A stretch of 64,000 nucleotides of DNA from Cannabis sativa. Taxonomy: Eukaryota; Streptophyta; Magnoliopsida; Rosales; Cannabaceae. A program made the position numbers and the translations under genes. Positions 1 to 64,000 of the stretch are shown here, piece by piece. Position 1 is the stretch's first letter. The number at the start of each line of letters is the position of its first letter. The notes under the pieces are model-generated. The model was not told the origin of the DNA. It made no database searches and was given only the letters and a program-made list of their open reading frames with translations. The stretch spans positions 35,291,280 to 35,355,279 of the forward strand of contig NC_083605.1 in NCBI RefSeq assembly GCF_029168945.1, read 5' to 3'.

Positions 1-404
1 GGAGACAAATAACATTTCTCAATTAAATAGCAAATATCAAAAAATAGAGCTGAATAAAAAAATATTTAAATTAATCTTAGTTTAAATATGTTACATTCAA
101 GACCAAAATATTACAATGCACTTACTCAATTAGAACAAGCTATTAAGTACTCTACAAATAAGGTATTTAGAAAATTTCTCATAGTAAAAGAATCCTATAT
201 ATAAGAGATATGAGGTGTTGACATAACATTTTAAAAACTCTAAATACCTCTATTTGCTATCTTCTTAATTCTCTCATTTTTTTTTTTAATTTTTTTATTA
301 AGTTCATAAGATCATAAAATATATACTTCTATTTATTATCTCCTTAATCTTCTCATTTCTTTTAATTTTTTATTAGACTTACAAATAAAAAAAATACATT
401 ATAC

Positions 405-435
<31 letters not shown>
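1..435. other. AT-rich intergenic DNA
   Basis: No gene or element boundary is recognisable. The stretch is AT-rich, with a short (TA)n run at about 410-430 next to the inverted-repeat element that follows. Confidence 0.6.
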
Positions 436-436
<1 letters not shown>

Positions 437-1331
437 GGAAGAGGTTTCAATGGTTACATTTTTATTGTAACCATCATAGTTACATTTTTTTTAAACCATT
501 GGATTACTATTAAATAGTTGTGATTAATTTGAAAATTAAATAAAAATAAATAATAAATAACTTGTAACCTAAAAGGAACCTAATAATTTATTTATTTATA
601 AAACTTTAATTACGATTAATTATATTTTAAAAGTAAATTAATTATAATTATTAATTATTTTTTTGCAATTTATTACTATATAGGATCTTTTAGCAATTTA
701 ATTTTTTGCCCTTAAATTATTTATAATTTTATAGCAAAACATTTTATAATTTAAAATTATACACATATAATTTCATAATTTAAATTTTATTATACTTGTA
801 ATCTTAATATTAAATTATTACACTTAATTATTTAATTTTTTTATTTAAATATTTAAAAAGTAAAAAGTGAAATAAGTTGAAGAATTTTTTAGAAAAAAAT
901 GGCTATACTTGTTATCGATTGACTAGTTTGAGGCCTCATACTTAGTTCATCTAATTGTAACAAAATAATTAAATATCATTTAAAAATAATTAATTATTTA
1001 AAAAATTATTATAAGAATAGAATTTTATAATTTGTGTAAAAAGAAGTTTGATTTTTGTAAAAAAAATTATTGTAAATATTATAATTAAATGGCTTAATTG
1101 TTAAAATAATTAGAGTAAGGATTTAAATATAACTAAAAAATTATTTATAAATATTAATTGCAAAAAGAGGTCTTGCTAAATATTAATTAATTATTTTAAG
1201 AAAATAGTTAATTATAATTAATTAATTCTAAAAAAAAGAATGTTTACCTGTTAGTAACCTGCTATTACAAGTAAAAACAAATGTAACCATGATGGTTACA
1301 ATAAAAATGTAACTATTGAATAGTCACCCAT
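436..1331. mobile_element. Foldback/MITE-like element with long inverted repeats
   Basis: The left arm (about 436-500) and the reverse complement of the right arm (about 1257-1331) share a block reading GTTACATTTTTATTGTAACC followed by ATCATNGTTACATTT. Terminal inverted repeats are about 65 bp and the interior is AT-rich and non-coding. The flanks are (TA)n-like, so a target duplication cannot be assigned and the superfamily is open. No transposase is present, so this would be non-autonomous. Confidence 0.6.
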
Positions 1332-2522
1332 ATAAATATATATCATTTTTTTAATTCCAATTATTTAAAACTAATCACATTATTTATTATTTTCTTAATA
1401 TTTTCTATTTTTTCTTAATTTTTTATTAGACTTTTAAAGAAAAAAATAGAGGAAATTACACTTTATACCATTTTTATATTGTCCTCTTCTATTTTTACCT
1501 TCTTTTTTAAAATTTATCATTTTTACTTCTTTTTTTAAATATTGTACCAATTTTATATGTTTCAATTAAAAATAAAATTAAAGATAAATTTGATTAATTG
1601 GTATTTTCCAACTTACCCAAAAAAAAAAAATAATAAGTAGACTCATATATATTACTAGATGAAAATAATAAATTTCCCACTGCCATATTACTATATTAGA
1701 GTACCGTTCTTTCTTCTGCATCTTCTACGATATTGAAATGACTACCATAATTTGTATCGATGTCTAGTACACCCGTGAACTTAGTTTTAGCCCATGGTCC
1801 ACTTCTCCACTGTGGCGTTGATCTGTAATCCAAATGAGAGCTTGTGGTGGTTTCAATTTTCCATCAAGTCAAGACAAAATCCTTTCCAGTTTTGACATTA
1901 AAACCTAACTCTGCTCATGGTAAGAATGTGTCTCTGATTATGAGCCTGTGTTTTCAATTTTCAGTTTTTCAAATTGTATTTTTAAAAGTGAAAATAGAAT
2001 ACAATTTTTTGTCATTTTAAAATTTTAATAGTGTTTGGTACAAGTTTTTTAAAATTATTTTTAGATTTTTTCTTACTAAAAAAAATCAATATTTTAATAC
2101 TATACCATGACATGAACTCATTTTGTTTCGGGTTTAGGATCCGAGTATGTGAGCAAAAATGTAAAATATAATATGTTAGACAAAAAAAATTAATTTTAAA
2201 AATTGAAAACAACACTTTGATGTTTTCTGTTTTCTAGTTTTTAAAACTCAGTTTTTAAAAAATGTTGCCAAACGACCCCTATTATTTTTTAAAAACTGTT
2301 TTCAGTTTTTTAGAAGCCAAACAGCCTAAGCTCCCCATAAGTCATAAGTTCTGTGTACCATCTTTTCGATTTTAGTTTCCATAATCTGAAAGAATTGCTA
2401 CTGTGGTATTATTAGATTGGATACATATATCATTATTTTTTAATTTCTATTATTAAAATTAAAACCTAATTTATTTTTTGTTTTTTTTTAACATAATTTT
2501 TTTTTTTTTTGAAGTAGCTTAT
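1332..2522. other. Intergenic DNA, no gene seen
   Basis: AT-rich sequence without a convincing ORF. Between about 1920 and 2340 there are alternating T- and A-rich runs with phrases such as TGTTTGG and GCCAAAC in opposite orientation. They could be a decayed MITE, but I cannot define ends or a target duplication. Confidence 0.5.
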
Positions 2523-2756
2523 ATTGGAGAACATTGTCCCACATGGATTAAATGTAAAAGTATTGAGCCATATATAAGAATATGGACTACTCCACTCATT
2601 GCCAATTGATTTTGAGATGAAACCCCATGATTCTCAACATGGTATCAGAGCTATATCCCAGCCGCACGAGATGGTGCAAAGACGCCTGAGATCCAAACAA
2701 AAATAGCCACCATCTTGAAGGGGATATTTGAGATGGAACTCCATAATTCTCAACCG
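2523..2756 (+). mobile_element. TRIM-type retrotransposon remnant
   Basis: A short LTR (about 2523-2639) contains a TATA-like ATATATAAG and ends ATTCTCAACA. It is followed immediately by TGGTATCAGAGC (2640-2651), the plant initiator tRNA-Met primer-binding site. About 75 bp later AAGGGGATAT (about 2718-2727) looks like a polypurine tract. It is followed by only the last 30 bp of a second LTR copy (2728-2756). No coding capacity fits between PBS and PPT, so this is a terminal-repeat retrotransposon in miniature whose 3' LTR has been mostly deleted. Confidence 0.65.
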
Positions 2757-3125
2757 CCTAAATTCTTATTTTTATCATATATAATATATATAATTAAAAA
2801 TTAATTTTATTAATCTTAATTCTTATATGGTGGATGATAATTTTTAAAGTTTAAGAATCATCACAACCATGAAGTTACGTACTTTTCAATCTTTTCTACC
2901 TACTTTTTGTGTGATTTTTGTTTTGATTCAAAAATTTTCATTCCAAGAATTATACATTGATATACATGTGTTTTTAATTAAAAATCTTAAAGGTTATTCA
3001 TAATAGTAATAACTCATTAATTTTAATATTTAAGGCTCAAAATTATTATGTGATAATATATCTGCACTTATATAATTGAAGAATTATATTTTTTTAAAAA
3101 ATAATGTGCTAAAGCTTCCTCTTCA
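2757..3125. other. Intergenic DNA, nothing recognised
   Basis: AT-rich sequence without ORFs, repeats or element ends that I can support. Confidence 0.5.
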
Positions 3126-3595
3126 GGCATGTTTACTAATAAATAATGTGAATCAATCGTAAGGTAATTATTCCTTTACATTTGTTTACTTGTATTATTA
3201 AAATTAGGAAAGGGAGAAGTTGATTAAATAAGGGAGAAAAGAAAGGGAGAACTTCCCCCACCAATTTTGTAAGGAATGCCATTAAGGGTAATTGATTTTT
3301 ATTATTTTTATTTTATTTTTAATATTAAATATATAATGACAATTTTGTCCTTTAAAATATGTCTTGCAAAATAACTACCATATAATATAGTTTAACTCAA
3401 AAGGGCAATTTAGTCAATTTAAGCATTCCAATTACGTTTCCTAATAAAGTAAACAAGATAAATCACAACTATTCCATTTCTAAAAAATTTTAGTAAACAA
3501 CATATTACAAATATTGATTCCGATTATTTTTCATTTATTCCGTTACATTTCTCCATTAATTTATTCCGATTCTGATTACTGTATAGTAAACGTGC
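3126..3595. mobile_element. MITE with imperfect terminal inverted repeats
   Basis: The left end GGCATGTTTACTAATAA and the reverse complement of the right end, GCACGTTTACTATACAG, are imperfect inverted repeats. Further blocks such as GTTTACTT also recur in inverted orientation. There is no coding capacity. The target duplication is not clear, so the superfamily (hAT or PIF/Harbinger) is undecided. Confidence 0.5.
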
Positions 3596-3789
3596 TATTA
3601 TTATGTAAGTTAAAGCTTATTATCAAACTGTATATTTTTCTCCAATCTTATTTTTTAGTCTATTATGCATACTACATTATTATACGATCAATTTTTTTTG
3701 TTGTGTGATGATTTCTTAGTTGAGTTATTTTTATTAATTTCAACATGTTTAATTGGGATGATTTTGTAAGAAGTTATTGTATAATATTA

Positions 3790-4193
3790 ATTCTCTTTGA
3801 GGTGTACTACCGTCAACCTCCTGTTACAACCTCTTAGTCAACTTCCACGCCCGAAAACACATGTCAGTATATTTTTTTTCAATTTTTTTTTCACGAGAGT
3901 GTTCGTTATGCTTACAACATCATCCCTATAAATTTTTGAAATTTTTTGAATAGTTTACAGTGCCAAAAATACGTTTGAAGTTTTTTGAACGCGCGTGGTA
4001 AACTGGGATATCTGGAACTCTATTTTCGGTACTGTAAACTATTCAGAATTTTTTATAAATTTACAGGGATGATACTGTAACTATAACGAATACTGGTATG
4101 AAAAAAAATATTTCGGCATGTGATTTTGAACGTGGAGGTTGACTAAGATCAGGTTGTAATAGGAGGTTTTGATTAGCATTCCTCATTCTCTTT
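3790..4193. mobile_element. Mutator-type MITE with 9-bp TSD
   Basis: The element 3799-4184 is flanked by perfect 9-bp direct repeats ATTCTCTTT (3790-3798 and 4185-4193), the duplication length typical of Mutator-like elements. Its arms are long imperfect inverted repeats of about 190 bp starting GAGG and ending CCTC, with shared blocks such as ACCTCCTRTTACAACCT and ATAGTTTACAGT. The arms meet in the middle, leaving no transposase gene, so it must be non-autonomous. Confidence 0.8.
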
Positions 4194-4354
4194 TATTCTA
4201 TAATGGCTTAGTGAATGTTGATATTGAGTTATATATGTCATAATTTGGTATATTGAGTTATGTTATAATTATTTCATTTACTAATTAGTTATTTGTATTT
4301 TTTTAAGAGCCACATTCACCGAGTTAGGAATTCATAATAAAAATATATCTTGAG

Positions 4355-5067
4355 AACTAGGGCTTATCTTGGCTACCACGAACATCAATTACTTGGGGCT
4401 CCTGCTCTTTAGATCTAATCGCAAGGATGCTGATTTCAATTCCATCCTCGACAACCTTGTTTCGAAGTTACATGGTTGGAAATTGAAATTATTGTCTAAA
4501 GTTGGTCGTGCCACGCTTATCAAATCTGTGGGGCTGACTCTGCCAGTGTACACTATACAAACTACCAAGCTCTCCAAGAAACTTGCTTCGAGAATTGACA
4601 GTATGATTAAAAACTTTTGGTGGGGCTGTGAGCAGGGTAATCGTGGCTTGTACTTGAAGGCTTGGGACCACCTTTGTCTTCCCAAATCTAGAGGGGGTCT
4701 TGGTTTTCGTAAATCCATGGAATTGAATCAGGCTCTCCTGGCTAAGTGGGGATGGGCCCTTCTTACTGTGGAGCAAACGCTATGCTGGAGGGTGTTGAGA
4801 GCCAAATACCTGAAAAGTAAGCCTTTTTTTGGAAGCAACCTATAAAAATTCAGACTCTTGGTTCTGGAAAAATGTGGTCAAGACTAAACCTATCCTTAGA
4901 AAGGGCGACTGTAATTTTGTCTCAAATGGTGAAGATACGAATGTTTGGAAGACTCCTTAATTGGGTTGTTCATGGAAAAGAGTTTTACCCGACACCCATT
5001 TCTTCTTGTCATGAGAGGGTGGTTAAGGTGGCAGATCTACTCATGAGTAATGGAGACTAGGACATCT
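4355..5067 (+). pseudogene. LINE A, reverse transcriptase C-terminal part (5' fragment)
   Basis: The reading frame at 4369-4845 encodes the region after the RT catalytic core of plant L1-like LINEs: NYLGLLLF, SKVGRATLIKSVG, FWWGCEQGNRG and KAWDHLCLPKSRGGLGFR are diagnostic. The following stretch (DSWFWKNVVKTK, about 4852-4890) is in another frame, so the ORF is broken by frameshifts and stops. The LINE is 5'-truncated, lacking endonuclease and the RT core. It is cut at 5067 by the Sirevirus; the TSD CATCT is LINE sequence and the frame resumes at 15500. The codon just before the insertion is TAG where the family usually has Trp. Confidence 0.88.
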
Positions 5068-6546
5068 TGTTAACTCAAACTTTTTGATCTCCTTGTTTTG
5101 ATGATTAGCAAATATTTGATTATTATTTGTTACTAATGTTTTATTGATTTTGTAGCAAATTTAAAAGAGAAAATAAATATTTTGGTATTTTTACCAAACT
5201 TTTAAAAGCAACACTAAATGGACTCAACAAGCATATCAAGAGCAAAAGATTCATCAAGGGATCAACAACTCAAGACCCTATTCAAAAGAGGTCTTCAAAA
5301 TCCCAAAGTCAAAAAGTCAACCCGAAAGTCAAAGTCAAAGTCAAAGTCAAGGTCAACTCTCGGGAAAAATCAACTTGGGATCAAAAACATGCAAATCAAG
5401 CTAGGAGGCTCTTCTACATCAAGACTACTCAAAATTAAATGGTATAAATCTACTTTAGTCTTGTTAAAGTGATTTGCATAGCACACTAAGTTTTTATAAA
5501 TTTGAATTTTAGCCCATTCACTAACTTGTGCAACAAGTTTTCTCACACGATAGTTCAAAAATTTTTTTGATTGAATTTCTAAATTACATTTTGTTTAACT
5601 AAGAGAACAAAGTTGGAATTTCTGAAATCGGATAATCGAGTAAGAAGTTATGCGCGTTTAAGTCCCGAAAAATGGCACTTTTGCCTTCCGGTCGGTCATC
5701 GAATTCCGGATGGCAACCGAATTCCGGTTGTAATCAATCCTCTAATTCCGGTTCCCCATCCGGACTTCCGGTTCATGGCTGACCTCACCTCGGGAAACGT
5801 GCTAACGGCTATAAACGGCTAGTTTTTTATCAAACACTATATAAACTCGATTTTTCTTTCAAAAAATAAGTTGGTTGAACATTTATTACATATATCTAAC
5901 CTATCTAAGTGAGATTAAGGAGCTTCTAAGTTTGAAATCCAAACCAACACATTTCACACACTTTGAGCCAAAATTTGATTTTATTCATCTTAAGTGTGCT
6001 TGCTTTTCACTCTAGGTTTCCATTGTATCATCATATTTCTAGGTGATTTTAGCTTTCGTATATCAAACACATTTCCATATTGTGATCGAGGTGAGGTTGG
6101 CACCGGCTTTTGTAAACAACCCGAAATAGTGAGATTGGCACTTTAACAATCCGAGAAAGAGGTTAATAGTCCTCGGGGGGTGCGAAACTATTGTAAGAGG
6201 TTTGGAAATACCTTGGTGAAAATTTCTCGGTTGTAAGTGGTTAGTCAAGCCCGTTAACTTGGCTCGATATTGGAACTCAAAGCTAGGTCCATACTTTCAA
6301 GACCAAGGACGTAGGTGGCATAGTTCTACCGAACCTTGTAAAAATCGAGAGTTTGCATTTTCTAATCCTTAAACTCTTTACTTTACAAGTTTAATTATTT
6401 GTCTTAATATATTGCTTGCCATACTACTTCGCTTTTACTTGATTAATTGACTAATTGCATAATTTTGTGTTAAAAGTTTTAATTTTCCGAAATTAGTTTA
6501 AATTTCCAATTCACCCCCTCTTCGGGAAACATATCTTGGGCTAACA
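5068..6546 (+). repeat. 5' LTR of Sirevirus
   Basis: 1479 bp, starting TGTTAACTC and ending GGGCTAACA. It contains a hexamer-like run of AAGTCA units (about 5315-5350), a cluster of ATTCCGG motifs (about 5699-5775) and a TATA-like TATATAAA at about 5839. A 84-codon open frame inside it recurs in the 3' LTR and is not considered a gene. Confidence 0.95.
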
Positions 6547-6548
6547 AT

Positions 6549-6560
6549 TGGTATCGAGCA
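6549..6560 (+). other. Primer-binding site of Sirevirus
   Basis: TGGTATCGAGCA begins 2 nt after the LTR end. It matches the plant tRNA-iMet primer-binding site TGGTATCAGAGC except for one missing base, and would prime minus-strand synthesis. Confidence 0.85.
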
Positions 6561-6599
6561 AGGGCTCAAATTATTTGATTAGATTTCACAATCTAGAGC

Positions 6600-8256
6600 A
6601 TGGCGTTTCCAAGTAATTCACAAAATAACATGTTAGAAGGTTTTAGCAAAAATAGAGCACCATACTTCAATGGAGTAGATTTTCCTTATTGGAAAATTAG
6701 AATGGAAACTTACCTTCAATCTATTGACTATGATTTGTGGCATATTGTGTCTAGTGGTCCTTATGTTGCTAAACATGTCATAAATGGTGTTGAAGTAATT
6801 AAGACTTATGAAGCATATGATGAAAATGATAAGAAAATGCTTTCTAAAAATGCTAAAGCTAAATATGCTCTTATATGTGGTTTGGATAAGAGATATTTTT
6901 AAAAATATTGAACAAGCCTCTACCGCTTATGATATGTGGAAAATGCTTGAAGTTACTCATCAAGGAACTAGTGCTATGAAGGAAACTAAAATTCAAATTT
7001 ATTCCACTCAATATGAGAACTTTAAGATGAAATCGGATGAAACAATTGCTAATATGTATACTCGCTTCACTACAATTACTAATGGTTTGAACTCTCTTGG
7101 CAAGGTACTTACTCAAAAGGATATGGTGACCAAGATTTTGAGAAGTCTCACCAAGGCTTATCAAGGAAAGGTGGTTGCCATTCAAGAAGCCAAGGATCTC
7201 TCAACACTTCCCTTGGAAGAACTAATTGGCTCACTCATGAACCATGAAATTTTCATGAGTGCTCAAGAAGAAGAGGAAGTTGAGAAGAAAAAGAAGACTA
7301 TTGCATTCAAGTCTTCCTCCTCACATGTCATTAGTGAAGAAGATGAGGAAAGCTTATGTAGTGACATGGAGGACTTGGCACTCTTCTCTAAGAAATACAA
7401 AAAGTTCATGAAATTCAAAAAGAACTTTGGGAAGAGGCCACAAAGAGGGAGTGACTCAAAAGAAAGAAAAGCAAAGATGATCCACCAATTTGCTTTGAGT
7501 GCAAGAAGCCCGGACATATGAAGATGGATTGTCCAATGAGAAAGAAGAACAAATACAAAGGAAGGGCAATGTTGGCGGATTGGCTCAATAGTGACGAAGA
7601 GGACTCCGAAGAAGAAGGAAAGAATGAAGTGGCAAACATGTGCATGATGGCACTTGATGATGGGGTAAGCATTTCTAACCAAAATGATTGTGATAGCGAA
7701 AATGATGATGATAACTTAGATATGTCATATGATGAGTTGTCTAATTCATTTAAGGAACTATTTGATGATTTTGGTAAATTGCTTGTTAAAAACCAAACCC
7801 TTAGAGAGAAGACCAACATGCTTTTAAAAGAAATTGAGATTTTGAAAATAAATGAAAAAGAACTTATAGCTAAATCTCAATGTGCTACATGTGCTTCACA
7901 TAAGAAAGAAATTATTGATTTGAAAGCCCATGTGAGAAGCCTAAAAAATGACATATATACCTTCACTAGAGGTAAGGAAGGCTATGATCTCATGGTGGGA
8001 AACCAATCATGTGGTTTTTCAAAAAATGGTATTGGCTATGATCCTAGTAAGAAACAAAAATTTTTGAGAAACTTTTGTGAAATCATCTAGTCTACCTCAC
8101 TTTACATGCACGTATTGTAACCGAGATGGTCATACTATTTCCTATTGTCATGTAAAGAAATTTGCATATCTAGGCAAGACTAAATGGGTACCAAAGGGTT
8201 CTAGAACTAACATAAATGGACCCAAAGTTATATGGGTACCAAAAGCCAACAAATGA
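6600..8256 (+). pseudogene. Sirevirus gag, frameshifted
   Basis: ATG at 6600 opens a copia capsid domain (FPYWKIRMETYLQ, TAYDMWKMLEVTHQGT, TLPLEELIGSLMNHE). Two CCHC zinc knuckles follow: CFECKKPGHMKMDC (7491-7532) and a second, CTYCNRDGHTISYC (8107-8148). A second, downstream knuckle fits Sireviruses. The frame is broken near 6900, where a T/A run interrupts RYF, and again near 7465 just before the first knuckle. A stop at 8254 closes the gag frame. The protein would coat element RNA in cytoplasmic particles, but this copy cannot make it full length. Confidence 0.9.
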
Positions 8257-8270
8257 ACTTGTTTTTGTAG

Positions 8271-11200
8271 GAATCAACAAGAAAGAGCCAAAGCTTATGG
8301 TTCTTGGATAGTGGATGTTCAAAGCATATGACCGGTGATCCATCAAGATTTTCAAGCTTTAAAAGCAAGGAAAGTGGCTTTGTCACTTTTGGAGACAATT
8401 CAAAAGGAAAAATCTTGGGCATTGGTGATATCGGTAACGTATACTCTCCATGTATTAAAAATGTGCTTCTTGTTGATAATCTTAAACATAACTTGCTTAG
8501 TATTAGTCAATTATGTGATATAGGTTTTCGTGTTGTGTTTGAATCCTCAAAATGCTCCATTGAAAATGTTTCAACCAATGAAGTTATTTTCCTTGGAGTA
8601 AGGAAGGATAATGTGTATGTTATTGATGTTGATTCTTTTGATAGTAAAAATAAATGTTTAACCGTTATGAATGATAATTCTTGGTTGTGGCATAGAAGAT
8701 TAGGACATGCTAGTATGGATTCTATTTCAAAATTGGTTAGAAAAGATCTTGTTATTGGTTTGCCATCTATTCCGTTTGTTAAAGATAAACTTTGTGATGC
8801 ATGCCAATTTGGAAAACAAATTAAAACATCTTTTCATTCCAAGAAAGAAATTTCAACTACTAGACCTTTGCAATTGCTTCATATTGATTTATTTGGTCCT
8901 TCTAGAATTGCTAGTCTTGGTGGTAAATACTATGCTTTTGTAATTGTTGATGATTTTTCAAGATTTACTTGGGTTATTTTCTTGACTCTTAAAAGTGATG
9001 TTTTGGAAAACTTTGTCAAATTTTGTAAAAATGTGCAAAATGAAAAAGGATATTCTATTACCTCCGTTAGGAGTGACCATGGTGGTGAGTTTGACAATGA
9101 TGCCTTAGAATTGTTTTGTGATGATCATGGTTTTAACCATAACTTTTCGGCACCAAGAACTCCACAACAAAATGGAATTGTCGAAAGGAAGAATAGAACA
9201 ATTCAAGAAATGGCTAGGTCAATGCTAAATGAAATTTCATTACCAAAATATTTTTGGGCCGAGGCCGTTAATACCTCTTGCTATATTTTGAATCGTGTTT
9301 TCATTAGGCCCAACATGAATAAAACCCCTTATGAGCTTTGGAAAGGAAGAAAACCCAACATTGGTTATTTTAAAGTTTTTGGATGCAAATGTTACATTTT
9401 AAACACCAAGGACAACCTTGGAAAATTTGATGCGAAATCCGATGTTGGAATTTTTATAGGGTATTCAACACATAGTAAAGCTTATAGAATTTATAACAAA
9501 AGAACTAATGTTGTTGAAGAATCTATTCATGTTGCTTTTGATGAGACTAACCCGCCTACAAGCAAAAGTTTAGATGATGATGTTGTAGGTTTGGGAGATG
9601 AGGTTCAAAATCTCGAAATTGGAGAGACTTCCAATGCTCCTTCACAAACTCCCAAAGAGGAACCACCCGTGGAAAAGGTAAATGAAAGCCAAGGTATGAA
9701 CTCTAACCTTCCACATGAGTGGAAATTCAAAAGTGCTCATCCTATAGACCAAATTCTAGGTGATCCTTCTCAAGGTGTCACTACTAGAAACTCCCTTAGA
9801 AACTTGTGTAATTTCATTGCTTTTATTTCTCAAATTGAACCAAAAAATTTTAAAGAGGCCGAAGTTGATGAATTTTGGCTTCTAGCTATGCAAGAAGAAA
9901 TAAATCAATTTATAAGAAATAATGTTTGGGAGTTAGTTCCAAGACCGTCACATCAATTCCAGTGATTGGAACAAAATGGGTCTATAGAAATAAGGTAGAT
10001 GAGCATAAGGTCATTGTGCGTAACAAGGCTAGATTAGTGGCCCAAGGTTACAATCAAGAAGAAGGAATTGATTACGAGGAAACCTTTGCCCCGGTAGCAA
10101 GACTTGAGTCCATTAGAATGTTGTTAGCTTTTGCATGCCACAAGAATTTTATCTTGTATCAAATGGATGTAAAAAGTGCATTCTTAAATGGGTACATTAT
10201 GGAGGAGGTTTATGTCTCTCAACCACCCTAAGTTTTCAAAATCATAAATACCCTAACCATGTTTACAAATTGAAAAAGGCTTTATATGGTTTAAAGCAAG
10301 CTCCTGTGAGCTTGGTATGAAAGATTAAGCACTTTTCTTATTTCAAATGGTTTTTCAATGGGTAAAGCGGATAATACACTTTTTATAAAAAGAAAATCCA
10401 AAGACATTATTATAGTACAAATTTATGTTGATGATATTATTTTTGGTGCTACTAATGATGCTCTTTGTGAAGAATTTTCTAAGTGTATGCATAGTGAGTT
10501 TGAGATGAGCATGATGGGAGAACTCAACTTTTTCTTGACTTCAAATCAAGCAACAAAAGGATGGCATATTCATAGGTCAAACTAAGTACATTAAGGATCT
10601 TCTTCAAAAGTTTGACTTGGCAAATGCAAAGTCCATGAATACACCCATGAGCACATCCATAAAGATGGACAAAGATGAAAGCGGTAAGAATGTGGACATC
10701 ACCAAGTATCGAGGTATGATTGGCTCTTTATTATATTTAACCGCTAGTAGACCGGATATTTTGTTTAGTGTTGGTCTTTGTGCTAGGTACCAATCTTGTC
10801 CTAAAGAATCCCACTTAAGTGTCGTTAAAAGAATATTTAGATACTTGATAGGCACAATGAATCTAGGACTTTGGTACCCCAAGAACTCAAACTTTGAAAT
10901 AGTTAGCTACTCGGATGCCGACTTTGTCGGTTGTAAGACGGATAGAAAAAGTACTAGTGGAACTTGTCACTTTCTAGAAAATTCCTTAGTGTCATGGTTT
11001 AGCAAGAAACAAAACTCGGTAGCTCTATCCACAACCGAAGCCGAATATATAGCCGCGGGAAGTTGTTGTGCACAAATACTTTGGATGAAACAAACTCTTA
11101 AGGATTTTGATATTGATTTTGAGTGTACACCCATAAAATGTGATAACACTAGTGCCATTAACCTCTCTAAGAATCCAATATTGCATTCTAGAGCCAAGCA

Positions 11201-11372
11201 TATTGACATAAGGCACCAATTCCTTAGAGATCATATCCAAAGAGGTGATATTATGCTAGACTTTGTAAGCACCGAATTCCAATTAGCGGATATATTCACC
11301 AAGCCTCTTAGTGATGAGAGATTTAGTTTCATTAGAAGAGAGCTAGGAATGACCAACCTAAATGAAACATAA
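8271..11372 (+). pseudogene. Sirevirus pol: protease, integrase, RT, RNase H
   Basis: The frame opens at 8271 and runs to 9965 with the aspartic protease site LDSGCSKHMTG. It then has the pre-integrase HHCC region (WLWHRRLGHAS, CDACQFGK) and the integrase core with Asp in HIDLFGP, Asp in RSDHGGEF and Glu in NGIVERKN. RT follows in shifted frames: [39 protein letters not shown] and the catalytic YVDDIIFG (about 10425-10450). RNase H (SYSDADFVGCKTDRKSTSG, ADIFTKPL) is intact at 10617-11372. Frame breaks lie near 9950, 10230, 10310 and 10545, so no full polyprotein is possible. Confidence 0.92.
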
Positions 11373-12301
11373 GGTTTGTTAGCTATAAAAAAAAATTCAT
11401 GTCTCTTTACTCACTTATTTATGCATAATTGTTCCAAATATGATATTAATGAGATTTATATGCATACATGTGAAAATTTATTGATACTTGACCTATATGA
11501 ACTATCCTTGTTGAAAAACTTAAAATTATAGGTCAAAATGTGGATTTTTGGTGAACTTTGGACTTGTTTTTAAACAAGTGAACATGTGAATTTTTGCATA
11601 TTTGATTTTCTTATGTGTCTATATGCTTGAATATGTGAAATTGAATGTATTTAGTATGCCTATAGGTTTGCCTTGATTGAAATTTGCATGAAACAAATTT
11701 TTGGTACCTCACTTGTTGAATTTTTAGATTTTTAGGCCTAAAAGAGTGTTTTTCGCCAAACTCTCTCATTTTTCAACATTTTTCGATTCCGTAAGTTTGT
11801 ACACCTCACATTTTATTTTATAAAACTGCTGGAAAAAGAATTTTTCAATTTCGTTGCATAAAACTCATTTTTGGTACGGTTCTAGTTTTCTTGGCAATTT
11901 TCGAAAAACTTACCGTAAATCGTCATTTTTCATTATTTTTCAGATTTTCTTGTTTGAGAAATTTTGTTTTATCATATTAAAGGTATTAGAATTGGTTTGG
12001 GGTCATTTGGGTCAAAATTGGATTTTTTAGCACATTTTTAGGAACTTTTTTTCGGTCTCGTACCAACCTAATTCCGTTGTACCATCCGAATTCCGATGGC
12101 ACAGATCGCAAAAGGGGCATTTTTGTCTTTTTAATGCGATTTTTTCCCTTTTTAAACCCTACCACCGAATTTTTCCTCCCCCATTCAGATATTTCAACCC
12201 TAATACAGCAGCCACTCTTTTCTTTTCTCTAAAATTCTCTCTTTCAAAGCCTCACTCTCATCTTCCAATAATTAAAAAAAAAAAGAGAAGTGTGTTCTTC
12301 A
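11373..12301 (+). other. Sirevirus spacer between pol and 3' ORF
   Basis: No ORF is supported. At about 12060-12106 the sequence repeats the style of the LTR's ATTCCGG cluster (CCGAATTCCGATGGCA here, CGAATTCCGGATGGCA in the LTR). It lies about 200 bp upstream of the accessory ORF, so it could mark a promoter-like segment for that ORF, but this is inference. Confidence 0.5.
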
Positions 12302-13513
12302 ATGGCTTCCTCATCAAGAGCTTCCAAGAGAATGGCTAGTGCAATTCAACAAAGGGAAATAAGGGCAAAAGCAAGGCAAGAGCCCACTCTCTTCTTCAAT
12401 GATGAAGATCACAACAAGTTTGTCAATGATTTCTCCTCTAGGAAAATTCTCAAAGGTAAAATTTGTGATCTCCCTAGCCTTGATTGTGTTGATTTTAGTC
12501 ATCATTTTGATACCCTAGGATGGACATCTTTTATTCAAATTAATACTCCATTGTATCCTAGGCTAGTTCAAGGTTTTTATGCTTGCATTAAACCTACATT
12601 AGAACCTTTAGGTGTTAGAGGAACCCTTAGAGGAGTAGCTTTTGAACTCAATGTAGAATCTCTTAATGACATGTTAGGAGCACCAAATGGTGGCATATTA
12701 CTTGAACCCAAACTTTCTCTCAAAAATGATGCCATTTTTAACTTTGATGAGTGTTCTAGGAATATTTGTGGTGATGGCCCTTTTATTATGAGACCAAAAA
12801 GACACCAACTCACTTTAGAGGCTAAAATCCTCCACAAATTTATTGTTGCAAATCTTGCTCCTAGAAGTGGCCACCAAGATGAGATCAATTCCATTGATCA
12901 ATTACTCATGCATCTCATCATAGCCAAAACCACACCCATCAACCTAGGCTATCTTATTTTAAAATTCATACTTGATGTGGACAAGCCTAATATGATTAAG
13001 GCACTTCCCTTTGGTTTTCTTCTTAGCTACCTTTTTCCTCTCTTAGGAATTCCTACCCTACATGAAAAGAAAAATGATCCTACCTCTAGTGACATTCTAG
13101 GATCCAAAACTTTCAAGGCTATGGGTTACAAATTCCTTAACAATGAGTGGGTGTTCACACCCAAAAGAGGGCAAAGAATGCAAAATGATTTGGAGAGTGA
13201 TGATGAAGAAATTAATTTGCCCGCAAGTGAAAGTGAAGAAGAAGAAGAAGAAGAAGAAGAAGAGATGCCTCCTCAAGCTCCTCCCATGCCTACTTTTCCC
13301 CAATTTAACCTTGAGAAAGCTTTTACTCGTCTTCACACTTCGGTTGACAACCAATTTCAAACCTTGAGGAATGATCTCAACTCACAACTCACCAACCTCA
13401 ACAATGACATCAACACCATGAGGAGTGACATGGTGCATGGGTTTGCTAATGTGCAAGAGGAGATGGCACAATGGAGGGCATACATGGATCGCTTTGGCCC
13501 CCCACCAAACTAG
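12302..13513 (+). CDS. Accessory 3' ORF of Sirevirus (plant-transposon-protein type)
   Basis: A 403-codon intact frame begins at ATG 12302. Residues about 40-250 (FDTLGWTSFIQINTPLYPR, ELNVESLNDMLGAPNGG, INLGYLILKFI) resemble the 'putative plant transposon protein' domain seen in extra ORFs of plant LTR elements. An acidic run (E-rich, about residues 310-325) and a C-terminal coiled-coil-like stretch with regular Leu, Asn and Met spacing follow. In Sireviruses such downstream ORFs are often called envelope-like, but I see no signal peptide or convincing membrane segment, so function is unknown. It is the only undamaged ORF of this element. A short leucine-poor T-rich 3' region separates it from the polypurine tracts. 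Confidence 0.8.
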   Translation: MASSSRASKRMASAIQQREIRAKARQEPTLFFNDEDHNKFVNDFSSRKILKGKICDLPSLDCVDFSHHFDTLGWTSFIQINTPLYPRLVQGFYACIKPTLEPLGVRGTLRGVAFELNVESLNDMLGAPNGGILLEPKLSLKNDAIFNFDECSRNICGDGPFIMRPKRHQLTLEAKILHKFIVANLAPRSGHQDEINSIDQLLMHLIIAKTTPINLGYLILKFILDVDKPNMIKALPFGFLLSYLFPLLGIPTLHEKKNDPTSSDILGSKTFKAMGYKFLNNEWVFTPKRGQRMQNDLESDDEEINLPASESEEEEEEEEEEMPPQAPPMPTFPQFNLEKAFTRLHTSVDNQFQTLRNDLNSQLTNLNNDINTMRSDMVHGFANVQEEMAQWRAYMDRFGPPPN

Positions 13514-13789
13514 TTCTTGCATTATTTTTTTGGCTTATTTAGTCTCTTTATATTTTTTTTGGTTGTGTGCAAAGGCTTCATGCCTCTTGACTTTGTGTTA
13601 GTTGGTCCTTTTTCTTTGTTTTATTTATTTATTTTTTTTTTGTTGTTTGTTTGTTGTGTTGAATGTTATTTTGGATGTTATGTTTTTTTTTTTAATGCAT
13701 TGGCATGTTGCTTTGTTTTTATTTTTATTATTTTTTTTTCTCTTTTCTTTTATATTTTGTGAATTCCTTGCCACCCTTTTTGATGAATC

Positions 13790-14027
13790 AAAAGGGGGAG
13801 AACAACTATTGATTTTTTTGGCATCATCTCAAATTTTTTTTGGTATCTAATCCTTTTATCATAAGTAAAAATTGACGGGGAGTTTACAAATTCATGCAAG
13901 GTAAAATTAAAAGGTAAATTTTTTTCTTGTACACATTAAGGGGGAGCTAATCCAACTTACTTTGCTTAAATTTTTTCTTTCCCTTTCAAAATAATCAAAT
14001 ATTTGATATCATCAAAAAGGGGGAGAT
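13790..14027 (+). other. Multiple polypurine tracts before Sirevirus 3' LTR
   Basis: AAAAGGGGGAGA (13790-13801), AAGGGGGAG (13938-13946) and AAAAAGGGGGAGA (about 14014-14026) are three near-identical purine tracts. Only the last abuts the LTR and should prime plus-strand synthesis. Repeated PPTs in this region are a known Sirevirus hallmark. Confidence 0.85.
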
Positions 14028-15499
14028 TGTTAACTCAAACTTTTCGATCTCCTTGTTTTGATGATTAGCAAATATTTGATTATTATTTGTTACTAATGTT
14101 TTATTGATTTTGTAGCAAATTTAAAAGAGAAAATAAATATTTTGGTATTTTTACCAAACTTTTAAAAGCAACACTAAATGGACTCAACAAGCATATCAAG
14201 AGCAAAAGATTCATCAAGGGATCAACAACTCAAGACCCTATTCAAAAGAGGTCTTCAAAATCCCAAAGTCAAAAAGTCAACCCGAAAGTCAAAGTCAAAG
14301 TCAAAGTCAAGGTCAACTCTTAAAAATCAACTTGGGATCAAAAACATGCAAATCAAGCTAGGAGGCTCTTCTACATCAAGACTACTCAAAATTAAATGGT
14401 ATAAATCTACTTTAGTCTTGTTAAAGTGATTTGCATAGCACACTAAGTTTTTATAAATTTGAATTTTGGCCCATTCACTAACTTGTGCAACAAGTTTTCT
14501 CACACGATAGTTTAAAAATTTTTTTGATTGAATTTCTAAATTACATTTTGTTTAACTAAGAGAACAAAGTTGGAATTTCTGAAATCGGATAATCGAGTAA
14601 GAAGTTATGCGCGTTTAAGTCCCGAAAAATGGCACTTTTGCCTTCGGTCGGTCATCGAATTCCGGATGGCAACCGGAATTCCGGTTGTAATCAATCCGGA
14701 ATTCCGGTTCCCATCCGGACTTCCGGTTCATGGCTGACCTCACCTCGGGAAACGTGCTAACGGCTATAAACGGCTAGTTTTTTATCAAACACTATATAAA
14801 CTCGATTTTTCTTTCAAAAAATAAGTTGGTTGAGCATTTATTACATATATCTAACCTATCTAAGTGAGATTAAGGAGCTTCTAAGTTTGAAATCCAAACC
14901 AACACATTTCACACACTTTGAGCCAAAATTTGATTTTATTCATCTTAAGTGTGCTTGCTTTTCACTCTAGGTTTCCATTGTATCATCATATTTCTAGAGT
15001 GATTTTAGCTTGTATATCAAACACATTTCCATATTGTGATTGAGGTGAGGTTGGCACCGGTTTTTGTGAACAACCCGGAAATAGTGAGATTGGCACTTTA
15101 ACAATCCGAGAAAGAGGTTAATAGTCCTCGGGGGTGCGAAACTATTGTAAGAGGTTTGGAAATACCTTGGTGAAAATTTCTCGGTTGTAAGGGTTAGTCA
15201 AGCCCGTTAACTTGGCTCGATATTGGAACTCAAAGCTAGGTCCATAGCTTTGAAGACCAAGGACGTAGGTGGCATAGTTCTACCGAACCTTGTAAAAATC
15301 GAGAGTTTGCATTTTCTAATCCTTAAACTCTTTACTTTACAAGTTTAATTATTTGTCTTAATATATTTCTTGCCATACTACTTGCTTTTACTTGATTAAT
15401 TGACTAATTGCATAATTTTGTGTTAAAAGTTTTAATTTTCCGAAATTAGTTTAAATTTCCAATTCACCCCCCCTCTTGGAAACATATCTTGGGCTAACA
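14028..15499 (+). repeat. 3' LTR of Sirevirus
   Basis: 1472 bp, colinear with the 5' LTR but with several indels, for example in the AAGTCA/CTCTCGGG segment and the ATTCCGG cluster. It ends GGGCTAACA at 15499, followed by the CATCT duplication and resumed LINE A sequence. Confidence 0.95.
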
Positions 15500-16672
15500 C
15501 ATCTCCATGCTCAAGTCCCTGTTTGACTCTGACACGATTACAAACATCCTGAAAGGGGGAAGGCCTTGCGGCCAAGGGAGAGATAGGTGGATTTGGACTA
15601 AGGAAGGAAGCGGTAAGTTCACCACTAAGTCTGCTTATTTGTTACAGGCGATGGAGAGAGCCCCTGCTTGTGTGGTGGCGCCGACCTTGTGGAACAAACT
15701 TTGGAAGTCCAAAATTCTAGAAAGACACAAAATCCTTTGGTGGAGTATCCTCTCGAATGCTCTACCAGTCCGCGGCCTCCTGGCTAGGAGAATCCCAATT
15801 GATGACGAGACGTGCCCTTTGTGTGGGGAGGCTGCGGAATCGATGGAACACATGTTCCTTTATTACAACTTTGCTTACCATCTCTAGAGGTCCTCCCCAT
15901 GGGGGGTGTTCCCGATCCATGGTTCTGGTGGTCAGGTTTGGGATTGGGTTAAATTTCTTTAGAACATGAGGTTGAATGGGGTGGACCCAGACAAGCTGTT
16001 CATTTATGCTTCAATCGTCGTGGACACAATATGGAAACCCCGTAATGACAAGGTACATAATTGTCAACCGAGTAACATTGTGACTGCCATTGACTTTATC
16101 TCTCATTGTTATACAGATTATGGCTCATGTTTATTCCCTCCGACGTTACCTGTGGCTTCTCCTGTTTGGACCCCTCTGCCGGATGACTGGATCAAAATCA
16201 ACTATGATGCCAAGGTTGGTGGAGAGTCCATGTGCATTGCGGCCCTGGCTAGAGATCACACAGGGACGGTGGTGTGGGCTGCTATTTCCATGCTCAACTT
16301 CAGAGACCCTCTGATTGGAGAGGCGGCGGCATGTCGTCTTGCTTTAGAATCAACTAGAATCAGAAATTATAACTATGTCTTGGTGGAGAGTGATTCAGAA
16401 ATTGTTATCAAAGCGCTGAAAGGATTGCACTTTATTTGGAATACTGATAATTATGTCTCTTTTTGTAATCAACTCTCTAATTGTTTTTTATCTTGTAATT
16501 TTTCGTTTATTCCTAGAGTTTGTAACTTTACTGCTCATAATGTGGCTAGATGGGCTTTGACCCAAAACATTGCAGGTTTTGTAGAGCCATCATCGATACC
16601 TAAAACTATCCTTTGTAATGACTGTGAGGTCTAATTTTCTATCTATATAACGCTTTATTATCAAAAAAAAAT
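15500..16672 (+). pseudogene. LINE A, zf-RVT and RNase H part (3' fragment) with poly(A)
   Basis: After the Sirevirus the LINE continues in the same frame (DISMLKSLFD). 15507-15887 contains the zf-RVT region: KFTTKSAYLL, HKILWWSILSNALPVR, CPLCGEAAESMEHMF. After frame damage, 15966-16634 encodes a plant LINE RNase H domain: WIKINYDAKV, GEAAACRLALES with the catalytic Glu, VESDSE with an Asp, and FTAHNVARWAL near the end. The ORF stops at 16632 and a short A-run (about 16663-16671) is the probable poly(A) tail. Target duplications of the LINE itself were not identifiable. Confidence 0.87.
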
Positions 16673-17142
16673 TGATACGGTATTTAACGGAATGGTAATA
16701 ATATAAATTGATAAAAACAAGCATACGTTATTTAATCTGTCCAAAAAAATGTGATATGTAAGTATATAAAATTGAAAATATAAGATACTTATGTCGTATA
16801 TTTTTTAAAAGATAGTGTAAATAATATTCATGTATTTTAATTGAGAAATTTTGAAGGGAATTTTGTGCCTAGCATAATATTAATTTAATATTAGTTTTTA
16901 CTTATTTTAATTTAATAAAAATTATAAAAAATTGCTATTAGTTATATGACGTGATCATAATAGTGCTAGTATTTTGGTACTCCAAATATTTTAAGAACAT
17001 CACTATTTGGCACCAATAATACTTAATACTTTCTATATGTAGTGTTATCGATATTCTTTAAAAGTTATTTATTTTAAGTTATATGAGACTCGATACTTAA
17101 TATAGAAATCACACAATATATGAGAAGATTATAAAAGTTTAT
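16673..17142. other. Intergenic DNA
   Basis: AT-rich sequence with no supported gene or element. Confidence 0.5.
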
Positions 17143-18713
17143 TTTTTTATGGTATAAATAAATAATGCTAAGGAGTTATGAATTTTTTTGTTTTTTACAT
17201 TTATATGGACTTTTTTTATACCATATTTTTGTAAAAAAAAAAAAAAAGATAGAAATCTCATATTTGTAAACAATAATAAGCTTTGCAGGAAAAGTCTCCC
17301 GAAAAATTGTCATTGATTGTCATTGCCGATAAAATCACAGGAAAAGTTACCGAAAAAGTTATTGTCTTCAGAAAAGTTACCGTCGTCGGAAAAATTACCG
17401 TCATCGAAAAAAATCACTGGAAAAGTTACAAGAAATAGATGTCTCAAATATAAACAAAAATAGAACCGATTCTATAATATAATGAATAAAAATAAATAAC
17501 TCAAACCAGTTATAATTGATATATAACCGATTCTGTAACATAATGAATAAAAACAAATAAAATAAAATAACTCAAACTAATTATAATTAAAATGAAACCA
17601 GTTCTATAACAATGTTTTAATGAATAAAAACAAATAGCACGAAATAACTTAAACTGGTTATAACTAAATTAGAACCGGTTATATAACATAATGAATGAAT
17701 ATTTTAGAGGTAGATATGGTATGTGTGTAATTATTTGGTGGGTTGGAGCATGTTGAATGAATGTTTTTGTTTGAGCTATTTTATTTAACTGGTTTTTGTG
17801 TGTGAGTTTTTATCATAGTTGCTTTACGAAACCGATTTTTTTGTCTTAAATTTTTAACTAGTTGATAAATATAATCGGTTTTTTTATATTATATTTGAGT
17901 TATTGTGTGTTATTATTTGTGTTTATTTATTTTGTTATGGAACAATTTCTTTTCATATTTATGCCTCAATATTTTTTGAAATTGATCTCCATATTTTTTT
18001 TAAAAAAATATAATCAGTTTTATGATATATTATGTGTTATGAGGTTTTTTATCTCAGAACTAGTTTTGTTTTTAATTTGTGTTTCAGTGTTTTAGGAACT
18101 TTTAATTATAATCGGTTTGAATTATTGCATGTTACTTGTTTGTATTCATTATGTTATATAACCGGTTCTATTTTAGTTATAACCGGTTTTGAGTTATTTC
18201 GTATTATTGGTTTTTATTCATTATAACGCTGTTATAGAACCGGTTCTATTTTAATTATAACTAGTTTGAGTTATTTTATGTTATTTATTTTTATTTATTA
18301 TGTTACAAAACCGGTTATATTTTAATTATAACCGGTTTGAGTTATAACTTTTTATTCATAGAACCGGTTATATTTTTAGTTATATCTGAGACATCTACTT
18401 TTGGTGACTTTTCTAGTGACTTTTTGAGCGACGGGGATTTTTTCGGCGACTATTCTGGTGACGGTGACTTTTTCGATAACTTTTCTGGCAACATTAACTT
18501 TTTCAGTAATTTTTCCAGGGCCGACTACTTTTCCAGTGACTTTTTCGGTACTGATGACTTTCCGAAAAGACTTATTGTTGTTTTACAAATATGAGATTTC
18601 CATATTTTCTTACAAAAATATGACATAAAAAAACTCATATAAATGTAAAAAAAAAAAAATAATAAAGAAACCCGTAACCATATGGTATTATTTATTTATG
18701 CCATAAAAAAGTA
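17143..18713. mobile_element. Large foldback element with inverted tandem repeats
   Basis: The two arms (about 17143-17700 and 18100-18713) are inverted copies. Outer ends share TTTTTTATGG then YATAAATAAATAATR. Next come matching blocks around ATCTCATATTTGTAAA, then arrays of Cys/Gly-free low-complexity repeats (GACTTTTTCGG-like units on the right, complement on the left). Inside these each arm has several units of about 60-70 bp centred on ACCGGTT, such as ATAACCGGTT. An 85-codon frame at 18337-18594 is merely the translation of the right-arm repeats. No transposase is visible; the target duplication is unclear. Confidence 0.7.
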
Positions 18714-19322
18714 AACTATACCCTCAATTCTCATATTTATGAAAATTATCCATACTTAATTACATCAATAATAGTCAGGCAAGTCTCAAGCCAATTGAGG
18801 GCTTTGGGCCAAAAAATTTAATTGAGTTTTTTTATGTGAATTTTTTTATGTTTTTTTTTTATATATATATAATGGTGAAAATTTTAAATTTAGTAATTTT
18901 TAAATATAATTGGATATTTTTTTAATAAATATTAAATGTAATATCTTAAAAAATAAATTAAATATTTTTTTTTAAAAAAAAGTAGTTATATTTTTTAATA
19001 AATAATAAATAAAAAAAATAGTATTTTTACAAAATAAATTTGAAGCATTTTTGTTAAAGAGTTTTTTTGGGCCTGGGTGTCTTGGGTACCCTTGAGCAAG
19101 ATGCCAGACACTTTTAATAGAGAAATACTAAGAGGAAATTAGATAGTATACTCATTTAATTTTAGATGTTTTGATTTTTACTTTTATTTTTATAATTTTT
19201 AAAATATACCTACTTTTATAGATGATGTCTCAATTATACCTTCAGATTAATGCAAATTATATGTTAGACTTAAGTAGAGAGTGAGGGTGAATTGGGCAAC
19301 CCATAATGGATACAAAAAAGAG
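18714..19322. other. Intergenic DNA with a possible decayed MITE
   Basis: At about 18776-19110 an imperfect inverted pair (CAGGCAAGTCTCAAGCC... on the left; the complement of ...CTTGAGCAAGATGCCAG on the right, with GGGCCAAAAAA and TTTTTTGGGCC inside) resembles a degraded hAT-like MITE. No clean 8-bp duplication was found. The rest is featureless AT-rich DNA. Confidence 0.35.
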
Positions 19323-19640
19323 CACTATAAGAAATATTACTTTTACCAGCACAGTTCGCTACTGCACTAGTAAAAGTAACTTTTACCAACGTATTTTGCA
19401 AACTATGCTGGCAAAAAGATCAAAGTTTTACCAGCGCACATTTGCAGTGACTAAAATCTAACTTTTACTAGTATATTTACGTGCTGGAAAAAGTTATTTT
19501 TGCCAGTACTTTTCATTTTGTGCTGGCAAAAATTCTAATACCAACGTTGATTTGTCAACCCTTTTTGCCAACACATTAGAAGTAAATTCTATTTTACCAG
19601 CGCAATATTGCTATTGCTATAATTAAATATTAAATTTATT
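19323..19640 (+). mobile_element. Solitary CACTA (En/Spm) transposon end
   Basis: CACTATAAGAAAT at 19323 matches the CACTA terminal motif. It is followed by a set of subterminal repeats in both orientations (TTTTACCAGCGCA, TTTTACCAGCAC, GTGCTGGCAAAAA), the typical transposase-binding arrangement. I find no partner end with inverted TIR before the gene at 20160 and no transposase, so this is a terminal fragment. Confidence 0.65.
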
Positions 19641-20159
19641 AGTTTAATATAATAATTTTTATAAATTATCGCTAACTAATCATAAAATAACACGTCTACA
19701 AAGTATTAAATACCACTAGTGCCAATTAAGAATACTCCTTTTAATATTAGTGGTCACCGTAGAGATTCAAGTAATAATTGTATGAGTTTGGCCGGTCAAT
19801 TTAGAGATACAAGCTTCGAAGCAATAGTATTATTGGGGTCTCCCAAAATCATGCCCAACCTAATTCTTTTAACCAATCTCATACGGACAAATCTTTAAAG
19901 TCACTGATTCCAACAGATTGCTGATCTCACAAGTAAACCAAACCAAAACCCTAAAGCAAAAGCAAAAGCCAAAACCAGAGCAAGCTAAAGATAGAATTTA
20001 GAAAAAAATTAAAAAATTGGACCTACTCATTATTACTTATAACATCTTTTTTTTCAACTCAAAAGCGTATAGTATTATAATTCAATAATTCTATTTTTGG
20101 CAACTTAGTAAGAAAGCTGGAGCTAAAAATAGAGAAAAGAAGTGGTTCGGTGTGGTGAG
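19641..20159 (+). promoter_or_regulatory. Upstream region of the STAY-GREEN gene
   Basis: This stretch lies between the CACTA fragment and the start codon. It should hold the proximal promoter and 5' UTR. I see no unambiguous TATA box, and no specific cis element can be claimed from sequence alone. Confidence 0.4.
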
Positions 20160-21330
20160 ATGGCTTCATTAACTGCTGCTACACCTCTCTCCCCTTTGAG
20201 GAATTTAAAGCCTTCTCTTATTGATCATCATCAAACTTTTCTTTTTTCTAATAGAAGAAGATCCAACAAGAAGAAGAACCAAGCTATTGTTCCTGTAAAA
20301 CACTCTTTCTTTTCTTTTCTTTATTTGTTTATTTATTAGGAAGAAATTAACAGTTAATGTTAGATTAATTAATTTTGGTCAGGTTGCGAGGTTATTTGGG
20401 CCAGCTATATTTGAAGCATCAAAATTGAAGGTTCTTTTCTTAGGAGTGGATGAAAAGAAGCACCCAGGGAATCTCCCAAGAACTTATACACTCACACATA
20501 GTGATATAACCTCTAAACTCACCTTAGCCATATCCCAGACTATAAACAATTCTCAGGTAGCACCCAATCACATATTTATTTATTTTAATTAATCCATATG
20601 ATTCCAAAAAGAAAACCCAGTTGCCAGATCTTCTATTTTTATATATATGATCCAAAAACAGAGGGGGAAACGAGGGAACACAGCATAACAGAAATTCCTA
20701 AAAGTGATTTTTTTTTTTTTTTTGAAAAGAAAAAGGAAAACTTGGGGTTATAATTAATTGATTAGAGATTGAATATTGTGACAGTTGCAGGGATGGTATA
20801 ATAAGTTACAAAGAGATGAAGTTGTTGCAGAGTGGAAAAAATTCAAAGGAAAAATGTCTCTTCATGTTCATTGTCACATAAGTGGAGGCCATTTTTTATT
20901 AGACTTATGTGCAAGGCTTAGATTCTTCATCTTCAGCAAAGAACTTCCTGTGGTACTTTACATCTCTTTATTTCTTTCATTTAAAGCATAAAGATCAAAA
21001 CTTTATAGTTAATTAATTTTGAAAAATGGAATATAGGTTTTGAAAGCCTTTGTTCATGGAGATGAAGATTTGTTGAACAATTACCCAGAATTACAGGAGG
21101 CTTTGGTATGGGTCTATTTTCACTCGAATGTTCCTGAGTTCAACAAGGTGGAATGCTGGGGCCCACTGAAGGAGGCTGTGAATGGGCCCTACTTTGAAAG
21201 TAAGAAGTTGAGGAAATTGAATCCCGCAAGTAATTGGGAGTTGCCTGAAAAGTGTGTTGAAGATTGTAACTGTTGCTTTCCTCCAATGAGCTCAATTTCG
21301 TGGTCTGAATCTGAACAAGTTTCCAATTGA
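20160..21330 (+). CDS. SGR: STAY-GREEN protein, chloroplast Mg-dechelatase (4 exons)
   Basis: Removes Mg from chlorophyll a to give pheophytin a, the first committed step of chlorophyll breakdown in senescing chloroplasts (family knowledge). Exons 20160-20294, 20383-20556, 20785-20952 and 21037-21330 are all phase 0 with GT/AG borders and give 256 residues, near the usual SGR length. Residues 1-45 are a Ser/Arg/Lys-rich transit peptide. The Staygreen domain follows: GPAIFEASKLKVLFLGVD, GWYNKLQRDEVVAEWK, MSLHVHCHISGGHFLLD, ALVWVYFHSNVPEFNKVE. The C-terminal cysteine-rich motif PEKCVEDCNCCFPP marks the SGR/NYE type rather than SGR-LIKE. I chose ATG 20160 because the upstream in-frame GTG is not a plant start and the peptide then begins MASLTAAT. 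The gene looks intact; CARLRFF replaces the more usual FARLRYY. It is the only host gene in the window, with a CACTA fragment 0.5 kb upstream. Confidence 0.95.
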
Positions 21331-22007
21331 ACTCAAATTAATTGGGCCCACAAAAAACGCCATCAAAAGTTAAACGGCGTTGTTTCACCTCGTGGTTTGT
21401 GTGTTATTATAAATATAAATATATATTTTTTTGGATTAATTAATGTAGGGCTTTGTAAATTTGTCGATTTTACACTGTAAATACGTGTTATACTTTCTTC
21501 CACAAATTTTAATCAACAAATGTTATTCCTACTTAATTATACCACTTAAATATAGATTAATACAAGTAGGCATCTTATTCTTAAAACAAAAATTATATAG
21601 ATAAATTAACTTAAAAGTTTATGGGAGAAAAAGTCATCTAGTCCAATTATAATCCATCTAACAGAATCAGATTAGTTGTTACATTTGATTCAATAAATAA
21701 TCAACATTTGATTCAATAAATAATCAACCTCAACCAATCCAATTATCTTATATTTGTTATCCAATTGTATTTATATTTTTTTAAAATATATTTATCAATT
21801 TTATATATTTATTTATTTTATTTAAAATATATGCTAATTAATTTTATTATATGTACACACATGAGATTACATAAGGAAAAAAAACTAAATCCAAAATATC
21901 ATAAATCACATATTTTTAGCATTAATAAATATATTTTAAAAGTGGTTATAAGTATAATCTAATAGTTTTATACTTCTTCTCACAAAAAGAGACCTCAGGT
22001 TTGAATC
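21331..22007. other. SGR 3' flank and intergenic DNA
   Basis: Contains the SGR 3' UTR, of unknown length, then AT-rich DNA. A 23-bp unit starting CATTTGATTCAATAAATAATC is duplicated in tandem at about 21683-21728. No gene is seen. Confidence 0.5.
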
Positions 22008-23444
22008 TGTAATACCCGTACATTTTACAAAAATATTAATTTTTATTTACAAGCGTTAAACGCGAAAAATCATAATGTTGTATTTTTATTTAATACTTGA
22101 AAATATTTACAACTTGCTAGTTTTTGTACAAAAGATAAAATATATAATAAATAAATATAATTGTGACATAAATTTTAATAGCGTAAATAAATAAATAGTG
22201 CGCCCTAGACTGTCGGCAGTTATATGCCCCTCAGCGAGTTCACACACAGGCGTTAAAACTTCCACTCGCCACCGACCTGCTAGACTTTTATTTACCTTGG
22301 TCTGGACATGGTAATTTGATAAGGGTGAGCTACTAAACTCAGTAAGAAAATGTGCGTCAAGTAGTCATATAAATAAAAATAAAGCACAACTAGAACGTAC
22401 ATGCACATATTCAGACAAATAGCAATACATAAACTTAATTTTATCACTAGTAACTAATAACTATATTCTAAGCTAAATCACATAAAATTGATTATGCCTG
22501 AGTCCAACTTTGGCAAATAAACCCGAGCTATTAGACTAAATGGCGGACAGCTGAGTTCAGTAAAATCATACCCACTACTAAATGGCCCCCTATCTACCAT
22601 ATAGAACCAACAGACAAGTATTTAATCATTATCTTCTCGGCCAAATCATCGCATAAGTTACAATCATCTAATTTAAATAATGTTTAACTACTATACATTA
22701 TTTAAATAGCACAACACATCATAACCATAACTTTATTTAAATAATGTAAATTTATTGTACCATCCATTATTCAAACTACATGTACATATTTATTGCTTAA
22801 ATAATGCAAATCCATATTGTACCGTCTAATATTTAAACAACATAATATAATAATGAACAAATAAAAGAAGATAGAAATCGTATACCTCACTCTCACTCCT
22901 ATTGAACATTATTTCATACAAAAAACTTAAAAGTTTCTACTTAATTTCCTTACCTCGAATGTGGAGTCCTAACATTGATTGCAATGAAAGTGATCTTTGA
23001 GAAATGATTATCTTACGAAAAAAAAATCTAAATTTTATACGTATTAATTAGAATTTATCATAATGCTATATATATATATAAATGAGACTTTGACCTTAAA
23101 TCTACAAACCCAAAATTACAAAATGATACCTTAAATTCTAAAAGAAATTTGGTAGAGCACTAAAAATTTGAATGTGAAATTGGTGGTGGTGGTGATGTAA
23201 GGCTTAAATCTTGAAGAGAGAAGTACAACTTGGAGAAAACTAGCCATAGATAGCTTCTGCTACAAAGGTTTAGTGGAAATGAAAGTCTTAGGCTCTATTT
23301 ATAGGTTTGAACTTAACCACACCTCATTTACTTAACCTAACTCACTTCGCTTTATTATCTTAAGTTTATGTTCAAATTTAAATTAAGTAATTGAATAAAC
23401 TAATTTTGGAAAAACACTTGGAATTTTTTTCTATCATTATATCC
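22008..23444 (-). mobile_element. Ty3/gypsy LTR remnant
   Basis: Starts TGTAATACCC, the reverse-oriented LTR end style also seen in element Y (TGTAACGCCC). It continues with LTR-like features such as the AACTCAGTAAGAAAATG segment and repeats of an ATTTAAATAATG phrase. No internal coding region of this element is present. The far end is obscured by the copia LTR starting at 23445. It is probably a solo or broken LTR of a chromovirus-like element. Confidence 0.55.
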
Positions 23445-23713
23445 TGTTAGTTACAGAAGAATTCAAGTTATGAACTCTTTTATATGCAGTGAAGAAGAAT
23501 GAAGCAGAACAAGAAAAGAAAGAAAAACAGGGGAAATGAACTTGATGGAATTTGAGAGAGAAATGTCACTGCTCAATATGAAACGATTCAGGCAGTGAGT
23601 GTATTTATATATTAAGTATGTTAGCAATTACAAAGGAGTTAGTTAAACCAACTAACTGTAACAAATTTTACAACTAATCTTTAATAGTAAAAGGCTAATT
23701 GATTTAACTAACA
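23445..23713 (-). repeat. 3' LTR of a truncated copia element
   Basis: 269 bp bounded by TGTTAG and CTAACA. It lies directly downstream, in minus-strand sense, of a copia RNase H reading frame whose stop codon falls within the first bases of the LTR. No 5' LTR is found in the window. Confidence 0.75.
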
Positions 23714-24593
23714 CGTGATACAAAAACATTAAGTAATTGCTTCAGTTTGAATGGACTCATCTTCAGCTTCCGAGGTTTTGTAAAAATATCAGCCACCTGA
23801 TTGCTTGAGTCAACATAGCGTACATCCAGCTTATTGGCTAAGACTCGATCTTGGATGAAGTGAAGATCCACTTTAATATGTTTGGTTCTTGCATGAAAAA
23901 CGGGATTAGATGCAAGAGAGCCAGCTCCCATGTTGTCACACCAGAGAATAGGGGTTTGAAAAATGAGGAGAGATAATTCATCAAGGAGTGATTACAACCA
24001 CATGATTTGAAGTTGCTAAGGTTAGGGCCCTATACTCGAATTCTGTGCTGGATCTAGCAACAACTTGTTGCTTTTTGGAGCACCAACTTATGAGATTACC
24101 ACCTAGAAATATGTTGTAGCCAGAGGTGGATTTCTTGTCAATGGAACAACCACCCCAATCAGCATCCGTGAAGCCTTGGAGATTTAGAACCTGTGCCGGT
24201 TTGAATGCGAGGCCAAGGTTTTGAGTGCCAACCAAATATCTGAGAACACGTTTACAAGCTCCCCAATGTTCTGTGTTAGGTTGAGACATGAATTGGCTAA
24301 GTCAATTTACAGCAAAGGCTATGTCAGGTCTGGAGTGGCATAAATATTGTAATGCCCCAATGATGCTTCTATATTCTATAGCATTCTGCAAAAAAGAACC
24401 CAAGTCATGGTTTAGTTTAGCATTGGAGCACAATGGAGTGGATTGTGGCTTGGATTGTCAGCATGTTGGTTCTAGTTAATAAGTCTTTGATATATTTTTG
24501 GTGAGTGAGATAAATTGTATTATTGTCTTTTTGGACTTCAAAATCCAGAAAATAACTGATAGGGCCGAGTTGTTTGAGAGCAAACTTATGGGA
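23704..24593 (-). pseudogene. Copia RT/RNase H fragment
   Basis: On the minus strand the region reads from the C-terminal part of RT (ISYFLDFEVQKDN near 24530, RSIIGALQY-like and RPDIAF-like remains near 24330) into RNase H. RNase H motifs are FTDADWGGCSIDKKSTSGY (about 24150-24200), SWCSKKQQVVARSSTE, NPVFHARTKHIKVDLHF and ADIFTKP. Frames are broken near 24290 and between 23981 and 23931. Everything upstream of RT is missing, so it is a 5'-truncated remnant of a copia element unrelated in LTR to the Sirevirus. Confidence 0.85.
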
Positions 24594-25066
24594 AACTTAT
24601 TTAACAAGGTGTGCAGTAGTACTACATTTATAGTGCTCTACTTTTATCCTTCTAATAAAAATTATTTTTGGTATAACATTATTATTAGTGTCATTTTCGT
24701 ACACATAACATTTTTAAATATTCTATCTTATATGTTTTCTTAGGAGAAGTTTGCATGGCAACTTTTCGTTTGTACGTTCAAGAAGGAATATACGATGAGC
24801 TTGTAAAAAAGTTTTTCAATTTTTTTGTTTCAGAATACAGAGGATAACATAGCTCAACTTTTAGAATGGGAGATGGTCTTATATATTATAATTTATAATG
24901 AAGCTTTAAACTCAAAAAGAGTGAAATTCTAACCTAACACAATAAATATCCTAAATGTGCTAAATTTTGAGAGATAATATTTATTAGTACCGCCTAATGC
25001 TGCTCCACCAAGAAGAGTTGCATTCAATATCCATTATAAAAACGTGTGACTTCCTTCTCTCTCTCC
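24594..25066. other. Intergenic DNA and LINE B 5' leader
   Basis: No supported gene. At about 24743-24845 a short frame starting MATFRLYVQEGIYDEL has a preceding TTTTCTTAG and a nearby TTTCAG, which look exon-like, but it stops after 30 codons and is not recognised. LINE B probably begins somewhere after about 24980; a 5' target duplication is not clear. Confidence 0.4.
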
Positions 25067-26335
25067 ATGGGTAGGAAAAAGAAAGAATTTCAGGAGCTTG
25101 AGATTCGGACCTTAGGGTTTGTGGAGCTGGAGCTGAAGCTGCCGGAGCAAGTGAAAGAGCCCCCCTCGATCCAACTGAACGTCGAGGTGTTGATGATCGA
25201 TCCAAATGCAAAGCCTAGTTTCAAATCTTTGGCAGATGAGGCTGAGGTTACTGATTTCCAAACTTCAGCAAAGGAGACGTGGAGTAATTTCAAGGCTAAC
25301 CAGGTAAGGACTCCCTCTACCAAACTTGAATTTATTGAACCCCTAAAACAGGGTGACTATTTAATTGCATAAATTAATATGGATGAAGTTGAATCTGAGG
25401 CTTCTCACTAGAAAAGCTCAGTTGTTTATGTGGTTCTTGGGGCGAATCTGCCATTTCGAGTATTTGAAGGTTTTGCCAAATGGATATGGGGAAACTTGGG
25501 AATTGATCGAATAGTGAGAATACATTCAGGCTTTACTCTAGTTAGTTTCAGAGACGAAGCTACTAGGGGCATTATTTTGGAGACAGGGGTTGTGCACTTT
25601 GATAAGAAACCGGTAGTCATCAGACCTTGGTCGACTGATATTGATTCGATGAACGTAGTAAAATCTGTACCTGTTTGGATCCGCCTCAATGGCCTCACTT
25701 TGCAATATTGGGGGAAAAACACCTTAAGTGCTCTTGTAAGTACCATTGGTAATCCCATTATGATTGACAAAATTACTAGGGATGGGTCGATGATTCGATT
25801 TGCTAGGGTCCTTGTGGATATGCCTATAAATGAGAAGCCTCCTAATAGCATCAGTTTTGTGAATGAAAAGAACCAACTCATGGAGCAGTCAGTCAAATTT
25901 GAATGTCTGCCAACTTCATGTGCTACCTCCGGCTTACTAGGTCATAATATCAGTTCCTGTGCTAAAGAGAAAGGGTATGTGTGGATCAAAAAAACCAAAC
26001 TAGACCAAGTTAAGAAAAAGTTGTAGAAAAGAAGAATGATGAACACCATGATCAAGCAACTACTAATGTGGCTGCTGATGAAGCTTTGGTGAATTAGATT
26101 TTTCCTGAGGAGAAAGGGGAGACATTTAGTTATGTGGATACTACTGGAACTAATCTGGAAATGCAAGCTCATGTTCAAGATGACCAATGGATTATACCTC
26201 GTAGGAATAGCATGAAACCACAGCTTGACATGCCTAATAAGGATATTTTAACAACCTTTGTTAATGCCTTTGAGGCTCTTCTTGAGCCATTGAAGCTGAC
26301 TGCTCCTCTCCCCTTGACTGATGGAGTGGTGTAAC
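25067..26335 (+). pseudogene. LINE B ORF1 (DUF4283 and zinc knuckle)
   Basis: ATG 25067 starts MGRKKKEF, a basic N-terminus. 25430-26026 carries the DUF4283-like nucleic-acid-binding region of plant LINE ORF1 (NLPFRVFEGFAKWIWGNLG, IRPWSTDID, SVPVWIRLNGL). It ends in a degenerate knuckle with Cys-Cys-Gly-His-Cys spacing (about 25905-25960). A last block at 26134-26334 contains DDQWIIPRR-type sequence. Stops near 25370, 25410 and 26023 break the ORF. The product would bind LINE RNA. Confidence 0.82.
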
Positions 26336-26442
26336 ATCCTTTGTTGGAACGTTAGAGGCATGAATAAAGGCAATAAGCAAGTGTCTAATGTAGATATTTG
26401 CCGTTTGAATAAGGTTGGGATAGCTTTGCTTTTGGAAATTAA
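26336..26442 (+). pseudogene. LINE B ORF2 start, AP endonuclease N-terminus
   Basis: Reads CWNVRGMNKGNKQ, the first conserved motif of APE-type LINE endonucleases, then ALLLEIKV, which should precede the metal-binding Glu region. It is interrupted at 26443 by an LTR and the endonuclease resumes at 30199. Confidence 0.85.
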
Positions 26443-29400
26443 GGTTGTGCCCTAAATAAAACCCATTTCAATATAATCAGATTTATTAATTAATAAAGAT
26501 CAGAAATCGCATCTTATGTTGCATGGTTCACATGATTTATTTCATGATTGTTTAATGTATAAATTCTATTAAGTCCAGAACATATGTATTTGTTCATGAT
26601 TATAGTGTTGTCAGCACAGTAAAATATAATCATGATTATATGTTCAAAAGTTTTAATTTCCTGATTTGTCAGTTCACTAGAGTTAGACTGGCATGATAAT
26701 TAGCGATAGGTATACTTACACCTTGGATAAGTGTTATGTCCTTTCCAGGGCATTGGCAAAGTTTACCAATATCGGATGTATAGAGTATACATTGGAAGGG
26801 ACCGATATTGATCTTAGATAAGATATCATAAGCTTATTGTTATATCTTTCTAAGTCAATATCATTGGTTGATCTTAGGTATATGGATCTTAATCCTAACA
26901 TGGTTAGGTTCGATCTCAAGAGTGTTATTTGTGTTCTTTGATTTGTTAGTTAAGCCTACCTTTTGGTCTAGGTGATAGTGATATGTACATTTTGGAAACA
27001 TGATAGTACAATTGAGTGGGAGTGCTAAACATAGATATGGAATCTGTAGTTTCTATCTGGACATAGAAATGAAACGATGATTTCCTTCAAGCTTGGCTGA
27101 ATAGAGATAAATGATTGAGATCTCATTTCAGTAATTATATTAGTTTGCTGAAATATCATTCATAGGTAGCTAAGTGTTTGAAGGATAAATTGTTGGGTTT
27201 TATGCCCTAAATAAAACTCCATTTCAATGTAATCCATTTTATACAATATCAATAAAGAAACAGAAGTATTTTTCATTCATTTATATGTTTTGGTTCACCT
27301 TATCAATTGTTTGTCTATTTGATTTATAAATTCATCCAAACCCTTTTCACATACTTGATCCTGTTTATTGTGTTGTCAACACAGTGGAAAGTAAACATGA
27401 CTATGTGATTAAAGATTCCTAGATTTATCAGAACACTGGGGTTTTACTGATTTGACAATCTACAACAGAGTTTACTTGCATTTGGAGAAATGCTATGTTC
27501 TTTCCAGAGCATTGGTTAATGTAAAGCTTGGGTTGGATGCATGGAGTATGCATCGGAAGGGACCGATATTGAACTTTGACATAGATTTATTAAACTTATC
27601 GTAATATCTATTCAAGTCAATATCACCTAGTTCATCCTAGATCAAATAATCTTAATCCTGATATGATTAGGTTCAATCTCAAGAGTGTTATTCGTGTTCT
27701 TTGATTTGTTAGTTAAGCCTACTTTTGGGTCAGGGTGATACGTACATTTTGGGAACACGGTAGTGCAATTGAGTGGGAGCGCTAACATAAATATAGAATC
27801 TATAGCTTCTATCTGGCAAATAGAAAGTAAAGGATGATTTCCTTCGAGCTTGACCAAACAAAAATAAATGGTGGAGTACTCATTTCACTTAGCTGAAATA
27901 TCATTTATACGGGGTTAAGTGTTTTTAGGATAAAATACATTGTAGGGTGTTACGGTAATCTAATCCATTTACAGTGTAGATCATCTATATAGAGGATCAT
28001 TGATCAAATTAGGATTATAACAATGGATAACTAATGGCGTGTCGATATGGTGGAACATATAGAGCGTTCTATATACTGAGAGTGCAATTCTAAGTTCTAT
28101 GCGTGGATTCAACGAAGAATTAATAAGTTAGTGAATTTAAGATGTAAATTCTTGATCTGCTTATTGGAAGCTCAAATATATAGACCCATGGTCCCCACAC
28201 TAGTTGAGACAATACTACTTGTAAGACTCATTTAATTGGTTTTGATTAATCAATTATAATTCTCAAATTAGACTATGTCTATTTGTGAATTTTTCACTAA
28301 GCAAGGGCGAAACTGTAAAGAAAGAGTTTCTAGGGTATATTTGTTAATTGAGATGCTTTGTTTGGTCTAATTAATAAATATGATAAATGAAAATATTATT
28401 TAATAATTATTTATAGTTATTAAATAGTTGAAATTGACATTTAAATGGTTGAATTTGAAAATTGGCGTTTTTGAGAAAATGAGATGCAGAAATGATAAAA
28501 CAGCAAAATTACAAAAGTGAGGCCCAAATCCACTAAGCCATGGCCGGCCACTTATGTAGGCTTTATCATTTAATATTTTCATTATTTTAATGCCAAATAA
28601 TTCAAACCTAACCCTATGTGGCATGCTATAAATAGATAGTGATGGCTTCAGGAAAAAGTAACTTTTGCATCTTATTCCTTTCAGAGAAAAACCTGAGTCA
28701 TCACACTAAACCTAACCGCCACTCTTCTTTCTTCTTCTTCCTTGATTGTTTCGAACCCTCTTAGTGATAGAGTAGTGCCCACACACAGCAAGTAGTACCT
28801 CAATCATAGTGTGGAAGATCGTGAAGAAAGCAATTCAACAAGAAAGACATTCGAGCTCAGATCTTGATAATACTCTGCGACAAAAAGGATACAAGGGTTA
28901 GAGATCTGAGGGGAAGGAGACATATTATTCCGCTGCACCCAATGTAAGATTTCTCATACCTTATATGTGTTTATTTATAATCGTTTTAGAAGTTCATATA
29001 TAGGGTGTTAATCAACATACTTGTGAGTAGATCTAAGATCCTGGTAAAATAATTTCCAACATAAAATACATTGAAGGGTAGAACGGTAAATTTGTCCCTA
29101 TTCAGTGTAGATCATCTATAGAGGATCCTTGACTATTAAGATTGTAACAATGGATAATCATAACGTATCTATATCGTGGTAGATATAGAGCATTCTATAT
29201 AACTGAGAGTGTATTCAATTCCAAGTTCTATAGTGGTTCAATGAGGAATTAATAAGTTGAGAATTTACTTGGTGAATTCTAGATCTACTTATTGAAAGCT
29301 CGGTTATATAGGCCCATGGTCCCCTCATTAGTTGAGATAATACTGCTTGCAGACTCAGTTAATTGATTTTAATTAATCAATTATAATTCTAAAATTAGAC

Positions 29401-30198
29401 TATGTCTTATTTATGAATTTTCAATAAGCAAGGACTTAATTGTGAAGAAAAGAGATTTTGGAGTCAATTTGTTAATTAAGAGACTTTGTATGGTCTAATT
29501 AATAAATTACATAAATGGCAATTTTATTTAGTAATTAATTATAATTATTAAATAAATAGTTTTGGCATTTATAAGGATTGAATTGGAAAATATAGTATTA
29601 TTGAAAAGAAGAATAAGTGGTTGAAAAAGTGGCAAAATTGTAACTAGTAATTGGCTCACTAAAGTGTACAGCCAAGTGTGGAATTTTTCCTAATATTTTA
29701 TTCTTTTTTTAATCCATATAATTCAATCCTAAGCCCTAGTTGAAACACTATAGAAGGAACATGATGCTCTCATCTCATCCACACTTTAACACTTTGTCAA
29801 ACTAATGTCATCTTGACTATTCAACCAAACCTAGATGAGAGAGTTCCTTCTATAGAGATTTCACCTCCTTCATTATTCTTCCTATTTCGGCCTATAGTGA
29901 GTGAGTGACATGCCCACACATTGCAAGTCAAGTACTCAATCATAGTGAGTAAGACGGTGGTAACCAAACCCGAAGGGGAGAAAGAGATCCAGGTTCAGAT
30001 CTTGATAATGCTCTGCTACAGAAAGGAATCAATGGCTATAGATCTTGAACGGAATGAGTCATTATATTCTGCTGCAATCAATGTAAGGTTTTCTTAAACC
30101 CTTATGTGTTTATTTCATTGTTTTAGTGAATTCATATTTAGGATGTTAATTCAACATACATGTTAGTAAATCTAGATCGTGGTAAAATATTCCCAACA
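26443..30198 (+). mobile_element. Solo LTR (family S, copy 1) split by copy 2
   Basis: The left edge reads GTTGTGCCCTAAATAAAACC, which corresponds to the inner part of the family end TGTTGAGTTTTGTGCCC; about 10 bp of the terminus seem lost. The right edge ends TTCCCAACA at 30198. Excluding copy 2 it is about 1.88 kb, the same length as copies 2 and 3. No internal domain, PBS or coding region is present, so it is a product of LTR-LTR recombination. There are no genes inside. Confidence 0.8.
27191..29061 (+). mobile_element. Solo LTR (family S, copy 2) nested in copy 1
   Basis: Starts TGTTGGGTTTTATGCCC and ends TTTCCAACA (1871 bp). The flanks TAAAT (27186-27190) and TAAAA (29062-29066) are a 5-bp duplication with one mismatch. 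The host sequence is the homologous GGATAAAATACATTG phrase of copy 1. No internal region remains. Confidence 0.85.
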
Positions 30199-31134
30199 AA
30201 AAGATGATAAATAATAATTTCCTCAACTAGAGTTATTACACTAGTATTATTGTTGAGGTTAGGCTGCTTGTTCTCTGACAAAAGCAGTTCGTCATGTGGA
30301 AGTTTTGGAAGATGATGAGCAGTTTGTTCATTGTAAAATAAAGGTAGTGGGCTTGAATTATATATTTATTCTCACTGCTGTGTATGGTTTGAATATTGTT
30401 GGTGAAAGGAGATCATTATGGGACTCTCTAAGTGGTTTTGGGCATTTAAAGATTTTTTGGTTGATCTTGGGAGATTTTAATGCTATGTTCAATATGGAGG
30501 ACAGAGTTGGGGGTAAAGCAGTGGCTCATTCAGAAGTTGCGGATGCTCAAAATTGGCTCTCTTGGGGATAGGTTGATGCTTTAAAATGCACCGGTTCCAA
30601 TTTTACTTGGTCTAACAAACATGAACAGTGTGATAGGATTTTTTTCTAAACTTGATAGAGTCTTCAAGAATGAAAGTTGGTTCGATCTCTTCCCCAACAT
30701 CGAGGGAGTTTATAGTTGGGACACTTGCTCAGACCACAACTATTGTGTTATCAAGAAGTTAGAAATAGGCAAAATGGGTTGTAAACTGTTGCAACTTTTG
30801 GATGGATCACCCTAGCTTCAAAGATACTGTGATGGCTAACTGGAGTAAAAGAATGATGGGCAAAGACCTCAGCAAAATCATGGGCAAACTCAATAGACTG
30901 AAACACTGTCTTAAGGGCTTTAGCATGGAGGAATTTGGCGATATTACCCAGATCTATCAATTAGCCAAAGATGATTACAATACTACCCTGATGTGTCTTG
31001 CTAGTAATCCTACAAATATCACCTTGCATGCTGAAGAACAAGCCTCTAAGGAGCAATTTGAAACAGCCCATAAAAGATATGCCAACTATATGCAACAACT
31101 TAGCAAAATCAATTGGCTTCGTTATGGTGATGAC
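30199..31134 (+). pseudogene. LINE B endonuclease C-terminus and RT N-terminus
   Basis: Contains endonuclease motifs IFILTAVYG, WLILGDFNAMFNMEDRVGG (the catalytic GDFN, about 30465-30520) and SDHNYCVIK (the final SDH motif, about 30730). It then has the linker and start of RT (ANWSKRMMGKDLSKIMGKL, INWLRYGDD). Frames shift near 30570, 30625 and 30780. The last LINE bases before the Cassandra element are ATGAC, which reappear at 32077. Confidence 0.87.
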
Positions 31135-31286
31135 TGTAACGTCCCCGCTTCAAGCCTCCATTGGGCCCTTACACCCACGGAATGAATGGCTCTTATACAC
31201 GAGTACGTCACTCTGGCTGCTTCCTGGATTGATGACTGACCCTACAGACCAACACAAGTGTTTCCAGCGTGCTTTGTCCTCACTCA

Positions 31287-31402
31287 CACGCATCCTGGGA
31301 AAACTTCCCAGGAGGTCACCCATCCTTGAAATTGCTCCAAGGCCAAGCACGCTTAACTGTGGAGTTCTTTCGAGATGGGCTACCGAAAAACAAGATGCAC
31401 CT
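31287..31402 (-). ncRNA. 5S rRNA-derived domain in Cassandra LTR (left copy)
   Basis: On the minus strand this LTR segment follows plant 5S rRNA. It has AGAACTCC then CAGTTAAGCGTGCTTGG (box A region, complement of 31343-31359) and GGATGGGTGACCTCCTGGGAA (box C, complement of 31305-31325). The intermediate element region and 5' part have diverged. It is a Pol III internal promoter relic rather than a ribosomal gene. Confidence 0.9.
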
Positions 31403-31793
31403 TGTTGACATAGGTAGTACCAATCAATCCATTTAAGCTCTCTTCAACTGTGTAGTCCCATACCTACACAGTCTCAGAATAATCCCACTTGACCTTCCCC
31501 AGGCGGTGTGGGATTGCACAGCTTACCCGGTATTTCCCCTTACGGATCACGGGACTACTGACTGTCACAATCACCCCCCCTTACGAGGTCCGACGTCCTC
31601 GTCGACCACACTTCCGGCTGGGTCAAGGCTCTGATACCATTTGTAACGTCCCCGCTTCAAGCCTCCATTGGGCCCTTACACCCACGGAATGAATGGCTCT
31701 TATACACGAGTACGTCACTCTGGCTGCTTCCTGGATTGATGACTGACCCTACAGACCAACACAAGTGTTTCCAGCGTGCTTTGTCCTCACTCA

Positions 31794-31909
31794 CACGCAT
31801 CCTGGGAAAACTTCCCAGGAGGTCACCCATCCTTGAAATTGCTCCAAGGCCAAGCACGCTTAACTGTGGAGTTCTTTCGAGATGGGCTACCGAAAAACAA
31901 GATGCACCT
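31794..31909 (-). ncRNA. 5S rRNA-derived domain in Cassandra LTR (right copy)
   Basis: Exact 507-bp-shifted counterpart of the left copy in the other LTR, with the same box A and box C. Confidence 0.9.
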
Positions 31910-32076
31910 TGTTGACATAGGTAGTACCAATCAATCCATTTAAGCTCTCTTCAACTGTGTAGTCCCATACCTACACAGTCTCAGAATAATCCCACTTGAC
32001 CTTCCCCAGGCGGTGTGGGATTGCACAGCTTACCCGGTATTTCCCCTTACGGATCACGGGACTACTGACTGTCACA

Positions 32077-33284
32077 ATGACAACTCCAAGTTCTTTCATG
32101 CTAGTTTAAAGAAAAGAAAGGATGTTAACCGCATAACCACCTATATGGTTGATGGTGTGGTTATCGATGACTATGATAGTGTCATTAACCACTATTTTGA
32201 ACATTTTAGGAATTTCATGGGGGCTAAAAGTTTGGCTTCAAGCAGGCTTAATGAAGAATGTTTAGATCATGGACACAAGTTGTCTTTACAGCAACAAATC
32301 CAAATCACTAGACTCTTTTCGAAAAAAGAAGTAAAGGATGCCATGTTCAGCATTAACCAACTTAAAAGTCTGCGACCAGACGATTTTGGTGCTAGCTTTT
32401 TTAAGGGGCTTTGGTTTGAAATAGGAGATGAAATTTCTGATGCAATCCTTTCCTTTTTTGAGATAGGGTTGATTCTAAAGGTCATGAACAGAACCACCAT
32501 ATCTTTGATTCCTAAATCAAACAACCCTGCTTCAGCGGTGTACTACAGGCATATTGCTTGTTGCAACACTTTATAAATGTATTTCCAAGCTGTTGTGTTC
32601 TAGATTGAGTGAGGTCTTACCCTCTCTTGTCCATAGAAATCAATGAGCGTTTATCAAGAAAAGATTGCTTGCTCATAATATTCTTATTTTTACGGATTTG
32701 CTCAAAGGCTACACTAGGAAAAATTTGTCGTCTTGTTGCTTGATGAAGATTGATTTTAGCAAGGCTTATGATACGGTTGATTGGCAATTCATCTCAAACT
32801 TACTAATGGCTTGTGTTTCCCAACCGAGTTCATTAAGTGGATCCTGGTTTTCCTTTGTGGTACCTCATATACTCTGATGATGAATGGAAGATTGCATGGT
32901 TCATTTCAAGGAAAAAAAAAGTTCCTCATCAAGGAGACCCCATTTCCCCCCTCCTTTTTGTGCCTGTTATGGAATACCTCACCCGGATGTTATCTCTTGC
33001 TTCAAGATCTAATGGCTTCAGGTATCACCCAATGTGTAAGCAATTGAAACTCATCAATCTCTGTTTTGCTGATGATATGGTTATTTTTTACAAGGGTAAT
33101 GCCTCTTCTCTTACCATAATTAATGAAACTTTTGCGAAATTTTGCAATGCCACGGGTTTAGCTACTAACAAATGAAAATCCTCCATTTATTTTGGGGGAA
33201 TTTCGACTGAAATCAAAAAGAGTCTGCTGGACATTATTGATATGGAGGAGGGATCTTTCCCTTTGAAGTATCTCGGGATTAAAC
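32077..33284 (+). pseudogene. LINE B reverse transcriptase core
   Basis: Resumes in frame after the TRIM: NSKFFHASLKKRKDVNRI, then RT motifs ISLIPKSNNPASA (32500), AFIKKRLLAHN (32650), LMKIDFSKAYDTVDW (about 32740-32790), GDPISPLLFV (about 32935) and the catalytic FADDMVIF (about 33065-33090). It ends with SLKYLGIK-type sequence at 33284. Frameshifts near 32580 and 32830-32900 and stops at 32645 and 33172 inactivate it. It is interrupted by solo LTR copy 3. Confidence 0.9.
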
Positions 33285-33784
33285 TGTTGGAAATATTTTA
33301 CCACGATCTAGATTTACTAACAAGTATGTTTCATTAACATCCTAATATGAATTCTAAAACAATGAAATAAACACATAAGGGTTTAAGAAAACCTTACATT
33401 GGGTGCAGCAAAATATAATGACTCCTTCCGTTCAGATGTCTAACCCTTGATTCCTTTCTGTAGCAGAGCATCACCAAGATTTGAACCTGGATCTCTTTCT
33501 CTCCTTCTTAAGCCCGATTTTCCTTCTTGTTGGTTGGATTCTTCACAGTCTTACACACTATGATTGAGATACCACTTGATGTGTGTGCGCACTCACTCTA
33601 TCACTCAAGGTTCAAAAATTGAAGAAGAAGAAAAGAGAGGAAGAGGGTGGCGGTTAGGGTATAGGTAGAAGGCTTAGAATTTTTCTCTGAAGGAATGAGA
33701 TGCATCATCTTTTCCTGAAGCCATCACTACCTATTTATAGGTAACCACCTAGGTTTAGGTTAGATTTATTTGGCATTAAAATAA

Positions 33785-35034
33785 TGTTAGGCTATTTTTA
33801 GCCTATGTTTTGGATCTAATTTATGTGCGTTTTTAGCTGTGTTGGGACGGAATTACGCTTGTTTTCTATGTTTTCAGGTTCTTTGGAATAAAAGAGGTCT
33901 CGGGTGCAGAAATTCGTTAAAAGATGTGCTGAGCCGAAGAAAACACAATTTCTGAGTAATTGTGCACATCTGGCCGCGGCTAAACACAACCTGGCCGCGG
34001 CTAGATTTCGAAATTCTAGGAGGCTTCAGTCGTCGCGGCGATGAAGAGGCTCGCCGCGGCCATTTAAAAGATACAGAGAGACCCCTTATTTTCAATTATC
34101 TCGCCGCGGCGAGAGGAAGCTTAGCCGCGGCGAGATCCCGTACGGACCAGGGGCATTTTCGTCCATCGAACCCTAAATTTCAGCTATAAATAGAAAACTG
34201 CGATTGGAAGTCTGGGGGAGCGATCAGAAACCCTAAAATACAGCTGAGAGCGGCAGGAAGAGCACAGAGATTGAAGTGAAGATCCAGAATTCATCCACCA
34301 ACAGTTCTTTTCTTTATTCCTCTTTAATTTCTTTATGTTGAATAATGCTATAGGAATGGTTATGGATTTGTTTTTGAACTAAATTTCCCATTTAGGGAGG
34401 ATGATGATTGTTGTTTAATGTTTTGCCTAGTTAATGTTTAATTACCATTCCTCAATTCTTGTGTGTGAAATTATCTTAATTTGTTCTTAATTTCATGTTT
34501 AAGATTGATCACCTTGTGCATGCTCTATGATCTCAATTCGAAATCTGAAAAGTGAGAATTGAGAATGCTAAAATTAAGATAATCAATGTTCTATGTGAAA
34601 CGAAAGTATTTGCATGACTTATGTGACGAGTAGATTATTACTTAATGCTGATTTCATGTTAGTTTAATTAAGGAATTAATTAGATAACATGTGGTTTAGA
34701 ATCTAGAAGATCTGAAAGGAGCTAGGTTATTTCATAATCTGTCATTCACTCCAAGAATAGGATAGTAATTAATCATTAACGATTTGGGTAAACAACAACA
34801 GGATTCTCCTCCCTATTATCTCATCTTGCTCAACTTTAAATTGTGTTATTAAGTTTTCTGAATTTCTTTCATATTTTACTGTTTTTAAATCATAATTGCT
34901 TCCGATTTACTGAATAGAATCATAAGTATAATTTAGTGGTATTTAATCCAATTTCCTGTGGGATCGACCTCACCTGTGTTAGATTTACTACTTGATTGCG
35001 TATACTTGCGTAGCGTTTATAAAGAATAGCAACA
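33785..35034 (+). repeat. 5' LTR of element X
   Basis: Starts TGTTAGGCT and ends AATAGCAACA. It contains six GC-rich CCGCGG-centred palindromes at about 33972-34130 in otherwise AT-rich sequence, a TATA-like CTATAAATAG (about 34182), and the U5 phrase CCTGTGGGATCGAC (34955-34968) that also occurs in slightly altered form in Z and W. A 75-codon ORF inside it is an LTR artefact. Confidence 0.95.
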
Positions 35035-35040
35035 AGTTTT

Positions 35041-35058
35041 TGGCGCCGTTGCCGGGGA
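35041..35058 (+). other. Primer-binding site of element X
   Basis: TGGCGCCGTTGCCGGGGA lies 6 nt after the LTR end. This is the tRNA-Asp-type PBS known from Athila/Tat-group elements and is identical to that of Z. Confidence 0.9.
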
Positions 35059-35180
35059 ATTGTTAAAGATTAATATTACATAAAATTATACTAACTTCTA
35101 CTTTGGTATATTTTCTCTTACTGATTTTCTAACCTTTTTCTTGCAATAATTTCTTGATCTATTTCAGGAATCCTAAGTGC

Positions 35181-37550
35181 ATGCGCCGTCAAGGACAAAC
35201 AGTCATATTACCAGTTGATCCTGAAATCGAGAAAACTTGCAGGAGGAATCGAAAGAACAAGAGGCAAGAAAGAGTTTCAGCAACTGCTGAAACATCAAAG
35301 ATCATGGCTGCCAATGTGAACAATAATGCTGGAAACAATGGGGGTAATAACGGTAATAATGGAGGTGCCGTGGAAGATCAAGCTAATGGCCGTAGCTTGA
35401 GAGATTACATTCTCCCAACTCTTACGGGGGTTCAGTCATGCATTAGGCCACCGGCAGTGGATGCTAACAACTTCGAAATCAAGCCTGCCATACTACAAAT
35501 GGTGCAGTCTTCAGTCCAGTTTGGTGGACTCCCTTCTGAAGACCCCAATCTGCATCTATCGAACTTCATGGAGTTATGTCAGACCTTCAAAGTCAATGGG
35601 GTTAGTGATGACGCCATCCGTTTGAGACTGTTTCCATTCTCACTGAGAGCGCGAGCCAAGAGTTGGTTGATCTCCTTGCCACCAAATTCTATAGCAACAT
35701 GGACAGACTTAGCAACAAAATTTCTGTCTAAATTCTTCCCTCCAGCAAAGTCTGCAAAGCTGCGAGGAGAAATAAACAACTTCTGTCAGCAAGATAATGA
35801 ATCTCTCCATGAGGCTTGGGAGAGGTTTAAAGATCTAATCGGAAAATGCCCTCATCATGGCATAGAAAAGTGGATGCTGGTTCACAATTTCTACAACGGG
35901 TTGGTTGGTAACACTAGAACTCTGATAGATGCAGCAGCTGGTGGAGCTTTTATGAGAAAGAGTGCTAATGAGGCTTACGATCTATTGGAGGAGATGGCTC
36001 TAAATAATCAGCAGTGGCCAACCGAAAGGAGTCAAACTAAGAAAGTAGCTGGTGTGCTAGAGGTTGATGCCATCACAAAGTTGACAGCTCAAGTTGAGGC
36101 CTTGACAAAGCTGATTGCAGGGCAAGCTAAACAAGCCCAAGTTATTTGTGAGATATGTGGAGGCAACCATCACTTTTCAGAGTGTCAGGCAGATGTGGAT
36201 AATTTGCCAATGGATCAAGAAAAAGCCATTGGGAACTACTCCCAAAATAATAATTATGGGCACAACCAACAGGGGTTCTACCAGCAGAGAAATCAGCCCC
36301 AACAAAACCAACAACAAAGTCCTAGTGGAGGCTCCAATATCCAAGCTGATTTATTGCTCCAATTCATGATGGAAACTAGAGCCTCTATTAAAACTCTAGA
36401 AACTCAAATGGAACAATTGTCTACTCAAGTGGCAAACCAAGCTCAAGGAAATTCACCTAGCACTAGTGAGGCAAAAGGAAAAGAGCAATGTAAAGCAATT
36501 TCCTTGAGGAGTGGAAAGAGTTATGAAGGACCTAGTGGCAAGCAACCAGTTGAAGATGGGGTTCAGGATCAACAGGCACAGACACCGGCACCAAAGGAAA
36601 AGAAGGCTACTGGTAGCCCTGGACCACCACAACAGTCTCCACCAATCAGTATTGATCATCATGTGAAGATACCTTATCCTCAGAGACTCCGAAAGACCAA
36701 TCTAGACAAGCAGTTTACAAAATTCCTAGAGGTCTTCAAAAGACTACACATCAACATTCCTTTTGCTGAAGCCTTGGAACAAATGCCCCGTTATGTGAAG
36801 TTCATGAAGGAGATATTGTCTAAGAAGAGAAAAATGGAGGACTATGAAACAGTGGCATTAACTGAGGAGTGTAGCGCCATTTTGCAAAAGAAACTACCGC
36901 CCAAGCTTAAAGATCCGGGTAGTTTCAATATTCCATGCTCTATAGGGGGTTCGGTGGAAACTAAAGCTCTATGTGATCTGGGAGCAAGCATTAATCTAAT
37001 GCCTTTGTCTGTCTTCAAAAGGCTAGGATTGGGAAAAGCAAAGCCCACAACAGTGACTTTACAACTAGCGGATCGTTCTCTGACTCATCCTCGTGGGATA
37101 ATTGAAGATGTACTGGTGAAGGTTGGTAAGTTTATCTTCCCTGCTGATTTCCTAATTCTTGATATGGAGGAAGATTCAACTATTCCCATTATTTTGGGAA
37201 GACCATTCTTAGCCACGGGGCGAGCATTAATAGATGTTCAAAAGGGGGAGTTAAAGTTGCGAGTGCAAGATGAAGAGGTCAATTTTAATGTTTTTGCCCC
37301 AACTGACATTCCTACCTGTTGCAAGATTGAGGTGGTGAAGGGTTCTTTTGTTAAAACTGATAAGAAGAAAGCAAAGCCTAAAGAGCGACTTCGAACGATT
37401 CAGCGTCGTTGGAAAAGATTGATGTGTGGTAGTTCTGAAGGTGAGCTTACTCTTGTGCAAAACTCTGAAATCAACACTATTGGTGGTAAATTTTCTTCAT
37501 TTAGTACGAGGGCTCTTTTGGATGCAAAGGGTGGACTTGATCCCTTCTGA
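35181..37550 (+). CDS. Element X gag-protease polyprotein
   Basis: ATG 35181 gives 789 residues ([10 protein letters not shown]...). After an Asn/Gly-rich stretch (about residues 45-70) comes an Athila/Tat gag capsid: [56 protein letters not shown]. It is followed by a short CXXCXXXHHXXXC zinc-binding motif, a Gln-rich linker, a coiled coil ([16 protein letters not shown]) and an aspartic protease (about residues 590-730). In the protease the active site reads [19 protein letters not shown], i.e. DLG instead of the usual DTG/DSG; the flap and C-terminal motif [17 protein letters not shown] is conserved. The ORF is intact, in contrast to every other gag or pol here, suggesting recent function. 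A TTTCAG acceptor-like site lies just upstream of the ATG. Confidence 0.92.
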
Positions 37551-38809
37551 AGGGGCTCAGGTAAGTTTCTCCCACCCTGGTTTATTTTCACACATTGGGG
37601 ACAATGTGCATTTTTAGTTTGGGGGGGGGGGGAACTTAAATTTTTTTCGCGCGTTTATTTGTTTTAGTTTAGTTTGTTTTAGTTTTTAGTCTTGTGTGAT
37701 AGCTAAATTGAAAGATTGATTGAATTGTTGTTATTCACTTGTGCAATGGATTAAAACATAACTGTGTGCTTGACTTGCAACTGTTTGAATTAAGATGGAT
37801 GTGTGCTAGGAAGTGATTCATGTAGATTTAAAACATTTGCTATTCTCACATATCACCTCTGTTCTATTTGGTTTGTGGAATGATTGATTGTACATGGAAT
37901 AGAATTTGTATGACATACTCTCTTGAAGCGAAATCCTTGATATTTATTTTGTTTGGAAAGTGATTTAGGCAAGTTTTCTTTGGAACGATTGAGCCTTTCA
38001 AGCCTACCTAGAAATATTTACCATAGTATACCCAAAGTTGAGCCTTAGCCTGTTTTAAAAAATTTTCACCACTTAACTGAGCTGAATTTGTATCTTAAAC
38101 TCTTTTCACCCTGAACATACCTTATTATGCCATGAGCCTTGAAGCAAGTTTGGGGGGATAAGTGCTGTAAGTGGAAAAATAAAGTGTAGGAATGAGAGAT
38201 TGAAAAAAAGAATAATATTGTGTGTTGTGCCTATGAAAAAGAAGAAAGAAAGAAAAAAAGAAAAATGTCTTCTTGAAGAAAAAAAGTTAAGAAAATTATG
38301 AGGTACACACATAAGAAAAATTGCAATCTCTTATTTCTGTTTTTGGGATATATGGAAAGAAAGCAAAATAAATGTCTAAGCTTGTTTGGTTAATAGTGCT
38401 TATGGTATAGTATAGCCTAAATGACTTCTCACCTACCCATGTACCTAAGCCATGCGATGTTAACCGAAAAAGACCTATTGATTCCAAATAGAAATTTGTC
38501 AACATTAGTGGAGAGAGGTATGTCGTTCAAAATTATTGATCATGTGTTAGTGGGATGTTGGAAAGTTTAGAACAGTTGTGATATTGATGGCAATTGCGAT
38601 GTTTTATGTTTGTATGAATTACTTACTTGTAAATTGCACATTCAACTTAGTTCTTAGAGTTGGCAAGTTGAAATTCTGGTTATTGATGGATTGAAGTTGT
38701 GCAGGTGGTGGTAACAATTAAATTGTTGGAAAGTTTAGCTATCATTGTCAGTTTGTTTAGTTTAGTCCTAGTTTACTCGGGGACGAGTAAAGAGTCAGTT
38801 TGGGGGAGT
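37551..38809 (+). other. Element X 3' non-coding region and PPT
   Basis: Directly after the stop, CTCAGGTAAGTTT (37556-37568) is a consensus plant 5' splice site. The hairpin CACATTG-GGGA-CAATGTG (37591-37608) and a G-run at 37621-37632 follow. The rest is non-coding, where RT, RNase H and integrase would normally lie. TTTGGGGGAG (38799-38808) next to the 3' LTR is the polypurine tract. Confidence 0.8.
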
Positions 38810-40058
38810 TGTTAGGCTATTTTTAGCCTATGTTTTGGATCTAATTTATGTGCGTTTTTAGCTGTGTTGGGACGGAATTACGCTTGTTTTCTATGTTTTC
38901 AGGTTCTTTGGAATAAAAGAGGTCTCGGGTGCAGAAATTCGTTAAAAGATGTGCTGAGCCGAAGAAAACACAATTTCTGAGTAATTGTGCACATCTGGCC
39001 GCGGCTAAACACAACCTGGCCGCGGCTAGATTTCGAAATTCTAGGAGGCTTCAGTCGCCGCGGCGATGAAGAGGCTCGCCGCGGCCATTTAAAAGATACA
39101 GAGAGACCCCTTATTTTCAATTATCTCGCCGCGGCGAGAGGAAGCTTAGCCGCGGCGAGATCCCGTACGGACCAGGGGCATTTTCGTCCATCGAACCCTA
39201 AATTTCAGCTATAAATAGAAAACTGCGATTGGAAGTCTGGGGGAGCGATCAGAAACCCTAAAATACGGTGAGAGCGACGGGAAGAGCACAGAGATTGAAG
39301 TGAAGATCCAGAATTCATCCACCAACAGTTCTTTTCTTTATTCCTCTTTAATTTCTTTATGTTGAATAATGCTATAGGAATGGTTATGGATTTGTTTTTG
39401 AACTAAATTTCCCATTTAGGGAGGATGATGATTGTTGTTTAATGTTTTGCCTAGTTAATGTTTAATTACCATTCCTCAATTCTTGTGTGTGAAATTATCT
39501 TAATTTGTTCTTAATTTCATGTTTAAGATTGATCACCTTGTGCATGCTCTATGATCTCAATTCGAAATCTGAAAAGTGAGAATTGAGAATGCTAAAATTA
39601 AGATAATCAATGTTCTATGTGAAACGAAAGTATTTGCATGACTTATGTGACGAGTAGATTATTACTTAATGCTGATTTCATGTTAGTTTAATTAAGGAAT
39701 TAATTAGATAACATGTGGTTTAGAATCTAGAAGATCTGAAAGGAGCTAGGTTATTTCATAATCTGTCATTCACTCCAAGAATAGGATAGTAATTAATCAT
39801 TAACGATTTGGGTAAACAACAACAGGATTCTCCTCCCTATTATCTCATCTTGCTCAACTTTAAATTGTGTTATTAAGTTTTCTGAATTTCTTTCATATTT
39901 TACTGTTTTTAAATCATAATTGCTTCCGATTTACTGAATAGAATCATAAGTATAATTTAGTGGTATTTAATCCAATTCCCTGTGGGATCGACCTCACCTG
40001 TGTGAGATTTACTACTTGATTGCGTATACTTGCGTAGCGTTTATAAAGAATAGCAACA
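38810..40058 (+). repeat. 3' LTR of element X
   Basis: 1249 bp, almost identical to the 5' LTR. Visible differences include GTCGCCGCGG here for GTCGTCGCGG, a short altered patch near 39265-39285, and GTGTGAGATT for GTGTTAGATT. Confidence 0.95.
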
Positions 40059-40648
40059 AATAACAGAAAAATAAATGGTAAATTCCTAGTGTGGCCGGCC
40101 ATAGGATGTTATTTGTAACGCCCTAATCTATAGGAACGCCACGTGTGTGAATTTATAAAACTAGTTTAATACTAATATAGTAATTAATTATTAAAAACTG
40201 TGAGGATAATAAAAACTTGACTAAAATAAAATACTAAAAACGGACATTATAACGGCAGTAAAAAGGAGTTCCGGAAATCCCTGTTATAAAAGATTTATCC
40301 AAAAGATGATATACAACAACAGTTCAAAATACAATTCAAAATACAGCAGACACAAGACACAACCAGTCTAAAACAACTCCTGTCAACTCAACACGCAAGC
40401 TGGTGGGGTCAATATGTACATTGCTGGAGAAGATCGCCATCTCATGGTTGTTCTAACTTTGCCTTGCCCTTACCTGCGCCACAAAGCACCCGTGAGTCAC
40501 ATAGACTCAGCAAGAAAAGTAATAAAGAAGGATACATTAAATAGCTAATTATACATTTCATTATCACAAAATGATTAAACTATAACATTCAACAGTAGGT
40601 AATATAATCAATCACATGCATAGAAACAGATATGCTCATATATTTGTA

Positions 40649-40917
40649 TTGCCTAATCAAGCAAGCCCGTGTCATAATGCAATATCATATATAATATCAT
40701 TGCATCACCTAATCAGGTGAGCCCGTGCCACAACTTGACGCTAATATATCGCATCGCCTAATCAGACGATCTCGTACCTACGCTCGGTACTCATCATATG
40801 CCACTGACGCCCGTACCTTTGCCTGGTACGTCGCCAAATGTATTGCATCACCTAATCAGGTGAGCCCATATATCGTGTCCATAGTATCATTACATTATCA
40901 TTGCCTAATCAGACAAT
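40649..40917 (-). repeat. Hairpin array in Y LTR (left copy)
   Basis: Five inverted repeats share the core CCTAATCAG or a one-base variant: TTGCCT-AATC-AAGCAA (40649-40664), TCACCT-AATC-AGGTGA (40705-40720 and again 40848-40863), ATCGCCT-AATC-AGACGAT (40753-40770) and ATTGCCT-AATC-AGACAAT (40900-40917). Two GTACC...GGTAC hairpins (40774-40790, 40812-40830) lie between. Read on the minus strand, the element's sense strand, every stem pairs fully, with U-G pairs where the plus strand shows C opposite A. Confidence 0.8.
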
Positions 40918-41855
40918 CGACAATTTCAGAACATGTCATGCCATGTGGTACATTATACTTTTCTTACCTCAAGTTCCGGATCAGGTATGTTGGCCGACCT
41001 GCTTGGAGAACGATCGATAATCTCGGGCACTATGTCATAACAATAGTAAATCAATAAGTGTTTATCCCAAAACACCACTTAACACTCGCGTAAGACAATC
41101 TTAGGATTTTCTACCAAACTCTGTGGTATAATACACTAAAATAAAACTTATATTTTGGCTCTAAAATATACACCATATTGTAGAGCTCGTCGCAAGCTTC
41201 GAAACGGTATATAGAACGTCCAAAATAGACACCCGAGTGAAAAGTTATGATAAAAATACGATTTCTGATCTCCTATGAATTTCTAAAAACTATGAAACAC
41301 GAAAATCTCAATTTTCGCACTCACCGAAACACTACCAAAACTTATCCAAATCACTCCAAACTTCACAGGGCACATATATACCATGAATACTATCATTCTT
41401 ATGTAACAGAAGTTAAAATCGAGCCCTTAAATGGAAAACGCCATTAACGCTCGGACTAAGCTTTAAAAAGTTCCAAACTTGATTTCTAACCCAAAACTAC
41501 TTCAATTTCAACAAGAAAACATCGGAACTAGTCCCATGACTACCCGAGAACAATCCTATAAGGTCAGAACCTTCATAACTATTCTAATTCACAAAACCCC
41601 TATACGAAACCAATTGTTATTAAACTTAAAACGAAATTAAACCTTACCTTAAGCTTCTTCGCTCTGAGAATTCGCTATCCTGCTACTACCGGAGCTTAGA
41701 TCGCTAAGTTTTGGATTGAAAATCAAAGAAAATGGATATAAAATGAGAAAATTTGGTTGAAGGAGAGAAACGAGGGTTCGTCTCTGTTCTCTGATAAGTT
41801 ATATATATATAACTTAATAATATATATATATATATCGTATTCAAATTTTTTTAAC

Positions 41856-41857
<2 letters not shown>

Positions 41858-41901
<44 letters not shown>

Positions 41902-41902
41902 T
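41858..41902. repeat. (AAT)n microsatellite in Y LTR
   Basis: About 14 AAT units here; the other LTR copy (about 48867-48914) has one more unit, making this one of the few length differences between the two LTRs. Confidence 0.9.
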
Positions 41903-42333
41903 AATATTAATAAAAATTTTATTATTAATAATTATTTTATTATTTCTTAGTTACTAAGAAACTTTTACTTCTAGAGCGCTACATTAAATTCTACATACTC
42001 CTAATTATCCTAATACCTATATTATCAATTTATCAAAATATTCTCATTAATTCTATCAATTAAGCCTGTTATGACATTTCTAGCCCCCGATCGAGTCTCC
42101 AAGGTTGTCAAACCTGAAAATATTTTTATTCCACATATAGTTCATATTACATTCACACATACTATATAAATCTCCGTAATTTAAAAATCACGCTTATTTA
42201 TCCACTTATAGCAAATTTAAAATTTTATGTTGAACTAAATTAGTTGGATTATCATCCCACTCATTACCTGGTTAACTCATAATATAAATATAAACCCTAA
42301 TTATTAATTATTAAGCTTATTGGGATATTACAA

Positions 42334-42350
42334 CCATCCCCTCCTTATAA
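42334..42350 (-). other. Polypurine tract of element Y
   Basis: On the minus strand ATAAGGAGGGGATGGTT lies immediately upstream of the 3' LTR start TGTAATATCCC. Confidence 0.8.
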
Positions 42351-42368
42351 GAATTTCGTCCTCGAAAT

Positions 42369-45074
42369 TTACCTGAATAACTCGGGATACAACTCCCGTA
42401 TCTGTGACTCTAATTCCCAAGTCGCTTCCTCAACTTTACTATTCCTCCATAGGACTTTAACCAGAGGGATCGTTTTATTTCGAAGTACTTTCTCCTTTCT
42501 GTCTAAAATCTGGATAGGTTGTTCATTATAAGATAAGTCTGTCTGGAGCTCAATATCATCGTAACTCAAAACATGTGTCAGATCTGACACGTACTTTCTC
42601 AACATAGAGATATGGAAGACATTATGCACCCCGGATAACGCGGGTGGTAAAGCTAATCGATAGGCCACCTGTCCTATCCGCTCCAGTATCTCAAAAGGAC
42701 CAATGTATCTAGGGCTCAACTTTCCTTTCTTTCCAAATCTACGCACCCCTTTTATAGGTGATATTCGAAGAAATACAGAGTCTCCCACTTGAAATTCGAT
42801 ATCCCTACGCTTTGGATCAGCGTAGCTTTTTTGTCTACTTTGCGAAGCAAGCATACGAGATCGAATCTTTTCAATGGCTTCATTGGTCCTTTGGACCAAT
42901 TCAGGTCCAAGATAACGTCTCTCTCCAGCCTCATCCCAGTGGATAGGCGATCGACATTTCCTACCATACAACATCTCGTAAGGTGCCATACCAATGGTAC
43001 TCTGATAACTATTATTATATGAAAACTCAATCAAGGGTAGGAACTTGCTCCAAGATCCTTCAAAATCTATTACACATGCTCGCAACATGTCTTCCAATAT
43101 CTGAATGGTTCTCTCAGACTGACCATCTGTTTGAGGGTGAAAAGCTGTACTGAATCTCAACTTGGTTCCCATAGCTTTCTGTAAACTCTCCCAGAACTTG
43201 GAAGTAAATTTGGGATCACGATCTGAAACAATTGACTTTGGGGTTCCATGGAGTCTCACTATTTCCTTAATGTACAATTCAGCATACTGCTCCACAGTAT
43301 AAGTCACTCGCACAGGTAAAAAGTGCGCTGACTTGGTGAATCTATCCACTATCACCCATATGGAATCATATAACCCAGTAGTCCTAGGCAACCCCACTAC
43401 AAAGTCCATAGTTATATCTTCCCATTTCCATTCAGGTATTCTCAAGGGCTGAAGTAAACCTGCTGGCCTTTGATGTTCAGCCTTAACCTGCTGACAGGTT
43501 AAACACTTTGAAACGTATTCAACAATATCACTCTTCATTCCCGGCCACCAATATATTGCCTTGGTGTCATGATACATCTTTGTTGTCCCCGGGTGTAGGG
43601 AATACGGAGTAGTATGGAACTCATCAAGAATTTCTCTTCTGATCTGATCATCTGTCGGAACACAAATTCTACCCTTATATCTTAGTAGTCCACTTGGAGT
43701 CACAATGAAATCTTTTGTAGCACCAATCTCAACTTTTTTTTCTGAGTTCAATAAATTCAGGATCATTTTGTTGGCCAATCTTTATTCTTTCCAGTAAATC
43801 AGACTGCAATGTAATATTTGCCAACTTCCCGACTACAAACTCAATCTCAGCCTTAGCCATATCCTCAGCCAATCTTGGAGAGATTTCCTTCAACTCATAA
43901 ACTCGCCTGGGCCTTTCCGCTAAGTGCATCTGCCACTACGTTTGCTTTGCCGGGATGGTAGAGGATTTCACAGTCATAATCCTTGACTAACTCTAGCCAT
44001 CGTCGTTGTCTCATATTCAAATCTTTTTGAGTGAAAAAGTATTTCAAACTTTTGTGGTCGGTGTAAATCTCACACTTCTCACCATATAAATAGTGACGCC
44101 AAACCTTCGTGGGCAAAAACCACGGCTGCGTTCTAGATCATGAGTGGGGTAACGCTGTTCAAAATCCTTCAATTGCCTAGAGGCATAAGCAATAACCTTC
44201 CCTGATTGCATTAACACACAACCCAAACCTTGTCTTGAGGCATCACAGTATATCACAAACTTTTCGTCACTGACTGGCAGGCTTAGAACTGGTGCGGTAA
44301 TCAATCTCTTCTTTAATTCTTGAAAGCTATTCTCGCATTTATCAGTCCACATAAACTTATAACTCTTTCGGGTCAGCTCGGTCAAAGGAGTAGCAATTTT
44401 GGCAAAACCTTCTACAAATCTTCTATAGTACCCTGCCAATCCTAAGAAACTTCTAACTTCGATTCTGTCGTCTTAGGTCGTGGCCAATCTCGAACGACTT
44501 CAATCTTCACCGGATCTACCGAATCCCATCCTTACTTACCACGTGTCCTAAGAAACTCACTTGGGACAACCAGAATTCACACTTCTTGAACTTTGCATAA
44601 AGCTTGTGTTCTCGAAGACGCTGCAATACCATACGGAGGTGTTGTTCATGAGCTTCTTCCGATTCAGAATAGACTAGAATGTCATCAATAAACACAATCA
44701 CAAAGTTATCTAGAAAGTCCTTAAATACCCGATTCATTAAGTCCATAAATGCTGCTGGTGCATTAGTCAAGCCGAAGGACATCACTAAAAACTCATAGTG
44801 CCCATATCGAGTACGAAAAGCAGTTGGGAATATCCTCTTCCCGAATCCTCAACTGGTGATAACCAGATCGAAGGTCAATTTTGGAGAAGATGGTCTTTCC
44901 CTGTAACTGATCAAACAAATCATCTATCCTTGGCAAAGGATATTTGTTCTTTATTGTCAACTTGTTCAATTCACGATAATCAATGCACATACGTAACGAT
45001 CCATCCTTCTTCTTGACAAACAAAACTTGGTGCACCCCAAGGAGAGGTACTCGGCCTCGTGAATCGTAGATCAA
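42369..45074 (-). pseudogene. Element Y pol: RT, RNase H, integrase
   Basis: Minus strand, several frames. [22 protein letters not shown] (about 45010-44950), [12 protein letters not shown] and the catalytic FIDDILVYS (about 44690). RNase [56 protein letters not shown]. Integrase: zinc-binding HPGTTKMYHDTKAIYWWPG with CLTCQQVK, then the core with MDFVVGLP, SDRDPKF and the ERTIQ Glu. The C-terminal chromodomain-like region ends at stop 42369. Small indels break the frame near 45010, 44800, 44510, 44130, 43920 and 43745. The integrase frame from 43778 on is intact for 469 codons. Confidence 0.92.
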
Positions 45075-46881
45075 GTAGGTTACGTAATTGGACTTTCAAT
45101 TCTTTCAATTCTACCGGTGCCATTCTATATGGAGCCTTAGAAACTGGCTCAGCCCCAGGTACTAATTCAATTTCGAAGTCAATCTCTCTTTTTGGTGGTA
45201 ATCCCGGTAACTCTTCCGGGAATACATCTGGAAATTCACATACTACTCGAACCTTTTCCGACCCCTCAGGTGTATCTTTTGTGGTATCCAACACACTAGC
45301 CAGGTATCCCATACATCCTTCTCGTAATAATTCCCTGGTCCTAAGTGCCGATATCAAAGGAATCCGAGATCCCTGCACCTTTCCCATAAAAACAAATGGA
45401 ATCTCACCCTCTGGTTCAAAAGTCACCATTTTTCTCTTACAATCTATAGTAGCATTGTACTTGGTCAACCAATCCATTCCCAGGATTGCATCAAAATCTT
45501 CTAAGTCTAATTCAATCAGATCCACTGACAATTCTCTCCCTTCTACTAACACTGGGAGAGACCTTACCCACCTCCTGGAGATTACCACTTCTCCAGTAGG
45601 TAACAAGGTACCAAATCCACTAGACATGATATCACATGGCCTACTCAATTTCTCAATGATTCTACTAGAAATATATGAATGTGTGGCACCAGAATCAATC
45701 AAAATAGTAAACATAATACCACTAATAGATATCTCACCTGTAACAGTCGAAGGGCCAGCTTCAGCATCTGCTTGGGTCAAAGCAAACACCCTAGCAGGAA
45801 CCACAGGACTTTCTTTCTTAGCCTCGGGCTTTTGTAGCTGTGGACAGTTGTTCTTGAAATGACCTGCTACTCCACATTGGTAGCAAACTCTAGACCGGCA
45901 TTCACCCAAGTGATGTCTCTTGCATTTTGGGCATTCAGGGTAAGGCTGCCAAACCTCATTTCTACCTCGACGAAAGCCTTGGTTACCTTGAAACTTTCTG
46001 TTTGGACCCACAACCAGTGGTCCATCTGGTTTCCTTTTTCGGTCATTGGGGCTAAAGCTTTTACTCACTCCAGTACTAGATGAGGTTTTCCACACGTCCT
46101 TCCTCTGAGTACTCTTTTTACGAATCATGCTTTCAGCCCCCTCAGCAGTGAGAGCTAAGTCCACAATCTGAGGATAAGTCTTCACGATCCCTGATTGTTT
46201 GGCTGCCATAATCACATCTCTAGCAATATACTCTTCAAGACCTCTGATAAACTTAGCTTTTCTTGCAGCATCACTGGCCACTTCATCAGAAGCAAACTTG
46301 GCTAGCCTGTCAAACTTGGTAGCATATTCAGTCACAGTCATGCTACCTTGAACCAATCGTGCGAACTCTTCAGCTTAAGCGGCACGAATGGATTCATTAT
46401 AATATTTCTCATAAAACAGTGCCCTGAATGCATCCCAAGTCATAGTATTCAGATTATGACCTTGGGAAACAATCTCCCACCATATCCGGGCATCATCTCG
46501 TAACATATAAATAGCACATCGTACCCGATCATTATTTTCTACCCGCATGAAATCAAAGATAGAAGCAATCATAGTCATCCACTGTTCTGCTTTCAGTGGG
46601 TCTGGGCCACCCTCAAACACAGGTGGGTTTTGTTTCCTGAACCGCTCATAAATTGGTTCCATACGATCCCCCACATTCGGTGGCACTACCTGAGGTGCCA
46701 GTATAGGTGCAGGACGAGCCTGTTGCTCTCTCAGGTCTCGAATCTGCTCCCCTTGCTGCCTAATCGTCTCTTGCATGGCAGCAAATAGTTGTTCCCAGTT
46801 TTGAGGGGGTGGAGGATGCTCTTCCCCACCACCTAACCCGAGCTCCAGCTCGCGGTTTAAACGGCCAGATCGCCGTTGCAT
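44980..46881 (-). pseudogene. Element Y gag-protease
   Basis: Starts MQRRSGRLNRELELG at 46881. Gag capsid includes FRKQNPPVFEGGPDPLKAE, ARIWWEIV and, after a single in-frame TAA at 46375-46377, MTVTEYATKFDRLAKFA. The zinc knuckle is CYQCGVAGHFKNNC. The protease site ILIDSGATHSYIS (about 45700) carries the catalytic DSG, followed by ILGMDWL. The frame continues into the RT leader ([16 protein letters not shown]) until a frameshift near 45010. Apart from the one stop codon the gag-protease frame is open for over 620 codons. Confidence 0.92.
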
Positions 46882-47109
46882 GATCCAATATCCTGCAACC
46901 CAAAACCTTCAACGATTTAGAATTCAAACAATATCAACATCAATATGCATATGCTATTCACACACTACTTCTTCTCATCATACACTATACTTGTCTAAAC
47001 AGGTAAGGCAATAGCAAATAACATAAACACTTACTATACCATGAGTCGACCTGTCCTCGCAGCAAATGTACATATTCGACCAGTCTTCAGGACCTTTAAA
47101 ACCATGGCT

Positions 47110-47121
47110 GCTCTGATACCA
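47110..47121 (-). other. Primer-binding site of element Y
   Basis: The minus strand reads TGGTATCAGAGC, an exact tRNA-iMet primer-binding site, 3 nt after the 5' LTR end. Confidence 0.95.
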
Positions 47122-47124
47122 AGT

Positions 47125-48866
47125 TGTAACGCCCTAATCTATAGGAACGCCACGTGTGTGAATTTATAAAACTAGTTTAATACTAATATAGTAATTAATT
47201 ATTAAAAACTGTGAGGATAATAAAAACTTGACTAAAATAAAATACTAAAAACGGACATTATAACTAAGAAGAAAAGGAGTTCCGGAAATCCCTGTTATAA
47301 AAGATTTATCCAAAAGATGATATACAACAACAGTTCAAAATACAATTCAAAATACAGCAGACACAAGACACAGCCAGTCTAAAACAACTCCTGTCAACTC
47401 AACACGCAAGCTGGTGGGGTCAATATGTACATTGCTGGAGAAGATCGCCATCTCATGGTTGTTCTAACTTTGCCTTGCCCTTACCTGCGCCACAAAGCAC
47501 CCGTGAGTCACATAGACTCAGCAAGAAAAGTAATAAAGAAGGATACATTAAATAGCTAATTATACATTTCATTATCACAAAATGATTAAACTATAACATT
47601 CAACAGTAGGTAATATAATCAATCACATGCATAGAAACGGATATGCTCATATATTTGTATTGCCTAATCAAGCAAGCCCGTGTCATAATGCAATATCATA
47701 TATAATATCATTGCATCACCTAATCAGGTGAGCCCGTGCCACAACTTGACGCTAATATATCGCATCGCCTAATCAGACGATCTCGTACCTACGCTCGGTA
47801 CTCATCATATGCCACTGACGCCCGTACCTTTGCCTGGTACGTCGCCAAATGTATTGCATCACCTAATCAGGTGAGCCCATATATCGTGTCCATAGTATCA
47901 TTACATTATCATTGCCTAATCAGACAATCGATAATTTCAGAACATGTCATGCCATGTGGTACATTATACTTTTCTTACCTCAAGTTCCGGATCAGGTATG
48001 TTGGCCGACCTGCTTGGAGAACGATCGATAATCTCGGGCACTATGTCATAACAATAGTAAATCAATAAGTGTTTATCCCAAAACACCACTTAACACTCGC
48101 GTAAGACAATCTTAGGATTTTCTACCAAACTCTGTGGTATAATACACTAAAATAAAACTTATATTTTGGCTCTAAAATATACACCATATTGTAGAGCTCG
48201 TCGCAAGCTTCGAAACGGTATATAGAACGTCCAAAATAGACACCCGAGTGAAAAGTTATGATAAAAATACGATTTCTGATCTCCTATGAATTTCTAAAAA
48301 CTATGAAACACGAAAATCTCAATTTTCGCACTCACCGAAACACTACCAAAACTTATCCAAATCACTCCAAACTTCACAGGGCACATATATACCATGAATA
48401 CTATCATTCTTATGTAACAGAAGTTAAAATCGAGCCCTTAAATGGAAAACGCCATTAACGCTCGGACTAAGCTTTAAAAAGTTCCAAACTTGATTTCTAA
48501 CCCAAAACTACTTCAATTTCAACAAGAAAACATCGGAACTAGTCCCATGACTACCCGAGAACAATCCTATAAGGTCAGAACCTTCATAACTATTCTAATT
48601 CACAAAACCCCTATACGAAACCAATTGTTATTAAACTTAAAACGAAATTAAACCTTACCTTAAGCTTCTTCGCTCTGAGAATTCGCTATCCTGCTACTAC
48701 CGGAGCTTAGATCGCTAAGTTTTGGATTGAAAATCAAAGAAAATGGATATAAAATGAGAAAATTTGGTTGAAGGAGAGAAACGAGGGTTCGTCTCTGTTC
48801 TCTGATAAGTTATATATATATAACTTAATAATATATATATATATATCGTATTCAAATTTTTTTAAC

Positions 48867-48915
<49 letters not shown>

Positions 48916-49346
48916 TAATATTAATAAAAATTTTATTATTAATAATTATTTTATTATTTCTTAATTACTAAGAAACTTTTACTTCTAGAGCGCTACATTA
49001 AATTCTACATACTCCTAATTATCCTAATACCTATATTATCAATTTATCAAAATATTCTCATTAATTCTATCAATTAAGCCTGTTATGACATTTCTAGCCC
49101 CCGATCGAGTCTCCAAGGTTGTCAAACCTGAAAATATTTTTATTCCACATATAGTTCATATTACATTCACACATACTATATAAATCTCCGTAATTTAAAA
49201 ATCACACTTATTTATCCACTTATAGCAAATTTAAAATTTTATGTTGAACTAAATTAGTTGGATTATCATCCCACTCATTACCTGGTTAACTCATAATATA
49301 AATATAAACCCTAATTATTAATTATTAAGCTTATTGGGATATTACA
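47125..49346 (-). repeat. 5' LTR of element Y (right in the window)
   Basis: 2222 bp, near-identical to the left LTR shifted by 7011 bp. Differences include AACTAAGAAGAAAAGG here for AACGGCAGTAAAAAGG, several G/A substitutions and one AAT unit. It carries the same hairpin array from about 47660 to 47928. Confidence 0.94.
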
Positions 49347-50676
49347 TTATTGGGCCCTACTTTGCAATTTTGCCATTTTGTCATTTTTCCATCCTATTTT
49401 CTCAAAAACGTCAATTTTCCAATTTAATCACTTAAATGCCAATTCCAATTATTTAATAACTAAAAATTAATTATTAAATAATATTGTCATTTAATATATT
49501 TATTAATTAGACATATAAAGTCTCTTAATTAATAATAAAACCTAGAATCGCTTTTCTTACAATTTTGCCCTTGCTTAGTGAAAATTCATAAACTAGACAT
49601 AGTCTAATTTTAGAATTATAATTGATTAATTAAAATCAATTAACTGAGTCTTACAAGCAGTATGGTCTCAACTAGTATGGGGACCATGGGCCTATATAAC
49701 CGAGCTTCCAATAAGCAGATCAAGAATTTACCAAGTAAATCCACTGACTTATTAATTCCTTGTTGCATCCACGCATAGAACTTGGAATTGCACTCTCAGT
49801 TATATAGAACGCTCTATATGTTCCACGATATAGATACGCTATAAATTATCCATTGTTATAATCCTAATTTGATCAATGATCCTCTAATAGATGATTTACA
49901 TTGTATAGGGATTAAATTACCGTTACACCCTTCAATGTATTTTATCCTTAAAACACTTAGCTTCGTATAAATGATATTTCAGCGAAGTGAAATGAGTACT
50001 CAACCATTTATCTCTGTTTAGCCAAGCTCGAAGGAAATCATCGTTTCACTTCTAAATACCTATAGAAGTTATAGATTCCATATCTATGTTTAGCGCTCCC
50101 ACTCAATTATACTACCATGTTCCCAAAATGTATGTATCACCCTGACCCAAAAGTAGGCTTAACTAACAAATCAAAAAACATGAATAATACTCTTAAGATC
50201 GAACCTAGTCATATCAGGATTAAGATCATTTGATCTAGGATCAACTAGGTGATATTGAATTGAATAAATATTACGGTAAATTTAACATATCTAATCAAAG
50301 TTCAATATCGGTCCCTTCCAATGTATACTCCATACACCCGATACTGGTAAACTTTGCCAATGCCTTGGAAAGGACATACCACTTATCCAAGGTGTAAGAA
50401 TACCTATCGCTGATTATCATGCCAGTCTAAATCCAGTGAACTGACAAATCAAGGAATTAAACTTTCGAACATATTATCATGATTATATTCCACTGTGCTG
50501 ACAACACTATAATCATTAACAAATACATATAATCTGGACCTAATAGAATTTATACATTAAACAATCATGAAATAAATCATGTGAACCATGCAACATAAAA
50601 TGTTATTTCTGATCTTTATTAATTAGTAAATCTGATTATATTGAAATGGGTTTTATTTAGGGCACAAAACTCAACA

Positions 50677-51852
50677 TAAACTACGTCCAGCCAAATTGAA
50701 ATATGTTGATTGTGCTGGCATAATTGAAAAAGTTCAAAAAAACCTTCATGGTTGGAATAGTAGACACCTTTATTTTGCAAGTAGAGCTCAGCTAGTTCAT
50801 TTTCTTTTGTTGGGAATCAGGAATTATTGGATGAGCCTATTCATTCTCCCGCAAAAAGTCACAAAAGAAGTCGACAAGCTTTGCAAAGACTTTCTTTGGG
50901 GTACATCTGGCAGCCGAAGTAAATTACACTTTGCTTCATGGGAGAAAGTTTGTCTGCCAAAAAAATTTGGAGGCATTGGGTTCCGAGAAGGGAATAAGTG
51001 ACATATAGCTCTAATGGTCAAATACATTTGGGCCATTTCCATGAAACAAGACAATCTTTGGGTTCGATGGGTCAATGCAATTTATATGAAGAATGAAGAT
51101 TTTTGGACTTACAACCCGGGACAGAATACAAGCTGGTACTTTTGTAAACATATTAATTTGCGTGATAAGATTAATAGGCAGGCTATGATTGAAGCAGGGA
51201 AGACTGGTACTTTTAAAGTCAAACAATTTTATCAATCTCTCTTAACAGAACTGAAGATCTCTTTTCACAAAGAGATTTGGCACAAACTCAAAGTCCCAAA
51301 GCATAGATTTATTTTGTGGCGGGTTGTGCACTCCAACTTGCTAACTCGAGATCTTTTGGCCATATTCATCCATCTTGATTGTCTTTTATGTCCTGTCTGC
51401 GAATTTGATCTTGAGTCCCATGGTCACCTCTTCTTTGCTTGCCCTTTCACTAAGAAAGTTATCCTAGAGGTCACTAAGTGGTTGGGTCAGTTTGATTGGC
51501 CGCCTAATCTTGAGGAATGGCTGATTTGGTTGAAAGGGAGAAGGAATAGCTTGGTTACTGATATCAAGTCAGCAGTAGTAGCTGCGGTTACCTACATGGT
51601 TTGGTGCAGTAGGAATAATTGTGCTTTTGAAGTTTTCTGGGAACCGACTGCAGTCCTTAGCAAGAGGATCAACTTGAGCAATAAAGCTAGAGTGATTTAT
51701 CTTAACCATGTTAAGCTTAAAAACAAAGAAAAAGATGTAATTAACTTGATAAACAATTTTTGAGTTTTTGTTGGGGTTGTTCTCCCTTCGTGTTTTGTAT
51801 TTGCTTAAGTGATTGGTGTAATAAAATTCATTTCTCTTGTTCCAAAAAAAAA
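50677..51852 (+). pseudogene. LINE B RT C-terminus and zf-RVT, poly(A) end
   Basis: Follows directly on 33284 once copy 3 is removed: RPAKLKYVDCAGIIEKVQ, LHGWNSRHLYFASRAQLVH, DFLWGTSGSRSK, WEKVCLPKKFGGIGFRE. One in-frame TGA at 50999 stands where Trp is expected. The zf-RVT region is HKEIWHKLKVPKHRFILWRV with CPVCEFDLESHGHLFFAC. The stop is at 51761-51763, followed by a short 3' UTR and A-run near 51845. Open for 249 codons from 51014, this is the best preserved LINE B segment. Confidence 0.9.
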
Positions 51853-53076
51853 AAAGGGGAAATTTTTAATTAGTATTATACTACCAAACGATAATAAAAA
51901 AGAAAATCACTTAAACAATTAAATAAGAAGATTGGACTTAAATATTATGAACTATCACCTAATGGAAGATAATTTGTTGACGCAAAGTTCAATAATGGTC
52001 TTGCCTAGTGTTTAACGCCCAAATGTGACTTCCACTAGCGGTGGTTGTAGTATAGATCGGGCGGTCGATTCCACAAGGAGGTGATTATAGACAAAAGCGT
52101 TAGTAGAAAAATAAACACAAAAGGTTAATAAAAAGTAACAAATAAGTAACCAAAAGAGTTTGAGGATTTTTCTTTTGGTAATAAATATTAAAGAAAAGCA
52201 AATAAGGGTGTAACCAATAATAAAAGAGAGAAAGGCTTCAAGAATCATCCATATGCTTGTTTAGCTATTTTGTACCTTTGATTCACTAAGTTGACACAAA
52301 TTATGTAACATTAAAGTTCATTATATTTTGAGTATACAAGTTCTTAAAAATAAAAGAAATAATTTAATCTTATGTAGAACCTAGAAATGACATTATACAT
52401 CAGGCAATAATGCAATAAAAGATTAAATATAAAACTAAACATCAATATATATTATGACTAAATAGTAACACATAGAAAGAGCATGACTAATCCTATATAT
52501 TTTTAGTAAAAATAATGACAAAGAGATAGAGATGGAGATGGAGGTGATAGTGAAGGAAATGAACATTAATATTACTTTTATTAATTTTTAGACATATAGG
52601 AAGAGCATGACTAAACCTATATATCATTTAACAAAAAGTAAGTAAAAATGAACATAAAAGACAGAAATGAGCAATACTACCATTACTATAATCACTAAAT
52701 AAAAATATATAGAAAGAGCATGACTAAGTCTATATATATATTTTTATCTCAAAAAAAAATCTATATATATATTTGGTATATAATAGCATAAATAGTATAG
52801 ATGGAAGAAGAACATAAAAATAAAAGTGGAGTATTAACTTGCATTACTCAAATAAATATTACAACAAAAAGTGAATCAAAGATACAAAATAACCTCACTT
52901 TGCATATGGAATCATCCCTAACCTTCCAAGGAAGTTAGGCCATATGCTAATCATTCTCATAAAATTTCTAAAGAGGAAAGATGAGAAGAAAAGTTGAGAG
53001 AATTTTGCTATAGTTTTTCTACACTAAAAATTACACACCAAAAATTACTAAAATGAGCTCCTATTTATAAAGCCAT

Positions 53077-54472
53077 TGATTAAGGCTCAAATTTATATAT
53101 TTAAAGGTTTAATAGCGTTCATAAAATTAATTTAATTAATTATTTTCATGGTTTTAATTGTAAAATTATGATAGTTGGAAATATTTAATTTATTTTAATT
53201 TTGTGTTATTTTCAGGGTTGAGTTAGTGAAACAGTGGCATGTTTGGAGCTGTTAAACCCAACTCAATAGTTGGTATTGTTGTAAACATGAAACAATGGCC
53301 CGAGCCCAATTTATTTAGTCCATAATGTCATTATTCACCATCAATTATTATAGTTCCAAGTCTTGAAGCTAACATGCAAAGCCAACATATTCAAAGAAAA
53401 TGGGCCAAGTCAATAACAAGCCAGCCATTTCTCCATGCATTCTCTCTCCAATCAAAGAATGAATAATTCTTTATAATAAGTCCAACGTTCAAGAAAGAAG
53501 GCCCAATTTTAGTCTATTTAGTTTGGTCAACAAATTTATTTATTCAACATGTGCGGACAAGACTTTTTCTCTTGCATGATGCTACATCGCAAGTCCCATT
53601 CACTCCCACTCATCAGCACACTTCTCGCAGTGCGACAAGTGTCCCACTTTGCCCAGAATTTTGAGCCACTTCTCCAATATCTCACACTACAAAAAATATC
53701 AGTTATGAGTATTATTTTGGTTCTATAAATAGTACCGATTAGAAGAGCAAAACATCAGATTTTAGAGAGAGTAGAAAATTATTTTGTCATTATATTTTTC
53801 TCTCTTATTACTATTTTATCTATACTTATTTTAGTGACAAAAATGAGCGTATTAAAATAGTAATATTGGTTAGATTAGAGTGTAGCTTTTGTACTTCTTA
53901 TTTTAATTATTGATATTGATTCTTTTGTGCTTCATCTCCATATCTTATTTCTTAAATTGTTCTTCATCTTCTAATTTTTCTTCCAAATTTAATAGTATCT
54001 TTTATATAAGTTCAGTCATGCTTTTCTTATGTAAGTTAGGCTATTAATATTTTGGTATATTTATTATATTTTATGTCGTTTACTGCATTCTGCCAATAGT
54101 GGTATTTTGTCGATTTATGATATATAATATGATATGCTATTAAGTTAGAGGTGAGATTCAATTTATTCAAGATTATTTAATTTGTGCTCATAACATATAT
54201 ATCTTCCGGTTGTTATTAATGGTGTAGAATTGCAACTGTGTTCTGAATTAATATCGGTATTAGAATAGGATTTGCATAACTACATCTCTACCTTACTAAA
54301 CTCTTTATCTGATCATCCCCTTTCACTCACCATTTTATTATTTTTAATTCATTCACATTTCTATCATTTTATATTTACTAAACTAATCTTTAGTGGTAAT
54401 TTACCTCCCTGTGGATACGACATATAACCCGTTTACTACCGCGACCGCAGTGTAACTAATTGGGCGACATCA
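53077..54472 (+). repeat. 5' LTR of element Z
   Basis: TGATTAAGG...GACATCA. TATA box TATAAATAG at 53724-53732. Hairpin ATATAAG...CTTATGT with an AGTCATGCT loop at 54004-54032. U5 phrase CCCTGTGGATACGAC near 54408. Confidence 0.95.
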
Positions 54473-54477
54473 ATTTT

Positions 54478-54495
54478 TGGCGCCGTTGCCGGGGA
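54478..54495 (+). other. Primer-binding site of element Z
   Basis: TGGCGCCGTTGCCGGGGA, tRNA-Asp type, identical to element X and one base different from W. Confidence 0.9.
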
Positions 54496-54980
54496 GGTTT
54501 CTGCGCTACAAAAGGTTAGTATAGTAATTTTTTTTTTTTAGTATCTATTTATTTTTTTTTTTGTTTTTGTCTCTCTTTATTTATTTATTTTTTATTGATT
54601 TGTTTCTTTATTTATTTAATTATTAAAAAAAAATGCCAATTTTTTTTTTCTGTTAGTAGTTTATCTTTTTTTATTTTCGTTTAGAATATATAGTGTGTTT
54701 CTTTTTTTCCTTTGTTTCTTTACTAAAAAAAACTGAAGTAATTTTTTTTTTTGTCTTTTTCTTAATGTATATATATATTTAGTAATTATAAATATATAAG
54801 ATAGATTTTTTTTAAAGAAAAAAAAAACTGATTAAAAAAAAGTAATACACTTTATTTATTTTTATATATATTTTCTTCTTTTTTTTTTTTTAGATTAATT
54901 TTATTCCTTTAACTTAACAAAAAAAAAATTAGTGTTGAGAAAAATTGTGTAATAGTAAAAGTGGTAAAATTGAGAATATT

Positions 54981-55110
54981 CTGTCTAAGAAAGATTGGCT
55001 TTAAAGGTTTGTGGTAGAGTACCCTCTACACTTTCTAGCAACCCCGGGGAGTTCTAGTAAAGTGTGGGACGAAGCGGTACCTTGGCAACCTTCCCAATCG
55101 GCCTGGGAAT
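54981..55110 (+). promoter_or_regulatory. Structured 5' leader module of Z
   Basis: Nested helices. P1 is GATTGG/CCAATC (54993-54998 with 55094-55099). P2 is AAGGTT/AACCTT (55004-55009 with 55087-55092). P3 is CTACACTTT/AAAGTGTGG (55026-55034 with 55059-55067), extended by CTAG/CTAG and AAC/GTT. The apical loop holds the palindrome CCCCGGGG (55042-55049). Two related copies occur in the W leader with compensatory changes. The function is unknown; packaging or dimerisation is the obvious hypothesis. Confidence 0.75.
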
Positions 55111-55159
55111 ATCTCATGTATATACCCTTAAATTATTACATAGTTGAACTTTATACTAA

Positions 55160-56239
55160 TTAAAAAAATATATATATGAAAAAGATCATCGTCGATTTGA
55201 ATATTTGTATCCAATATATCTTTCTTCATTAAACAATGCAAATTCTAGTGCTACTGAAGGTACTAGTAATTTTATCGAACCAGAATTTAGTGATGGGGAG
55301 GAAGCTTTCCAATACTATTCTTTTTACAAGAGTGAGAGTTCCAAAAAGTGGAAGGCTTGGTACGAGTCTCATCGACCACGTCCTTATGAACATACACCAT
55401 CTGGTGCACATCCCTATGACGAAGAGGAAGAACAGTCCTACAACTCTTACTATCAGAATGGTCCTGATGATTATAGTTGGAAGCCTGAGTACGACTATAA
55501 TCCATTATATGAGTGGAATTGGGAAGAGAAAGATCCATGGTATAATCACAACAGCTCTGATGATCATAGTTGGAAGCCTGAGTACAACTATAATCCATTA
55601 TATGAGTGGAGTTGTGAAGAGGAAGATGCTTGGTTTTCTCATAACTCTCAACATCTATACAATCGCTCCCTAAATGACACTATTGTTGAGTTACAAGCAT
55701 CTATGGTGATAAATTGCGAGATGATGAAAGACTTACTTGCTGAGCTGAAAGAAATTAAGCAAGAATTGAGCAAGTTATCTGGTCACCTGGTAAGTTCGCA
55801 TGCTAACGATTTTCCTCTACAACAGGTGAATGAAGCACTAATCTCCAATACTACCTTTCACAATTTTGATGAGGTAAGTGTCACCTCTACCTATAGTGGT
55901 GAAAATTTTAAAGAATCCACTCTACCGAGTACATGTGATGGTTATCATACTGATGTGGTACCCACATTATTCATAGAGAAGGATGATACCACCACTATTC
56001 AGAATGAAACTCTTTCTCATTCTATCATTCTTCCCCTAATTCTGGATGAAAAGAAATGCTATCATACTGATGTGATAGACAAAGCCGTTGAGGAAATTAG
56101 AAAATTATTTTCACTTAGTCATTTACCATATTTCCTCTACGACTTAGACAAAGATCATTTTCTTTTTCCTGAAAATGTAACTAATGCTTCTATTTTTGAG
56201 ACACAGGATAAAAGAAAATTTATTTTTGATACTGGATAG
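55160..56239 (+). CDS. Element Z novel ORF, possibly derived from gag tail
   Basis: Open from a TAA at 55157 to the stop at 56237, about 359 codons, but with no in-frame ATG until residue 167 counted from 55205. Translation of the main part therefore needs splicing, a non-AUG start or an upstream ATG (55176) in another frame. Aromatic- and acid-rich N-terminal half (YYSFYKSESSKKWKAWYESH) with a 31-residue tandem duplication (two units of DD-SWKPEY-YNPLYEW type; DNA 55466-55558 and 55559-55651). Then a coiled coil ending EIKQELSKLSGH (about residues 155-195) and a C-terminal part repeating YHTDV twice. The segment RSLNDTI...EIKQELSKL parallels NSLENTI...EIKSQFSKL at the end of W gag, so it may descend from a gag C-terminus that lost capsid and zinc knuckle. 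No known enzyme motif was recognised. Confidence 0.65.
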   Translation, partial: LKKYIYEKDHRRFEYLYPIYLSSLNNANSSATEGTSNFIEPEFSDGEEAFQYYSFYKSESSKKWKAWYESHRPRPYEHTPSGAHPYDEEEEQSYNSYYQNGPDDYSWKPEYDYNPLYEWNWEEKDPWYNHNSSDDHSWKPEYNYNPLYEWSCEEEDAWFSHNSQHLYNRSLNDTIVELQASMVINCEMMKDLLAELKEIKQELSKLSGHLVSSHANDFPLQQVNEALISNTTFHNFDEVSVTSTYSGENFKESTLPSTCDGYHTDVVPTLFIEKDDTTTIQNETLSHSIILPLILDEKKCYHTDVIDKAVEEIRKLFSLSHLPYFLYDLDKDHFLFPENVTNASIFETQDKRKFIFDTG

Positions 56240-56255
56240 TCAAGAATATTGAGTT

Positions 56256-56292
56256 GGTAAGCCTACCTGAGGAGACTTGTCTCCGGCTTGCC
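56256..56292 (+). promoter_or_regulatory. Stem-loop after the Z ORF
   Basis: GGTAAGCC pairs with GGCTTGCC (one T-G pair), enclosing GGAGA-CTTG-TCTCC. It lies 17 nt after the stop codon. The 5' edge TTGGTAAGC also resembles a splice donor. Confidence 0.55.
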
Positions 56293-56470
56293 AAGACTAA
56301 TCAGGTTCTATCTTTCCTTGCTTTCTTTTATTTTCGGTATGTTTTACCTTTAGTTTTGTTTGTTTATTCTTCCTTTAGTTTTATTTTTCTAAGAATCAAT
56401 ATCATGTCATTTTGCATTGGCTCACTCTCTAAGTGTTCTCATTTCATGCATTTCATGTATATATTTTTAA

Positions 56471-56486
56471 ACAATGAGGACATTGT
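56471..56486 (+). promoter_or_regulatory. ACAATG-AGGA-CATTGT hairpin of Z
   Basis: Perfect 6-bp stem followed by TTTTAGTTGGGGG. Element X has the equivalent CACATTG-GGGA-CAATGTG hairpin followed by a T-rich stretch and G-run at the same relative place. Its role may be in 3' processing or as an accessory plus-strand primer region. Confidence 0.6.
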
Positions 56487-57500
56487 CTAATTTTAGTTGG
56501 GGGTGGTGAGCATATTCAAGCGTTTTTCTTAATTTTTGTCATATTAATATTTTCATGGTCAAATTTTTCAAAAATTACTCATTTACTCTTGTAAAATATT
56601 ATTTTCAAGCCAATTTTTGCTATCTTTATTACTTAGAATTTTTCTAGAGTTACAAAATGCACATGCCAAACTTTGTGGTAAGATGGTTGTTAGCACATAT
56701 TTGCTTATAAAATTTGCCAAGTTTAAGTGTTCATGTTCTTTTATGAGTGGCGAGATTTGAGAAAATAATTTTTGAATTTTTATTGATTCTTAGAAATGGT
56801 TATAATTATTTTGGACATGGTACTAGGGTTTGATTGGATGTTGCTTTAAGGGATAATATTTTTATAGACAAATCTTATTAAGGAGCCTTTGTGTAATTAT
56901 TTTCTTTAAGTGCAAAAAAAAAAAAAAAAAAAAAAATAGAAAAAAAATATAGAAAAGAAAAGAAAAAAAAATTGTACTATTTCATTTTTTTTATTTTGGC
57001 TCCTAGAAAAACAAATGTAAAAGATTGTCTATTTTCGTTCAAAAATCCCGAAAAGCTGGTTTGTGGTACTCTTACGGTGGTTTGTCCAAATAATTCATAA
57101 CCTATCTTTGTTTCAATGTTTATTCAAATGTTTGTCCTAAATTGATCTATCCATTTCGAGTGCTCACTTTTCAATTTCCAACTCCATGAGTGAATACCTT
57201 AGCCATATATAAATGTTTTCAATGACCTGTGAGGCTAATGGAGTTGAGACTTCCACTTGGTACATTTTTCGAAAGCTCTTATGTGCTATGGTTTGTGGTA
57301 AGAAGGTTCAAGTTTGGTGCACACACTCACAACTCTAGATTTATTCAAGGTAATTTTGTATAGTTCTTATTTGCTTGTTACTAATATTTTGCTTGAATAT
57401 TTGTGCCATTTTTTTTAATTTTTGACTTAAAAATATCATGTTGACATTATTTTTGTTTGCTTGAATTGCTAGAGACTAGCAATAAGCTAGTTGGGGGTTG

Positions 57501-58896
57501 TGATTAAGGCTCAAATTTATATATTTAAAGGTTTAATAGCGTTCATAAAATAAATTTAATTAATTATTTTCATGGTTTTAATTGTAAAATTATGATAGTT
57601 GGAAATATTTAATTTATTTTAATTTTGTGTTATTTTCAGGGTTGAGTTAGTGAAACAGTGGCATGTTTGGAGCTGTTAAACCCAACTCAATAGTTGGTAT
57701 TGTTGTAAACATGAAACAATGGCCCGAGCCCAATTTATTTAGTCCATAATGTCATTGTTCACCATCAATTATTATAGTTCCAAGTCTTGAAGCTAACATG
57801 CAAAGCCAACATATTCAAAGAAAATGGGCCAAGTCAATAACAAGCCAGCCATTTCTCCATGCATTCTCTCTCCAATCAAAGAATGAATAATTCTTTATAA
57901 TAAGTCCAACGTTCAAGAAAGAAGGCCCAATTTTAGTCTATTTAGTTTGGTCAACAAATTTATTTATTCAACATGTGCGGACAAGACTTTTTCTCTTGCA
58001 TGATGCTACATCGCAAGTCCCATTCACTCCCACTCATCAGCACACTTCTCGCAGTGCGACAAGTGTCCCACTTTGCCCAGAATTTTGAGCCACTTCTCCA
58101 ATATCTCACACTACAAAAAATATCAGTTATGAGTATTATTTTGGTTCTATAAATAGTACCGATTAGAAGAGCAAAACATCAGATTTTAGAGAGAGTAGAA
58201 AATTATTTTGTCATTATATTTTTCTCTCTTATTACTATTTTATCTATACTTATTTTAGTGACAAAAATGAGCGTATTAAAATAGTAATATTGGTGAGATT
58301 AGAGTGTAGCTTTTGTACTTCTTATTTTAATTATTGATATTGATTCTTTTGTGCTTCATCTCCATATCTTATTTCTTAAATTGTTCTTCATCTTCTAATT
58401 TTTCTTCCAAATTTAATAGTATCTTTTATATAAGTTCAGTCATGCTTTTCTTATGTAAGTTAGGCTATTAATATTTTGGTATATTTATTATATTTTATGT
58501 CGTTTACTGCATTCTGCCAATAGTGGTATTTTGTCGATTTATGATATATAATATGATATGCTATTAAGTTAGAGGTGAGATTCAATTTATTCAAGATTAT
58601 TTAATTTGTGCTCATAACATATATATCTTCCGGTTGTTATTAATGGTGTAGAATTGCAACTGTGTTCTGAATTAATATCGGTATTAGAATAGGATTTGCA
58701 TAACTACATCTCTACCTTACTAAACTCTTTATCTGATCATCCCCTTTCACTCACCATTTTATTATTTTTAATTCATTCACATTTCTATCATTTTATATTT
58801 ACTAAACTAATCTTTAGTGGTAATTTACCTCCCTGTGGATACGACATATAACCCGTTTACTACCGCGACCGCAGTGTAACTAATTGGGCGACATCA
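57501..58896 (+). repeat. 3' LTR of element Z
   Basis: 1396 bp. Differences from the 5' LTR seen by eye: AAATAAATTT for AAATTAATTT, GTCATTGTTC for GTCATTATTC, GGTGAGATT for GGTTAGATT. Confidence 0.95.
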
Positions 58897-59400
58897 GCCA
58901 TAAAAGGACTAAAAATAAATAAATAAAAATTTGGGATTATAAAATAAATATTAAGATTAAATTTGACATTTCAAATCAAAAATAAAATTAATATTATTTT
59001 TGTTATCATTTTGATTTTGTCTTCTACTCTTTGGATGAAGGTTGAGTGTGGAAGAGGAAAATAGGGTTGATGATGACCTAGACTTATCATCATTGCATCA
59101 CATGCTTTGGAAGAGACAAAATTGATGATGAGCTTCATGGGCTAGGCTTGACCTTTTTGGGTTGGGTTGCTTTGGACTTCAACAAAAATGTCATTTTTTC
59201 TTCATTTCTTTTCAACTTTGCTCCTTCCTCTTTCTTTCAACAAAAATACACTTTAATTCCTACAAGAAAGACATAAATTGAATCAAAATCAAATATTTTC
59301 ATTTATAAAATATATTACAATAATTTCATGAAATATCAATTAAAACTCAATTTATTTTATCATTTAAAATAAATAAAAGTGTATTTTTAACCACTAATCA

Positions 59401-60688
59401 CAACCCCCAACTAGCTTATTGCTAGTCCCTAGCAATTCAAGCGGAGAAAAAGAATAATCGAGCTGAATAAACAAGTCAAACCACGCAAAATATCCAAGCA
59501 TTTTCAAAATATTAGTAGAGAGTTAAAGATTGCTATCAATGTTATTTCAGTTGTAACAATAAAGTTGTGTGTGTGCACCAAACTGTATTTATTTTATTTC
59601 AAGTCTTAACACAAATAGTATCGAAAAATCTCAAAAGTGTAAAATTCTCAATTCCAATTTTTTTTCACGAGTATTGAAAGCATTTATATTGGAACGGTGA
59701 CACTCTTTGGAATTGGAAATGTAACAATTAACGCACAAATGAGAGAGGATAAACTTTTTAGGACAAGAAATTTGAACAAATATTGATCACAAGATAGACA
59801 TATCAAACTAATAGAATTCAAATGACAAACAACCTTTGGGATTTACATGAAAAACTCAGATAATAAAGAGCCAACTAACTAACTAATAAATAAAGAAATA
59901 TAATAACAAATTTTATATTTTTTAGAGAGACATGTGATGCTTCTCTTTTTCTTTTCTTTTTAATTAAAATAAACTAACATGATTATTTTTTTTTTTTGAT
60001 ATGAAAAGAATGGAGGAAATAGAAATAAAATGATATTACTTTTGCTATTTTTATTTTTTTATTTTATTTTTTTTTTCTCAAAAAAAAAAAGATGGAGACT
60101 ACATATAAAATGATGTTGCTCTTGTTCTTTTTTTTTTTTATTATATATTTTTTTGATGATTTTTTTTTCTTTTATTTTTGTTTTGATGATATATTTTTTT
60201 TTTACTTTTTTTTTCCTTTTTTTTTCTTCTTTTTTTTTTTTTTTACAAGAGACAACATATAAAAATAAAGACATAAAGAAATACAATAAAGTTACAAAGA
60301 AATAAACACAAAGGCTCTTTTGACATAAAATTAATCTTTCTAGTAAATGTCATGTTTGAAATTTCAAAAGTTTGACTTTACCAACTCAAATGATCAATAA
60401 AAGTTCAAAAAGTTGTTTTCTCAACTCTCACAACTCACCAAAAATGAAAAACTTTACACTCAAAATTTTTCTTAACTATATGTGTTTACAACTATTTTAC
60501 CACATGTTTGGAAAGTGCACAAAAGAACTCTGAAAATCATAACTTGGTAACAAAATATAGTAAATATTGACTCAAACTGTAATTTTACAATCATGCTTGG
60601 ATAATTTTGAAAAAAATTTGACTTAAAAATTCAACAAGACAATTATATTTTCCAAATGAACGCTCACTAGAGCTCACCACCCCCAATT
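59401..60688 (-). mobile_element. Element V 3' non-coding internal remnant
   Basis: On the minus strand it runs from GGGGGTGGTGAGC (about 60670) to the PPT AGTTGGGGGTTG at 59401-59412. It parallels the Z 3' region, for example the phrases GGTGCACACAC and CTAGCAATAAGCTAG. No coding sequence is left. It includes a 180-bp polypyrimidine stretch (about 60050-60245). At about 60688 it is joined to the inverted, truncated LTR of W. Confidence 0.7.
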
Positions 60689-61732
60689 ATGGCTCTATAA
60701 ATAGGAGCTCATTTTAGTAATTTTTGGTGTGTAATTTTTAGTGTAGAAAAACTATAGCAAAATTCTCTCAACTTTTCTTCTCATCTTTTCTCTTTAGAAA
60801 TTTTATGAGAATGATTAGCATAATGACCTAATCTTTCTAGGAAGGTTAGGGATGATTCCATATGCAAAGTGAGGTTATTTTGTATCTTTGATTCACTTTT
60901 TGTTGTAATATTTATTTGAATAATGTAAGTTCATATTCCACTTTTATTTTTATATTCTTCTTCCATCTATACTATCTATGCTATTATATCCCAAATATAT
61001 ATATATAGACTTAGTCAAGCTCTTTTTATATATTTTCATTTTGTGATTATACTAATGGTAGTATTGCTCATTTCTATCTTTTATGTTCATTTTTATTTAC
61101 TTTTTGTTAAATGATATATAGGTTTAGTCATGCTCTCCCTATATGTCTAAAAATTAATAAAAGTAATATTAATGTTCATTTTCTTTACTATCACCTCCAT
61201 CTCCATCTCTATTTCTTTGTCATTATTTTTACTAAAGATATATAGGATTAGTCATGCTCTTTCTATGTGTTACTATTAAGTAAAAATAATATTGATGTTC
61301 AGTTTTATATTTAATCTTTTATTGCATTATTGCTTGATGTATAATGTCATTTCTAGGTTCTACATAAGATTAAATTATTTCTTTTATTTTTAAGAACTTG
61401 TATACTCAAAAATATAATGAACTTTAATGTTACATTATTTGTGTCAACTTAGTGAATCAAAGATACAAAATAGCTAAACAAGCATATGGATGATTCTTGA
61501 AGCCTTTCTCTCTTTGACTATTGATTACACTTTTATTTGCTTTCTTTTAATATTTATTACCAAAACAAAAATCTATTCAAACTCTTTTGGTTACTTATTT
61601 GTTACTTTTTATTAACCTTTTGTGTTGATTTTTCTACTAACGCTTCTGTCCATAATCACCTCTCTGTGGAATCGACTGCCCGATCTATACTACAACCACC
61701 GCTAGTGGAAGTCACATTTTGGGCGTTAAACA
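60689..61732 (+). repeat. Truncated 5' LTR of element W
   Basis: Starts abruptly at ATGGCTCTATAAATAGG, about 500 bp inside the LTR by comparison with V, and ends GGCGTTAAACA. TATA box at 60696-60703. Three hairpins with TTAGTCATGCT-type loops at 61001-61033, 61116-61144 and 61240-61268. U5 phrase CTCTGTGGAATCGAC near 61662. The intervening repeats have a period of about 120 bp. Confidence 0.85.
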
Positions 61733-61737
61733 AATTT

Positions 61738-61755
61738 TGGCACCGTTGCCGGGGA
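61738..61755 (+). other. Primer-binding site of element W
   Basis: TGGCACCGTTGCCGGGGA, one base different from the tRNA-Asp-type PBS of X and Z. Confidence 0.88.
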
Positions 61756-62283
61756 GGTAATTTTTCGAAAGCTAGTGAAATCTACAATCAAGAGGTTAGT
61801 AACTTTTTTTTTGTTACATTTTATTTTCTTGTGAATATTGTCTTATGTTGTGTAAATATTTGTAAAAAAAAAATTACCAAGAATTCAAAGTATGCTCTAA
61901 GGTTCCGGTTTTATCCGATCAACCTTATCATAAATGATTTCTTGAAAAATAAAAAAATAGTTAACATCTTCTTGTATTTAGTTTTACAAGTATAATTTTA
62001 TTTTTCTTGACAAAAAAAATGGTCTATTCCCTTTATTTTTATTTTTTTTACTTTAATTTTTGTTTAGCATGATTGTCTATATTATCTTTTAGTTATTGTT
62101 TTCTTTCTTCATTATTGTTTTATTTGTCTTTTTCTTAGTACTCTTAGCATTTAAGCTCTCTAAAAAAAAATCATAAAATACAAAAAAAAAAAAAATAATA
62201 AATAAGTTGTAAAAATTCTTTCACAAAACACTTAGTATTTGGTACAACGGTGTAAAATTGTATATGACACAAACCAAGATTGT

Positions 62284-62415
62284 TCTGTCTAGAAAGATTG
62301 GTTTTTAAATAAGGTTTGTGTTAGTGTACCCTCCACCTTACCTGGGAACCTCGGTTCTGTCTAGGCAAGGTTGGGACGAAGCGCTACCTTGGCAATCTTT
62401 CCAATCGGCCTGAGA
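62284..62415 (+). promoter_or_regulatory. Structured leader module W1
   Basis: P1 GATTGG/CCAATC (62296-62301 with 62401-62406). P2 AAGGTT/AATCTT with a G-U pair (62311-62316 with 62394-62399). P3 CCTT/AAGG (62336-62339 with 62367-62370) leads to a GAAC-CUCG-GUUC apical hairpin (62346-62357). It aligns with Z along its length, including GGGACGAAGCG and CCTTGGCAA. Confidence 0.72.
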
Positions 62416-62510
62416 ACATTTTTGTGTTAATCATTGTAATATTGCATTTTTGTGCTATTGACTATAACAAAAACAACCTTGTTCAATCAAAAATAGGCAA
62501 TTCATTTTTG

Positions 62511-62629
62511 CTTAGAAAGGTCTTTGGTCGAAAAGGTTAGTGAACCCTTCACACTTACCTGGTAACCCCGGGGAGTTCTAGTAAGTTGTGAAGGACCATT
62601 CTAAAAACCTCCAAAGTAACCTGGGAACA
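62511..62629 (+). promoter_or_regulatory. Structured leader module W2
   Basis: P1 is CTTTGG/CCAAAG (62522-62527 with 62611-62616), replacing GATTGG/CCAATC. P2 is AGGTT/AACCT (62534-62538 with 62606-62610). P3 is CCTTCACA/TGTGAAGG (62546-62553 with 62587-62594) continued by CTTA/TAAG, CTGG/CTAG and AAC/GTT. The apical loop includes CCCCGGGG (62566-62573), as in Z. Confidence 0.75.
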
Positions 62630-62688
62630 AACTGAACAAAAGAAAATTTTAAGAAAAATAAATTAAAAAAAAAAGCAAACTAGAGGGG

Positions 62689-64000
62689 ATGAGTAACTCT
62701 TCTTCTGACGAAACCACTTCTAGTGAAACTTTGTCCAATCCATCCACTACTCCTTCTCCCATTCACACGATAATCGATAATCCTTTCGCAATGAATAATA
62801 ATAATGAAATACAACAGAGAACACTTAATGATTACCTTCACTCCACCCAAACTTCCATACCATCATGTTTCATATTTCTACCTAATATGCCAAGTCTTGG
62901 TGTCAAACCTGACATTATTCAACTTTTGCCAACTTTTCATGGAATAGAAAATGAAAATCCATACGTGCATATTAGGGAGTTTGAGGAAGTTGTTGACACT
63001 TTTTATGACCGAGCAACCATCAATGATGTTGCACGCTTAAAGTTTTTCCCCTTCTCCTTGAAGGATAAAGCTAAAAGTTGGTTGTATTCTTTGAGATCTA
63101 GGCCTATTGGAACATGGGAAGAAATGACCAAAATATTTTTTGTTAAATATTTTCCTGTCCATAAGACCAACAGTTTGAAAAGACAAATCTCAACATTTTC
63201 CCAAAAAGACAATGAAACGTTCTATCAAGTCTGGGAGAGATTTAAAGATCTCTTAAGTCAGTGTCCACACCACGGGTACGAGAGTTGGCGCATCGTCAGC
63301 TACTTCTATGAAGGCCTCACAAGTCGTGAGCACCAGTTCGTAGAAATGATGTGCAACGGTGAGTTCCTTCAAAAAGAACCCGAAGAAGCTCTTGAGTTTT
63401 TCATTGAGCTTGCTGAAAAATCTCACACATGGACTGGTCCAAGTGCTGCTGAAAGCACCAACAGAAATTGACCATCTGGGATTTACCAACTTTGGGAAGA
63501 GGATAGCTTAAAGGCCCAAGTCGAAGCTTTAAAAAAGCAAATTGAAATCCTTACGACTAAAGATGGCCAAAAAGGGCGCATGGTTGCCCAAGCACAAACC
63601 AGACCACTCGAACCTTGTTTTGTTTGTGGAGAAAATGAGCATTTAGCTAAGGACTGCTTAGTGTACAAAGAAATGAAGGGGGTTCATGAGGAGCAATGCA
63701 ATGCCTTAGGGCAATATAACAAGCCATTCTCCCATGGGTACAACCCTGGTTGGAGAAACCACCCGAATTTCAGTTGGAGAGATAATTCCAATCAAGCTCA
63801 AACGTCTGGAGGACAATGGAGAAATGAGAATCAAGCTCAACCTCCAAAGGCATATCATGCACCTCAATACCATGCTCAACAACAAGGAAACTCCCTTGAA
63901 AATACCATTCATGCATTCATTGAGGAACAAACCAAAATCAATCGCCAATTAAAGGAAGATGTCCAAGAAATAAAAAGTCAATTTTCAAAATTGAACACAT
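62689..64000 (+). pseudogene. Element W gag (one in-frame stop, 3' end outside window)
   Basis: ATG 62689 gives MSNSSSDETTSSE. Athila/Tat-type capsid: LKFFPFSLKDKAKSWLYSLR, YFPVHKTNSLKRQI, WERFKDLLSQCPHHGYESW, closely parallel to X gag. A TGA at 63469-63471 interrupts the frame, which continues without shift into a coiled-coil segment (LKAQVEALKKQIEIL), the CCHC knuckle CFVCGENEHLAKDC (about 63616-63660) and a Trp/Asn/Gln-rich tail (WRNHPNFSWRDNSNQ). It ends at the window edge in a coiled coil (IKSQFSKLNT) resembling part of the Z ORF. One point mutation could explain the stop. Confidence 0.9.

Follow-up and report, generated by a model that had tools for sequence, protein, structure and literature searches.

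A leader RNA module shared by three families of LTR elements in Cannabis sativa: a candidate element for packaging and dimerisation

Three families of LTR elements in Cannabis sativa (X, Z, and W) contained a common leader module, which was conserved as an island between Z and X and was present twice in W, where the second copy (W2) retained the fold of the Z copy. To the reading that this module is a cis-acting leader RNA element for the packaging and dimerisation of these elements, whose clade, W gag included, we take to be Athila or Athila-like, we give about an even chance. A compact element that is common to a gag-pol family and its likely parasite offers a concrete target for asking how plant Gag selects the RNA that it packs and by what means elements without gag or pol genes keep jumping.

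Results

Module copies in the window

The window is the whole 64-kb stretch of DNA that was analysed, and its relevant features are collected in Table 1. The module was real at all three sites that the earlier note had claimed, one in Z and two in W (W1 and W2); the helix strings quoted for each copy were found at their coordinates, and in both elements the module was placed between the primer binding site (PBS) and the first ORF. The copies align and the leaders around them do not, as had been claimed: Z matched W1 at 77% over 144 nt (E 1e-25) and W2 at 81% over 53 nt (E 9e-8), and the remaining Z-W similarity consisted chiefly of A/T-rich runs and the flank of the LTR end and PBS. A covariance model trained on Z and W1 only (R1) recovered the held-out W2 (E 1.3e-6 in 64 kb). 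A sequence-only model also recovered W2, at 29.2 bits and with a lower E-value (4.2e-8), and the structured model scored 13.1 bits on the opposite strand. A search of 52000-64000 with the Rfam 15 covariance models (E up to 1) gave two matches, neither within the module. The folding energy of single module sequences was unremarkable (z -1.3 to -1.8) and was dropped as an argument for structure. Another element in the window with the same PBS (at 35042) had a short leader with no module by eye or by R1; the module is therefore not universal.

Table 1. Positions of features in the window
Feature	Position	Strand	Remarks
Aligned segment			1396 bp, 99.8% identical, 3 mismatches
Z PBS core	54479..54494	+	exact GGCGCCGTTGCCGGGG (chance expectation 0)
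Z module, P1 to P1'	54993..55099	+	helices located in sequence
Z module conserved flank	54957-55114		identity to X locus L019 of 0.90-1.00 in 40-nt bins
Z P1	54993-54998/55094-55099		
Z P2	55004-55009/55087-55092		
Z P3	55026-55034/55059-55067		
Z apical palindrome	55042..55049	+	CCCCGGGG
Z ORF	55205..56239	+	344 aa; no Pfam domain
W PBS core	61739..61754	+	one mismatch
W module 1 (W1)	62296..62406	+	139.2 bits with model R1, of which W1 is a training sequence
W1 P1	62296-62301/62401-62406		
W1 P2	62311-62316/62394-62399		
W module 2 (W2)	62522..62616	+	held-out match, 37.2 bits with model R1
W2 P1	62522-62527/62611-62616		
W2 P2	62534-62538/62606-62610		
W2 P3	62546-62553/62587-62594		
W2 apical palindrome	62566..62573	+	CCCCGGGG
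W gag ORF	62689..63471	+	Retrotrans_gag 4.5e-20, zf-CCHC 1.5e-4; in-frame stop at end

The PBS core of Z is presumably of the tRNA-Asp type. Searches of the Z ORF against Pfam found no protease, reverse transcriptase (RT), RNase H, integrase, or gag domain, and the nine homologues found were all named Cannabis sativa. The ORF was open at a similar length in loci L014 (345 aa) and L015 (353 aa). Downstream of the stop of the W gag ORF, an ORF with a zinc knuckle was located at 63580. The minus strand inside W gag (63172-63278) matched Rfam snoR71 at 42.8 bits (gathering 40), and this is probably a retrotransposon piece that was included in that Rfam family.

Genome copies and families

The 770-Mb genome was searched for a 21-nt apical string with up to two mismatches, and the reversed string was used as a control, giving 147 sites versus none. 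Of these sites, 100 were listed, including the window's own two, and 88 of the other 98 were analysed; the ten left out were all on contig C10. All 88 loci were chosen by their apical loop and are thus uninformative on how often the apex was lost, and the set covered the X/Z and W families only, none more diverged. Assigned by body, 52 loci were X (gag-coding, one module each), 23 were W (two modules), 11 were Z, and 2 were none of these; the last two counts became 10 and 3 when at least 100 nt were required, L025 being assigned to Z by 72 nt only. Model R1 detected a Z- or W1-type module in every one of the 88 loci. W1 was detected in all 23 W loci, and W2 in 22 of them as well as in the window, the miss being an old copy (L046) in which W2 was recognisable by eye. 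The exact PBS core CCGTTGCCGGGG was present in 67 of the 88 loci.

Ty3-type domain order (protease, RT, RNase H, integrase) was observed in X and W, in one locus each. The X locus (L089) contained protease, RT, RNase H, and the integrase core, with the zinc-binding part of integrase below the cut-off, and the W locus (L090) contained protease, RT, and RNase H, with only the zinc-binding part of integrase detected. The gag genes of X and W were about 70% alike at the DNA level. Three X elements (L028, L041, and L042; G000:C2:85829622, 85838350, and 85847104) lay on the same strand at spacings of 8728 and 8754 bases, an arrangement like that of a tandem array whose members share LTRs, and a similar spacing (8733) was observed for L017 and L044. 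Pattern scans of viral, bacterial, and archaeal contigs gave 0 matches to the module strings, and gag scans of these contigs detected no relative.

Island-like conservation between Z and X

Z (53919-55379) was compared with X locus L019 in 40-nt bins. Identity was 0.97-1.00 at the LTR end and PBS (54405-54524), 0.90-1.00 across the module (54957-55114), and 1.00 in an LTR patch (bin at 53999), versus 0.33-0.68 in the leader between PBS and module and 0.28-0.90 in the remaining LTR bins, starting at 53959. Among the 52 X loci, blastn gave 95.7-99.1% for the modules against Z and 69-75% for the LTRs, with the exception of a 77-nt stretch of 94.8% in L051. Judged by these alignments, the nearer relative of Z is X, not W. 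W was ruled out as the nearest helper, X being closer; as a more distant relative, W is not likely to be the helper of Z. The earlier note had suggested that non-autonomous Z keeps a cis-acting element. This part is well supported because the module is near-identical in the gag-pol family X while the LTRs and the remaining leader have diverged; a function in packaging or dimerisation is what we infer beyond it.

The islands may alternatively have no RNA function and have been exchanged between families by recombination during reverse transcription, in which case their conservation would reflect a recent swap. Two mosaic loci feed this explanation, since what they resemble changes at the island of LTR end and PBS and close to the module. 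L025 had an X-type LTR (0.86-1.00 to L022, 50-nt bins) and a leader stretch nearest to that of L003 (0.72-1.00), which has a Z-type LTR; just past the module, L025 followed the window's Z for about 150 nt (0.85-1.00), whereas L003 did not. The leader of both loci is of a third kind and is combined with different LTR types, which makes them mosaics, and both keep the module without any ORF longer than 150 aa in about 3 kb. However, moving only about 150 nt takes two nearby switches every time, and swapping leaves unexplained that W2, though more distant, refolds to the same shape; we rate it as unlikely, the lowest among the explanations considered here. The same mosaics also fit co-packed RNAs that were copied with template switches, as packaging would predict.

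Conservation of the fold

The fold of the module is likely to be conserved, with the retention of the Z fold by W2 replacing covariation as the argument, because covariation was weak. In a permutation test on structure-blind alignments, substitutions were redistributed among columns under two nulls (1000 permutations). Despite 34 substitutions, W2 kept the Z fold, with a mean pairing probability of 0.933 for the Z pairs (a slip of one allowed); the null means were 0.10-0.11, and none of the 1000 permutations reached the observed value in either null. Retention in W1 was weak (0.601), 18 and 28 of 1000 permutations being as good.

The earlier note had argued from compensated changes in P1-P3, and this argument was weak, neither kept pairs nor double changes being clearly above chance. 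W2 kept 22 of the 28 Z pairs as canonical pairs (matched by 46-71 of 1000 permutations) and had two double changes (matched by 410-414), and W1 kept 23 of 28 (92-129) with one double change (249-461). The P3 of W1 is shifted in register by one relative to that of Z. The G-U in P2 of W1 (AATCTT), which had been taken for a pairing-preserving change, was ruled out as evidence of covariation; it is private to the window copy, and 21 of 22 W1 rows have G-C. The G-C closing P1 of W1 is also private to this copy, G-U standing there in 20 of 22 rows (both counts leave out two W1 rows).

Within families, pairing was kept in 98.8% of 1848 cells (66 Z/X rows), 97.8% of 599 cells (24 W1 rows), and 99.1% of 690 cells (23 W2 rows), and one double-changed cell in Z/X and one in W1 were still paired. 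Paired sites changed more slowly in Z/X (37 of 3696 versus 80 of 3960 cells, p 2.6e-4); with 40 distinct rows p was 0.026, and with the search pattern also excluded it was 0.097. Neither W1 (p 0.196) nor W2 (p 0.269) showed a difference between paired and unpaired sites. All of these p-values are generous, as the rows are related. In alignment A6 (113 rows, 59 distinct), which was fitted by the model and hence leans towards structure, 93.6% of cells paired, compared with 89.6% when shuffled and 29.5-53.3% when slid, and eight pairs were changed on both sides versus 4.9 in shuffles, a number reached by 9 of 500 shuffles. G-U pairs stood in the sense strand in many rows (74, 49, and 20 cells), where the antisense strand would have A-C mismatches; this counts for the packaging and dimerisation reading. 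Strict covariation is not proven, as there are effectively three independent sequences.

The apex and the doubled module of W

The palindrome CCCCGGGG occurred twice in the 64-kb window, both times at an apex (Z and W2). The stem of Z, X, and W2 ended in AAC/GTT around CCCGGGGA, which holds the six-base GC palindrome CCCGGG; this was at the apex in 85 of the 88 loci, which were chosen by that loop. RNAfold placed two C-G pairs inside the palindrome of the apical hairpin and left three bases free. A kissing loop would therefore need these two pairs to open, because the predicted fold half hides the palindrome. For the apical hairpin, the homodimer energy (-28.9 versus twice -7.1 kcal/mol) was left unused, such a duplex being open to any hairpin.

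W1 has a different loop without the palindrome. In the ensemble of the window's W1, P2 was not formed (probability 0.0); in the commoner W1 copies L006 and L012, P2 formed (0.82) and P1 hardly did (0.08). One reading is that the W copies drifted apart after doubling, W1 keeping the base sequence and W2 the palindromic apex, with roles that may have been divided between them.

Discussion

Under the packaging and dimerisation reading, the genomic RNA would fold into a rod with P1-P2 as the base, a long P3 stem, and the GC palindrome at the apex. After loop-to-loop contact between two RNAs and recognition of their dimer or of the base by Gag, the RNA pair would be packed and then reverse transcribed. 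Z, whose ORF is without a gag or pol domain, would retain the module so that the Gag of the related X packs its RNA. In W, where the module is doubled, the copies would have diverged, W1 retaining the base sequence and W2 the palindromic apex. The position of the module, its palindromic apex, and the mosaic loci fit this reading. The Z-X islands, the pol domains of X and W versus none in the Z ORF, the fold retention of W2, the restriction of CCCCGGGG to two apices in 64 kb, and the ORF-poor, mosaic L003 and L025 with their modules also count for it. Counted against it are covariation that is not clearly above chance, the partly paired palindrome, its absence from W1, the weak P1 of common W1 copies, paired sites that are not slower in W1 or W2 with a fading difference in Z/X, and the module-free element with its PBS at 35042. 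A more specific version appears doubtful to us, namely that a kissing-loop packaging part is interchangeable among plant Ty3-type elements: X would use it as helper, Z would retain it as parasite, and W would have two copies with divided roles, the first with the base for Gag recognition, the second with the apex for dimerisation.

The module lies just upstream of the first ORF, the distance from its end to the gag ATG being about 60 nt in W and about 80 nt in X locus L019, and it could instead control translation by steering ribosomes through shunting, internal entry, or start choice. This is unlikely, given that L003 and L025 keep the module without an ORF longer than 150 aa, that the first ORF of Z has no relation to that of X, and that translation control has no need for a palindromic apex.

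Nuclear export or splicing control is also conceivable; the A/U-rich part of the leader upstream of the module could be an intron, with unspliced RNA marked or retained by the module. In X and W the PBS is followed by a donor-like AGAGGTTAGT, and in the window's Z by AAAGGTTAGT (sites 54511-54520 in Z and 61791-61800 in W), and the leader after these sites had 17-23% G+C in three loci. Structured export elements of mouse LTR elements are described in a 2025 review (PMC12786077). The acceptor, on the other hand, is a guess by eye, and we consider this explanation quite improbable, ahead of swapping.

For the packaging and dimerisation reading, the nearest published parallel is BARE2 of barley, an LTR element without Gag that is said to have retained conserved signals for dimerisation and packaging and to be packaged into particles (PMC3735527). 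The likeness to BARE1/BARE2 lies in a plant element that lacks Gag and retains packaging signals, as proposed for Z; it is a likeness by description, and BARE is Copia whereas the Cannabis elements have Ty3-type domain order. According to another source (PMC5454406), loop-loop contacts are proposed to start dimerisation in the Ty1 leader, and mini-Ty1 is mobilised by a helper. Ty1 is thus similar in that kissing loops are proposed in the leader RNA of an LTR element, but it uses a pseudoknot and two different complementary loops, whereas the Cannabis module has one self-complementary loop. In lentiviruses, GC-rich palindromic loops are said to initiate dimerisation (PMC4588261), and the retroviral DIS/psi region resembles the module in having a hairpin that lies between PBS and gag and is topped by a GC-rich palindrome. 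This likeness is one of layout; the predicted Cannabis apex is partly closed, W1 is without a palindrome, and W is doubled. Within the literature searched, mostly outside subscription journals and partly available as excerpts, no packaging or dimerisation signal was found for an Athila-type leader, and BARE was the only plant case found that is said to have both signals. The main text of a 2025 review of plant LTR elements had no word beginning with "dimeri".

Other structures in the elements

A hairpin with a common loop around AGTCATGCT was observed in the LTRs, once in Z (54001-54035), once in X, and three times in W (61003-61035, 61115-61150, and 61238-61275); the stems differ yet pair. 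The W copies had energies of -4.6, -12.2, and -11.2 kcal/mol, the Z stem was judged by eye, and the bin that holds the hairpin was 100% identical between Z and X. By eye only, a segment on the minus strand between Z and W (58897-60700) looked similar to the 3' end of an element of Z-like type. In the W leader, the predicted fold of 61818-62025 was much more stable than those of shuffled sequences (four scan windows, z -2.7 to -5.0). A small hairpin upstream of a G-rich, second polypurine-like tract was present in the element at 33.8-40.1 kb (37585-37635) and in Z (56464-56514), again with stems that differ but pair.
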